60,914 nucleotides of DNA from Cladosporium sp. IMV 00045 (lineage: Eukaryota; Ascomycota; Dothideomycetes; Cladosporiales; Cladosporiaceae): contig MSJI02000597.1 in assembly GCA_001931905.2 (NCBI GenBank), positions 1-60,914 on the forward strand, written 5' to 3'. The notes under the pieces were generated by a model that made no database searches, was not told where the DNA came from, and saw nothing but the letters and a program-made list of their open reading frames with translations. The translations under genes were made by a program, and so were the position numbers. This document shows positions 1 to 60,914 of the stretch, piece after piece. Every line of letters starts with the position of its first letter. Positions within the stretch are counted from its first letter, which is position 1.

Positions 1-424
1 CGGCTGCGTTTGGACGAAGAAAAAACACAAAGGGAAACACGAGATTCGATGGCTTGAGAAACGGCGAGCATGATATCATCACATGATTGAAGCACTGGAC
101 TCGACGGCAACTGCTGCTTGCTGGTTCCACGCTTCAGACAAGTGATCGATGAAGGTTTTTGCTCTCTTGCGGAATTAGCTTTGGCGTCTCTCAAATGGTG
201 GGATCATCCTTTGCAGCTTCTGTCGGATTCAAATACCCTTTCTTTACCACCCTTGTAAACAGTCCGTACAATCGTGCTTTCTTTCTACTGATACTACTCC
301 TCGGCCCACCCGTGGTCATGAGCCTTTCTCATTTCGCGATTCTATTAGGCCATCTTACAAGACAAGCATACCTGAGCACTACTAACATATGTAGGGATTT
401 CTACAAATCGAACCACCTACCAAT
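1..424. other. Window edge without a recognised gene
   Basis: No supported gene. The strongest open frame, 89 codons on the plus strand at 159-428, overlaps the last exon of the acyl-CoA dehydrogenase on the other strand and has no recognisable domain. The stretch probably holds the 3' UTR of that gene and spacer. Confidence 0.5.
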
Positions 425-1822
425 CTAGAGCTTCGTCGAACCCTTCTCCAACTGCTTACTCTTACGCTGATAATTCTTCACCAGCTGTCTAACCATCAGA
501 TCCAACATAACATCCTCAGACCCTCCCCTAAACGCTCGTTAGCAAATCAACCTCAAAACTCAACTCAACTCGAAAAGAAAAACAAGGGATCAAACTCACG
601 GAATCCTAATCCCATTAACCTCCCTCCACATCCTCTCGGCAATCTCCCCCTTCCCGCTCCTCGTAAACCCATTCCCGCCAAACAGCAAAACACTACAATC
701 CGCACACTCCTTCAGCACAATCCCCGAATGCGCCTTCGCCGCCGCCGTCAACCCGCCCAACTCGGCATCTGCCTCCTCCTTGCGCATCTGCCCCATCTGG
801 TAGACAAACTGCTCGATCCACGCCCAATGGCTCTCGAGCAGCGTGCCGCACTTCGCCAACCGATGCCGCACCACCGGCTGGTCCATGAGCGTCTTGCCGA
901 ACGCCTCGCGCTTCAAGCAGTACTCGAACGCCGCGCTGAGCGCCACGCGCGACTGTCGGCAGGTGCCGATCGCGATGGTAAGTCGCTCGTGGTTGAAGTT
1001 CGTCATGATGTAGCGCATCCCCTGGCCCTCTTCGCCGATCAGGTTCTCCACGGGCACTTCAACATCGTCGAGCTCGATGAACGTCGTCCCCGCGCTGATC
1101 TGCCCGGAGACTTTGAGGCGGCGCATGGAAACTCCTGGGTGGTTTTTGAGCGGCACCACGAGCATCGAGAGGCCTGCCGGGCCCGGTCCGCCGGTTCGCA
1201 CGGCCATGCTGGCGTGATCGGACCAGATCCCGTTGGTGATCCATTTCTTGGTGCCGTTGAGGATGTACTTCTTGCCGTCCGGGGATTTCACCGCCGTGGT
1301 TTGGATGTTGGCCACGTCGCTGCCGGCGTCTGGTTCCGTGATGGCGATGCAGATCCTCTTCTTGCCCCGGAGGAGGTCGGGAAGGAAGTGGTCTTGCAGC
1401 TGCTTGGAGCCGAATTTGATGAGGGGTGGGACGCCGAAGGCCATGCCCGTCGTCATGCTGGCTGGTGGGCCCGAGAGGCCCGAGCGGTGCATTTCGTCGA
1501 TGTAGATGAGGTTGTGGAAGGAGGTGAAGTCTTCGACTTTGACTACGCCTAGGATGTCGTGGATGCCGCAGGCTTTCAGTTGTTGGACGGGGAGGGGCGA
1601 AGGGAGAGTTGGGATGAGCATGTTGTGTTTCGCGAAGGTTTCGAACAGGTGCTCGGGGACTGTCTCTTCGCGCTCCCATTCGAAGGCATACGGTGTCAAG
1701 TGCTCGGAGATGAAGGCACGGCATGCCTTCTGCCATTTGCGCAACTCGGGCGTGTAGTATGGCGATGGGAGGCCATTGAGGTATGGTGGTTCGCTGAAGG
1801 GGATTGCTGGTATTTCCGCCAT
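425..1822 (-). CDS. Acyl-CoA dehydrogenase family protein
   Basis: FAD-dependent acyl-CoA dehydrogenase, which oxidises an acyl-CoA thioester to the 2,3-enoyl-CoA; substrate chain length cannot be read from sequence. Two exons: 600-1822 and 425-527, with a 72-nt intron (donor GTGAGT, acceptor TTTAG). Without splicing the frame stops right after IRIP; splicing restores the family C-terminus IPGGSEDVMLDLMVRQ and gives 441 residues, a normal length for the family. The middle carries the FAD/substrate-loop signature ITEPDAGSDVA near residue 160 and NGTKKWITNG, and the last third has the FGGNGFTR helix and the EVNGIRIPGGSE end. There is no obvious mitochondrial presequence, and the C-terminus (TKL) is not a classical SKL, so compartment is open. 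The start is the first Met of the frame. It stands alone, with no beta-oxidation partner next to it. Confidence 0.93.
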
Positions 1823-3087
1823 GATGAGAGATGGATCGTGAAGAATGTTTTACTACGATCGTGAAACAGTCCTTACACTGCTATATACATACGTGCAAGA
1901 GGAGCACTCTTTATTATTTCCGCAGACGACAAGGAGCCTAGGCCAGATGACCTCGCCTCGCAGTGAGACTGGGGTGTGTTGCGGGGATGATGGACCGAGG
2001 CACATGTGAGAGTTCGATGTCCCTGAAGTCGGGGTTCAGCCCCGGCTATGACCATCGCCTCGCTGGATGTGTCTTCTGAAGAACTGTCAAGAGACTGTAG
2101 TTGCTGGCTAGAAGTATGGTCGATTAAATGGTCGATTAAATGGTCGATTCGTCCGCAAGCGTCATGACGGGGATACTAACCATGAGCTGGAGCCTCAGTT
2201 CAGCCGAGCGTAAAACATGCAAGTACTCTCGCTCCATTTCGACCGCGATTTGCGATTCTTCAACTTGAAAGAAGAATAAGTGAAAGCCTCAAACCAGCCA
2301 TTTCATGGGTATTCTTCAATTTTCATACATTTCACTGCTTCTAAAAACAACACATCTCCACCTCCACACCATCTTCCCTGCTATACACGTCAAACAAACT
2401 GGGTAGTAGTGTTTCGCACGTGCGCCATTCGCCATACCCAGAAGCTGGAAAGTAAAGCAGAGATACTCCCTCCAGCAAAAAAAGCAGCCAAAACGCAAAC
2501 TTCTATCACACGTCCGCAAGGACTCGCAGGTTTTTGTTGTTCTTTTTTCATTAGCGAGCAGCGCCAGAAAACCCACCCCGCTCGCTCGTCTCGCCGAAAA
2601 GCAAGATCCCCCAAAACGCCTCGCATCAAAGCATTAAAACCGCCAGACAAAAATAATAGAGCAAGAAACAGCAAGGCATGGCGTCCGTCCGTCTCCCCCA
2701 TCCAAGTATAAAAGTCGAGAGCTTCCTTCAAGAAAAACGCCGGAAGCCGTTAGAAAGATTTTGGTTTTGACAGTAACGTCCAGTTTTGCACAGCTGGAGG
2801 CTGTGCGGGTATAAGTGAAAATAACGATGATGTCCAGTTGGAGTGCGCGTATACAGAGGCGCGTTTAGTGACAGATTTTTTTGATTTTTTGTTGCTTTTT
2901 GTTTAGATGGCCGTTTTGTCTGAGCAGAGGCGGGTTTGGTGGTGTCGCACCATTGCAGTGGGAAAATTTGGCGCTTTTCCATTCTGTGGCGACTTTACAG
3001 GAGGAGCTGAGGACCTCCAGCTGAGTAGTGCTCTATCGCGAAGGCTCCCGCTTATTTCCTGATGGGTGCCCTTTTCGACCGAGATGT
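1823..3087. other. Intergenic region, no gene recognised
   Basis: Spacer between the 5' end of the acyl-CoA dehydrogenase and the 3' end of MED19. It holds a small 12-bp tandem repeat (2116-2149). Open frames up to 143 codons (for example 2280-2711 + and 2390-2731 -) overlap one another on opposite strands and show no domain, so I treat them as chance. Confidence 0.5.
2116..2149. repeat. 12-bp tandem repeat, about 2.8 copies
   Basis: The unit ATGGTCGATTAA occurs three times in direct succession, the last copy lacking its final bases. It lies roughly 290 bp upstream of the acyl-CoA dehydrogenase start codon (1822). No function is visible. Confidence 0.85.
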
Positions 3088-4233
3088 CTAGGCAAGGTCG
3101 GCTCGTTTTCTACGTTTGCCAGCTGAACGATCGTCTACATCTCCAGTCGAGTAGCCGTCATCCTCGTAGCCTTCGTAGCTACGATCATCGTATCTTCGTT
3201 TCTTGCTCGTCCGTTCCGGACGCCCCGGGACGTTTCTGGGCGAGGCTGGCGCAGAGTTCCTGACAGAAAAGCCTGCATTGGTCTTGAGGAAGTTACTTGT
3301 CGCGTTCTTCGGCGGGCCAGCACTAGCCGCGGCAGAAACCTTTCCACCATCGTCCAAACCGAGCGAGAGTCTCCAGCGGTCGTGTTCCACCTTGGGTAAG
3401 CGACCAGGTTTGAAAGACAGTGCTGCATCCAAGTTTGCGAGTATATCGTTCTTCGCAGGTCCTTCAAGGTCAGCTGTCGGGTTTTGCTCCTGCCACAAAG
3501 TCGTTCCGTTCTGAGTCAGTGAGTCCCAGGCGGGATCGATGAGACCCTCGAGCTCCTTTCTGCTCTCGGTGGCCTTGTTGCGGCCTTCCAGATTCAGATC
3601 CTTCAACTTGCCCTCGTAGCTTTTACGAAGCTTATTAATCTTCTCGCCCGTGACGGGATCCTTGCGTTGCACTGACGCCTGAATAGCCCGCAGGTCGTAC
3701 AGCTCGAGCAGATCCTGGGTGGGATGCGGTCGCTGTCGCGCGATCGCTAACAAGGGAGTTTAGCCATGCCCTGAGCAAAGACATGCTGAGTGCATAGGGT
3801 ACTTACGTTGTGTGGGGAGCTTGAACAGACCCGGCAATTTCACTGCCGGCGTAGAGTTCTCGCTCCGATCATGGTCCGACCTTCTGTGCTCCGCCTGCGC
3901 ATCACCACCCATGCTCACGTCACCGTCACCATCCCTCCTGGCCATCTCTCCACTCTCTGTCGGCGTGCCCTTGCCGCTCTCCACTCCTGCCTCACTGCTC
4001 GGTCCTCTGCCGGTGGTGTGTCCGTGGTATCCCGATGTGCTGGGCGGCGTGGGGAATGTGACGCCTCCGCCCTGCTGAAGCGATGAAGATTGCGCATTCC
4101 ATGTAGGCGACATATGCACCGAGGGCGGCGGCGTGTGCGGGTGCTGCGCAACAAAGGCAGGCTTTGATGCGGGCGGGGAAGGCGGACTGTAGGAGCGTCG
4201 CTGGCGTTTGGGAGAGCGCTCGTCCACGGACAT
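3088..4233 (-). CDS. MED19: Mediator complex subunit 19 (Rox3 family)
   Basis: Head-module subunit of the Mediator co-activator of RNA polymerase II. Two exons, 3807-4233 and 3088-3746, joined across a 60-nt intron (GTAAGT donor, TTAG acceptor); the join is in phase and gives 361 residues. The N-terminus MSVDERSPKRQRRSYSPPSP and the motif SVHMSPTW are typical of fungal Rox3/Med19. The second exon supplies the most conserved block, RPHPTQDLLELYDL, then DPVTGEKINKLRKSYEGK. The C-terminus is basic and disordered (KKRRYDDRSYEG, ending AGKRRKRADLA), a likely nuclear localisation signal. The gene is divergent from the ERCC1 homologue, 653 bp apart. Confidence 0.92.
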
Positions 4234-4886
4234 TGAAGTGAGCGCCTGGCTGTAGGTGCACTATTAGGGTGATGTGTGGGTTGGTTGCCGGATGCGAGAT
4301 GCGGCGGGTGGGCAGGTGGGTGACGGGCGAGAGTGAGAGGATGGCGGCCTCACATGCGCTGCACAGTCCACGGCCGTCTAAAGTCGCGGGAGCATCCAGG
4401 TAAATCGTCGGCGTCCAGTGAAGGCGACGTCGATATGGGCGGGGTGCGGATATGGGTGGGCGTTGGCGGGTGGTGGTGGTGATGGTGGTGGTGGTGATGG
4501 ACGAGAGGCAGCGTCGGCGAATGGATGGAGGATGGGCGAGAGTGGTGAGGTTGCAGAGGGCCTGAGAGCCTGAGCCTGGGAGAGGCAAGTGATGAGCGGA
4601 GCAAGCGAGCGAGAGCAAGTCGGGCTGGCTGGGCTGAGGCTCCGTCACTACAAGCAGCAGCTGAGACTGCATGTAGAGACAGAGAGAGAGAGCCAGATTG
4701 GCGGTTCACGGCGAGGCCCGCTTTAGGCTTGCTTGGCCCGAGCCGGATTGGGCCTAGCGCGGCTCTGCCCCGTCGCCATGCGATCTGGTGTTCACTTACA
4801 TGAGGTATGTGATGATGACATACTTGGACTCTTCTGTGAATTTCGGACTCCTCTAATACTGTTGTTTCCAGTACAATCTGACAGCC
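4234..4886. promoter_or_regulatory. Shared MED19 / ERCC1 intergenic promoter region
   Basis: Divergent intergenic region of 653 bp between the two start codons. It contains a GGT/GAT trinucleotide tract (about 4470-4500) and a short GA dinucleotide run (about 4676-4692). Open frames here on the minus strand are low-complexity His/Pro products of that tract. No specific factor site can be assigned. Confidence 0.45.
4468..4500. repeat. GGT/GAT trinucleotide tract
   Basis: Imperfect trinucleotide microsatellite, (GGT)n interrupted by GAT, in the MED19/ERCC1 promoter region. On the minus strand it reads as a run of CAC/ATC triplets. Confidence 0.8.
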
Positions 4887-6098
4887 ATGGCGGATGAAAT
4901 TGAAGATGCCGATTTCGACGCTATCGGCGTACCGCGACCGAGCACTACAGCATCAGCGCCATCCTCACATGGGAGACCCACCGGTACAACTGCCAGACCT
5001 GGACCTGCACTTGACCGAGCATCGAACAGCGGACCTCAGAAGACTGGTGTTGTTCAGCCTAAACCACAGGCATTAACAAAACGGGCCGGTCCCAGCTCTA
5101 TCATCGTCTCGCCACGCCAAAAGGGCAACCCAATCCTCAACGGCATCAAACAGGTTCCTTGGGAATATGGCGACATCGTCCCGGACTATATCCTTGGAAT
5201 CACGACATGCGCTTTGTTTCTAAGTCTAAAGTACCATCGCCTGCATCCCGAATACATATACAACCGCATCAAGCAGCTGCAGGGAAAGTACAGCCTGCGA
5301 GTGGTACTGGTAATGGTCGATATTGAGAATCACGAAGACCCCCTCAAAGAACTGTCAAAAACCAGTCTCGTCAACAACGTCACCTTGATCCTCTGCTGGA
5401 GCTCTGCCGAGGGAGGCCGATACTTGGAACTCTTCAAATCTTTCGAAAACGCCGCACCCACCGCCATCAAACAACATCAGTCCACAAGCTACTCCGACAG
5501 AATGGTCGACTTCATCACCACCCCACGCAGCGTCAACAAAACCGACGCTGTCAGCGTAGTCAGTCAGTTCGGCTCTGTACGAACGGCAGTCAATGCCAGA
5601 CATGAAGACATAGCGAGCATTGCCGGCTGGGGCGAGAAAAAAGTCGAACGCTGGTGCGCCTCCGTTCGGGAGCCTTTTCGGATCCAACGAGCGGGCAAGC
5701 GCGGCATCTCCAAAGAGAACTCACTCGCGAGCCAAGCTGTCTCCCGGTCTCAGACACTCTCTCGTGACGTTACGGGCGTGGAGTCCGACTCGCCTGGTCC
5801 CGAGAGCGCTGGGCTGGGTTCGTCGACCTTGTCCAGTAGGCCTAAAGATGTCGCGGCGGGAATACCTGATTCCGACGCGGATCGCAGGCCTACTTCGAGG
5901 CTGGCAGAGCAGGTTGATGTTGACGAGCATGCTGACGACGAAGAGGCTTTGACGCATGCAATGATGGCCGAAACTGTACCCGCGAAGAAAGCAAATGAAG
6001 CTGCGGAAGGGGCACCAGCGAAGAAGAGAAAGCCCGACGATGATCCTCTCAGTGATGGTGTCATGGCCGCGTTGAGCAAGCTCAGGAAAGCGGGTTGA
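4887..6098 (+). CDS. RAD10: ERCC1/Rad10/Swi10 structure-specific endonuclease subunit
   Basis: Non-catalytic partner of the XPF/Rad1 nuclease, which makes the 5' incision in nucleotide excision repair and acts in single-strand annealing. Single exon, 403 residues. The N-terminal 75 residues are low-complexity. The central nuclease-like domain starts at NPILNGIKQVPWEYGDIVPD (about 80) and continues through GITTCALFLSLKYHRLHPEY and VLVMVDIENHEDPLKEL to about 195. A helix-hairpin-helix pair follows (about 208-266: VSQFGSVRTAV, IASIAGWGEKKVERW). The C-terminal tail from about 280 is acidic, Ser-rich and probably disordered, ending with a KKRK basic patch. The ATG is well placed after the shared promoter, and no intron is needed. 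Confidence 0.95.
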   Translation: MADEIEDADFDAIGVPRPSTTASAPSSHGRPTGTTARPGPALDRASNSGPQKTGVVQPKPQALTKRAGPSSIIVSPRQKGNPILNGIKQVPWEYGDIVPDYILGITTCALFLSLKYHRLHPEYIYNRIKQLQGKYSLRVVLVMVDIENHEDPLKELSKTSLVNNVTLILCWSSAEGGRYLELFKSFENAAPTAIKQHQSTSYSDRMVDFITTPRSVNKTDAVSVVSQFGSVRTAVNARHEDIASIAGWGEKKVERWCASVREPFRIQRAGKRGISKENSLASQAVSRSQTLSRDVTGVESDSPGPESAGLGSSTLSSRPKDVAAGIPDSDADRRPTSRLAEQVDVDEHADDEEALTHAMMAETVPAKKANEAAEGAPAKKRKPDDDPLSDGVMAALSKLRKAG

Positions 6099-6701
6099 AA
6101 TAGAGCGACAGAGATGCGCCAGACATTTGCGATGGCACGCACTCGCCCACACTTCAGCCAATGCGGACACAGCATCGATGTGAATTCGTTCTGGACGTAA
6201 ACGATGACCACAGAGATCGCCAGAATGCCATGCCAATGCTGCGACTTAGCTGCCGCTTACGACACGCACATTGAATACGGGTGCTAGGGACGAGGACATG
6301 TACTCCTGTCAGAGGCAGCAACGCCTACACACTCGGTGTCGCTCCAGACGCTCTGTCCAAAAGTGGTATGTTTCGGCGCCCCATCCAGGCAACGGAAGAA
6401 ATGAGCCTTTCACGCATGGGATTTATGGCGATCGGGGTGTTCCTGAAGAATGCTGAAATCCTATCCAGCAATTTACCGCCCACCCATAACAAGGGACGGC
6501 TTTCAGGGAGGCAAATCGATGGAGATATCCCATGGTTCGCACGCGCGAATCCAATCCGGAAGGCTTGCAAGCAAATTCGGTATCAGAGGAAAGGTGCAAA
6601 CATATAGTTGTCAAAAAAACTCCATCCAACGAAGCAACATTCACCATCTATATCGGTATTCATAAACACCAAAAACCAAACTCTCAAATCAACCTCTACC
6701 C
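6099..6701. other. Convergent intergenic region
   Basis: About 600 bp between the 3' ends of the ERCC1 homologue (+) and the SsuD-like gene (-). Only short overlapping chance frames; presumably two 3' UTRs and terminators. Pyrimidine-poor A/C-rich sequence begins near 6640 and runs into the end of the minus-strand gene. Confidence 0.5.
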
Positions 6702-7847
6702 CTACGAACTCTCAACCGGATGAAACCCACCCTTCACAACCCCCTCCCCACCTCCACCCACCTTCCCCTCCCTCCTCTCCAACTCCCCCCTAACCCTCGG
6801 CAGCACCTGCCGTCCGTACTCAACCATATCGTCAAAATTATCATACCCCCTAATCGAAATCAGATCGCAACCCAAATCGACATAATCCAGTATCGACTCG
6901 GCAACAGTCTCCCAACTTCCCACCAACGCCGTGCTCGCTCCCCTAGCATTCGTCGCCGTCACGGTCGGATACCACAGCGCGCGATCCTGCACCTCCCCCC
7001 TACTCGCAATATCGAGCAATCGCTGCGAGCCCGCGTTCTGCGGCGCTGGTCCCTTCTGTCCTGGCTTGCCTTTGCCCGCCGCGACGTTGGACTGCAGCGC
7101 GTCGAGCGTGCGGTGCGCTTTCGCCCATGCCAGAGAATCTGTTTCCGCCGTGATGGGGCGGAACGTCACCCAAATCCGCGGCCGGTCAGCACGCCCTGCT
7201 TTCTCGGCTTCGGCGTACACGCGGTCGATCTGCTCTTTGGTTTCTTTCAGAGGCTCGCCCCACAGGCCGAAAATGTCCGCCAGGCCGCCGCCGACGCGGT
7301 AGGCTTCGGGCGAGCTGCCGCCGACGGAGATGGGGATGGAGGAGCCATTGAAAGGCTTGACACGGGAGTGGAAGTTTTTGAAATAGTAGTGCTCGCCGCT
7401 CCAGTCGAAGGGCTCGGTGGCGGTCCAAGCTTTGCGCAGGATCTGGATGTACTCTTCCAGGCGGGAGTAGCGCTGGTCTTTGAGCAGGAAGTCGCCTTCG
7501 CGGCCTTGCTCCGTGTCGTTGCCGCCGGCGATGAAGTGCACGACGGCGCGGCCGGCGCTGAGCTGGTCGAGGGTGGCGAGCGCTTTGGCGGCGACGGTGG
7601 GGTAGAGGGTGTTGGGGCGGAGGGCGACGATTACTTTTAGTTTTTTGGTGTGGGAGGCGATGTAGGAGGCGGCCGTGAAGGGGTCGAAGCCGCCGCTGTC
7701 GTAGGGTTGGAGGGTGTAGTTGAATCCGTAGTCGTCTAGGTTGCGCGCATATCGCGCGAGGTAGTCGGGGTCGATGGGTGCGTTTGGGATGGGGTTTAGT
7801 TCGTTGGAGGCGTTGGGGAATGCTAGACTGATGAATTCGACGGGCAT
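6702..7847 (-). CDS. SsuD-like FMNH2-dependent alkanesulfonate monooxygenase (luciferase-like fold)
   Basis: Two-component flavin monooxygenase of the bacterial luciferase-like superfamily. The SsuD branch splits a sulfonate into aldehyde and sulfite, letting the cell use organosulfur when sulfate is short. Single exon, 381 residues, the expected length. Visible family blocks: DYGFNYTLQPYDSGGFDPF, KLKVIVALRPNTLYPTVAAK, LDQLSAGRAVVHFIAGGNDT, EGDFLLKDQRYSRLEEYIQI, and ISVGGSSPEAYRVGGGLADI near residue 200. The C-terminal 20 residues are Gly-rich and not conserved in style. No flavin reductase, sulfonate transporter or other sulfur gene sits nearby, so the reduced flavin must come from elsewhere. 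This family is chiefly bacterial; ancient transfer is an inference. Confidence 0.9.
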   Translation of the reverse strand: MPVEFISLAFPNASNELNPIPNAPIDPDYLARYARNLDDYGFNYTLQPYDSGGFDPFTAASYIASHTKKLKVIVALRPNTLYPTVAAKALATLDQLSAGRAVVHFIAGGNDTEQGREGDFLLKDQRYSRLEEYIQILRKAWTATEPFDWSGEHYYFKNFHSRVKPFNGSSIPISVGGSSPEAYRVGGGLADIFGLWGEPLKETKEQIDRVYAEAEKAGRADRPRIWVTFRPITAETDSLAWAKAHRTLDALQSNVAAGKGKPGQKGPAPQNAGSQRLLDIASRGEVQDRALWYPTVTATNARGASTALVGSWETVAESILDYVDLGCDLISIRGYDNFDDMVEYGRQVLPRVRGELERREGKVGGGGEGVVKGGFHPVESS

Positions 7848-8777
7848 GTTGTGAGACGAGTGAGAAGGGTATAATCGGAAGAATGGATTTGAAGGTGTTC
7901 AATACAAGGTATGTATCCAAAAGAGGTGGACGTCTTCCACGATATGTGTAGTCGGGCAAGGTGGGGCATGGGCAATGGCACGACATTGCCGGTCAATCAC
8001 GCCTTCGACTAGACGACTGCTGCAGCTGTTTGAGGGATTGCGACCGGGCGTTCTCCGTTGGATGGATTAGAAATCTATTTTGCTGCTGATAGATCCTTGG
8101 TGTCGGAAGAAAATCCATGCGTGTTTTTGCTGTAGTTGCCGTGACTTCGCCTTCATAACATGTCGTTCGTTGCGATACCGGGAGTCGTCTGCTGGTCGGT
8201 AGAACAGGGATGCTCATTCTTGCTGTTGACATGCTTTTCTCAGCTCAGGACCATCGCTCGTGTCTGAGCCTGTCAACCAGATATCAGGCATTCGAATCAA
8301 ATATAAACACGGTAGCTCGATCACTGTTTGAGGCAAACTGGACCCATGTGAGTTGAGTCGAGCCATGACTGCCTGTATTGCTGCAGCGAAAGGTCCAGCA
8401 TATTGAGTGCTTAGCACGCTGCGGGCGCAGGTCTTTCAGTCTTCACATGCCTTGTCTGGAGTAAACAGACACCCCGGGTAACATGTGTTTGTAGCAGTAG
8501 ATAGGATCATAGGAACAGCGAAAGGGACGCGCTCGGTTCGAGGCAAAACAGGGTTTCCATGCTCATGCCTGAGGCTTCCCATGTGACGTTCGGCTTGTGA
8601 ACATTGGACTCGACCTGGAGCCGTTGCCGCTGTCAATTCTCCATCTTGCACGTAGCTCGACACTCTTACGTCTACCTGCAAATACCCAAACTGACTACAC
8701 GCGTCTTTCTTGAATAGCACCGAAGAAGAGCTGCGAGCTCTGCAACTCTCTCCACTGCTTCAACCTCACCAGCAGTC
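7848..8777. other. Divergent intergenic region
   Basis: About 930 bp between the start codons of the SsuD-like gene (-) and RXT2 (+). Small frames (60-94 codons) show no domain. It presumably contains both promoters; a CT-rich stretch just before 8778 looks like the RXT2 leader. Confidence 0.5.
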
Positions 8778-10361
8778 ATGGCGGCGCAACAGATTCAGAT
8801 CGCCGAGACGATTCGCGCCATGAAGCTGGCTCTCAAGAGACGACCAGACGGTACGTCGCAAGCAAAAGCTCCTACACACGAAGATGCGCTAACAAACTAT
8901 CATGTAGACGTAGAAGACGACGACGCGACACCTACACACACCAATCGCGGCAACAAACTCAAACGCCGCGCCCAGTTCGCCAGAGAAGGCCGCCTCGACT
9001 CTTCCGGCGGTCTTTCCTACCGCAAACAAGTCAACCACGCCGGCTACACGCGCACGACGATCTCCACCAATCCTCCTCTTTTCGATTCCGACGGCGAGCC
9101 CGCCTCTCCCACCTCCTCCGACAACGAACATGAGCGTCACCTCCAGCCCTTCGAAGATGATCCTTTTGGCGAAGTTCAGCTCGAGCATCTACTACGACCC
9201 CTCACCGCTGCTCACGAGCTGGTCGATCACCCCAGTCTGAGCGGCGCATACAAGAGCAAAGCTCTAACACAAATGGCCGACGAGGCACTGGAAATGTTGC
9301 GACGCGAACGAGAAACTCTCTGGAAGGCAAAGAGGCTGCTTAGAAGATTCCGTGGTGAAGCAGATTGGGCTCCTCTTGAGAACTTTGAGACTGAGGGAGA
9401 CGAGATGCTGCTGCACGATCACCCGGCAGGCGGTGTGACGAATGGCAATCTAAGTGATGTGCCTAGCATCACCATGTCTGTAGACGAGGCTCCGGTCGTC
9501 GCGCCAGATACACACCTTGGAGACCCCGCCCCTAATGGGGTTGCCGAAGGCCCTGCTCAACCAGGAGAGAACGCAGAGAACGGCGTCCACGCTGCAGACA
9601 TGGCAACCGAGCTCGCCAGCAGCACCAAAGAAACCCAGCCCTCGCAACCCGACACAATCACCCAACCCCAACCAGCAGACGCACAAACCAAACCCAGCGA
9701 AGAACTTCCCCGTGACCCCGACACCACAATGGGGGAAGCGACCGACGACGCCGTCCCACGCGAAAACCCCGCCCTCGCCTCCCTCCGCCAATCGCCCGAT
9801 CCACCCAGCAGCGAGCAAGGCTCCACCGGCGGACACATAATGACCACACGAGCGCGCGCTCGCTCCCCCGAACAGGCCGACGCAACCTCACAACCCCCCT
9901 CCCCCTCCCCCAGCGACTCCGCCTCCGTCCCCCCAATCCACCCCTGGTTCACCGCGCCGAGCACCTCCATCCCATCCGCCGACCTCGGCCTCCCCGCCAG
10001 CGAAGCAGAAGAAACGCGCAAACTCCTCCTGCTTTACTGCCAAAAACAGGAACAGACGATCCGCAGCCTCGAAGGCCTCGCGTTCGGGCTGCAGAAAGCG
10101 GACCGGCTAAGGAAGTTTGTCTACGAGAGCGCCAAGGCCAGTGGGCATTTGGTCGATGATGGGAAGGGGAATATGGTCACGGAGATGAGCGATGGGGAGG
10201 ACTGGTATGATCCTGAGGAGTGGGGACTGGGCGCCAGGGAGTTGGGGGGACTCGAGTTTAGGGAGGGAGGGGTGTTGGAGAAGGGCAAGGATGAGGTTGA
10301 GGAGCCGGAGGAGGAGGGGAGGAAGGGGATTAGGAGGAGGAGGGTGACGAGGGTTGTGTAG
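8778..10361 (+). CDS. RXT2: Rxt2-like subunit of the Rpd3L histone deacetylase complex
   Basis: Matches the N-terminal Rxt2 domain of fungal Rpd3L complex subunits, nuclear co-repressors. The diagnostic block is RGNKLKRRAQFAREGRL, followed by SYRKQVNHAGYTRTTISTNP and the helical region LLRPLTAAHELVDHPSLSGA and ALEMLRRERETLWKAKRLLR. The middle (about 230-400) is Pro/Thr/Ser-rich and disordered, and a second conserved helix is KLLLLYCQKQEQTIRSLEGL. The open frame encodes 527 residues, but 8851-8907 looks like a 57-nt intron (GTACGT donor, GCTAAC branch, CATGTAG acceptor). That intron is a multiple of three with no stop, so both forms are open; the spliced form, 508 residues, removes the odd insert between RRPD and DVEDDD and is my preferred model. 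Confidence 0.87.
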   Translation: MAAQQIQIAETIRAMKLALKRRPDGTSQAKAPTHEDALTNYHVDVEDDDATPTHTNRGNKLKRRAQFAREGRLDSSGGLSYRKQVNHAGYTRTTISTNPPLFDSDGEPASPTSSDNEHERHLQPFEDDPFGEVQLEHLLRPLTAAHELVDHPSLSGAYKSKALTQMADEALEMLRRERETLWKAKRLLRRFRGEADWAPLENFETEGDEMLLHDHPAGGVTNGNLSDVPSITMSVDEAPVVAPDTHLGDPAPNGVAEGPAQPGENAENGVHAADMATELASSTKETQPSQPDTITQPQPADAQTKPSEELPRDPDTTMGEATDDAVPRENPALASLRQSPDPPSSEQGSTGGHIMTTRARARSPEQADATSQPPSPSPSDSASVPPIHPWFTAPSTSIPSADLGLPASEAEETRKLLLLYCQKQEQTIRSLEGLAFGLQKADRLRKFVYESAKASGHLVDDGKGNMVTEMSDGEDWYDPEEWGLGARELGGLEFREGGVLEKGKDEVEEPEEEGRKGIRRRRVTRVV

Positions 10362-10633
10362 GTGGAGGAGTGGGTGGAGGTAATGTTTGGATTGTAGTAA
10401 AATTTCGAGATGGTTTACAGTGGTCTTTCGTCATGTAATCATAGTGACCATAGTACAGTCAGACCTTAGGTTTATTTCATTCTGATTGTTGATCCACATG
10501 GATGTACAGCTATTGCAAGATCCCATACCCTACAATTAAGCCACACAAGACGCTGACAATCTCCATGCCGTTGCTAAGATAAGTATCCACTACTCAAAAC
10601 CTCAACAGACACACCCCCAAACATCCTCCCAAA

Positions 10634-12032
10634 CTACTCCTTCTTCCCACCCAACAACTCCTCCGCATCCTTATTCTTCGTCCCACTCGTCTCACTCTCC
10701 ACCGGCTTCAACCCTTCCCCAGCAGCACCACTCGCGCCAGCACTCACACTATTCCTCGCCTTCTCTTTCAGTCTCTCCGTATCATCTTTGCGCAAATCCT
10801 CCTGCTTGCTCTTGTCGTGCTCGTTCTCGTTGTCCGAGTCGCCCAGCGCGAAAGGGTCGTTGTCTTCCTCCGGCGCGGGAGCGACGGACGTCAGGGGTTG
10901 CCATTTCTTCTCTTTGCCCGTTTTGTCGGCCGCGTCGACTTCGTCTACGGGCCCGGATTGGGGGGGCTTGGGTTGCGGTTTGAAGAGGTCGGGGTTCGCG
11001 GGTTGGCGGCTGCTGGTGCGGGGGGGTTGGGCGGGGGCTAAGTGGGGGGGATGGGTTAGTTGGTTTGTCTGGCGGGAGGGGGGGATGAGGTATGGGGAAC
11101 TTACGAGCTTCGTCGTCGCGCAGCTCGAGGCGGCTGAATTCTTCGTCGTCCAGCACGTGAGGGTCTGCGTCGTAGCGCTGCTGTTCTACGCTCCTGCGCG
11201 GCTGCTCGGAGGATTTCCTGATGCCGTGCAGCTGCTCGCTCTGGCTGGGTCCGAAGTTCTGTCTGCCTTGGTGGGCGCTCGAGCTGGAGCCGGAGTAGAG
11301 GTCGTCCTCTTCATCCTCGCCGTCGATGCGCTTCTTGAAATTGGTCAGCCAGCTGTTGACCTGCTTCTGCGTCTCGGCGAAGCCGCGCTGGATGTTGCGC
11401 CCGATTTCCGGCAAGTCGTCGTCGAAGAAGCTGTGCTCGCGGTCTTCTTCGCCGTAGCGAGGGCGCTGTTGGTTCGGGTTCTGGTTGGCGCGCTGGTTGT
11501 AGCGCGTCTGTTGCGGCTCGTACTGGTTGTTGTAGTGTTCGGCCAGGCGGCGGGCGTACATCTCATCGGCCTCGAGCTGGCTTTGTGGCTGCTGTTGCTG
11601 CTGCTGGCGTTGCGTGGGGCGAGGCGGCTGGGGAGGAGCGGCTTCTTCTGGCTTGAAGTCCGGGTCGGTCATGCCGAGGAGGGCATTGAAGGCCGGCTCG
11701 ACCTTGCCGCCGCTGGCTGCGAGGACGGCCTTGACGACTTTGGTGTCAATGGAGGGGAACGCTTCGATCAGCGTGTTCTCGGCCTGCTGCTGGGGGCTCT
11801 GCGGGCGCGGAGGCTTGGTAGGAGGGATCTCCTCGCTCTGCTCCTGGAAGGACACGCGGGGCTTGGGCGAGGGCGACTTCTTGACGGGCTTGTTGGCTGT
11901 TTCGTGGCCGTGCGGACTGACTCTGCCGGTCTCTTGCTCGTGGTCGTTGTCGTCGAAGTCCATCTCCTCGCGAGTCGTGACGGACTCCTGTTTGGCGGCG
12001 GTCGGTGAGACCGGTTGCGGCTGGTCGGCCAT
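10634..12032 (-). CDS. CUE5: CUE-domain ubiquitin-binding protein, Cue5-like autophagy receptor
   Basis: Cue5/Tollip-type adaptor that links ubiquitinated cargo to Atg8. Two exons, 11105-12032 and 10634-11037, joined over a 67-nt intron (GTAAGT, ACTTAG), giving 443 residues; unspliced reading degenerates into Pro/Arg-rich noise. The CUE domain lies at about 86-125 (ENTLIEAFPSIDTKVVKAVL, then NALLGMTDPDF). A Gln run (about 142-150) follows, then a conserved middle block with DDDLPEIGRNIQRGFAETQK and VNSWLTNFKKRIDGED. The second exon supplies KKWQPLTSVAPAPEEDNDPF, where WQPL fits the Atg8-interacting (AIM) core W-x-x-L, and a charged tail. The gene is convergent with RXT2 (272 bp apart). Cargo cannot be inferred. 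Confidence 0.9.
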
Positions 12033-12543
12033 GTTTGCTTGCTGTTGGGAGCTGGTGTTTGGTGGTATGTTATTCGAAGACGGTAGATTGGCGTGTTATA
12101 TTGGCAGTCACAGATAGAATTGGTGACAAGTTGAGAGTTGGTTTCGATTGTGAGTGTTTGCAGTTAAAAGTGGACCGAAGGAGTAGTTAGCTGGTGTTTG
12201 CTGCTGTCTTATGGTGAAGCTGGTGCCTTGTTCGACTTGACCAGCGTGGGCGGGCGCAGCTTAGAGCCAGTGCGTCATAGGCTTGGCTGGATCCTCCCGT
12301 TTTGGAATCTCGCGTGTTAGTGAATATCACCTATTACTGTCGAAATATACAAGACTTCATTGGCTGATTCAGATGATCGCGCTTGTGGTTTGCATGACAT
12401 CAAATACGCCTAGACACCGTTGAGAGGCCCGTCAATTAGCGATCTTAATTGGCGTAGTCCTCACTACAGCGTGTTCAATACACACTGAGGAGGACGCGTT
12501 CCTCGTCGGACACCAATCCAAGGCTGGCATAATCAGCATAAAC
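12033..12543. promoter_or_regulatory. Divergent CUE5 / DHX35 intergenic region
   Basis: 511 bp between two divergent start codons. No convincing open frame. It must hold the promoters of both genes; I recognise no specific binding site. Confidence 0.4.
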
Positions 12544-14644
12544 ATGGCCGACACGGACTCTTTCATACCAGGACTATACAGGCCAAGCTCTCTTCTACCC
12601 ATCGCGAGCCACAAGAATGCTCTTCTATACACAATCGAAAACAACCCAGTCACCATCGTAGTGGGCCAGACTGGAAGCGGCAAGACAACCCAGCTTCCAC
12701 AATTCCTCGAGAGGGCAGGCTACTGCAATGATGGAAAGACAATCGCAATCACTCAGGCACGTAGGAATCGATCCGTCTCCCTTGTAGTATCCAAAGTTGA
12801 CGGCAGCTCACAGTCTCCGATAGCCCAGACGAGTGGCGGTCACGACTGTCGCAAAAAGAGTGGCTGAAGAAGTCCGATGTGAGATTGGTCAGAAGGTTGG
12901 CTATAGTATTCGTTTCGAAGATGCTACCTCCGCCGCAACGAAGATCAAATTCTTGACTGATGGCCTGCTACTGCGCGAAGCGCTAGTGGACCCTCTGCTA
13001 TCACGGTACAGCGTCATCATGGTCGATGAGGCACACGAACGATCATTGTCGTCAGACGTACTACTTGGGGTTCTGAAGAAAATCCGCAAACGCCGGCCTG
13101 AGCTGCGTATCATTGTCAGCTCGGCGACTCTACAAGCCGAAGACTTTCTGAATTTCTTCAAGGGCGACGAGTCATCAGAGGGTCGCGGCGAAAATACACC
13201 GTCTGGTCAAATTGTCAGTATCGAAGGTCGCGCTTTTCCAGTGGACATTCACTATTTGACTGAGCCTTGTGAGGAATACCTCGAGAGTGCAGTGAAGACC
13301 GTCTTCGAGATACATTCATCCGAACCCGAAGGCGACATTTTGGTGTTCTTGACAGGACGCGATGAAATCGAAAAGGCAATCGAAATGGTGGCTGATCGCT
13401 TGCCATCGTTACAAGCAGACGCGGACCGCATACTACCTCTGCCTTTGTACGCTGGTCTAACGACCGAGCAGCAGATGTATGTCTTCGAGCCCGCCCCTGA
13501 AAAACACAGGAAAGTCATCTTTGCAACGAACATTGCGGAGGCAAGCGTGACCATCGATGGCATCGTCTATGTTGTTGACTCTGGATTCGTCAAGCTACGC
13601 GCCTATAATCCGACCACTGGCCTCGAAACCCTTACGCCAACGCCGGTATCGAAAGCTTCCGCAACCCAGCGTGCAGGCCGAGCAGGTCGCACCAAACCTG
13701 GAAAATGTTACCGCCTCTATACAGAGTCCGCTTTCGACAGCCTAGAAGAAGCAACCACTCCGGAGATTCAACGCTCTAACCTCGCGCCTACAATCTTGCA
13801 ACTGAAAGCTCTGGGTATAGATAACATTGCACGTTTCGATTTCTTCACTCCACCCCCAGCAGAACTGATCGTCAGAGCCCTTGAGCTTCTCTACTCTCTC
13901 GGGGCCCTAGACGAGTATGCCAAGCTCACGAGACCACTCGGTACCCGGATGGCAGAAATCGCTCTAGAGCCTATGCTCGCAACTTGCCTGTTCAACGCAC
14001 CCCTGTTCGAGTGCACAAGCGAAATGCTCACAATAGCCGCCATGACCAGCTTGCAAGGCAACGTCTGGTTCTCCCACGACAGCAAGAAGGCCGAAGAATC
14101 CGCTCGCCGGAAATTCGCCGTCGAGGAAGGCGATCACCTCACTTTACTCAACGTCTACCAAGCCTTCATCACCGTCGGGCGTAAAGACGCCAAATGGTGT
14201 CAGCAGCACTTCCTCAATTACAAATCCCTCACGCGCGCGGTCAGCATTCGAAACCAACTCAAGCGCTATTTCGAACGCTTCGGCATCGACGTCAGCGAAA
14301 GCCTTGGCAAGAGTTCAGGATCGTCTTCTGAACCTCCAATCCTCCGCACGGGCGGTGAAAGCCCAAGGCCGAAGGAAGAGTCCATCCGCCGATGTCTCAC
14401 CAGTGGCTACTTTTCGCATGCCGCGAGAATGGCGCCCGATGGGACTTTCCGCACCGTCGATGGCGGAATGGTATTGCATGCTCATCCAAGCAGTTTGATG
14501 TTTAACCGGAAAGCGGACTGGGTTGTTTTTACGGAGGTCATGGAGACGGGGGAGAAGACTTTCATTAGGGATGTGACGAAGATTGAGAAGGGGTGGCTGG
14601 TCGAATATGGTGGGGAGTTTTATCGAGTTAAGGAGGGAAATTAG
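12544..14644 (+). CDS. DHX35: DEAH-box RNA helicase, DHX35-like
   Basis: Superfamily 2 DEAH/RHA helicase, closest in style to DHX35, a spliceosome-associated helicase. Two exons, 12544-12756 and 12824-14644, give 677 residues. Motifs: Walker A GQTGSGKT (41-48), motif Ia TQPRRVA, created exactly at the exon join (Q71/P72), DEAH (139-142), SAT (about 171-173), and motif VI QRAGRAGR. HA2/ratchet and OB-fold regions follow (ALEPMLATCLFNAPLFECTS, SGYFSHAARM). The join needs an intron starting CAG|GCACGT and ending GATAG, a GC-AG intron of 67 nt; no GT donor restores the motif in frame. DHX35 orthologues are often missing from yeasts with few introns, which agrees with this intron-rich genome. Confidence 0.92.
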
Positions 14645-17182
14645 GGTGGTGGAGTTGATATCCTGTGGATGATAGAGGCTCGAACTGGACAAACGCAAGC
14701 GATACACGTCTAATGGGCTACGAGAGATCATACCAAGTGTTGTCTTCCAACTACGGCCAATCAAGCCGGGTTCCTCAAGAGCACTGATTGCTGGAAGCGA
14801 CGTCGCTGAAATTCGATTGGCGAGAACACGGCACAAGATACACTCGATCAAATGGCTGTTTGTGCTGCAGGACCTTCATTCTCAGCGACATCTTCGCAGA
14901 CCCGCCCACATATGTCGTATAAAGCAAGCGGCTTCATGTATTTAATCGTTCACCGCAATCAAGTCATCAGGCCTCGATCGTAGCCAATGCTATATTGGTT
15001 CCAGAGCTCCAGGTCTCCGGCAGAAACGCAGGCTTACTATCTAGTACATTCGGAAGTCTGCCCATCGTTTGTAAGCACAGCGCATGTGATACAGGTGGTG
15101 CGACCGCATCTGTGCTGGTTGCTGGATTGACGCATTGCCTAGCCTTGGACACGAGTGCGGTTCGCAAGACGCTTCCTGTCGAGAATAGTATGGGTTTGGG
15201 TTTGTTTGGCTACAAGGTTTTGATCATGCTCCGACTCGAGGTCTCTCTGCGTACGAGCGACTCTGACGTTGTTCTTTTGGAGCCAAACAAGTCTTCGTAT
15301 GCCAATCTGTCTTAACGACTCAACATGGTCCATGAGTAGTGACCCTTTGACGATTAGACACGGATAGACTAGCAAACTGTTAGCCCATGGGTATTTGAGG
15401 GCCATCTTGAGAACCTGGGCTGGTATCCAGTCCAAGCGCCTTCTACCGATCAATGCGACGATCGATCAGATCTCGATCTTCTTTACCCCAACCCTAACCC
15501 TAAACCCATTGCTCAAATGGCGCTCACAAGATCCTACCGCGAGGGTTAGGCGTTCGTCTGCTCCCTGATTGTTTCGTTTAGTGGACCAGAGTTACCAAAT
15601 GATCCAGAAGATAAAACGAGAACAATTATCTAAAGGCTCGGTCAGAACGAAGCATATGTTGTATCGAGATGTTTGAGGCTGTCGAATGAAGTGAGGTCTC
15701 TTTAAGCTCTGCATACCATGCACACTTTGCCTTTCACTTCCCGACTATACCAGTGTGTGCGAGTATCATGGACATCCCACTAAAAACTTGTTCTCCGATT
15801 AATGGCTTTACAAAAATTCTCGACGTTCACAGACTGATGTTTGGTACTCGCGAAAGGACAAGACAACCAAAAGTGAGACTGGCTGGTTATTATTGTTGGG
15901 CAGGCTATCGCATAGCCGCCATGTGATAAGCGCGAAGATCACCGGATCTGGCTATCGCACAAATGCATCGAACACCGTGCGCGATCGATAGATTTTCGGA
16001 GTCGGAGCGTGACTCCGGATGATTTGTCCAAAGCTTTGAAGAAGAAACCACGCTAGGACGCTCAGAACCGTGCTTCAAACCTCCAGAGGAAACGTACACT
16101 GACCCACTAATCGTAGCTTGCTCCTTACGCGCACGACCGCACGGCAAGATTCTGGGAGTCTGGGTCCGCAAATATGAAGATATCTCACCTTGCTACCTCC
16201 TAATGGCGCTCTATACGCCTACCGAAGTAGAAACAGAATACTGCCCGGATGAACTGCACTTAGCAAGATCTCATCAATGCACAGCATCGATTGTGGAAGC
16301 TGAACGCCACCTCGCGGCTCCTGGGACATGCGATATGGAAAACCAATTGCTTGCCATGGCCTCTTTGAACTCCTCACAATTCTGCTCCTGAGCGCGAGGT
16401 CTCCCACCGCTCCGTTCGCATTCCTTCGCTTGCAACATCATCACACCGTCACCCAATTGTCTGTGGTCGTAGCACGCTCGACGGAACACAGTTGTTTTCT
16501 ACGGGAATGCCATATCTCGAACCACCGACCGCCCTAATGCGGCCTTGTATGCCGCACACACGCCGTACAGCTTTGTCTGGACGCCGCTAGAAGCACTCTG
16601 CCGCATTCAATGTTCTGAAGTCGAGCGAACGATGAGGTAACCTTCGACTCCATTTTTGCCCTAGCATATGTCGGCAATCTGAGAATTGAGTTCGGACGGT
16701 CCGTCGATCAACGCTCGACTTTTGGAACACACTAGGTCAACGCTCAAGATATGCATCATCATCACTTACTTTGTCGTTCAACATTGGCCAGTGAGAGAGT
16801 CCAACGTCTTCATGAGCATTACCTCATTGGGTCGTCCCAGCAACTCGAAAGCCCAATTGCGGACAAGATCGTCCCTTGAGGAAGCCCTAATCGACATTTA
16901 CCAGCTTCTACGTAAGAAAAGTGGTCTCTCCCACTGCAGATTGAGCATATGAAAGCCCGTTGGTACGTTGGATTCCGAGTACCTGGTGCACTAATCTTGA
17001 TCTGTCGTGCTCCCTGTTTTGCTATACGATGACATAGAATTGCCTTACCTTGCCACGCTTGCCTCGCATCGCCTCTAATTCCAGACATCTTCCTGCCAAC
17101 AAACCAATCTTTACTCCGTACTCAGCAGAACAAGATCCCGAATATCCCTTGAACTCTTCGTCCCACAAAGGTCGATATTGCC
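14645..17182. other. Gene-poor stretch with telomere-like motifs
   Basis: About 2.5 kb with no supported gene. Many overlapping frames of 60-106 codons exist on both strands, none with a domain, and several merely mirror each other. It contains the telomere-like motif pair described separately (15486-15550). The last 150 bp lead into the cytochrome P450 start. Confidence 0.5.
15486..15550. repeat. Interstitial telomere-like motifs in inverted orientation
   Basis: At 15486-15507 lies CCCCAACCCTAACCCTAAAC followed by CC, about three CCCTAA-type units (the fungal telomere repeat is TTAGGG). About 35 bp further on, 15541-15550 reads GAGGGTTAGG, the same motif on the opposite strand. The run is far too short to be a telomere; it could be a repair scar or a telomere-factor binding site. 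Confidence 0.6.
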
Positions 17183-18990
17183 ATGGTTTGGCTTGCCGAT
17201 GGACTGGACTTACCACAACTTCTCTCAGTTTTCATAAAGAAGTTTGGTGTGCAATCGATCGTCCTTTTGGTATTATGCGTAAGTCATCTCGACCTTCAAA
17301 CGCACGCCTTTGCTAATGGCGTCTGTTTGCAAGATTCTCGGCTTGTCGCTATATCGTCTCTACTGGCATCCTCTCAAGAAGTACCCAGGACCGAGACGTG
17401 CGGCTCTCACTAATTGGTATGCCACCTCTTTGGCTGCACAGGGGATATATCACAGACGTCTTCGCGATTGGCATCATCAATATGGTACGTACAGAAGCCA
17501 TGATATTGAGGGAGGAACGGTCACTTACCTTTGCTCCAGGTCCGATAGTCAGAGTCGCACCAAACACCTTGTCGTTCGATTCACATCAAAGCTACCTGGA
17601 CATCTACGGCCGTAAAGCGAACAACCGCAAGCTGGAGACATACAATGCCCTCAGCGCTAGCAGAGGGAAACAGAATGTCCTCAGCGTAGTCGACAAGGGC
17701 ATCGCGGCTTTCAAGCGTCGAGTGTACCAGCAAGTGTTCTCCACGCAGGGTATGAAGAATGTCGAGGGGCGTCTATTATCGCATTTTGAGGCATTCACAT
17801 CCCTCCTAAGCCAAACTACACCCAAAGAGAATACAAAAGAAGGAAATGGATGGGGAACGCCTATAAACATGGCTGAAAGATGCATCTGGCTCACTCACGA
17901 TGTCATCACCGAGCTCTGCTTTTCCAAGAGCTCCGACATGCAATCCTCGCCGGAGCTTCGCCATTTCCCCACTACGACGAGGTTCATGAGTTTCCGAGGG
18001 TATCTGGTAGGTCGAAACAGGCAAACTGCGGATGTGCTCAATACCAGAAGCTGACTCTCAATCCTAGTGTGTGCTGCAGCCGCAAATATACAAGCTCAAG
18101 CTTGATAAGCTGTTCCTCGCGCCCGCATATAAGAGAATGTTGGAACTCGGCACCTACGCATGGCGAAATTCTGAGGAGCGCATCTCATCGGACGTTGAGG
18201 GCCGGCATGATCTGTTTACTGGGATGATGGAGGAACGGGATGAGAAGCGAGGGTTGGACTTCACTTTCAAAGACTACTGGGTCGAGTCTACTCTCATGCT
18301 GGGAGCAGGTATTACTCACTTATAAGGCGGCAGCAACTTCAACCGCTGACACATCTCGCAGGCGTAATCACCAGTGGACCAACATTGAGTTCCGTGTTCT
18401 GTTTCCTACTGCATGATGCCGATGCCCTCAAGCGTGTCACCGAAGAAGTAAGAGCATGCTTCTCCAGTGTCGAAGACATCCGTGACGGCGAGCAACTATC
18501 CAAGTGTAGTTTCCTCCACGCTTGTGTCGACGAGACTATGCGCATGGTGCCAGGGATTCCCAATCTGTTGCCTCGCCGCGTATTAGAGGGCGGAGCCACG
18601 GTGGAAGATGAATATATCCCTGCGGGCACCGTAATTGGCTGCTCCCTTTATACTGTTCAGCGCAACCCGGACGAATTCGACGAGCCGGATCTTTTCAAAC
18701 CTGATCGCTGGATGTCTGGGGACGAAACGATTCCATACTCCGCAAGAAGGTCCTACTTTCCATTCGGTCATGGGCCTAGAACTTGCGTTGGACTGAAATT
18801 GGCTCTGGCGGAGTTGCATATCGTCGTTGCTAGGGCTGTGTTCCTTTTTGATATGCGTTTGGCTCCTAACGCACCATGCTGCGCTAAAGCTCCGGGAGGG
18901 AAATGTACCGATCGAGAGTTCTATGGCTACGTTGGAGTTCATCTTGAGGGGCCTATGGCGCAAGTTCGACTAAGACAGGATTTAGCATGA
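17183..18990 (+). CDS. Cytochrome P450 monooxygenase
   Basis: Haem-thiolate monooxygenase, probably ER-anchored by the N-terminal hydrophobic helix (SIVLLVLCILGLSLYRLYW). Five exons: 17183-17278, 17334-17484, 17540-18006, 18068-18308, 18362-18990, all in phase, giving 527 residues, a normal length. Visible landmarks: the proline hinge HPLKKYPGPR, GPIVRVAPNTLSF, the ExxR of helix K (ETMR), the PERF-like PDRW, and the haem loop FGHGPRTCVG with the Cys ligand. In helix I the usual AGxD/ET is AGVIT, so the acidic residue is replaced by Ile. No polyketide, peptide or terpene synthase lies in the window, so no pathway or substrate can be assigned. The gene stands in a gene-poor stretch, as accessory P450s often do. 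Confidence 0.9.
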
Positions 18991-19427
18991 TGCTATTGTC
19001 AGGTAATATTTAAATTCGAAGCAAATTCTCACTTACAACTTGAGAAACGCGACTGCCGTTCTTTCCTAGGAGCCAGGCCTCTGGAGGTTGCTTATGAAGC
19101 GAGAGGCTCATCACCCTGGAATTGGCTTCTCTGCATTCGCGGAACGTTCTCGTGGCCTTGATCATTTCACACCAGGTCGATGCATGTATGGTAGCACTCC
19201 TCGAGGCTGGTTATACCTCTCCATGCTCTTGTCGAGGCACTGCACGAACAATTTAGCGATCATGATCCCAGTACACTATGGAAAAAGTCCGCACGCTCGG
19301 CTCGAAACTCCTCTATCAGCACCGTTCAAGACTTACAAAAACCAGCTCCTGAACCACACAAACATCACGCTCTGCCATTAAATGAATGAGCCAAAAAGAA
19401 GTGTGGATTCCATGGAAAAGATCAAAA
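18991..19427. other. Spacer between P450 and 5S rRNA
   Basis: No supported gene. One 97-codon plus-strand frame at 19088-19381 has no recognisable domain or splice context. Confidence 0.5.
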
Positions 19428-19428
19428 A
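19424..19428 (-). terminator. Pol III terminator of 5S rRNA
   Basis: A run of five T on the minus strand at the 3' end of the 5S rRNA gene, the normal RNA polymerase III stop signal. Confidence 0.7.
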
Positions 19429-19546
19429 CATACAACAGGCGGGATTCCCAGATGGTCACCCACTCTAGTACTAGTCGCCCGGTTCAGTGCTTATGTATGG
19501 CAGAGCGGACGGGATGCCCAGTTTTCACTGACCTATGGTCGTATGT
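19428..19546 (-). rRNA. 5S ribosomal RNA
   Basis: The minus strand reads as a full-length 119-nt fungal 5S rRNA. It starts ACATACGACCATAGG and ends GTTGTATGT, and these ends pair as helix I. Internal landmarks include CATCCCGTCCGCTC, the CTAGTAC segment, GTGGGTGACCA and GGGAATCCCG. The helix II partners (GTCAGTG and CACTGAA) are complementary, which supports a functional rather than decayed copy. The gene lies alone, away from any rDNA, as is common for dispersed 5S genes in filamentous ascomycetes. Exact ends may shift by one or two bases. Confidence 0.92.
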
Positions 19547-20158
19547 GCTAGTGAGGAAACCAATCATGTTTCTCTCCATTGTATTATTCGGAGACACAAG
19601 CACAAGTGCATTTTTGACTTCAAGGCGAAGGGTCAAAGCCAGATCTGAGTGATATGGTAAAGTGCCCGACTGCGGAGAAAAGTCTGGAACACATCTTCTA
19701 TTAGGCCCTGGTCGAAAAGCCTCACATGCTGATCGTAAACACAGGTCGAGGCCGATAAGGCGCCACAATCTACAGAATGGGACAAGAACCTGGAATAGTC
19801 GTCGAATGGCGTGACTCGTTTCTCGATGGCGACGTGCGTAAACTTCTACTTTGCTACTTCAAACTCTAGGCCCGGTCTTTAGGCCGTGGAACCTTGTTCT
19901 ATCGTTCAGAGCATTGCAGCGACCTTCTGGGGTTTGCATCAGTTCTGTAGATAGCATTGGGTCTCTTCGCAGCGTTATGGATCTTGCGTGACTGGTTTCC
20001 CATTGCATATATCATATTACTAGGCTGCCAGTACAATGAGATCGTTCACAACATAGCAATACATCTATGTTCCACGTCATTTGGCAACCTGAACTGATCA
20101 ATTGCTTCGATGGATAAACACACTTAGCTACTGGATTGAAGACGTGGATCGTGGGTAG
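19547..20158. other. Spacer downstream of the 5S gene
   Basis: No supported gene. If the PAN-like reading frame at 20159 ever had a signal-peptide exon, it should lie here, but I find no ATG exon with an open frame and matching donor. Confidence 0.45.
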
Positions 20159-20746
20159 CCTCCGTCGACCATAACGTCAACCGTCGCTACTATAACTACG
20201 ACGACTACTACAGCTGCTCAGACCTCAACCATCCTCTCGACGACGACTTTGGAGGCAACTACAACCGTTATTCCATCGCCTGCTTCCACGACCGAGACTA
20301 CGACGACTACTCTCACCTTGCAAGCGACGACAACTCCTAGCACTACCGTTACAACTACCACGACCAGGATCAACACTGTGCAAGCTCCAGCAGCGACTTA
20401 CTACGCTCAATGTCAGTCTGACGATTTTGTAAGTTCACGAGCACGATCCGTACGTTACGTAACAACGCTGACCTCGCTCCAAGATCGGAACCAACGGACG
20501 GGTGGTTCAGGAAGTGCCTTCGAGAACCTGGTTAGCGGCGTCACTTCTGCATACGACTGTTGTGCAGCCTGCGCGCAGCAAGCTGGATGCGAGTATGGTG
20601 CCTACCAGGACCAAGGCTTCGGCTGTATTCTGCTCTACAACAGCGGGCAAACGTGCACCGATACGGATCAGTTTGCACTCGACCAGAGTGTGAACCGATA
20701 CACTGCGATGAACGGCTCTGTGAATGCGAAGTACGCTTCGGGTTGA
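20159..20746 (+). pseudogene. Broken Thr-rich, Cys-rich (PAN/apple-like) surface protein gene
   Basis: An open frame begins after a TAG at 20156-20158 that could be a splice acceptor and has no ATG. It encodes a mucin-like Thr/Ser run and then a Cys-rich segment (AYDCCAACAQQAGCEYGAY, then FGCILLYNSGQTC) like those of fungal secreted proteins with PAN/apple-type modules. A good intron exists at 20429-20483 (GTAAGT donor, CTGAC branch, AAG acceptor), but it is 55 nt long. Removing it puts the first half (CQSDDF joined to IGTNGRVVQ) in a different frame from the Cys-rich half. No start or signal peptide is visible. I read it as a decayed or partial gene; an unspliced real gene with an unseen first exon is the alternative. 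Confidence 0.45.
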
Positions 20747-21423
20747 GCGCTGGAAAGCTCGACCAGAATGGTGTGCAATCAGGGACAAGGGCTTGCTTCT
20801 GGTTGCTGCTTAATTTTGCCTACGTGGAAGTTGGAAATGGAACGAGCAGCGCGATGAGATAGCCTCATAATCATGACTTCGACGCCTGACATTCGCCGTT
20901 CCAACGTGGGTCATCTCCAGTCCCCGTGCTATGACTTGCAACATAGTCCTAAGGGAGCAGAATGTGTCCTCAAGGGAATCTCTGATTGCAAATCCAGGAT
21001 CAGGGATTTGGAACGGTGATCTGGATTTGTGAATCGCCTTTTGTCCCACTGCTGCAGCGGTAAAATAGGACGAGGACGCCCAAATAGCTTGCACCACGAT
21101 GCCAAGAGTACTGGGATTCCATAATTATCAACGAAAGCGAGATTAGGGGAGGTTTGGACTGGACTTCCACAGTTTATTGATCTATCGTCGTGTGTGCTCT
21201 GTATCTAATCAATTGAGATTGACCCAGAGATATAGGATTTACGACCTGTTGCTGCTTTTGAAAGACTAGAGCAAAGATTGGCGAATTATGATCAAGGACT
21301 GGACGACAAGACACGGTCGAGAATTTGATGGAAGCCCCTATGATGTCTTGTGATGACTTACAGTAAGCGTCAGAGCTTGAGGTATGTTGAATCGCTGCAT
21401 CCGGAGACGCCCATCCCATCTTA
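20747..21423. other. Intergenic region, no gene recognised
   Basis: About 680 bp between the broken PAN-like frame and the 3' end of the CorA-like gene. Only short frames without domains. Confidence 0.5.
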
Positions 21424-23416
21424 TTACTCCTTCTTTTCCAACTTTTGCGCTTCCACATCCCACTCCTTCATCTGCCGTCGGAACCCTTGAATCTTCCGGT
21501 AGAGCCATAACCGCTTGAGTCTCTGCTTGAATGCAAAGAGCTTTCTGTAGAGACGCCCATCTCTGATCCTTCTTATCTTTCTCTTGAACAACATCTTGCT
21601 AACGCGCCAGTAAGACAGCATATTCTTTACAACCATGTAAACCAAGATGCTACCAATTGTAGCTCCAAAAACTACGCCCCAAGCCTTGACTACCGACCAT
21701 CTGTCTGGAGCTGTATTGTCATCGCCAATCTCTGTAATGTTCATCCCAAAGATTCCTGTGACAAGAGTCATGGGCAAATAGATTGCGGCGAGGACTGCCA
21801 ATACGACTGTCCATTCCGTTTGACGTCTCATCACTCTTGCATCTTCGATCTGAACCGATCCGATGACCAGCTGGATCTCATCGTTCACTGTCTTTGACAT
21901 AGTCCTCAGTCTTTCTTCGTATTCTTTCAGCAGCTCGGGGATGTCTCTGGTACTAAGTGACCTTTGCTGATTGGGTCTCATGGTCGGTATTGCACTGTGT
22001 TTCTCTCGCCAGAATTGATCCGCAGTAAGTATTCTTCCATCAACATGAAACTCCATGAAACCTGCTTTGTAACAAGTGTCAAACAGTCGCTGTGTACCAG
22101 TCAATAGCGTTTGAGCTTCAGCCAGTTGACGGCGCACTTGCGCTAGGGCCTCGAAAGCCTGAGTCCCTGTTGTGATCGTGACTTCTTGTCGGAGTCCCTG
22201 CAATTCAGATTCCAGTCGTACCACCGCTTCACGCCAGCCTGTTTCGGCTAGCAGCCATGTGAATACGTGCTTATTCAAAATATTGTCAATATTGAATAGA
22301 AACCAGACTCTAGTCGGCGTGATCCGCGGATTGAAAATTGACTGCAGCGTATGATCCGTAGAGAGTAATGTCGCCAAGCTCAAGACATCTCCCATGCTCT
22401 CGCCCCACCAATGAGATCTTACCGGTAATCTGGGTATCTTTGGCCCAGTATGAAGACCGTAGTCGAGGCAAATTGCTCCGCCAGAGAGCTTCTCCGGGAT
22501 TTGACCCAGTTCAGACGGACTATCAACTAACATTAAGTCTGAGGGTTAATAGTTAGTGGCAATATTGTCGGGTAGCGCCAAGACGACAACACTTACAAAA
22601 GCCAACCTCTAATCGGAAACAAGTTATCCGAGTGCTAATCCGTCTCCAGTAGCTCAGAGCATCTCTCTGGTATACATCTGTCCGATAATCGTAGCTTCTC
22701 CAGCGTTCAAAGAGCTTGCGAATGTGCTTCTGCGCTTCTCCATGCATTGACTCGAGCCTAGTGTCGAGATGAAACCCGTTCTTCGACTCTTCAGGCTGGT
22801 ATTGACCTTGTATACGTATGGTCATGAAGTTGCCTGACGAATTCACATTGACTTTGGCATCCGGATAATCTGTGACCAGGCGTCCAGTGATAGTATGAGC
22901 ATTGCCGTGTGGAATCGGTAAACCATCGAAGCGAACAATGTGCTCAGCAAATCTTGCAGGATCTATGACTCCTGGATATTTGACAGAAAGCTCTTTGTAG
23001 CACGCGAGGTTGACATCCTCAATGACGAGAGTGCCGTGAGCTTCTGGATATGATCCACGGTTCCGGGTTCGATTCACCGCGTCCAAATCCACCTTTTGGT
23101 AGGGGGTCAAGTATCCGGATGAAGACATGAACATGACACGGCTCTTTCGATTCTTGAATGAGAGCGCCATGGCGGAATCATCTGGGATGAATTCTTTGAG
23201 TATGTCTTCCAGTGACTTTCCCGCTGCGCTTTCATAAGAATCATGCTCAGAAACCATGGCCGACGCCCGGGACAGGTCTGTATCGGATCGATGCAGGGAT
23301 GTTGACGTTTGTTGCCGAGACTCGTGAGGCTGCTGACACCCACTCATGGTCAGCCCTGAAGGTCGAGTCAAGTTCTCTGCGTTCTGTTGATCTATCGACA
23401 GTGCCAGGTCGTCCAT
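21424..23416 (-). CDS. CorA-like two-helix membrane protein
   Basis: Fungal protein of the CorA/Alr Mg2+ transporter superfamily. Two exons, 22597-23416 and 21424-22538, with a 58-nt intron (GTAAGT, CTCAG), giving 644 residues. The N-terminal 450 residues form a soluble cytoplasmic region. Helical segments (EYEERLRTMSKTVNDEIQLV) lead into TM1 (about 516-536, VVLAVLAAIYLPMTLVTGIF), then the family signature GMN (about 538-540) in IFGMNITEI, then TM2 (about 557-578) and a very basic tail rich in Arg/Lys. The GMN motif supports ion transport, but many fungal members of this expanded group are uncharacterised and may not carry Mg2+. The start is the first Met of the open frame. Confidence 0.85.
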
Positions 23417-24174
23417 CGTAGTGATTCGACACAGCGTAGTTCGAGTTTCAATAGAGTATGGGATGCTTGAAGACAGGGAGCTGATCTAGATATCGAAAGA
23501 TAGGGGGACCCAGAAGAGGACGAATCCTCAGCCTCGTGCTATTTCTACTGTAGCATCCTGCATGATCGCTAAAGCTGCTGTCAACCTGGAGCAGCCACCG
23601 TTCTTCATTACCAGTCAGCTCGCGCTTTGCACTCACACCGCATATGCTCGTGAACGTGGAAATGCAGAGGAACTGCGGAAACGCAAGTGGAAACAACATG
23701 CTCGCAAGACTGATCAGTATGGGGACGCCTGTCGTACTAGGTGTGTAAAGGTGCCAGTCGTGGCATTTTCGTCATGCCACGAGCTGAGCCATGAGACCAT
23801 GTCTCCAGAAATAGGAGAAAACTCTCCAAGTTGCAAGGTGCAGTTAAATTGAAGCGCAAAAAACATATCCTGGAGGGGGAAAATCAGAGGCTCCTGGTCA
23901 CAATCTGGAGATTCGCGGCGCCCGAGAAGTCGCATGTTTTCAGAGCTGTAATACTCGCGTCTCTGTAAGCGTTTGCTCAAGACACAATCATGCCTCATAT
24001 GGCGAAGGTATTGATAGGGTCGAGGTTGTTGTGACAAAGGCAAGGTTTCGTCTTCGCGACTTCGCAGTCCACACAAATCTTCAGACCCTGGCTTTTGCTT
24101 TGCTGTCCCGCCAAGAACAAGAGCCTATTCCGACTTCACCAAGTCAGACAAACAACTAAAACAAAAAAACAAAA
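23417..24174. promoter_or_regulatory. Divergent intergenic region (CorA-like / SET-MYND)
   Basis: 758 bp between two divergent start codons. Frames of 61-120 codons overlap on both strands without domains. The last 40 bp before 24175 are A/C-rich, a typical fungal leader for the SET gene. Confidence 0.4.
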
Positions 24175-25858
24175 ATGAACGTCGAGATCAGACAATCAGA
24201 CATAGAAGGCGCCGGTAGAGGTCTCTTCGCCCTCAAAGGTTTCCAACCGGGCGAAATCGTCCACACCATCGCCCGACCAGCCGTTGCAGAATTAGACACC
24301 GAACGCCTGCAAGACACCTGCGCATGGTGTTTCTACAAAGGAGCCTCGGAGGTCGAACGTCAGCAAGCTGAGGCATTGGGCCTGCCTGAAGTGAAAGTCG
24401 ACACCAAAGCTTGCACGGGTTGCCGCAAAGTGAGATATTGCTCTCGGATTTGCCAGAGCAAAGCCTGGAAGCGCGAGCACAAGCATGAGTGTAAAATCAT
24501 CGGTGTGTCCGGCCGTCCTGATCTTCCTCATGGCGTTCGTGCTGCTATCAAGCTGCTCGGAAGGTTGAAGGCGGATCCTGATGGAAAGGATGAGGCACTT
24601 CTGGACATTCTGCAATTCAAGCCTGCTGTAGATGGCAAAGCTTTGGAATGGATCCAGATGCACCAGGAACAGAAATGGGAAGATTTCAACATGCTTGCTT
24701 ATGGCGCGTGGAAGTATTCTGGGGAGCCTGATCTTGGGAAGATCGATTCTCAGGCGGTTTGCAAAGCCTTTTTCTTCAATGTAAGTACTAATGACAAACT
24801 CACGCCACCCATTGGACTACAACTGAGTGAAATAGGTCAACTGCAACACAGTCTCCCTCACAAGCCCCTTGGACGACATCTCCCTCGGTCTCGGTTTCGA
24901 CAACATAGTCTGCAGCGCCAACCACAGCTGCGAGCCCAACCTCGTCGTCTTCTTCAACCAGCCTCAAATCCTTCTCCGCGCCCTCAAACCCATCAAGAAA
25001 GGCGACGAGCTCTTCATCAAATACGTCGACACCACCAACCCCTTCAGCGTGCGCCAAGCCGAACTCAGCAACCAATACCTCTTCAGCTGCCGCTGCAGCA
25101 AATGCCGCAAAGGCGCCACCTTCCCCGAAGACAAGCTCCTCCTCCCCGCCGACCAGCTGAAACCCATCTTCGTCACGCAAGCGGACAACCTGGTCAAGCG
25201 CCACGAAAAAGAACTGCACAAATTCTTCGTCCCCGCCACCCCAGCCGAAGCCCAACGCCGCGTCTCCGCCATCCAAGCCGAAGCCTTCGCCGTCTCGGGA
25301 ACCACTTTCGATTACCAGAAAGGCAACACGGCAGCCACCGAGGAGGAAATCAAAGACGCGCTCAAACTCTGTCTCAACTCCGGCATGTGGTCGTACACGC
25401 GGCAACCCGTCCCCCACCTCCTCCGCCAACTGCTCGTGCACTACCTGTCCGCGGGCGAAGTCTACCGCGCGTGGCGCATTGGGGCTAAAAAGCACTTCGA
25501 GTGCTCGCCCGCGCTGTTCCCGCAGCCCTTCTACCCGGACCGCGTGATCGACTGCTGGATGATGGCGAACGTGACGAAGGCGCTGTGCGGGAACGAGGCG
25601 ACGAGGGAGATTTACCAGGAAACGAAAAAAGGTGGCTTGGATTTGCAGGTTGTGTTTTTGGGTTTCATGCTCGAGTTGCACGACAATATCGACAAGAGCT
25701 ATGGGTGGGAGTCGCCGTTTGGTAAGGTCGTTGCTGAGGCTTACAAGCAGGTTATGGATAGTGTGCCGGACCCGGTTGAGAAGATTCGGGAGGCGGTGAA
25801 GGAGACGTGGCCTAAGTTGGAGGCCGTGGCGAAGAATGTTGATGTTCTGATGCTGTGA
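24175..25858 (+). CDS. SET and MYND-finger protein, SMYD-like lysine methyltransferase
   Basis: SMYD-type protein: a SET methyltransferase domain split by a MYND zinc finger. Two exons, 24175-24780 and 24836-25858 (55-nt intron, GTAAGT), give 542 residues. The SET start is RQSDIEGAGRGLFALKGFQP. Zinc ligands fit C49/C52, C80/C83, C89/C93, H102/C106 (CTGCRKVRYCSRICQ). The cofactor and substrate motif NHSCEPN is at about 231-237, followed by GDELFIKYVD with the catalytic-type Tyr. A post-SET Cys cluster is FSCRCSKCR, and the C-terminal 250 residues are helical. The catalytic motifs are intact, so activity is likely; histone or non-histone target is unknown. The alternative frame after 24780 is an intron read-through. 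Confidence 0.92.
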
Positions 25859-26184
25859 GCTTTGATTTCCGAGGGTTTCGCAGAGAGTGAGCTGAGAATG
25901 GAATTGAACAAAAAGAAAAGTTGGTCTGTAAAATAAGAATTGAGGATCAGTTCATGCCTGTACATGACACATTAAGATCGAATTAATTCAATGATGCTTG
26001 TCCATAAGGGACAAATGCAGAGACAGGTATAAGTCCCTACGAACTGGCGAACGTAGGGCTAAGTTTTGGGTATCATTTCGCGAATATTCCAATCCAACAC
26101 CTACAACAACAAAAATGAAAAAGCTTCCAAAATCCAATCGTCCGACTTCTTCCGCCGAGATGACGCAAACTGCAGGCATATCAA
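25859..26184. other. Convergent intergenic region
   Basis: About 330 bp between the 3' ends of the SET-MYND gene and the sphingoid-base kinase gene. No gene; presumed overlapping 3' UTRs. Confidence 0.5.
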
Positions 26185-27888
26185 TCAAGCCACAGGCGGT
26201 CCGTCAAACTCGTACACGGCGCCACGCTTGCTCAACACCGTCCCCAAGCCCTCCATGACTTCTGCCTGGAAAGGCTCGAAAGGTACCCTCTCGCCATCGA
26301 TAGCGATGTAGCCTTCCTTTTCTTTACCGGCGCCACCAAGCCAGCGGCTGAATTTCGCTTTCAGGCCCTTCTTCTCGTTTCCGGAGAGTAGACGTGGCGT
26401 GATGCGGTAGCCGGTGACTTTGCGGTAGTTGACTTCTGGGAAGTTCATGAGGGTGCCGTGTTCGACGTTGGTGAGCATTCGTAGAGCCGTCAAACGCGGG
26501 ACGAGGCCGTCGATCGTGATGAGGTCCAGTTTGCCGTCGGCTGGGAGGGCGACGGGGAAGAATGGCGTGTCGGGGGACATGTAGGCCATGTTGCCAGTAT
26601 AGAAATTTCCTAGAGTGGGTAGATCGTGGGTCTGGAAGGTAGATGGTAAGGCATCGGTGATGGTGCCATAGCGGAGTGTAGGTAGTCCTTGGCTGTCGGT
26701 TTTTGTGGCAGCAGGAATAGAAGACTCTTCTGAATCAGACTCCGAGCCTTGAGAAAGCTTCTTGGCCGTCGATATGTCGTAATCTTCGATAAAGCGGCGA
26801 TGGTTCTCCTGGATTGCGTGTTTGTCGTCCGTGTCCAGCGCGAAACTCAGCTCTGCAGGGTACACAGTCTGTCCTAATAGCCGTACCAGGAAACCCCAAG
26901 TGAAGCGAAAAGGACCCATCCATCGAAGGCTGTCGGTTCCCAAATCACACTCGGCGATGATGCCCACTGCTTGTGACAGGAAGCTGTAGTATCTTTGGTC
27001 TCCTTGCGTAATAGCAGTCAAATCCAGAGGCGACTTGACACCCTTGACAACAGCCACCGCCGCCATCGAAGGCGAGTCCGTTCCGTTCAAATTCAAACTC
27101 ATCGCATTCCCACTTCCGCACGGCAGTTGCACGACAGCCACCTCTCTCAGCGCCCTTGTCGCATCCTTCTGTTTCGCAAGACCATTGAAGACCTCATGCG
27201 GCAGGCCGTCGCCACTCGCACACGCAATAGCATCAAAAGCGTCCACATCGATCTTCTCCGCAATCTCCACTGCATGTCCCCGATACGCAGTCTTCTCCAC
27301 ATCCACCTTGCAGCTTGCGGCCGCAAAGATCGGCTCGATCTCCCTCGTCCACAGCTTCTGCGCATAGCCCTGACCTCCGAATGGGTTGACGAGGACCTTG
27401 ATCTTCTTGCGCCGCTTGACGGCTACCGGGTATGCGCGATCGAGCAGCGCATCCACCCACGCCTTCGCATGCGCGTGCATGCTCTTGTCCGTCAAAGTGT
27501 ACCGCACATGGCCGACTCGGCACGCCTTCTTCCCCGTAGGTTGGGCGTAGGTCACATCAACCTCGAAATCTTCCAGAGTCGCCCATAGCACGTTGTAGAA
27601 AGGTATGGCGCGGGTGGTTTTGCTCAGTTGCGGGAGGAGACCGCAGCAGTTGCGCGGCTCGCGGCGGTGGACAAGGCCTTCATCGAGCACGATGAGGGCG
27701 TCGGTGCCCAGGGTAAGAGTCGCGTTGCGGTCGACGGTCAGGACCGATTGTAATTGTGAGCCGGCCTGATCGGAGCCAGAGGGATCGTCGAATGGGTTCG
27801 GCTCGGCAGGGACGGCGGTTGACATTTGCGCGGTGTGGCTGAGCGAGTGGAAGCGCAATCCTCGGGTCGGGCGGGCGCAGAAGAACAA
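26185..27888 (-). CDS. LCB4: Sphingoid long-chain base kinase (DAGK catalytic domain)
   Basis: Phosphorylates sphingoid bases (dihydrosphingosine, phytosphingosine) to their 1-phosphates, in membrane-linked sphingolipid metabolism. Single exon, 567 residues. The catalytic core has NPFGGQG (about 168-174), the nucleotide/active-site loop SGDGLPHEVFNG (about 225-236) and PCGSGNAMSLNLNGTD. The conserved C-terminal block includes GNFYTGNMAYMSPDTPFFP, DGKLDLITIDG and AIDGERVPFEPFQAEV. Conserved early sequence TTRAIPFYNVLWA resembles fungal LCB kinases. The first Met gives an unusual 21-residue leader; a second Met at residue 22 (27825), starting MSTAVPAEPNPFDDPSGSD, is the better conserved-style start. 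LCB4 versus LCB5 paralogue cannot be decided. Confidence 0.93.
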   Translation of the reverse strand: MFFCARPTRGLRFHSLSHTAQMSTAVPAEPNPFDDPSGSDQAGSQLQSVLTVDRNATLTLGTDALIVLDEGLVHRREPRNCCGLLPQLSKTTRAIPFYNVLWATLEDFEVDVTYAQPTGKKACRVGHVRYTLTDKSMHAHAKAWVDALLDRAYPVAVKRRKKIKVLVNPFGGQGYAQKLWTREIEPIFAAASCKVDVEKTAYRGHAVEIAEKIDVDAFDAIACASGDGLPHEVFNGLAKQKDATRALREVAVVQLPCGSGNAMSLNLNGTDSPSMAAVAVVKGVKSPLDLTAITQGDQRYYSFLSQAVGIIAECDLGTDSLRWMGPFRFTWGFLVRLLGQTVYPAELSFALDTDDKHAIQENHRRFIEDYDISTAKKLSQGSESDSEESSIPAATKTDSQGLPTLRYGTITDALPSTFQTHDLPTLGNFYTGNMAYMSPDTPFFPVALPADGKLDLITIDGLVPRLTALRMLTNVEHGTLMNFPEVNYRKVTGYRITPRLLSGNEKKGLKAKFSRWLGGAGKEKEGYIAIDGERVPFEPFQAEVMEGLGTVLSKRGAVYEFDGPPVA

Positions 27889-28253
27889 TGACAGACGTAA
27901 ATGTTATAACGACAGACTGGAGGGGAACAGCAGAGAGGGAGGAAAAGTAGTGAAGTCAGCAAGCAAGGAAATCAAGGAACAAAGGGCAAACCTTGTTGAT
28001 CACGACGACTCGCTTACTTCTACTCTCGCCCTCTCGCTCTCTGACCCTCCCTGCCGTCGTCAGCCCAGCGGGTCTCGCCGCGGCAAAGATGTGGATGAAG
28101 GATGCGCGTTCTCGGTCACGGGTTGTCAACACGACGTTACATGTTGATTGATGGGATAATTCGTTTTGTTCACGATCCGATGTGCCATCGTCAGGAATAC
28201 GACATTACCACATCAAGGTATACTTTGCAGAAGGTACCTGTTGTTGTCTATTT
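27889..28253. other. Intergenic region upstream of the sphingoid-base kinase
   Basis: 365 bp between the kinase start and the 3' end of the next minus-strand gene. It contains the kinase promoter; the segment 28020-28060 is CT-rich on the plus strand (GA-rich on the minus). No gene. Confidence 0.45.
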
Positions 28254-29925
28254 CTATCGCTCAACTGCACTCTTTCGCCGTCCCCGCTTGCTCTCTACAC
28301 TAGCCTGCGATTCAATGCTTGGTCTTCGCTTCTTTTGTAGCTTTCTACCCGTACTTCCCACACTACTAGATCTCGACCTCGCCTGGTAATTTTGCAGACT
28401 AATGGGTGGCAAAGAATACTGCTGCTTTTCTGGCGGCGGCGATACGGGTGGCAACACCGGTTTCAGCGAGCCAGGTTTCAAAATCTCAAAGCCCGTTCCA
28501 TGACCTCGGACAGCTTGCGAATAGCGCCGTTCTTTCTCGAATGACGGCCGGATCGCCCCGGCTTCTCTATGGTCTGATATTGATTTTCCCGGCGATTCCG
28601 CTGGCGGCGTGGGCATGCTCGCGGGATTTGGTGAGGTAGCTGCCGACATAGTAGGCGAATCGCTTTTCGTTCGCTTGTTCTGCACTTCGTCTAGTGAAGG
28701 AAGACTAGCAGGCCGTGGCAGTGAAGGTGCAGTCTGCACAAACTGTGCAAATGGCGTCACATCTGGTATGCTCGATCGTCGAACGGCAGCTGGCAAGGCG
28801 GCAATTTCTGGTGGTGAGACTTTATGCCTTGGTGATGATGGCGTCGATGCTGCTTTACTGGCAGGCCTGACTCCGAAGTACCCACTGTCTTGTGGATCTG
28901 ACGATATAACAGCATCGCTGGCGTACCCTGTAAAATCCATACTGTGTGTGGGTTTGCGTGTTCGAGGAGTGAGTTGGCCAGTCTCGGCTGCCTGCGACAC
29001 TCGATGGCTATTGAGCAGCTCGAAATCGACAGAACGATGGCGTGGCCGAGCTTGACGGTTTTGGTTGAGCAGTTTAGGCGCGGCCGATGTTATCGGACCA
29101 GAGTCGCTGCTGCTTTCGCCGCTGCTTGATTGGGTGTATGATTCGCTGCTGCTTTCTCCGTGGGATGCTTGAGGGTTTGGATATGTAGATGCACGGTACA
29201 CGGCCTCAATCCCCTCAAAGGTTTGCACGCTCGCTGTTTGCCGATAAAGAGAGGGATTCCCGGTGTATCTTGCGAATGATGGTGGAGGATGTCGACTTCT
29301 GTTCCGTTCGCTTGCGGGCAGCTTTTGGCTTGTTGTACCGTTTGTGGGATCGCTCAGTCGATTTCGATTTGGTATTGCACAGCCAGGCCGCGAGTTCTTG
29401 GGCTGTACAGTGCTGATGTTGGGGCCTGGACCTGCATGGCTATTCCTTGAATGTTCAATATGTTCCTGCCCCTGCTGCGGCTCCTGCTTCTCAACATCCC
29501 CCTCAGCGACTTTCTTCGGCATGAAGTCCCAAATCGAAGACCCCGTCGATCCCTTATGAATCGACGGCTCCGGAGTATTCTCTCTCGAAACCCAAACCCC
29601 TTCAACTTCCACGCCTCTTTCAAGCGCTCGAATTCCAAAGGGCACCTCGTCAGCACGAGGAACGCCAGGCCCACGCCGCCGCTGGCTCATTTCCCTGTGC
29701 AGGGCTTGTTCTTTTCTTTCTCGCTCGGCGATTGCAGAGTGTTTGCGGAGTTGCCAGTCTGTGTAAGCTAGCTTTGCGCCGCCTAAGATTATTGTGAGGG
29801 CGATGCCGCAGCCCAGTATCTGCTGATGTTAGTGGATGTGCGAATGTGAGGTATGTGTGCAGCAGGGGACTCACGAATGTAAGTTTCTGCCATATCTCCC
29901 ACCCGTTGAAGAATTCTTTTGCCAT
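28254..29925 (-). CDS. Single-pass membrane protein of unknown function (fungal-specific)
   Basis: Two exons, 29875-29925 (17 codons, MAKEFFNGWEIWQKLTF) and 28254-29819, with a 55-nt intron (GTGAGT, GCAG), give 538 residues. The join creates one membrane helix, ILGCGIALTIILGGAKLAYT (about 18-37), missed by the unspliced frame. A basic, helical stretch (WQLRKHSAIAERERKEQ) and the block DEVPFGIRALERGVEVEGVW with SRENTPE follow; I know this arrangement from uncharacterised Pezizomycotina proteins. The remaining 430 residues are Ser/Pro-rich, disordered and full of possible phosphosites, ending in a strongly basic tail (KKRRPSIES, KRGRRKSAVER). No catalytic domain is visible. Function unknown. 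Confidence 0.85.
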
Positions 29926-31336
29926 TGTAGATTAATGGCGTTATGTTGTCGAGCGCAAGTTAGCGCATGGCTCGTGGTGTTGGCGAGGCTCGAGGAAGGA
30001 GCGATCGAGGGTATGAGGGCTGGAGTGGTTTATTGCGACTGGCTTCGAGACGCAGTTATTGAATGAAGGTCGTAAAGATTGGCGAGGCTCAACCGCAACG
30101 AGTCCATCCAAGATGAGACTGAAGTGACCAACGGAGGTTTTGTAAGATAGCAATAATTAGCGCGCCACGTGGTAAACCCGAGATCGCAAGCCCATCTATC
30201 AGACCTCGAAGAAAAGCGAGGTGTAAAAGATAAATACGATTCAGTCCGAGGTGTCAATGGCGGGCAGGAATGAACGGTATGAGCTTCAGATCAACGATTG
30301 GCGCTCCCTGCGCTTCTTTAGCGAAGATGTACAACCCAAGCCCATTCCGAGAGGTGGGAAGCGAAGCGGTGAGAGGCCACGAGAGAAACGAAGAAGACAA
30401 GCACACCTCTGTGCTGACTCTGATGGAAGGCACTGGTGCAAAAGGCATGTGTCTCTGACGAAATGAATGTATACGCCAAAGGTGTCCCTTAATGATCCTT
30501 GATCATATTTCTTGCTGCACTTGCCTATCTAGAAGTAGCAAAGAGCGGACATATATTGATCTCCATGTCGCGCGTGGAGGATTCCCGACAGTGTGGGAGA
30601 GACAGTGGAGGGACATGGCAAACCTTGCGAGCGGTGCGACGTGAAGCTGATCTGGTGGTGGACCGGGGTGGCTTTTTTCTCGTTGTGCATATGCTGATCC
30701 CGTGGTTGTGATACTGGTGGCATGCAGAATTGCCAGGTGCTTCCTCAGTGTCGGGTTGGTCTTCGTCTATAGCCGAGATTCTGCAACCAAGCACGAGAAG
30801 ATGATGTCTTTTCGCAAGCTGCCCCGAATGATACTGGTCACGATGTGCTGGTTTTCCAAGTCCCTCAAGCGTACATGCTGGACGTGTACTACGAAGCAAT
30901 GGTGCGACGTCCAAACAGAGACGTTCAGCGCAAGGCTTTGGTGGCTGGTCTAAGCTAGGTTTAGGGGTGTCTGCAGAACGCCTTGCATCGGATGTAATGT
31001 GCCATGCAGCTATGCGGGGTGATACAGAAACCTGAGCAATAAAGGGTTTCCTGTTATAATTTGTAGTGTTAACTTGGTTGATGCTTCTGCTCTGTCTGGT
31101 CAATATTTGGTGAAGTCCATTCCAACAGTGGAAATTCGACAGCGCATGAACAACAAAATGAGTGTTCGAAAACTTGTTGATTTTTCCAGGATATCGATTT
31201 GTTTGATCAGTCGACTCGAACATTAAATCCTTTCAACGTGGGAGTTCAAGTCTTGTAAGCTGCGCAATAAGAATTGGACATTGCCCATTTTGGTGCAAAA
31301 GTTTCACTTTCTAAGCATCAAGTCAACAAGTCATCC
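29926..31336. other. Gene-free region before the tRNA
   Basis: About 1.4 kb. It starts with the promoter of the minus-strand membrane-protein gene. A 232-codon minus-strand frame at 30525-31223 is the longest, but its sequence lacks any domain, hydrophobic core pattern or splice support, so I do not call it a gene. Confidence 0.45.
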
Positions 31337-31350
31337 AAAAACAAAAAAGA
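31337..31350 (-). terminator. Pol III terminator of the tRNA gene
   Basis: Directly after the tRNA discriminator base the minus strand reads TCTTTTTTG and then a second T5 run. This is a strong RNA polymerase III stop and argues that the interrupted tRNA gene is a live transcription unit. Confidence 0.85.
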
Positions 31351-31386
31351 TAGCTGAGAATGGTTTCGATCCATTGCCCTCCGGGT

Positions 31387-31403
31387 TGCTTGTGGATATT
31401 TCC
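31387..31403 (-). other. Canonical tRNA intron (position 37/38)
   Basis: GGAAATATCCACAAGCA interrupts the anticodon loop one base 3' of the anticodon, where nuclear tRNA introns removed by tRNA-splicing endonuclease sit. Removing it restores the 7-nt loop CTCATAA. Its ends could shift by one base because of the flanking A residues. Confidence 0.8.
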
Positions 31404-31414
31404 TATGAGCCCGG

Positions 31415-31472
31415 CTTTTTATCGGATTAGTAATCATTCGATGATGTTGACGTTATCTTTGTATAGACATAC
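31415..31472 (-). other. 58-nt spliceosomal-type intron inside the tRNA body (26/27)
   Basis: On the minus strand the insertion starts GTATGT, carries GATTACTAATCC as a branch-site match (TACTAAT) near its end, and finishes AAAAAG. Its length equals that of the mRNA introns in this window (mostly 53-72 nt). Removing it joins G26 to the anticodon stem and completes a perfect tRNA. The left and right ends are ambiguous by one base. Whether the spliceosome, the tRNA endonuclease or nothing removes it is not known from sequence. Confidence 0.75.
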
Positions 31473-31497
31473 CGCGCTTCCGCTGCGCCACTCAGCT

Positions 31498-32523
31498 GGT
31501 GGTTGAACTGCGGGGTTCGATGATGTCAAGCGGAGATCTGTAGCTTATAGAGTGTCCAAACTTGGTCTCCTCCCGTCGCTCGCAAGCTCGCATTGCTCCC
31601 GGATAGCGAAAGAAAATAACAGGTCAGCCAAAAAGGCTAGAATATGCCGGGAAAGACAAGGGCACGCTTTCCGAGAAAAATAGAGAACGACAACACGGCA
31701 GAGCTTGACGGTAAGGAAGAACCCTTTCATCGGCATGGGGAGTGATGATCAGTTGGAGAAATACTTGGCACAGCATGTTGGCTTCTTTTGCCGACGAGTC
31801 TTCGACGTCACGAACTCTACCGCCATGTGGCACGTTCTCGACCATGAAATTGAGGAGAAGATGGATTGAGATTGGTCTACCTCGACTCTTGCTTTATCGC
31901 AACTATGGATGTATGCTAGTTGCAGGTTTGCTTGCGATGAAGCGAACTTCATTCGTCCGACAGCGGCGCTCTTCGGGCGGTGTTCATGGCTTCAGGCGTT
32001 ATCGAGTGTCCTCGATAATCACTCCGTTGCTTCGAGGTGCTGTCTCCTTAATGCCTGCACAATCAAACGGCGACAACAATTGCGGTTAGATCGGTATTAT
32101 CTTTTTGCGCATCGAGACGGCAAACTGATGTTCAAAGCTCAGACTATCATCTTGAGTGATGAGAACGTGGGATTTCCAAGCATGCAAACGTGGCTTGCAA
32201 GCTTCGTAAGCCCAAGTCTGGATGTCTGACTGCAGATCCGATCCTAACAAGGTTGCAGACCGAAAGCAAGGGAAGAGCATAACCATGAAGAAACGTGCGA
32301 TTTTGATATGGTTGAGAGGGCTCACTTCTGTCTAGCCGGCAATCGATCACTTGGCATGAAACACTTCCTTGAAGATCACGACCATGCCGAGCAATAAGCC
32401 CGTTTCTATCTCCGAAGGGCCCTGTCTCAGTAATATATCATCATCTCCCGCTCTCTGCCGGTTTGCAGATTGAAATTCCTTGAACTTCTATTTCACAATC
32501 AACTTCGTGTATAACTCAAAATC
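31498..32523. other. Gene-free region upstream of the tRNA and of the dienelactone hydrolase
   Basis: About 1 kb. Frames up to 115 codons on both strands, none with a recognisable domain. The last 60 bp are the leader of the hydrolase gene. Confidence 0.45.
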
Positions 32524-33494
32524 ATGAAAACCAATATCTTTTACACCGCAGCCGCATTGCTGGCGAGCGGTATCAACACTGCCAATGCACTCAATCTCAA
32601 GTCTGAGCATGCCGGCAGCGTGATCAGCCGTGTTCATGGGATCACTACGGATGGTGTATTGCACAATGGTACTGCTTCTGGTCGAATTGTATCGCTTGGC
32701 AATGGTATGTTGCTACGACTTTTGATACGTCGTACTCTCAGTGCTAATGAATTCATCGCAGAAACCGGATATGTTACGTTGCCACCTGGTGGCCGCGCAA
32801 ATGCAAAGGCTGCTGTTCTGTATATGACAGACATCTTCGGCAACGCATTGATCAACAACAAGCTGTTCGTCTACCGTGTCACAGTCCTTCCAATGTTCGA
32901 ATCAAACTAACAACTTGCAGCCTCGCGGACAGCATCGCCAAAGCCGGATACCTCGTCGTCATGCCTGATTTATTCCGTGGCGAGCCAGTTCCGGCTGATG
33001 CACTCTCGGATCCTGCATCAAACTTTAGTCTTCCAGACTGGCAACAGCGTCACCCTCAAGCCGAGATTGAATCCATCCTCGACACCACCATCAACTCCAT
33101 CCGCACCACCTACAACTCTTCAAACATCGGTTCTGTCGGCTACTGTTTCGGTGGCCGCTATGTCGCACGCTACCTCGCCGAAGGCAAAGGTATCAATGCC
33201 GGTTTCGCGGCCCATCCCTCCAACACTCAAGCCGAAGAGTGGGATGCAATCGCCTCGCCTATCGCCATTGCCTTTGGAGATCTGGACGACAGCAACACAC
33301 CCGAGAACCGAACAAACATTGAAGAGATCTTCTTCGACGGCAACAAGACTTATCAGACTTCCTTGTACTCGAATGCTGAGCATGGCTTTGCTGTGAGGAC
33401 CAATCTGACAGACAAGCAGAAGGCTTTCGCACAGGAGGGTGCTTACTTCCAGGCTGTGAGGTGGCTCGATGCTTGGGTTGATGGCCAGGAGTAA
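32524..33494 (+). CDS. Secreted dienelactone hydrolase family protein
   Basis: Alpha/beta hydrolase of the dienelactone hydrolase family; the type reaction opens the lactone ring of dienelactones in aromatic breakdown, but fungal members are broad. Three exons: 32524-32704, 32762-32864, 32921-33494, giving 285 residues. A clear signal peptide (MKTNIFYTAAALLASG, cleaved near ANA, residue 22) points to secretion or the secretory pathway. The nucleophile elbow is GYCFGGR with Cys at about 170, the acid lies in AFGDLDD, and the His in NAEHGFAVR. Also visible: LYMTDIFG and GYLVVMPDLFRGEPV. The second intron uses an atypical donor GTTCGT but restores NNKLLADSIAKAGY exactly, with a good CTAAC branch and TTGCAG acceptor. 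Confidence 0.92.
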
Positions 33495-34197
33495 GGCTTT
33501 GGTCTTGAAAGCGAGTATGCGGTCTGATGGTCTTTGTGCTGTCTCTGATTATTTCATGATGTTTTGCTGATGCGGTAACGATCATTTGTGAATCTACGAA
33601 GGTTGTATGCAATCTTTCTGATGGACTTTACCGTATGAGTATCTATATTGAGAAAGTAATCTGAAAGCTCGTAGAATTGATCTTTCACTTCAAACAGTGT
33701 CGTAAGTGTACGTATTGCGACCGGTGGCCTGTTCGTTCAATCGACGTATCACTTGTTTCAACGCATAGTCTGGCAACTGGTGTTATCAATAACCTGCCGT
33801 CGACCATAATGATTCTCGCGCCATCATTCCTGCGTTACTGCACTTCCACCTATCACAGACATTCAAACAGTCTCACCACGACAGATTTCCAGTTGATCAC
33901 CAGAAAAAAGTGGATATAGCCTAAACGATGCCGTGTTCCCCTCTCTTACTTCCTAACCCCGCAGGACAACAAACGGACTTAAAACAACGTAACACCATAT
34001 CACGCAAGCACAACCAAATGCACGCCACGCATTCAAACCTCTGCTTTTAGTGCCATTTGCAAAAGCAATTCCTCGACTGAAAGCTGTACAAAACTAGCTA
34101 CAGGTACTTCCCATTGAAATCTTTTGACGCTTTCTGCTCTTTTCTGTTCCAATAGCCACCTTCAAGATCTAAACCCATCATTCAACGAAATCCAACA
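33495..34197. other. Intergenic region between two plus-strand genes
   Basis: About 700 bp holding the hydrolase 3' UTR and the aldo-keto reductase promoter. One 80-codon frame without a domain. Confidence 0.45.
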
Positions 34198-35326
34198 ATG
34201 TCTTCCGCCGAACAAGACCCCGTCCTGCGCTCCATCGCAGAGACGAAAGCCAGCTACAAGCGCCTGGGCAACAGTGGCTTGCGCGTCTCCGTGCCCATCT
34301 TCGGCGCCATGTCTTTCGGCGACCCTGCCTGGCAGCCCTGGGTCATCGACGAGGAGAAAGCTCTCCCTCTCCTCAAAGCAGCGTACGATCGTGGCCTGAA
34401 TACTTGGGACACGGCGAATGTGTACAGCAACGGCGTGAGCGAGGAGATCATCGGCAAGGCGATTAAGAAGTATAACATCCCGAGAAACAAGATCGTGATT
34501 CTGAGTAAATGCTGGGGCTACGTGGGCGAGGAACCGAGCACTAGAGGTATCATGTATGGGCAGAAAATTGCTGAGTCGAAGGACTATGTCAACCGTGGTG
34601 GTGAGTCCTGACCTACTCTTACCATTAGACATGACATCTAACATCTCCATGCCAGGCCTCTCCCGCACCGCCATCTTCGAAGCAGTCAACGCCTCCCTCG
34701 CCCGTCTCCAACTGGACCACCTGGACCTCCTCCAAATCCACCGCTTCGACGACCACACGCCCATCGAAGAAACAATGCAAGCCCTCCATGACCTCGTCCG
34801 CTCCGGAAAAGTGCACTACATCGGCGCCTCGAGCATGTGGGCCTGGCAATTCTCCCTGCTCCAACACGTCGCCGAAAAGAACGGCTGGACGAAATTCATC
34901 AGCATGCAAAACCACTACAATCTGCTATACCGCGAAGAAGAGCGAGAGATGAACGCTTTCTGCAACGCGACGGGCGTGGGCCTTATCCCTTGGGCGCCTC
35001 TGAGCCGAGGCCACCTGGCGCGGCCGCTGGAAGCTTTCGGCAGCACGACGCGCAGCGAGGGGGAGAAGAAGAGCGGTGGCGAGCAGAGTGAGGCGGATCG
35101 CGAGATTGTAAAGAGGGTGCAGGAGTTGGCGGAGAAGAAGGGCTGGAAGATGAGCCATGTGGCTCTCGCGTGGATTAACAAGAGGGTCAGCGCGCCGATT
35201 ATTGGTTTCTCGAGTGTGGAGAGGATGGAGGAGGCTTTGGACGCGAGGGGGAAGACGTTGACGGATGAGGAGGAGAAGTATCTCGAGGAGCCGTATAAGC
35301 CTAAGGCGATTGCTGGTCATTCTTAG
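34198..35326 (+). CDS. Aldo-keto reductase (Kv-beta-like subgroup)
   Basis: NAD(P)H-dependent oxidoreductase with a TIM-barrel fold that reduces aldehydes or ketones; cytosolic by the absence of a targeting signal. Two exons, 34198-34600 and 34656-35326, with a 55-nt intron (GTGAGT, GCCAG), give 357 residues. The catalytic tetrad is visible: Asp and Tyr in [12 protein letters not shown], Lys in VILSKCWG, His in LLQIHRFD. Other blocks: [58 protein letters not shown] and [16 protein letters not shown]. The substrate cannot be assigned. It follows the hydrolase on the same strand 700 bp away, too far to suggest joint function. Confidence 0.94.
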
Positions 35327-35518
35327 AGGTGTTGGTAGATACGCCGGAAGAATAAAATGCGATGCTGACGACGCCATATGTGTGTGATTGCACGATGCGG
35401 TGCGAAACAGAAAGATTAGATGGTGACATGCCGATCTGTTGTTGATGAATCAAATGCTTGATGGGTCTATCGCTTGGCCTACAGCCAGGGTATCATTGCT
35501 TCAAACACCTCTCATTGC

Positions 35519-37837
35519 CTAGGCGTTGAAGCCCAGACCTCTGCTCTCCTCGTCCTCTCTCAAAGCGTTCCTCACATCCTCCTCGCCAACGCCCAACCTG
35601 ACTCTCCCAACGCGGTCTCCATGCCTGTTCTCAAGTCCCACGATGCCCGCCTCTGCCAAATCCACAGCAGCACTTCCGAGACCCATGACTCTGGCTGCCT
35701 TCTCAATTTCTTTCTTCTGGGCGGGCCGTCCACGCTTAGAGGGAGTTTGTGTCGCTCCTGTGGCGTCCTCTCCGGGCTGTTGAGGAGGCGTAGCATCAGG
35801 GGTTAGAAGATACTGTTCAAGCGGCTTTGATTGCGACATTGCACCCATGCGTTTCGCTTCGTCGATGATATCTGCGAGGGTTGATTCCGTGATACCCGTA
35901 CGACGAAGACGGGCTAAGAGAGCTGCGAGGAAAAGCTTGCTCGCTAGAGGCAATGAGCGAAGGTAGGCTGCCATGGGTGTCGAGGTTGCTTCGGTAATTG
36001 CTCTTCGGATCGTCGCGATGTTGACAATGCCTTTCTTCTGTGCCGCAACAAGGGGCAGGACCTTCTGTCTAGCAGGGGTTTTGCTTGGTGTGTCTGGTGC
36101 TGTGTTCTCTTTCTCTTTTTCCGCATCTGTACTCTCTTGCTCTGCGATTTCGACTGCACGACGGCAGATGTCGAGAGCACGACGTGCATCACCGGATACA
36201 GCGGCGACTTTGCGACTGGCAAATTGTACGGCGTCTGCTTCGACGATGACCTGGCCGACACCTTCAAGTCTGGATTGAATGATGGCCATCAATTGCGTAT
36301 GAGTGTAACCAGGGAACGTGATACGGGTAAGTCCTAGACGTGAACTGATTTTGTTGCTGAGTGTTCGCTCGGGCAAGTCCATAGTGTTTGCAACCGCCAG
36401 CACGATAAGACGGCTGTGTCGAAGCTGAGGCCAATTGAAGAAATTGTACATGACACCCTGGTTTCGGGTCACGAGTTGATCGAGCTCATCCATTAGCACG
36501 ACGCAAGGCACGCGGCGTGGTGATGGTGTGGTGAACTCCCGTTCCAAAAGCTCCAATGCGTGTGCTGAACTGACGCGGTCACCTTTCAGTGCCTCCCACA
36601 GCAGACTGTACGATTGATGAGGATCTGTGACTTTCATGCCGTTGATCTCGACGAAATAGAAGTCGTCAAGCTGCTCGTCCGCAACAGCTGTCTGCAACGA
36701 TGCAACCACTTCCCTGACGGTGGCAGTCTTTCCTGTACCTGGAGTTCCTGAGATATAGATACATGCACCAGTACCTGCAGTAATCGCGACTTCCAGATGT
36801 GATTGTACTGTATCGAATTCATCTTCACGACAAGGTAATGCGTGGGGAACAGCAGACACATGGAGGGTAGACCTCGCGAGCTGATATGGAGAAGCCTGCG
36901 TCTGTGTAGGGGAAAGCATGCGTGTGCCGAGCGGCGTGAACTCGAGAGGCTTCTTTGTAACAATGCGCTTGTGTGTTGGTGTGGTAAACTTTCGGGGCGT
37001 TCGTTGCTTTGCTTTGGACGGAGTCGGTGTTGCAGATGTCATTTTGCGACGCTTTCGCGGTGTTGATGGGTCGTCCATGGCAGCATCCTCGTCAATATCT
37101 TCCAGACCATATTCGCTCTCATCGCGCTTCTTTGTCGGCTTCCGTCTTCGCGTCTTGACAGTCTGGCTCTCCACCAGCTCGCTCAGACCGTCCATATCCT
37201 CCCTTCGGCTCTTGAATGCATCTTCCCACTTGAACTCCTCCGTGTATGTAGCAGTCTTGATGTTCGCACCTCTTCTACAGGTGAAGACCTTGCCAAAGTC
37301 CTTGGAGTTCTTTGGAACCTTGCCGCTGGGAAAGAGTGAATCAAATTTTCCCTGCGACATAACCTTCGCCTTGCCGTTGATCGTCGTCAATGGGTTCTCG
37401 TCGAAGTTTGCCGTGATGTACAGTTCGTTGGCCAGGAAGTCGGTGCGCTTATTCTTGCCTCTTATCTCCTTCTCCGAAGAAAACCACATCATCGTCGCCT
37501 TTTTCTGCATGGTCATTTCCCCATCGTCGTCTTCCAGCTCGCCCTCCGACAGGTCGTAAATGATTGCTACCCATGCTTCGTTGCCGGCTGGAGCTTTGAG
37601 TAGCACGGTGTCGCCGATATAGCATTCGAAGTCACCCATCCGAGCTCCAATGATGTTTTGCGTCTCGCCATTGCTCGTCTGCTCTGCTGAGAGAGGCTCG
37701 TCGTTGCTGGCGTAAATGAATTCCCAGGGGTGATCTTCGAGGCCCAATTCGTCATCCGAGTCTTCTCTCAGCACGCTGCCTCCTGAGAGATAGTGCCGTG
37801 CCTTCTCAGCGTTAGTACGCTGTCGTTTGGGCGGCAT
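35519..37837 (-). CDS. ORC1: Origin recognition complex subunit 1
   Basis: Largest ORC subunit, an AAA+ ATPase that marks replication origins and helps load MCM with Cdc6. Single exon; I start at 37837 (MPPKRQRTNAEKARHYLSGG), giving 772 residues. The open frame extends 36 codons upstream to 37945, but that leader looks like 5' UTR. A BAH domain covers about 65-200 (GDFECYIGDTVLLKAPAGNE, WVAIIYDL, YITANFDENPL), for nucleosome binding. A basic disordered linker follows. The AAA+ domain has Walker A GTPGTGKT (about 364-371), Walker B VVLMDELDQL and the sensor block VLAVANTMDLPERTLSNKIS, then a C-terminal winged-helix region. Downstream it is convergent with the aldo-keto reductase. Confidence 0.95.
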   Translation of the reverse strand: MPPKRQRTNAEKARHYLSGGSVLREDSDDELGLEDHPWEFIYASNDEPLSAEQTSNGETQNIIGARMGDFECYIGDTVLLKAPAGNEAWVAIIYDLSEGELEDDDGEMTMQKKATMMWFSSEKEIRGKNKRTDFLANELYITANFDENPLTTINGKAKVMSQGKFDSLFPSGKVPKNSKDFGKVFTCRRGANIKTATYTEEFKWEDAFKSRREDMDGLSELVESQTVKTRRRKPTKKRDESEYGLEDIDEDAAMDDPSTPRKRRKMTSATPTPSKAKQRTPRKFTTPTHKRIVTKKPLEFTPLGTRMLSPTQTQASPYQLARSTLHVSAVPHALPCREDEFDTVQSHLEVAITAGTGACIYISGTPGTGKTATVREVVASLQTAVADEQLDDFYFVEINGMKVTDPHQSYSLLWEALKGDRVSSAHALELLEREFTTPSPRRVPCVVLMDELDQLVTRNQGVMYNFFNWPQLRHSRLIVLAVANTMDLPERTLSNKISSRLGLTRITFPGYTHTQLMAIIQSRLEGVGQVIVEADAVQFASRKVAAVSGDARRALDICRRAVEIAEQESTDAEKEKENTAPDTPSKTPARQKVLPLVAAQKKGIVNIATIRRAITEATSTPMAAYLRSLPLASKLFLAALLARLRRTGITESTLADIIDEAKRMGAMSQSKPLEQYLLTPDATPPQQPGEDATGATQTPSKRGRPAQKKEIEKAARVMGLGSAAVDLAEAGIVGLENRHGDRVGRVRLGVGEEDVRNALREDEESRGLGFNA

Positions 37838-38477
37838 CGTGTATGTATCTGTGGCTTCCCGGCCGCAAAGAGTTGTATGTCCTTCGTCGGAGTTCTGCTT
37901 GCTTTGGGGAACGCGAACGCGGAAAAGCGACTGTCGCGGAAACACGTGACCTAAATTGACTCCAGTGACCTCAATCCTCGATGCTGTATCACTTGAGGCC
38001 CGCTTGGTTTCGAGGACATCAAATCAACTTATGTACAGCAGAAGCACAAGGGAGCCGGACATGTTCAGGTTGATAACATTTCAAGGCATCGCTGCTTCGC
38101 CTGGATTCTAATTCCGCCATGGTGAGTACACAGTAGATGAGACAAAAGACAGGCATGACTGCTGGATTTGGGATCTATGCTATGCACTACAAGACTCCGT
38201 GTGTATTGACAACGGCTTTGTAAAAAGGCTCATTGATCAATCAACGCGAGTCCATTTAGGTCTGCGTGAGTAGTAGGTAAGTATAGCAGAAGTCGAGGGG
38301 AGAGGTCTCATCGCGCCTTCCCGATTCATTGGTGCAAACAACCTCGCTCCTGCCTTCTTTTCTTTTACGCCACAGCTGGCTCTTCAATTCACAAACTTCT
38401 TCGAACGACACTCTCCTTATTCTCTCCCCATCCTCATCTTCTCTTCGAACACCGCAGCACTCACACACCGCTCAATC
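37838..38477. promoter_or_regulatory. Divergent ORC1 / unknown-gene intergenic region
   Basis: 640 bp between divergent start codons. The segment 38340-38470 is strongly CT-rich on the plus strand, a typical fungal core-promoter/leader pattern for the following gene. No specific factor site is recognised. Confidence 0.45.
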
Positions 38478-40709
38478 ATGGACGACGACGACTACGAGAA
38501 AGCGAATGCGCGCGAATGGGATCTCAATTACAGACCCTCAGCGAAGAACGAGACGATTCCATCAGAGACAGCCAAACAATCCACTGGAAAACGCAAGCAA
38601 CGTGGAAAGCAACGTGCCCAATCCAATCAACCTTCCGCTCTCAACACTGAAGTCGAACAGCGACAGGCTGTCACAATAGAGCAGCCGGCGTGGCTGGATG
38701 ATAGAGGGGCGAAGAGGCGTAAACAAGCTCGCCAGGAGCCGCAAACATTGCTCATCGATCTAGGCGACGATGTGCAAAACACCGCCGAGGCGGCGTGGCG
38801 TGAACTTGAGCGGCCCACGGCCACCGTCTCCATCCCCGAAGAGCTGGTGTGGCTTGACCAGCAGCATGCGGCTCTAGCTCGCAGAAACGGCACCTTCATC
38901 TTCACTCAAGGACGTCGCAGTAGCGGTGGCGAGGTCATATTCGACATCTGGGGCGAGCCTCAGGCGGTCCAACGCACTATGCAGGCTATCCATGACTGGA
39001 TCCAAAACGAGACACCATCTAAACGCGTACAGGGAAAGTCGGCTTTCTATAAAAGCGGCTCACTCTTGCCGCAACAGCGTAAGCACGAAGAGAAGAAATG
39101 GGCTCGCGAAGTCAAACGCCAGCGCTTCAGGCAACGTCCACCCTTGGGTACAAAATTTGGTGCCATCGGGACCTTCCATTGGCCTGTCCAAGACTGTCAG
39201 CCACATGAGGTTTTGGGCACGTTCTGCGAGGCACTGGATCCCATCCGCATGGACTGTTCCTGTTACGTGGTGTTCTACCCGGAAACTCAACTGTTTCAAG
39301 CCATGGGCGAGACGAATGCGGTCAAGGCTGCGCTGTTACGAATCCGCAAGGCGTTCTTCCAGGTTGCCGCTCGCCAGATTGCACCGATTAGAAGGTACAT
39401 CCTATCTTTCAGCAATGATGACGGGCAGGTGGACGTTCCAAGCAGCGTCTCTCTGCGGCAGTTCAGTCGTATCAAACGTATTGGGACTAACGCAAAGGTC
39501 ACCCAAGACGAGACAGCGAAATCTCCACGCGGTGCAGGCGAGCGTGCTGCCGGCCCTCTGAAAGAGCAGGTGTTTACGACAAGCACTCGTGATGGGAGCG
39601 TTGCTGGGAAGTCTATTCTACTCATGATACGCAAGCTGCATTACTATCGCGGCCACCTCAAGTTTCGCATTCGCTTGGGTGCCTTTCTGGCAACACACTA
39701 CAGAGCCACCGAGGACGGTTCGTATGCAATCGATGAATTTCAAGATATGCTGCAGCAGTCCCAGTTTGCGGGCGAGATCACAGCAGAGTATGTAATATCC
39801 ACACTATTCGAAGGAAGACGCGAGAAATTGAGCTAACAATTCTTCAGAATGGGAGATCAGTACAGCGAAAACACCGCCCTGCAAGCGCTTCAGTCTGAGC
39901 AAGACCTTCTTTTTCCTCGTGACAACATGATCAACACACTTCTGGAAGTCAAACCAGTCTACACCGCAATACTCACATTCGGAGAGAAGGCGGGAGACCT
40001 GCAACTGGAGGTCTCATGGCACCCTGTAGACGACGGTGGTCAAGTGATCTTAGAGCAAGCGTCCAAACGGTGGACGCGCCTGGATCGTGGAACCACCAAC
40101 GCTTCTTCCCTTATCGACATCAACCTCCTGAACCTGAAGAATGGTACCGCTTGGCAGTTCGACATGACAGCTTCGCAAATTGTCGAAGAAAACCGTCTGC
40201 CAACCGAACTGCAACGACTGACAGACACCATCCGCATAGACGACTTCGCCGCTCAGCAACAACGCACCGACAAGCCTTTTGTGCGTTGGAACCCAAACGC
40301 ATCAGTCAAGCAACTCCAACAACGTACCACATACCAATTCGGAATTGCCAATTCCGACTTCTACGTGGAACTCAGTCGTTTCCAAGACCGCGTGTTTGCC
40401 CCGAGGTCTCGGATGCCAGGGGATGCGGACTGTCAGGTGTACGAGCCAAGGTGGAGCCTGGAGGTCTTCCACAACACTTGGGATAAGCTTCTCGCCCGGA
40501 ACGAACACATTACCGTTGGCCAGGCGGCGGACTGGGAAGACGATGTCAAGACTTGGTTCCCTGAGGACGATATTCCGGGAGACTTTGAACAGGTCAAGGG
40601 TGAGAAGGGTTTCGAACAGCTGGTTGCAAAGCTGGCATTGATCGAGAAAGTCGTGTTCAGGACCGAGTCGGAGATGTTCGAGAGCTTCGGTGGGGTGGAA
40701 ATCGGATAG
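38478..40709 (+). CDS. Conserved fungal protein of unknown function
   Basis: Two exons, 38478-39787 and 39848-40709, with a 60-nt intron (GTATGT, CTAAC branch, TTCAG), give 723 residues. The N-terminal 85 residues are charged and disordered with basic patches (GKRKQRGKQR, RGAKRRKQARQ). A folded part follows; GRRSSGGEVIFDIWGEPQAV with MQAIHDWI resembles a KH-like or other small alpha/beta RNA-binding fold, a guess from pattern only. Later blocks include RKLHYYRGHLKFRIRLGAFL, FPRDNMINTLLEVKPVYTAI and WQFDMTASQIVEENRLPTEL. No catalytic motif, signal peptide or membrane helix is seen. I recall similar uncharacterised proteins in Pezizomycotina but cannot name a function. Confidence 0.85.
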
Positions 40710-40910
40710 AGCATTGGCAAGAGAGTGCTGGCTCTTGCAAGTTCTTCCTTGCTTTTGCAAAATTGCCATTGAGAGCATCGAGCACCAAGCTGTAATAATG
40801 TGCGAGAGGAAACACAATCGCTTAAGAAAACCCGCTTCCGAATTGAGGGTAGATTATACAAGGTATCATATCGTGACAAAGCTTCCCGCAGGTAGGGTAA
40901 GGTAAGTATT

Positions 40911-41970
40911 CTATACAAGCGTCTCCGCCCTCCTGATCATCTCCTCATACACCGTCCAGGCCAGCGCGCTGCTCAACGCCTTCCTTCCGATCCTCAGACT
41001 CAGCCCGTCGAACATGCTCCGCACACCTTCCTGCCGCAGCATCAGACCCGCCGCCTGCACCATATTGCCATACTTAGCCGGCATGAGCTGCAAGCGCGTC
41101 TTGATAGCGTCGAAGGGATTCGTGATCGTCGTCGCCGACACAGCAGCCACAACGCCCGAGATGAAGTTCGTCGACGCAGCACTCGTCGCCGTCGCCGTTC
41201 CTGTCCCTCCTCCAAGCATGGCCGCCCCTCCCTCACCACCACTTGCCTCCAGCACAGCCGCCTCCTTTATCGCCCCCACCTTGGCCTTCGCCTGCTCATA
41301 AACCAACACATAAAGCCCCGCATACGGCGCATCCCTCACCGCCGTCGCGCCAAACCCAGCAAAAAACCCCCGCAGCCCCTCCGAAGCGACGATATGCTTC
41401 GCCGCGCCAGCGAGCGAAGTGTAAGCGTAATACGAGCTCTCATACCGCACCTTCAGCACGGTAACGGGATTCATGACAAAACCAGCCGCGACGCGTGCCA
41501 GCGCGCCCGAGGCCAGATTCGCCGCGTTGCCGAGCTTGGGAAGGGCGGAGGAGGTTGAGGAGGAGCTTCCGGCGACGCCGCGGGCGGCGTAGCTGCGCAT
41601 GCTGTTCAACATGCCGAAGTAGAGCGCCGAGCCGAAGCCCGTGCGGATGACGGAGGGCGTGGTGCCGCGCCAGAGTTGGCGGACCGGGTTGGGCCCATTG
41701 AGGATCGCGGTGAGGGCTTGCGGGAGAGTGGCGGAGGAGGATTGCTGCACGCGGGTTTTTAGAAGGTCGGCGGGTTGGAGCAGGAAGGCGGTCGTGCAGC
41801 CGGAGCCGAGGCCGGCGAGGAAGTGGAATCCTGTTGGGGGTTGTGGTTAGCGGGAGGTGTTGGTGTTGGTGGGTTGTTGGTGAGGCAGAGAGAGATGATC
41901 CCAATGGGTTTGGATGGGGAATTTACGTACCAACAGACGCCTTCTTCCGCTCCTGCACTCCATTCGACAT
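40911..41970 (-). CDS. HEM25: Mitochondrial glycine transporter (SLC25A38/Hem25 family)
   Basis: Inner-membrane carrier that imports glycine into mitochondria for 5-aminolevulinate, the first step of haem synthesis. Two exons, 41931-41970 ([13 protein letters not shown]) and 40911-41830, with a 100-nt intron (GTACGT, CAACAG), give 319 residues. Three solute-carrier repeats are visible through their signatures: [25 protein letters not shown] and [11 protein letters not shown] (PxD/NxxKxR-like). The join creates the conserved entry [40 protein letters not shown] and [20 protein letters not shown] are also typical of Hem25. Between repeats two and three is a Gly/Ala/Thr-rich insert ([20 protein letters not shown]) that looks species-specific. 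Confidence 0.94.
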
Positions 41971-42678
41971 TGCGATTTGGGGGTTCTTCAATCCTTCATG
42001 CTGTAAGGAGGACAAGGTCCCAGGACTCATTGCTCTCTGTATGTAACGCGGTAGGTGAGATTGTTCGGTGAATGCGAAAGCGTCAAAACGGCAAACGTTC
42101 AGACCCCAACTTTCCCCAGAGGCCGTGACGTCGTCGATTGATGATTTTCATAACTCTCGCTTCATAGCGGCGCCATTGGTTGTCTGACATGTGACAAGAG
42201 TTTGCTGGAGCATGAAGACAATCGATAGGAGCACGGAGTACATTTTGTTGATACAGATAAGTTATTAGGTTTATGTAGCTAGCTACTTGCCTAGACAAGA
42301 CAAAGTATAATATAAGTCGCGAGTATGTAAATAAAAACATGTACGGAAAAGAGCAGATCCAACTTCAACAAAGGAAAGTAAAAAACAAGAAAAAGCAAAA
42401 AACAAAGTATCCACAAAGGTCCAGTCTGGGTATATCGCAGAGCAACAAGACGCAAGGTGAAATGTAAAAACAATCAGAAAGATTAAATGGCCGATCAAAT
42501 CAGGACCTTTGGCCCGGGTATCTTCGCGCCAGAGAAATGCACAAAAGCAATCCAACGTCAAATGGAGGCCGTGGCCGATGGACACAGTCTCCCTCGTTGA
42601 CTTTCCTTCCGAGTTCTTCTTAAGTGACAAATGAAATGTTGATTATGGGCCGGAGAAGGACGTTTGCGACTTGCTCGC
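41971..42678. other. Spacer between HEM25 promoter and coiled-coil gene 3' end
   Basis: About 700 bp with no gene. The stretch 42320-42420 is A-rich on the plus strand (T-rich in the direction of the giant minus-strand gene), consistent with that gene's 3' UTR and terminator. Confidence 0.5.
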
Positions 42679-45600
42679 TTAAGCACCTTCATCCTCATCT
42701 CCGCCAACGGTGGACGGCTCATCCAGCTCGTCTTCCAGGCTGCGGAACGCCGGAGGTTGGTTGTCGAGCACGTCGTCGAGGTCTTCGTCGCCTTCGGCAT
42801 CCTCGGCTTCCGGTTCGTCAAAGTCCGGAATCTGGGAGTGTGCGTCCTCGGCGTCCTGGTCGTACTCGTTGGCTGTGAAAAGCTCAGGCGGGGTGCTTGG
42901 GTCTTCCGTCACGGGCTGCTTGCCCTGCGCCTTGGAAGACAGCTCGGAGGATTCGGCCTCTTCGTGCTGATGCTGGTGAGAAGCGGTGCGCGAGAGGACT
43001 GGGGCCGGAAGGGAGTTGGTGGCTTCAGGAATGGGCGAGGTGCGCATATTGGTCGCAGGAGGGGTCATGAGGCCACCACTGGAAAACGACGGCTGAACGC
43101 GAGCAGGAGCCGATGGTCTCGAAGGGGTGTTGGATCGAGAACCTCCAACGCTGCCCCTAGCCGACGGCGCTTGGGACTTGAGAGTGTTGCTCTCCATGCT
43201 ACTGCGCCACTTGTTGAACAAGCTCGTGGCCTTCGGCGTAGCGAAACTGGTGAAGCTGGCGAGGGCTTGGCCTGGCAGGGAACCAGACTGACCAAATCGC
43301 TCCTTCTCCTGTTGCTCCATCTGCAGATTCGCGCGAATGCGAATGGCAGTGTCACGAACAGTGTCGCGATCGAACGTAGGACGAGAAAGGGCGTTGATCA
43401 GCTCGGTAAGCTCCTCATTGCGGACACCGAGGAGCTCACGAAGCCAGGCAATCTCGGAATCGCGCTCCTTGATCTTGGCAGGTCCTTCGGTCTTAGCCTT
43501 GTGTTGCAGCTGCTCGATGCGAGTCTCACGCTCCTGAAGTTGCTCTTGCAGGACCAAGATAGACTCGCGAAGAGCCTGGGGAGAGATCTTCTCGGGAATG
43601 GCGCTACGAGCATTTGGCATCGGAGATTGCTTGCCCTGAGCGCTCATAGCAGCGGCCTGTGCAGCCGCCTTGGTGACTTCGAGGCGCTCCTCCAGATGCA
43701 AGACTCTATCTTGGAAGTGTTGGAGCTTAGCGTCGGCGAGGGACAGGCGCTCATTCAAGAAATACTCAGAGCGATCCTTGTCCTCGTTCGCGTGACGCAA
43801 AGCACGACCGTGCTGTGCCTTGAGGTCCTCAACCGCGGAGTCGTAGTTGGTTCGGGCTTTGTCGAGCGCAATGCTGTTGTCCTGGTTGACCTTGCGCAGG
43901 GCTTCCCGCTTGCTGTCAGACTCTGCCTCCAGCATGAGCGCGTGGCGCTCTTTGGCGGTGTCAGCGTCCATACGAACGCTGTCAAGCTCAGCGCGAACAC
44001 GAGCAAGCTCGCTTTCGTACTCGGCGCGGACGATGTTGACTTGGTGGTTGGCTGCCTCAACATCAGTCTCGAGAGACATGCGGGTGCGGTGTATCTCCGC
44101 GCGAGCAGACTCCCTGGCGTCGTGGTAGTCACGTTCGAATCTAGCAGTGAGCGCTTGCTGCTCCTTCAACTCGGCCTGCTGCTTGCGGACCATCTCATCG
44201 AGCGACGACTTCGACGCGCGCATGTGCTCGAGCGTGAGTCTGGCATCAGTAGACTCCGCGGCAACGGCGCGCAGGTTCTGGACCTCTTCCTCAAGGCCTG
44301 CTCTCTCGCGAGCATGGACGGCATTTTGTGCTTCAAGAACCTCGCAGCGAGCAATGTAGTCTTCTTCCTTTGCCTTCCAGCTAGCCTTCTCGCTAGCCAG
44401 TTGACCAGCAGCGGTAGCCATGTCAGAGTGCAGCTTCTCAAGCCTACGGCGCATTCCAGTGCCGGACTCCTGAGTCTCCTCAAACTGTTGCTCCAGACCG
44501 GCGATCGTGTTTTCAAGTTCTTCACGCTCACGCTGGCCGTTCTCGTGCGCGGCACGGAGACGCTCCTCCAATTCGACAACGCTCTTCTCGAGACCCGCAC
44601 GCTCAGCTTGACCAGCCTCGTGTGCGCCACGTAGGCGCTGCTCCAACTGGCCGATAGCGTTCTGAAGTGGTGCCTTCTCCCGTTTGGTAGCCTCACGCTC
44701 TGCACGAACGCGCTGCTCGAGCTCGGCGATAATTCTTTCGAGGCCATCGCGGTCTTGCCTGCTGGCATCCTGCGCTGCGCGCATACGCCTCTCGAGCTCG
44801 GCAATGGTGCTCTCGAGACCGCCGTTGCCTTGCTTGACGGCCTCCTGCTCGGCCTGAAGACGATGTTCGAGCCCAGCGATGGTGCTTTCAAATCCAGCCC
44901 TCTCTTGTTGGCTGGCCTCTTGCTCAGTGCAGAGGCGCTTTTCAAGTCCGGCGATGGTACTCTCGAATCCGTCCCTTTCTTGCTTGCTGGCTTCTTGTTC
45001 GGCTTGGAGGCGGGTCTCGAGCTCGCTGATGTTGCTCTCAAGCTCCTCGCGCTCAGCGTTGTTTTCGTCAATCTCCTGACGCCACCTGTTGCTCGAGGTG
45101 CGGTACTCTTCAAGCGTAGCTTGCATGGCCTCATGCTCGTCTTCCATGCTCGAAGTGCGCTCTTCAGCCGACTCGGCGCGGTGGCGAAGCTCCTGGCGCT
45201 CCTGCTCGAGGGCGTGAAGTCTGGCGTCGTCGTCCTGGCTAGACTCACGGAGGAGCCTGAGCTCTTCCTCGGCAAGCTTGAGCATGCGCCTGACATCTGC
45301 CTCACGCGCTTCTGCTTGTTGTCTGTGGTTGGCATCTTCAAGAGCATTGGCAAGGGTCTCGTCGAGACGACCCTGCATTTCCTTGATATGGCGAGCTGAG
45401 TCTCCTGTACCTTCGTGCTCAGCAGGAGGCACCGCCTTGGGCTGCCTGGCAATGGCGTTCTCAACGACAAGCTTGATGTCATCAAGCTCAAGGCTGGCGG
45501 ACGCGGCTCTGGCGAATGAGACCTTCATGTCGGCCAGCGCAGAGTGGAGGTCGGCAATATCGTGGTATGACTGCGCGGATGACGGGCCTTGCTCGCGGAT

Positions 45601-48600
45601 TGCATCCATAACGATAGACTTGATCTGACCAAGTTTGAAGTCACGGCCGCGCGACACAGGGCGCTGGCGCTCGGCGTCATTGTGGTCGTCTTCATCGTCG
45701 GCATCACTTTCCTCAGCAACAGAAGAGCTGCGCGGCTTGAGTGAAAGCTGCTGGTCGCTAGATCTGGGACGCTTGACCACGGAGGTCTGGATAGTGCGAA
45801 GGCTGTCCTCCAAAGGCTGGAGACGGCGATCGATCACACGGCTAATGATGCTGTCAATGTGGTTGTCAAAGAACATGCTGCGCGATTGCAGCTTCTCCTC
45901 GTCGATGGGCGACAACAGGCCCGACCAGTCGCTATGCGGCGCCTCATCGTTCTTGTTGATACGCTGCGGGGGCCATCCGTTCATACCAGCAGGCTCATCG
46001 CTCTCGCTGCGTTCCTTGTTAGGATCATTGAGAGGGGTCTGGTAAGGGAACTGGAGACGCTTAGGACTAGGGCTTGGACCCTCACTGCGAGGCCAGCCTG
46101 GCAGGTAGGTAACTCCCTTCGGGGGTTGAAGATCCGGGCTGCCGGGAGGTGATTCAACCTTCGGAGGGCTAGCTGCTGGCACAGTCTCGGATTCGTTCAT
46201 GTGCTGCATAATAGCGTCGATCTCATCGAAAGTTGGCTCCTCCCTCGGCTCATCGCTGGTGTCCAGGCTCTCGGGCAAGTTGTATGGCCTGTGCGGTTCC
46301 GACAACGAAGGGGTGGTGTCACGCTCCTCCGGCTGTTCATTGGTAGGGTTGAGCGCGTGGGTTTGCGGAGCCGGCTCATCCTCGACAATTTCGCCCTCTT
46401 CCAGCTCGCTAATGGACGTCTCGGGAGCATGGTTCGCTTTGATCGGAGACCTGGTGCTCTCGTGGGAGGGCTGTGCGCCATGGAAGACGAAGGGTTTGGC
46501 CATAGCTGACAACGAGCTGTTGGACTTCTTGTGGCCCTTCTGGTATGACGGTGGCGGCACGGCCTGGGAAGGCTGGTTGACAGCGGTCTTGACATCCTTT
46601 TGAGAAGCGATCTCATCCACCGCCTTAGAAGCCTCCAGTTCGATCTCCTCGATGCTTGGCTCATTCTTCGCCGGTCTCTTGGGAGACTTGTCAGCTTGCG
46701 TGCTGACCGGGTACTTGTCCACAGGCTGGGTGGGAACGACAGGGACAGGTGTCGGCTCAGCAAATTGTGGGACTTCATCACCACTGTCACCGCCGGTGGC
46801 ACGTTGCCTCTTTTGGCGCTCATCTCTGCGTCCAAGACGACCCTCATCATCATCGACCTCAGTACCAGAGTCAGAGTTGCGCGCTTGCTGCGATGGCTGG
46901 AGAATAGGGACAGCCTTAGACTTCTTAGCAGGCTTAACAATCTCTGGGATTTCGACCCTGCCGAAGATCTTGCCCTCGCTGGAAGAGCCAACGCCAGCCG
47001 AGGATGGCTGGAAGGCGGGCGCGTCGGGCATAAAAGATGGACCGCCGGCCGAGAAATCGAAGCCCGATGACGGCACAGCAGAGAGGTTGCCAGGCTCGAA
47101 CGTAATCGCGGCAGGGTTGAAGTGACCAGATGATTTCTGCCTCGAATGCGTCGAGGGCTGGGGCGGTGAAGACGGCATTGGCTCGGTTGGCTCAGCTCCG
47201 AAAGAAAACATGCCAGCACCAGGCTGGAACTCGGCACTTGGGTTGAAGCGGAATGAAGAGGCCGACGGCGGAGTAGGGGCAACGGGTGCAACAATGTTGG
47301 CACGCGTGCCTGTCTTCCTGTGGCCACGTGCGGCCTGGGCCACGACGAAGTCACCACCAAGGGGATCCTTCTCCTCAGGCGGTGTTGGCTCCTCCGGAAT
47401 CTGCTCCTCCTCCTCCTCATTCGACGGCTGGAAGAATCCATTTGCTTGGGGAAGTTGAGGTTCGGTTTGTCCACCAAAGCCGCCAAATGAAGGGAAATCG
47501 TTTGGCTGGCGGCGCTCTTCAGCTTCAAGAGCGTCGCGCTCAAGACCTTCGCTGATGTTGTGGCGATGGCCACGAGGAGTAGGAATGGCAATATCCTGGT
47601 TCTGTTGCTGACGTCTTCCAGGAGGCACATACGGCTGAGGATCGGAAAGTTCCTCTTCATCTTCCTCGTCCTCAAGCAGTTCCGGCAAAGCCGCCTGAGG
47701 GCCAACGCTGAGGCGACCAGCCTGCGGGGAGAAGTTCCTCGAGAAAGATCCGAGAGATCCAAGAGATCCGACCTGCATCGATTGGGAGTAGCCGTGTTGC
47801 CTGCGCTTCTGGTCCTCGACCATACCCGCGCTGTAGTCTTGGGTAGACTGGGGCAGCAACTGATTTGTGAGTGGCGATCCAGGTCCGCGCAGACCACCGA
47901 GATCATTACGCAGGGCAGTAAGCTGCGCTGGAGAGCCGACTTGAGACAATGCATTTGGTGTGATGGGCGAGAATGTCCCGAGACCGGGAAGAGGTGCTTG
48001 ACGTTGCTGTTCCTGGGGCTGCTGAACTGCCGAAGCAAAACCAGGGAATGCGCCATGGAAAGTAGAATGACGGTGCATGTGCCCAAAGGGCCCGTTGAGC
48101 GGCGAGATAGGCGAGGCCATAGACATCGTGTGAGAGTGGCCACGAAGAAGTCCAGGACGACCAACACTAGCAGCAGAGCCGGTTGGGAGCGGCGGCGAGA
48201 ATGGCAGAGGCGGATACTGGTTTGATGACTGACGGGACATATCCTGAGAGGGTGCGGGAGCTGGCTCCTCTTCACCAAGACTGACTCCGAGAGCTGCAAG
48301 CCTCGCCTCAGTCAAAGCATCCATGTAGTCTGCCCACAGTCTGCTGTTGGGAAGTTTCACAGGGCGCTCATTCTTGCTGGCAGCCTGATACTCGGCATCT
48401 GTCTCGTCTGGCCACATGGGTTTGGCATGCATGGATGTGTCGCTGCCGGGAATGAGCTCGCCAAGATCAAATCCCCTAGTGTCATAGCCTTGGTCCTCGA
48501 ATTCTTTCAAACGCAACTGGAATTCCTCATTGCTCATGGGCTTCATCAGCCCAAGCTCTTCATAGTCGAGCTTCGGAATCGAGATAACGCAGTTCTTCCC

Positions 48601-49872
48601 ACGCCAACTGACACGCTTCCTGAGTCTGGGCGGCGCCAGTCGTGTGGGCTCAGGAAGTGGCTTGGACAAGTCTGCTGGCCTGTTCTCCTGTGATTTCTCC
48701 TCCTGTGGTTTCTCCTCTATCGCTTTCTCTTCGCTAGGCTTCTCTTCCGAAACCTCGATACTAGGAGTCTCGGGGCTCTTCTTGCGAGCATCGTCGAAAG
48801 CCTCAGCTTTAGGTGTCTCCGCTGGCATCTCGTCCTCTTCCACTGGCGGCTTAGGCAGGGGCTTCTCGTCGAAAAAGCTCGAAACCATAGAATCCTGCGG
48901 CGCGCCTACCTTCGTCTGGCCTTCGTCTTCTGATGGCGTAGCAGCCCATCTCGATGCTTGTAATCCAGACATGTCTGTGCTTTTCTCTTCTTGCAGAATG
49001 CTCCAAAATGATTGTTGATCCAACGTTCTGTTTTCTTCTCTAGTCTTGTGACGACGACGCTTCTCTTTTGCCCCGGGACTAGCTCTGGACACGCTAGTTT
49101 CTCTACTCTGGGAGTTGTACACAGAGTCGTCGCTCCACCACTGACTTCTCGCTAGCGGCTGATAGGGAGCTTCCGCCCAACGCTTCGTTCTCGAGCGCGG
49201 AGTGTGGTCGTTGTCCTCTTCGACGTTACTAGGAGCGGGCACGTCTAGGAAAGACGGAAATGCTCCAGGCGGCTGAAGATCGTTGAAGCGGCTCGGAATT
49301 AGGTGCTCAAGACTAAAGCTTGGGCCTGGTGAAGAGTTCGTGTAGCGATCACTGTCGGCTTGCTCGGAGACGGCCGTGCGTGCTGAGCGCGTGAGGACTG
49401 ATGGGGAAAACTGGTATGGTGATCCCCAGGCCGCAGTGTAGTACTCCGAGGCGTAGTCTGGGAGTTCAGAAGCCGGACTTGGTTGGCGATGGCGCGAATG
49501 TGCTGGAGTCCTTGGGAGTGGGAGATGTGTAGTTCCCAGTCCAGCTATTATATCACCAGGTCTTCTGGTGGAAGCGGCGCGTGAGCGAGATGGAGATCGC
49601 TGGGTGACGGGAGATGCAGCCTCTAGGACTGGATCATTCTTGTCTGAAGGAGTGGAAGGAGTCGGTGCTAGAGGTTCGGTCACGATTGTGCCTAGCGTAT
49701 CAACAGTTAGCTAATGCCAGCGCTTTCAAAGGGACACGCTCGATGGCTTACCTTCCAGATTGACGTGTTTGTCGAGCGATTGGGGTATCGCTCGGGGGTT
49801 CTTCTTACTCGTCTCTGCTTCCAACGGATCTTCGTAGCGAGTAGCCACGCTGTTGGTGTCTCCTCTTCCAAA
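42679..49872 (-). CDS. Giant coiled-coil protein, 5' end unresolved
   Basis: The main exon, 42679-49691, encodes about 2,337 residues without a stop. Its frame has no Met near the start; the reading continues upstream through a 60-nt intron at 49692-49751 (GTAAGC donor, CTAAC branch, CTAG acceptor) into an exon 49752-49872 reading SVATRYEDPLEAETSKKNPR and on to KHVNLEGTIVTEPLAP. That exon also lacks an ATG, so at least one more exon is expected; 49964-49977 spliced to 49849 would be in phase but is unproven. The N-terminal half is disordered; near 350 lies the conserved block SWRGKNCVISIPKLDYEELG. The C-terminal third is long coiled coil, including seven 25-residue tandem repeats. Possibly a cytoskeletal or scaffold protein; similar fungal proteins are loosely annotated as myosin-like, but there is no motor domain. 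Confidence 0.85.
44476..45000 (-). repeat. Seven tandem 75-bp (25-residue) coiled-coil repeats
   Basis: Inside the giant coiled-coil gene, seven units of exactly 75 bp (unit borders at 45000, 44925, 44850, 44775, 44700, 44625, 44550, 44476) encode variants of xxEAxxQERxGxExxIAxLExRLxA. The first two units are nearly identical (EQEASKQERDGFESTIAGLE against EQEASQQERAGFESTIAGLE); the others have diverged. The period of 25 equals two heptads plus one hendecad. Confidence 0.9.
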
Positions 49873-49977
49873 TTATGATCGCGGTTCCAGCCTCTGTCCT
49901 TCACAAAGGAAAAGTGCTCGACGCGACTTGCAGTTAAGAGCGGCGCGACAAATTCAGTAATACAGGCCAAACGGCAT

Positions 49978-50958
49978 AATCGATGCTGCGCAAAAACAGA
50001 CACACACAAGTCGACGGGCGAGAATAACAACAAGACAAGCTCGGCACCCTGTCTCTTGGGGTCGGTGAGAGCTCCAAGAAGGGTACAGACGAGGTGTTCC
50101 GGCGAAAATGTTACAGGGGGGCACGGCCGCCTCGATTCGGGGGAGACGAATGACGGAGGGTCAGCGCACGGTTCCTCGGACGGTGAGGCTTCATTTGCCA
50201 ACATCTGCCAGCGGAGGCCAACGTGTCATGCTGCCGCCCGGCAAGGTTGGACCGTCTCGATGGTGGCCTGCAGCTCAAAGGGAGTCTTCATCGCGGCATG
50301 ATGAGATGGGAGGCTAGTGGTGCTGGCTTTCATCACAGCACTACTTCGGACATGTATTTTGGTATTTCTACATAGGGAAGGAGGCATCACAATCTCACGT
50401 GACGTCGGCCCAAAGTCTCTTTCTCCTGACATCTGGAAGAGGAACAGGGATCCGCCTTCTAGCTTTGTTTTGTTGATTTCAGGGACCGAACTGCCTCACT
50501 TCCTCGGCAGCGGGGTGCAGTGGTTTGGTGACTTTCTCGTGTACCATGGAAGACATGGCCTACCACCCTTCACCCATACTGATTTAATTTCAACGATCGC
50601 ACCGTCTTACAGAGAAAAGGCGTCTTGGTACAGTACAATATCTGCTCGGCTGGCTTGTGATTGACAAACTCACAGATGTTGCCTGGCGAGAGCCGCGGCG
50701 ATAACAGAGAAAGAACACGACGTAGGATTGGGCATAGATACATGTATGATAACTCAACAGAGTGATCCATATACTACTGAAGTGACGACTGGTGATAGCA
50801 TTCTTTGTGTTTGTGACGTTGACTGTCCTTCACCCCATCAAGCGCTTCGAAGGAAATGGACAGTTCAATACAATCATTGAAGATCGCTCTTACACTGAAC
50901 TTGCAAGACACAACTGCACTGGCCCAGAGGCAATCTCACAGATAAGCTGAGTCGCAAA
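49978..50958. promoter_or_regulatory. Upstream region of the coiled-coil gene
   Basis: About 1 kb. On the minus strand 49985-50035 is T/C-rich (CTTGTCTTGTTGTTATTCTC and similar), a likely transcription-start zone for the giant gene. A 165-codon minus-strand frame (49707-50204) spans this and the first exon in the wrong frame. No other gene is seen up to the end of the next one. Confidence 0.45.
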
Positions 50959-52002
50959 TCAAATTTCTCCACTTGTGCTACACGAAGAACAAATGTGATT
51001 TGCTTGTCTACACATAGCTGCCGAATGATTTGGCATCGAATACAAGGTTTGATGAATCTGCCTCTTGGCGGGTTGAAAGATTTCCACAAAGATAGAGTCG
51101 TGGCATACTACAACTGCTACAGTAATCCCCCGCAAGGCCATACATCTTCGCCAGCAGCCTACTATGTCCATCCAGCATAGCAGCAAACGTTTTTGCAGCG
51201 TCAACAAGCGTCGACCTTTCAGGTCTATCCTCGCCGGAACGCAAGCAATTGACCAGTTGTTGTACTTTCGCGAGTATGTGAATCGCACAGGGTCGAGATG
51301 CCTATCGAAGCGAACCAACATCGGCACGACCGTGCGACAACTGCAGGCTTCGATTTTCGGTACGATAGCTGTGCGGGAAGCTACCAAGTCGCCATTTGCA
51401 CTGTATGAGAAATGCGTGGCGTCTTCAAGGGGGATCCATCGGTTCTGCCTCAAGCCCCAGTATGCGGTCCAGTGCTTTAGGGTGATGGATCGAACGTTCC
51501 ACGCGTGGCGGCCGAGTGTGGCACACCATGCTTGGAAACTCCGTAGACCTTGCTCGATGCGGAGGTCGAACGTGAATGTGTTACAGCGGAGAAAGTAAGG
51601 TATATGCTGTGCCATTTCCTCTTTGATCGTCGGGAAGGCGAGGATCAAAGGTATGTCATCGAGTGGTGTTGCTTCGTGCGAGATCGTGGTCGCTTCTTTG
51701 GGTTCGATTGGACAGTCTTGGGTTAGGATATGTCGGTAGATGTCTGAACGGATAACCGGAGGTAGTACAGAGATACATGGTTGGTCGTCTTGTGTGACTT
51801 CAGGTTTGATTGATGTCGATGGCTCGAATTTGGAGTCGGTCCGCACATGTCGTGTTCGAGGTTCTTCAGACGAAGTAGCGTCCCGCCAGTGACCAGCTTT
51901 TGGAATCCTGAGAGGTATCCATGGCTTGAGACATGATACACGGGTCGAGACTCTGGACAGCGTGGTTGTACAAAAGGGCGCTTCCGAAGTTGTGGTTGAC
52001 AT
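50959..52002 (-). CDS. Uncharacterised fungal protein with an F-box/2EXR-like motif
   Basis: Single open frame of 347 residues. The segment SVLPPVIRSDIYRHILTQDC (about 79-98) resembles the L-P-x-E-I-R-x-x-I-Y helix that starts many lineage-expanded fungal proteins (F-box-like or 2EXR-type). The later part has a plausible mixed alpha/beta pattern (HIPYFLRCNTFTFDLRIEQG, WNVRSITLKHWTAYWG). No enzyme motif, signal peptide or membrane helix is found. The first Met gives a Ser/Thr-rich leader. The frame is long for chance and its opposite strand is broken, but there is no intron or other support, so I am only moderately sure. Confidence 0.65.
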   Translation of the reverse strand: MSTTTSEAPFCTTTLSRVSTRVSCLKPWIPLRIPKAGHWRDATSSEEPRTRHVRTDSKFEPSTSIKPEVTQDDQPCISVLPPVIRSDIYRHILTQDCPIEPKEATTISHEATPLDDIPLILAFPTIKEEMAQHIPYFLRCNTFTFDLRIEQGLRSFQAWCATLGRHAWNVRSITLKHWTAYWGLRQNRWIPLEDATHFSYSANGDLVASRTAIVPKIEACSCRTVVPMLVRFDRHLDPVRFTYSRKYNNWSIACVPARIDLKGRRLLTLQKRLLLCWMDIVGCWRRCMALRGITVAVVVCHDSIFVEIFQPAKRQIHQTLYSMPNHSAAMCRQANHICSSCSTSGEI

Positions 52003-53275
52003 CGTACCTGCAGGGCGTTCGATGCTTGCAACGATGGAGGCTGGATCTTCGAGGCGGACATTTTGTACTGATACGAGGGCGACAATTCGACATTGTGCGA
52101 GACGACATCGAGAAATAGTGATGAAATGGTCATATATGCTTACCGCTGTTCAAATTTGGGCGATACGACTGCGTCGTTCAGTCATGTTCATAGAATTGGT
52201 CAGCACCCATGATCGGAAAGTCTGACACTCTTTACGGAGTGCTTGCAGGACAGAACCAGAGACAAGCTGAAGACGTTCCTTTTCGTGTTGCACCTTGTGC
52301 CTTGTCAAGATGCATCCGGTCCCCGAGAAGATATAGATCACATTCGCACAACCCTGCCTCTACCAGCAGAACCAGCGTCTAGGATCCTTGCACCGTGGTT
52401 CATCTTCGTGCAGCACCGACACCGTCAATCCATGCTGAGGTGAAGTCCCCGGCCCAGGCTGAGACGACATAGCACAATGGCGTACGTGCACGACGGCGGC
52501 GGCATTAAGCTCATTCCAGAAGCGCGTGTACTACATGTACTCGCACTGTGCGGCCATGTGTTCCTGCATTCGATGCGTGTAAGACGCGGCTACTGGCGAG
52601 GACGCATGGTGGCGGCGTGGAAGAGTCTATCAGCAGACGGTTTGTGTGTAACAGATGATATAGCTCGTGCTTTCACGTGCGGCGTGCAAACAGCATCTGA
52701 CTGACATCCGACAGGGGAGGTGATGGTCTCGAGCAGAGCGGCAAGATAGGGGGGGCTCTTCCGTCTCTTAGCGACGCCGTCTCAGAGTTGTCTGGTCCCT
52801 GACCCTGGCCCTTGCATAGGTGGGCATTTGTGGGGAGGGCGCTTTTTGCCCGTGAAACCAATGTGAGAGGACCACTGGAGCATTCCGCGCCGAAGCACCC
52901 TATACCTCCGACTATACACAGGAGAAGGTCTTCATTGCTTCATCGCGCTGCCTTTGGCTTGTTCTCCTTGCACGGGACTCTTTGTTTGCATCCCCATCGC
53001 GCATAGTTGCCTGAGGACGTTCAATTCACCGAGTGAAGCTGGCAGGAACGACCAAAGCCGGCACGCACCTGGCACCTTCCTCGAGACCGACGATTGAGCA
53101 ACAACTTCATTCCCAACCTCACCTCACATCACTCGACCTCACTTGACCCTCTAACCAACTTATCACATTTCGTTTGCAGCGCACGCCAACTCTTCTCTGC
53201 ATCGGTTCACAACATCCCCCTTCAGGACAACACTTGTCCCACCGCTCTCAACACCCCTCCTTGCCATCCTCTCCG
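52003..53275. other. Intergenic region and COT1 leader
   Basis: About 1.27 kb without a supported gene; frames of 60-75 codons only. From about 53080 on the plus strand becomes C/T/A-rich (CACCTCACATCACTCGACCT and onwards), the usual look of a long fungal 5' leader, here belonging to the COT1 kinase gene. Confidence 0.5.
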
Positions 53276-53331
53276 GTATGTTGACAAACGCCTCGCAAAC
53301 AGTGAGCTCATAGCTAACTCAGCAATCACAG
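53276..53331 (+). other. Predicted 5' UTR intron of the COT1 kinase gene
   Basis: A 56-nt GTATGT..CACAG segment with a GCTAACTC branch site ends 21 bp before the kinase ATG at 53353. Size and signals match the coding introns of the same gene (54-58 nt). Confidence 0.7.
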
Positions 53332-53352
53332 GAGGTCGCACCCCTCATCACC

Positions 53353-55535
53353 ATGGCATACAACAACCAACAGCAGCAACAGCAGGCGGACAGCCGCAAC
53401 CCTAACCGCCTGCAACTCAACTTCGGCTTCCAGAACAACCCCCAAACATTCCCCGCCGAGCAAGCCCGTGCCTTTCCCACCACTCCGTCGACCTTTCCGC
53501 AACCCTTCCCCAATGCCGCCGGCCAGCAAGAGGTTTGGGGTACGCAGACGCCTCAGCAGGGTCTGAATCCGCAGGGATACTTCAACAACTTCAATCCGTA
53601 CGGCAACCAGCTTCAGCAAGGTCAGGGCCAGGGCCAGGTGCAGACCCCGCTTGCTCAGACTCCGAGTGCGCCTTCCCCTGGTGGCGCCAATGCCTACCGC
53701 TCGCCAGGTACCGGATTCAACGAGGTCACAAACGGCTTTGCTCAGCAGATGAACCTCAACACCCCTCGCTCAGCCAGCCCTTATGGAAGACAAGCATCAC
53801 CAGCAAGTGGCCGCCCACGCACTGCAGGCAACGGCAGCCAGCCCTACGGATCATACCTCAGCGCTCCTGTCCCTGGTGCGCCTCAGCAGCCGAGCATCTA
53901 CGATGATCAGGTCCCACCGAAGAACCCCGAGAAGTACTCCGCCGCACTCACCGAGCGTGTGCGCCACCAAAAGATGTTGACGGGCGAGTTCTTCAAGGAG
54001 AACGTCGAGCGGGCCAAGACCCGCAACGAGAGGTGCGTGACTGACCTGAAGGACCGCTCTTCAATGACGATACTGACCATTTACAGAGCGCAAGAGCTTG
54101 CACGCATTCAAGCGAGCAACGAGCTGTCTGATGCTCGTAAGGAGCAGAAGAAGAACAATGCCCAGAAGCAGGAGGCAAACTTCCTTCGTTTCCTCAGAAC
54201 CACCGAGAGGCCGCAGAACTACGCAACGCTCAAGATCATCGGCAAGGGTGCCTTCGGTGAGGTCAAGCTCGTGCAGAGAAAGCGTGACTCCAAGATCTAC
54301 GCGCTCAAGTCGCTTGTCAAGAGCGAAATGGTGCGTACTTTTCTAATTTACTTGCGATGTCCTCATCAAATACTGACAGCATGTGCAGCACAAGAAGGAT
54401 CAACTTGCCCACGTCCGCGCTGAGCGTGACATCCTCGCCAACGCAGAGAGCCCGTGGCTCGTCAAGCTCCACACCTCATTCCAAGACTCTACCTTCCTCT
54501 ACATGCTCATGGAGTTCCTGCCTGGTGGTGACCTGATGACCATGCTCATCAAGTATGAGATCTTCAGCGAAGACATCACTCGCTTTTACATGGCGGAGAT
54601 TGTTCTTGCGATCGAAGCCGTCCACAAGCTCGGTTTCATCCATCGGTATGTGACATTCCGTGGCTGACACTTGGTTCTTGTCTTGCTAACCTTATCACAG
54701 TGACATCAAGCCCGACAACATCCTCCTGGATAGAGGTGGTCACATCAAGCTCACTGACTTCGGTCTTTCTACTGGCTTCTCCAAAGAGCACACCGCATCT
54801 TACTATCAACAGCTCATGTCTTCGGCCCGCTCAAAGTCCATCAACCAGAACCGCAACTCCGTCAGCATCGACCAGATCCAGCTGACTGTCTCCAACCGCA
54901 ACCAAATCAACACTTGGCGCAAGTCCCGCAGGCAGCTTGCTTACTCCACTGTCGGCACACCTGATTACATCGCCCCGGAGATCTTCAGCGGCAAGGGCTA
55001 CGACAAGGGATGTGACTGGTGGAGTGTAGGCACCATCATGTTCGAGTGTCTCATTGGCTGGCCCCCATTCTGTGCCGAGGAGCCTCACGACACCTACCGC
55101 AAGATTGTCGACTGGCCGAGATACCTCACCTTCCCGCCGGACCAGCAGCTGAGTGGCGAGTCCGAGCACTTCATTAGAGGGTAAGTTTGTTTTACGTTAG
55201 ATCTCATGCCATTTATCTCCTAACGGTTTTACAGCCTCATCTGCGACCCACAGAACAGACTCGGCCACATGAGAGGCGCCACCGAGCTGAAGGAGCACCC
55301 GTTCTTCAGCGGCGTCAACTGGGACGGTCTTCGCAAGATCCGCGCGCCTTTCGAGCCCAAGCTCTCCAGCAGCGTCGACACTCAGTACTTCCCCATCGAC
55401 GAGATCCCGCAGGTCGACACCTCTGCCCAGATGCGCGCTCAGACCGAGGCTTCTGGCCAGTCTGATGATCCCAACCTCAGTCTGCCGTTCATTGGCTACA
55501 CCTTCAAGCGTTTCGATGCCTTCCGCAACAACTAA
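53353..55535 (+). CDS. cot-1: NDR-family Ser/Thr kinase (COT1/Orb6/Cbk1)
   Basis: AGC kinase of the NDR/LATS family that controls hyphal tip growth, branching and polarity with its MOB partner. Five exons: 53353-54032, 54087-54330, 54389-54645, 54701-55180, 55235-55535; introns of 54-58 nt; 653 residues. The N-terminal 190 residues are Gln/Pro/Asn-rich. The MOB-binding region is around 195-260 ([30 protein letters not shown]). Kinase: GKGAFGEV (279-286), YALK, HRDIKPDN (393-400, formed at an exon join), DFG (413-415), the NDR-type basic insert before the activation loop ([20 protein letters not shown]), then APE. The hydrophobic motif [12 protein letters not shown] is at the C-terminus. All catalytic residues are present. 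Confidence 0.96.
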
Positions 55536-56257
55536 GGCTTCTCTGTCGATCGGCATGGCATCGACCCGACATTACCACACTTTCCGGCTGTCCTTCCGGC
55601 GTTTGGCAGCATCACGTCTCTTGGAGATTATCAGCATCGTTTAGCACAGCATAACTACTCAGTGGTAAGACCCCCCATTAGCCCCTTGTTCTTTTTCCTG
55701 TCGATTTGAGGGCGAGGTCAAGGGGGTGCGTCAAAGTGGGCAGAATAGGATAGGCATTGGACGGTGCTGCGAGCCTACTGTGCATGCAAGGACTTTTGCT
55801 TCGAGCGACTGCACAGATGAAGAACGGGGAAGCTGTGCTGCAGTTTCAGCACTCTGGAGGACACTTCAAGGGACAAATGCGAATGAAACAAACGAGAGAA
55901 AACCTGTCTTGCATGACTGCGCTTCAGCCGCAGCGTCACAGAGACTGAGTGGTTAGCAGCCAGGACTGCACACCAGATACACACTCAATCAAATCAAATT
56001 GTTTTCAGACAAAAGTAACTCCTTCCTGCGCCTTGCTTTTTTTTCCGTGTAATGAACTCCACCGATACCGCGCCACTTCCTACCCGTCCTTTGTGAGATG
56101 CCGCAAGGCCGGTGATCCAAGCCACATCTCTGGGTTGTGAAAAACTCACAAGTTTCACCTCGGGCTGTTAAAGTAAGAAAGACCGCATCTTTCCATCCTG
56201 CCTTCAAGGCCGTTTCTTTTGCAATCCACATGGAATCATGAACCTCTCTTCGCCCGC
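55536..56257. other. Convergent intergenic region (COT1 / RPB12)
   Basis: About 720 bp between two 3' ends. Frames of 60-90 codons without domains. Presumed 3' UTRs. Confidence 0.5.
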
Positions 56258-56599
56258 TCATCGCGCCTCAAACTGAATCATCCTGTACCATCCAAAGTTA
56301 GCAACCAAGTCTTGCAACTCCCCAACTTCCCTCCCTCCCTCATCATCCGTCAAAGGAAAAAGGATCTCTCACCTGTTCGTCCTCTCCTTGTACAGCACGC
56401 GGTACCCGCACTCCTTGCAGCGGATGGGGTCGCCGCGCTTCAGCGTGACTTTGTTGTCGCAGTCGCCGCACAGGTAGTGCACCGGGCGCGTCGTGTCTTC
56501 GAAGCCGCTGCCGCTCGCCTGGAAGCCCGTGTTGCTCTCGCCGGTGGTGCCGCTGCCGCCGAAGTTGGTCTGGCCCGGTTGGTATTGTTCGGTGGACAT
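56258..56599 (-). CDS. RPB12: RNA polymerases I, II and III shared subunit RPABC4 (Rpb12)
   Basis: Small zinc-ribbon subunit common to the three nuclear RNA polymerases. Two exons, 56373-56599 and 56258-56282 (25 nt), with a 90-nt intron (GTGAGA, GCTAAC branch, TACAG), give 83 residues. The zinc ribbon is YLCGDCDNKVTLKRGDPIRC with KECGYRVLYKERTNR: two CxxC knuckles. The tiny second exon restores the invariant tail MIQFEAR. Start is MSTEQYQPGQ at 56599; the open frame runs 50 codons further upstream but that leader is 5' UTR-like. The N-terminal 40 residues are Gly/Ser-rich, explaining the excess over the 70-residue yeast protein. Divergent from NAR1. Confidence 0.95.
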
Positions 56600-57018
56600 T
56601 GTGTTTCTTTTTCTGTGTGTGCGGTCTAAAGTGGTTTTGAGGCAGGGGGGTTGGGTTGTGGTTCGTTGGGTGGGTTTGCTCGTGGTGTAACAGCAGGTTT
56701 GTTGGAACTTCTTCTTTCGCGCGCAAGTTCGCAGGCACGTGAAAGACATGGAGTCTCTAGATTCTATCCAGAGCCAGAAAGAGGCTTCGGCTCGGTCCGC
56801 TGAGAGCCGAGAAGGTCGCCGACATCGCGTGGCGATAAGCCGCTGTTCTCGCTGACCAAACGCGGTAAAAATAATGACCCCACCACCATCTCGATAGGTG
56901 ATGAGTAAGTAGTTCTGGGTAGAGAGACAGTTTGTACAAAGGTAACTTTTCCTCTTGCTTCGTCACTTACCCTTCCTATGTTTATTTCTGTCCATACTAC
57001 TGCGCGACAGAGACTATT
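56600..57018. promoter_or_regulatory. Shared RPB12 / NAR1 promoter region
   Basis: 419 bp between two divergent start codons of housekeeping genes. It must contain both promoters. A plus-strand ATG at 56932 lies in frame with NAR1 but would add 29 non-conserved residues. Confidence 0.5.
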
Positions 57019-58869
57019 ATGTCCGCGATTCTCTCCGCCGACGACCTGAACGACTTCATTTCCCCAGGCGTCGCGTGCATCAAACCTGTCGAGACGCTGC
57101 CGCAGCAGCAACCGCCTGAGGACACCACCAACGAATATGAAGTGACGACTGAAGAGAAAGTGACACAGGAAAACCCGCCGCCTGCGCAGATCTCATTGAC
57201 GGATTGCCTGGCTTGTTCGGGATGCGTGACGAGTGCCGAGGCGGTGCTTGTGAGTTTGCAGAGTCACAGCGAAGTCTTGGATACGCTGGACAAGTACAAG
57301 GAATACAGAGCGCCATGGCTGGGCAGTACTGAGGAGAATGGTGGGGTCAATGGTCACAGTGAAGAAGCAGACGGAAGGATATTCATTGCGACTGTCTCGC
57401 CGCAGAGCAGAGCGAGTCTTGCTGCCACATACAACATTTCGGAGCGAGAGGCTGGTCTGCTGATCGCGCAACTGCTGAGTGGACCTTACGGTCTGAGGGC
57501 AGGTGGGAAACATGGGTCTGGATTTACTTGGATACTGGACACGAATGCGCTGCGTGAGGCCTGTCTCGTGGCTGCTGCTGAGGAAGTCCAACAATCAATT
57601 GACAACCCGGCTGAAGGCTCAAAGAAGCCTGTCCTTAATTCTACCTGTCCTGGTTGGGTCTGCTATGCCGAGAAGACGCATCCACACATTTTGCCACATC
57701 TCAGCAAATTGAAGTCCCCTCAGGCGCTTTCAGGAACTCTAGTCAAGTCTGTTCTAGCACGCAAATTTGGAGTCCCGCCAGAGAAGGTGTGGCATCTCGC
57801 CGTGATGCCCTGCTTCGACAAGAAACTGGAAGCTTCGCGCCAGGAGCTCACCTCTCACACTTGGCACGGACAAGAAGGCGACGCCATCCGAGATGTAGAC
57901 TGCGTCATCACCGCAAGAGAGCTTCTCATGCTCGCCGAGAGCAGAGATATCAGCTTCCCCTGCCTGCCCAAACAACGCCTCAGCAAACAACTCGCCCCAT
58001 CATTCCCCGACTCCACCATCAACCGCTTCCTCTTCGGTCGCTCGCGCGACCAAAAGCGCAAGCACAACGAGCTAGACCCAACAGCCATCGGCACCAGCGG
58101 CGGCTACCTGCACCACGTTCTCAAAACCCAACAAGCGCGCCACCCCGGCTCATCGATCAAAGTCCACCGCGGCCGCAATGCCGACGTCGCCGACTACACC
58201 GTCGCAGACCCTGAGGGCAAGGAACTCTTCCGCGCCGCGCGGTACTACGGCTTCCGCAACATCCAGAACCTCGTCCGACGCCTCAAGCCCGCGAAGCAAA
58301 GCCGCATGCCCGGCGCAACGCGCAGGCCGATGGGAGGGACTAGGAAACCCGGCGCTGCCAGTGCGGGCGCCGCGAGCGAGGGCGATTACGCTTATGTCGA
58401 AGTCATGGCTTGCCCGGGCGGGTGTACCAATGGAGGAGGTCAGGTGAAAGTGGGTGATGTGTTGACACTCAGACAAGTCGGCGGCACGGGCGTTGAGAAT
58501 GGAAGCGCGGAGCAGGAAGTCCTGCCCGCGCAGAAGGAGTGGCTGGCGAAGGTTGATGAGGCTTACTGGAGCGCGGAGTCGGAGGATTTGGATGATCCCG
58601 CTTCTTCCTTGGATGGGGATGGGGATGTTGATATGGACCAAGCGAAGAACGGCATCACTCAAGAGGAGGGTGGCGGTGATGTCGTGGACGGTATTGACAG
58701 GAAAGCGATCAGGGGGCTTTTCGACCATTGGTCTGCTTCGACTGGCGTGGAATTGGAGAAGCTGCTGTATACCACTTTCAGGGCTGTTGAGAGCGATGTG
58801 GGTAAGACGAAGAGTACGGATACCGAGAGGGTGGCTGGGCTGGCGGTGCAGGTTGGTGGAGGCTGGTAA
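57019..58869 (+). CDS. NAR1: Cytosolic Fe-S cluster assembly factor Nar1
   Basis: Hydrogenase-like component of the cytosolic iron-sulfur assembly (CIA) machinery that passes [4Fe-4S] clusters to targets such as DNA polymerases, helicases and Rli1. Single exon, 616 residues from MSAILSADDLNDFISPGVAC; the open frame starts 29 codons earlier, but this Met matches the family. N-terminal cluster ligands: C20 and the CxxCxxC at C63/C66/C69 (DCLACSGCVTSAE). H-cluster-type ligands: STCPGWVCYAEKTHP, AVMPCFDKKLEASR and MACPGGCTNGGGQ. Other conserved parts are TSGGYLHHVL and YGFRNIQNLVRR. An acidic insert (about 520-555) is species-specific. All expected Cys are present. Confidence 0.95.
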   Translation: MSAILSADDLNDFISPGVACIKPVETLPQQQPPEDTTNEYEVTTEEKVTQENPPPAQISLTDCLACSGCVTSAEAVLVSLQSHSEVLDTLDKYKEYRAPWLGSTEENGGVNGHSEEADGRIFIATVSPQSRASLAATYNISEREAGLLIAQLLSGPYGLRAGGKHGSGFTWILDTNALREACLVAAAEEVQQSIDNPAEGSKKPVLNSTCPGWVCYAEKTHPHILPHLSKLKSPQALSGTLVKSVLARKFGVPPEKVWHLAVMPCFDKKLEASRQELTSHTWHGQEGDAIRDVDCVITARELLMLAESRDISFPCLPKQRLSKQLAPSFPDSTINRFLFGRSRDQKRKHNELDPTAIGTSGGYLHHVLKTQQARHPGSSIKVHRGRNADVADYTVADPEGKELFRAARYYGFRNIQNLVRRLKPAKQSRMPGATRRPMGGTRKPGAASAGAASEGDYAYVEVMACPGGCTNGGGQVKVGDVLTLRQVGGTGVENGSAEQEVLPAQKEWLAKVDEAYWSAESEDLDDPASSLDGDGDVDMDQAKNGITQEEGGGDVVDGIDRKAIRGLFDHWSASTGVELEKLLYTTFRAVESDVGKTKSTDTERVAGLAVQVGGGW

Positions 58870-60914
58870 GGATCATGGGTTGCATTGACGGGTTTGCATG
58901 GGTCATGATTTACAGCGATGCATTGTTTCTTCTGTTTTGGCTTCGATTTTTCCTTTTGGTCTTCAGCATTTGAATAGACGGTATGATTTGCATCGGAGAC
59001 GCTTTTAGATATGAGCCAGCAAGCAATTGCCATTTTCTGGGCCGAGTAGATTAAAGATATTGATCTAGATACCTTGACTTATGACATATCTACAAAACCA
59101 TTAACTTCTACCAAGGCCCGTCGAATCATTGGAATGCCAACATCGAGGACTTTTGGCCATGAGCCTTCAGATAATATCGTTTGGATCACTTCATGATTGG
59201 TAAAATGCGACTTGTGACAACGCCTGACAGGATCTTGATGCTGGGATCCCATCTTGACAGCTCGAATGGGCTTGCTGAGATCAACAGATGATACGGTATT
59301 GTAACTATTCTTGTTCCAGAGGGTCGACCTTTCAAGAATCTTGCGGCGTTATTACCATGCGAATGCGGTTTGTGGATGATGGGATGTTCTCCATGAAGGA
59401 GGTTTTGCTGTATGCAGAATGGAGCGGTACTCATACATATGTACATTGGGCACATAGCAGTCGACATGATTGTACCATGGCAGGCATGGAGATCGTCTAC
59501 ATCCAGAATCTTTCTGCGTAGACACATCTTTGCTTCTATGTATCGTAGAGTGCTCATTGTTGGAATCTCGCCGTGTCCGAGGGAGGAATCTAGCTTTATT
59601 CAAGCTTCTTCATATTGAGTATCGAGGCATGCTTTGCTCAGGACAGGCCTCACCGGCCCAGATTGTCGGTGGCTTCTTGTTGGAGCGATGCAGCTGTACT
59701 TGACCTGAGTGAGGTACCGGTTGTGTTGATTTTCCAGTGAATGCTCAACCTCAGGGAGACAATGTGGGAAGTGATGTGATTGCATCTACCTTGGACCGAT
59801 GTCTGTTTTCACGTGCTCAAGCACAATCCTTTCTGCGTAGAATCGGGTGTAACGAAATACTATGTCGATGCTCCTTACGAATGGCTGCGCTGGTTTTGTA
59901 TTGATTGCCCAAGGCTGGATGATCAAGGTCATGAACATTCTACATTCATGGAGCCGTATAACTCGTCCCCAAGATCTCGGAGTGATACTGTGAAATCTTG
60001 GAAACATGCTTGATGTTCACTCGTAGACGGTAGGAAACACCTGGACGAGTACAGATGTCACAGACCTCTGCTTCGTCGAGTCTCGGCAGTGGTCATATCT
60101 CGTAAGGGTCAAGAGCGGCCACGCGTTGAGGATCCCCCCGCCGTCATCCATACCCAATCTTCGTCACATTTCCCTGAGTCCTGAAACATTCAGGACAAGA
60201 ATGGCAGTGAACATCAAACTCGGCTAGACGTGAAGAGCTGGACGCCCGTATCGGTTACAGACCCTTCTCCGCCACAATCGCTATTCTGAGTTCATTGGCA
60301 ATTATTAGCAATGGCTGAAAGCAGCTCGTGACAAATGCGCAAGCGAAATTCTGAGACTGATGAATGTTATCTCCTGCGGTTGGCGCCTGCTGAAGCACTG
60401 GTGCAGGGAAAGCGAGACGATGATCTGAGAACTTGAGGGGCAAAAACAAGAGAAGCAATTCCACATTCGACAGCGTGCGGAGATTGCACTCTTTTGGCGA
60501 GATGTGAGCTCTCACCATGTGCTGATGTTCGGACCATGACACGAGAGACGTGAAGGGCCCCGTTGGGCAGCGCATGGCATGAGATCGCCCAGTGCAAGCC
60601 ACGGTTTCGACATAATCTGCACACAGACGCCTGGTGAGGAATAGGATGCTATTTCCATACGCCCGTGGTTTTGGGAACGGACGACACTCGTGGTGGGGTT
60701 GCGCATTTCCCCTTCAGCCTCGGTAACATTATTGTTCCTGTGCTGAGTTTACTGTTTGGATGAGATTTGAAATGGTCGGGTTCATGTGGTACGGGCGACA
60801 GCATTCATCCTGGATCGCCGGTAGGCATCATGCCTTCGAAGCGAGGTGGTCCATACCACATGGCAAGAACAGACGACCCGCACGCCTGGCGCTGGGTTGC
60901 CAGGTAAGGCAGAG
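58870..60914. other. Right end of window, no gene recognised
   Basis: About 2 kb. Frames of 60-124 codons on both strands overlap each other and show no domains, signal peptides or convincing splice joins. A gene beginning beyond the window could have its UTR here. No rRNA, tRNA or repeat is evident. Confidence 0.5.

Follow-up and report, generated by a model that had tools for sequence, protein, structure and literature searches.

The window, by which we mean the whole stretch of 60,914 nucleotides analysed here (contig C594 of a 49.9-Mb assembly of 954 contigs, the genome searched throughout), carries an initiator tRNA-Met gene on its minus strand at 31497-31351, as read from the sequence. 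A protein encoded in the window shows a sequence identity of 93% to a Cladosporium fusiforme protein and of 99% to a further protein, so that the host is related to that species. Exon 1 (31473..31497; tRNA positions 1-26, 25 nt) contains the A box, TGGCGCAGCGG, at 31490-31480. It is followed by a 58-nt spliceosome-type intron at 26/27 (31415..31472, or 31472-31415 in the direction of the gene), which runs from GTATGT to AAAAAG and ends with GATTACTAATCCGATAAAAAG; the branch A, at 31427 within a CTAAT motif (31430-31426), is followed by the last 12 nt of the intron. Exon 2, CCGGGCTCATA (31404..31414; positions 27-37), consists of 11 nt of the anticodon arm, including the anticodon CAT. A canonical tRNA intron of 17 nt at 37/38, GGAAATATCCACAAGCA (31387..31403), separates it from exon 3 (31351..31386; positions 38-73, 36 nt), in which the B box, GGATCGAAACC, is located at 31372-31362. 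The sequence after the gene reads TCTTTTTT, and a run of six T at 31343..31348 is likely to be the Pol III terminator. With an A box, a B box and a T run all present, the gene is a putative Pol III gene.

When both inserts are taken out, a 72-nt initiator tRNA with the anticodon CAT, the pair A1:U72 and the T loop ATCGAAA is obtained, which matches an intronless copy elsewhere in the genome (contig C174) base for base. Every arm is paired in its cloverleaf, which has an energy of -27.0 kcal/mol, as compared to -28.3 kcal/mol for the minimum-energy fold of different shape. The original prediction had placed an insert of 58 nt (GT...TACTAAT...AG) between positions 26 and 27 of a minus-strand initiator tRNA with intact A and B boxes and a T-run terminator, and the reading of the gene confirmed the insert and located the boxes and the T run. 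Its description of the tRNA arms as fully paired is correct for the cloverleaf; it had overlooked the 37/38 intron.

Genes of this kind may escape tRNA finders: ARAGORN, run with the bacterial code, reported no tRNA in the window, and the string 'spliceosom' is absent from the main text of tRNAscan-SE 2.0. At gathering scores, the sole Rfam match in the window was 5S rRNA, a full-length gene without an insert at 19427-19546 on the minus strand (model positions 1-120 of 120).

The 58-nt intron had also been likened to the mRNA introns of the window. Candidates with coding support formed six clusters, from which four introns (55, 58, 67 and 78 nt) were kept, partly by selection for the same splice signals. 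The likeness was assessed on these four introns, and the size range of 53-72 nt given earlier was not reproduced as a census. For the 78-nt intron, the 3' border is probably wrong, as its counted branch motif lies 35 nt from the end. When compared with these four mRNA introns only, the tRNA introns have no distinctive T-rich tract.

A 34-base core of exon 3, searched with up to three mismatches allowed, occurs eight times in the assembly, always as an exact match. Five of the eight initiator copies carry a spliceosome-type intron, located at 26/27 in C594 (58 nt), C745 (69 nt) and C705 (83 nt), and at 23/24 in C272 and C908 (56 nt each, GTAAGT...CTAAC...AAAAG). A 37/38 intron is present as well, with 17 nt in C594, 20 nt in both C745 and C705, 12 nt in C272 and 10 nt in C908. 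All five interrupted genes join to the same 72-nt tRNA, that of C174, an intact copy with no introns. The exon 1 sequence of C594 is shared by C705, C745 and C174. The copies on C102 and C454 are intronless and look dead; their D loop has AA in place of GG and lacks one base. As to the possibility, raised in the original prediction, that uninterrupted initiator genes elsewhere make the window gene a dead copy, most copies are interrupted, but one intact uninterrupted gene exists alongside the two dead-looking ones. With C174 intact, initiator tRNA could also be supplied by a gene other than the interrupted ones, whose splicing may not be essential.

A scan for A boxes with a 5' splice site behind them yielded two further loci in which a full tRNA encloses the insert, and these led to tRNA-Ala(CGC). 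Searching with the 3' half from the two loci (up to three mismatches) gave five copies, all of them tRNA-Ala(CGC), at L249-L253 on contigs C185, C768, C864, C345 and C954. The anticodon loop TTCGCAT and the pair G3:U70, which we take to be the mark of alanine, are found in all five. Each gene has a spliceosome-type intron at 27/28 (55, 55, 56, 61 and 66 nt) and a further intron, 10 or 15 nt long, at 37/38. In the joined exons, the acceptor, anticodon and T arms are fully paired and the D stem forms three of four pairs; the cloverleaf has an energy of -22.3 kcal/mol, as compared to -24.7 kcal/mol for the minimum-energy fold, which is not a cloverleaf.

The ten introns at 23/24, 26/27 and 27/28 begin with GTATGT, GTAAGC, GTAAGT or GTAAGA, end with AG, and contain a CTAAT or CTAAC branch site whose A lies 11-12 nt before the end, in every case. 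Shuffled initiator introns showed the full set of signals in 0-4 of 300,000 trials, with 1 of 300,000 for the 58-nt intron of the window under a rule set after its sequence had been seen. For the shuffled alanine introns, under a slightly looser 5' rule, the figure was 0-3 of 100,000. At the sequence level, the recurrence of the signals in all ten interrupted tRNA genes is a stronger argument than the shuffling of a single intron.

A block of 19 nt that surrounds the branch site, CGAATGATTACTAATCCGA (window 31440-31422), is present in exact form only in the three 26/27 introns. It is identical in C594, C705 and C745, although much of the remaining intron differs. A possible pairing of this block with the T arm in folds of the precursor was judged unconvincing. 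When the genome was searched for the block with up to three mismatches, six further matches were obtained, as compared to four for the control, and no multicopy introner family emerged. The window gene with its flanks matched the genome at the initiator loci only. An introner-like insertion, as suggested earlier, thus gains no support from the genome-wide search with the block shared by the 26/27 introns.

U6 snRNA is normally the product of a Pol III gene. The only U6 gene found in this genome (L050, contig C83, about 41429-41600, minus strand), in a family search that scored 47 of 2535 candidates and is no census, also contains an intron. It reads GTCCTTCGGGACATTTGGTCAATTTGA, then, after the first 27 nt, a 59-nt GTAAGT...GCTAAC...CAG insert, and then AACAATACAGAGAAG. 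Rfam aligned the 3' exon and skipped the 5' part. The two exons presumably join to a normal U6, the position of its 5' end being likewise our assumption; given that end, the first exon measures 22-27 nt at all four intron sites, three in tRNA and one in U6.

The inserts are real and not due to chance, and very likely, judging from the sequences, they are spliceosomal introns in live tRNA genes of two families. We propose, with a probability of roughly 0.87, that the ten nuclear tRNA genes (five for initiator tRNA-Met and five for tRNA-Ala(CGC)) give rise to Pol III precursors from which the spliceosome would remove the first intron and the tRNA endonuclease the 37/38 intron. In all ten genes, the first intron follows shortly after the A box, at a distance of 22-26 nt from the 5' end of the tRNA, and the second is located at 37/38. 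Depending on its site, the first intron interrupts the D stem (at 23/24), the point where the D and anticodon arms meet (at 26/27) or the stem of the anticodon arm (at 27/28). Pol III would transcribe from the A and B boxes and stop at the T run. The spliceosome would then take out the first intron in the nucleus, which would restore the D and anticodon arms, and the tRNA endonuclease and a ligase would subsequently remove the 37/38 intron. This order is suggested by the position of the first intron, which splits the D/anticodon region, together with the contact of an endonuclease subunit with the D arm reported in PMC4090602. The spliceosomal interpretation in the original prediction has been strengthened by five initiator genes with two intron sites, five alanine genes with a third site, and the U6 intron.

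Alternatively, the interrupted genes could be dead copies, with C174 supplying the initiator tRNA and an unfound gene the alanine tRNA. In favour of this, C174 is intact and the intronless copies on C102 and C454 look dead. However, the exons of the five interrupted initiator genes are identical (72/72), while their introns agree at 73-91% of the aligned bases (0-25 gap columns) and their 100-base flanks at 70-90% (0-50 gap columns), in 5 of the 10 pairs of interrupted genes for both comparisons. The identity of the exons despite differing introns and flanks argues that these genes are alive. Concerted evolution or gene conversion may contribute to it; conversion would presumably need to end at the intron borders. 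In the alanine genes, the mature parts are identical at 70-72 of 72 positions, as compared to 72-90% for the introns and 62-85% for the flanks (10 of 10 pairs), and the sole two differing bases belong to one compensatory acceptor pair, which is G5-C68 in three of the genes and A5-U68 in the other two. Within three mismatches of the 32-base 3' half, the assembly yielded no uninterrupted Ala(CGC) copy. As precise splice signals are, moreover, retained in all ten genes, we regard dead copies as very unlikely.

The introns in the D and anticodon arms might instead be cut by the tRNA endonuclease at unusual sites, like the ectopic tRNA introns known in red algae and archaea (PMC3978253, PMC8450103). 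At the ten sites, bulge-helix-bulge scores are 6-8 of 10 and are equalled or exceeded by a fraction of 0.11-0.88 of shuffled introns. This test carries little weight, because the 37/38 introns of the initiator genes are themselves only weakly positive, with 0.03-0.29 of shuffles reaching their scores. A new endonuclease substrate, the other option raised in the original prediction, is weakened to that extent, and it would leave the GT, CTAAY and AG signals of all ten introns unexplained; we regard it as very unlikely. The access of the spliceosome would be accounted for more directly if the tRNAs were derived from Pol II transcripts, spliced like pre-mRNAs and then trimmed. Yet A and B boxes are present in intact form, all ten interrupted tRNA genes end in T runs of 4-9 downstream, and no T run within the introns of U6 and the five initiator genes exceeds three. 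Together with the comparable intron of U6, normally a Pol III gene, these features make an origin from Pol II transcripts very unlikely.

The scan for further families combined A-box starts of TGGC, TAGC or TGGT with GTAWGY and gave 64, 22 and 80 matches, respectively. We scored 59 of the 64 TGGC matches, the other five being the known initiator genes, and all of the 22 and 80. A reversed control pattern gave 60, 64 and 104 matches, close to the real counts, so most matches are due to chance. Three of the five alanine genes, with the 5' site GTAAGA, were missed by the scan, so that there may be further interrupted families. In the Rfam tRNA search, which is no census, 63 of 1428 candidates were scored. 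A finder run over 978,484 strand-bases of overlapping loci returned the two families and three phage records, in which it has probably fused adjacent tRNAs. Several candidates were rejected: L073 and L074 reached 13 of 16 in the T-arm and acceptor score but contained no tRNA by eye, L185 (14) and L219 (13) resembled TGG/GGT repeats, and L171 and L172, with an A-box-like start, had no T arm in the top rows of the score and continued like a coding gene. L239 scored 13. In the search for relatives, no match was obtained in a collection of genome contigs (two patterns) or of viral contigs (four patterns). A general tRNA 5' half matched 14 records of the viral contigs, none with this kind of intron; by eye, 11 were bacterial or phage-type tRNAs and three were not tRNAs.

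There are precedents for spliceosomal introns outside mRNA, namely in U6, U3 and rDNA. According to PMC5832005, U3 and U6 are the only small structured RNAs so far known to be often interrupted by introns. These mRNA-type introns of fungal U6 snRNA and U3 snoRNA, which the original prediction had mentioned for U6 and which the U6 gene of this genome shows as well, resemble those in the tRNA genes in being short, with GT-AG ends and a branch site, and in lying near the 5' end. In contrast, the host here is a tRNA; it must adopt the cloverleaf fold, and its other intron belongs to a different machinery. The spliceosomal introns in the rDNA of lichen fungi (PMC8527467) likewise lie outside the genes read by Pol II, but in rRNA genes of Pol I. 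Nuclear tRNA introns are stated in PMC3978253 to occur exclusively at 37/38. Such a canonical intron (PMC3978253, PMC4090602) is present in each interrupted gene here, next to an extra intron with spliceosome signals at 23/24, 26/27 or 27/28. The ectopic tRNA introns of Cyanidioschyzon, the Guillardia nucleomorph and archaea are also located away from 37/38, with more than one per gene, but in PMC3978253 and PMC8450103 they are ascribed to a bulge-helix-bulge endonuclease or, in Guillardia, lack a defined motif. Introner-like elements of Dothideomycetes, which are related fungi, are reported to show parallel gains within a 15-bp window (PMC4457414); here, three sites fall within a span of 4 nt in the tRNA, and for the branch block of the 26/27 introns no multicopy family emerged. 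The string 'spliceosom' does not occur in PMC8450103 and PMC4090602, and passages of PMC13130702, PMC4886633 and PMC11782384 contain nothing on spliceosomal tRNA introns. Among the matches listed, no title or abstract opening described a tRNA gene with a spliceosomal intron; the search covered neither bioRxiv nor the majority of subscription papers, and an earlier report is possible.

Genes with one intron per machinery would break both the rule of introns only at 37/38 (PMC3978253) and the limit of one intron per eukaryotic tRNA gene (PMC8450103), as these sources word them. If our proposal is true, two different splicing machines would be needed for one tRNA. Whether the spliceosome can act on a transcript that is uncapped, begins with a first exon of 22-26 nt and has to fold as a tRNA becomes testable, as do the order of the two splicing systems and the route by which introns enter tiny Pol III genes. 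With little more than even confidence, we further suggest that in this lineage the spliceosome is required for most of the initiator tRNA supply and, judging from the copies found, for all of the tRNA-Ala(CGC) supply. The introns would have been gained more than once within a few nucleotides (23/24, 26/27 and 27/28), each time with a first exon of 22-26 nt behind the A box. The spliceosome would have to precede the endonuclease, to which the interrupted arm denies its folded substrate, and translation would be coupled to splicing capacity.

The two dead-looking initiator copies differ from C174 (L037) in that the D loop of C102 (L036) and C454 (L039) reads AGCAAAAG. Its AAAAG|GCGCC stretch is the same as the last bases of the 23/24 intron joined to the exon, and the D loop may reflect either an imprecise deletion of an intron or the change of GG to AA with the loss of a base. 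The loci also include near-duplicate regions: 18 kb of the window, when aligned with 9 kb of C745, are 90-91% identical to it over about 8.8 kb, L036 and L037 are 91% and L038 and L043 78% identical over 3 kb, and L036 equals L039 over 3 kb. Such regions, compared here for the window and C745 and a few other loci, are as would be expected of a hybrid or duplicated genome.
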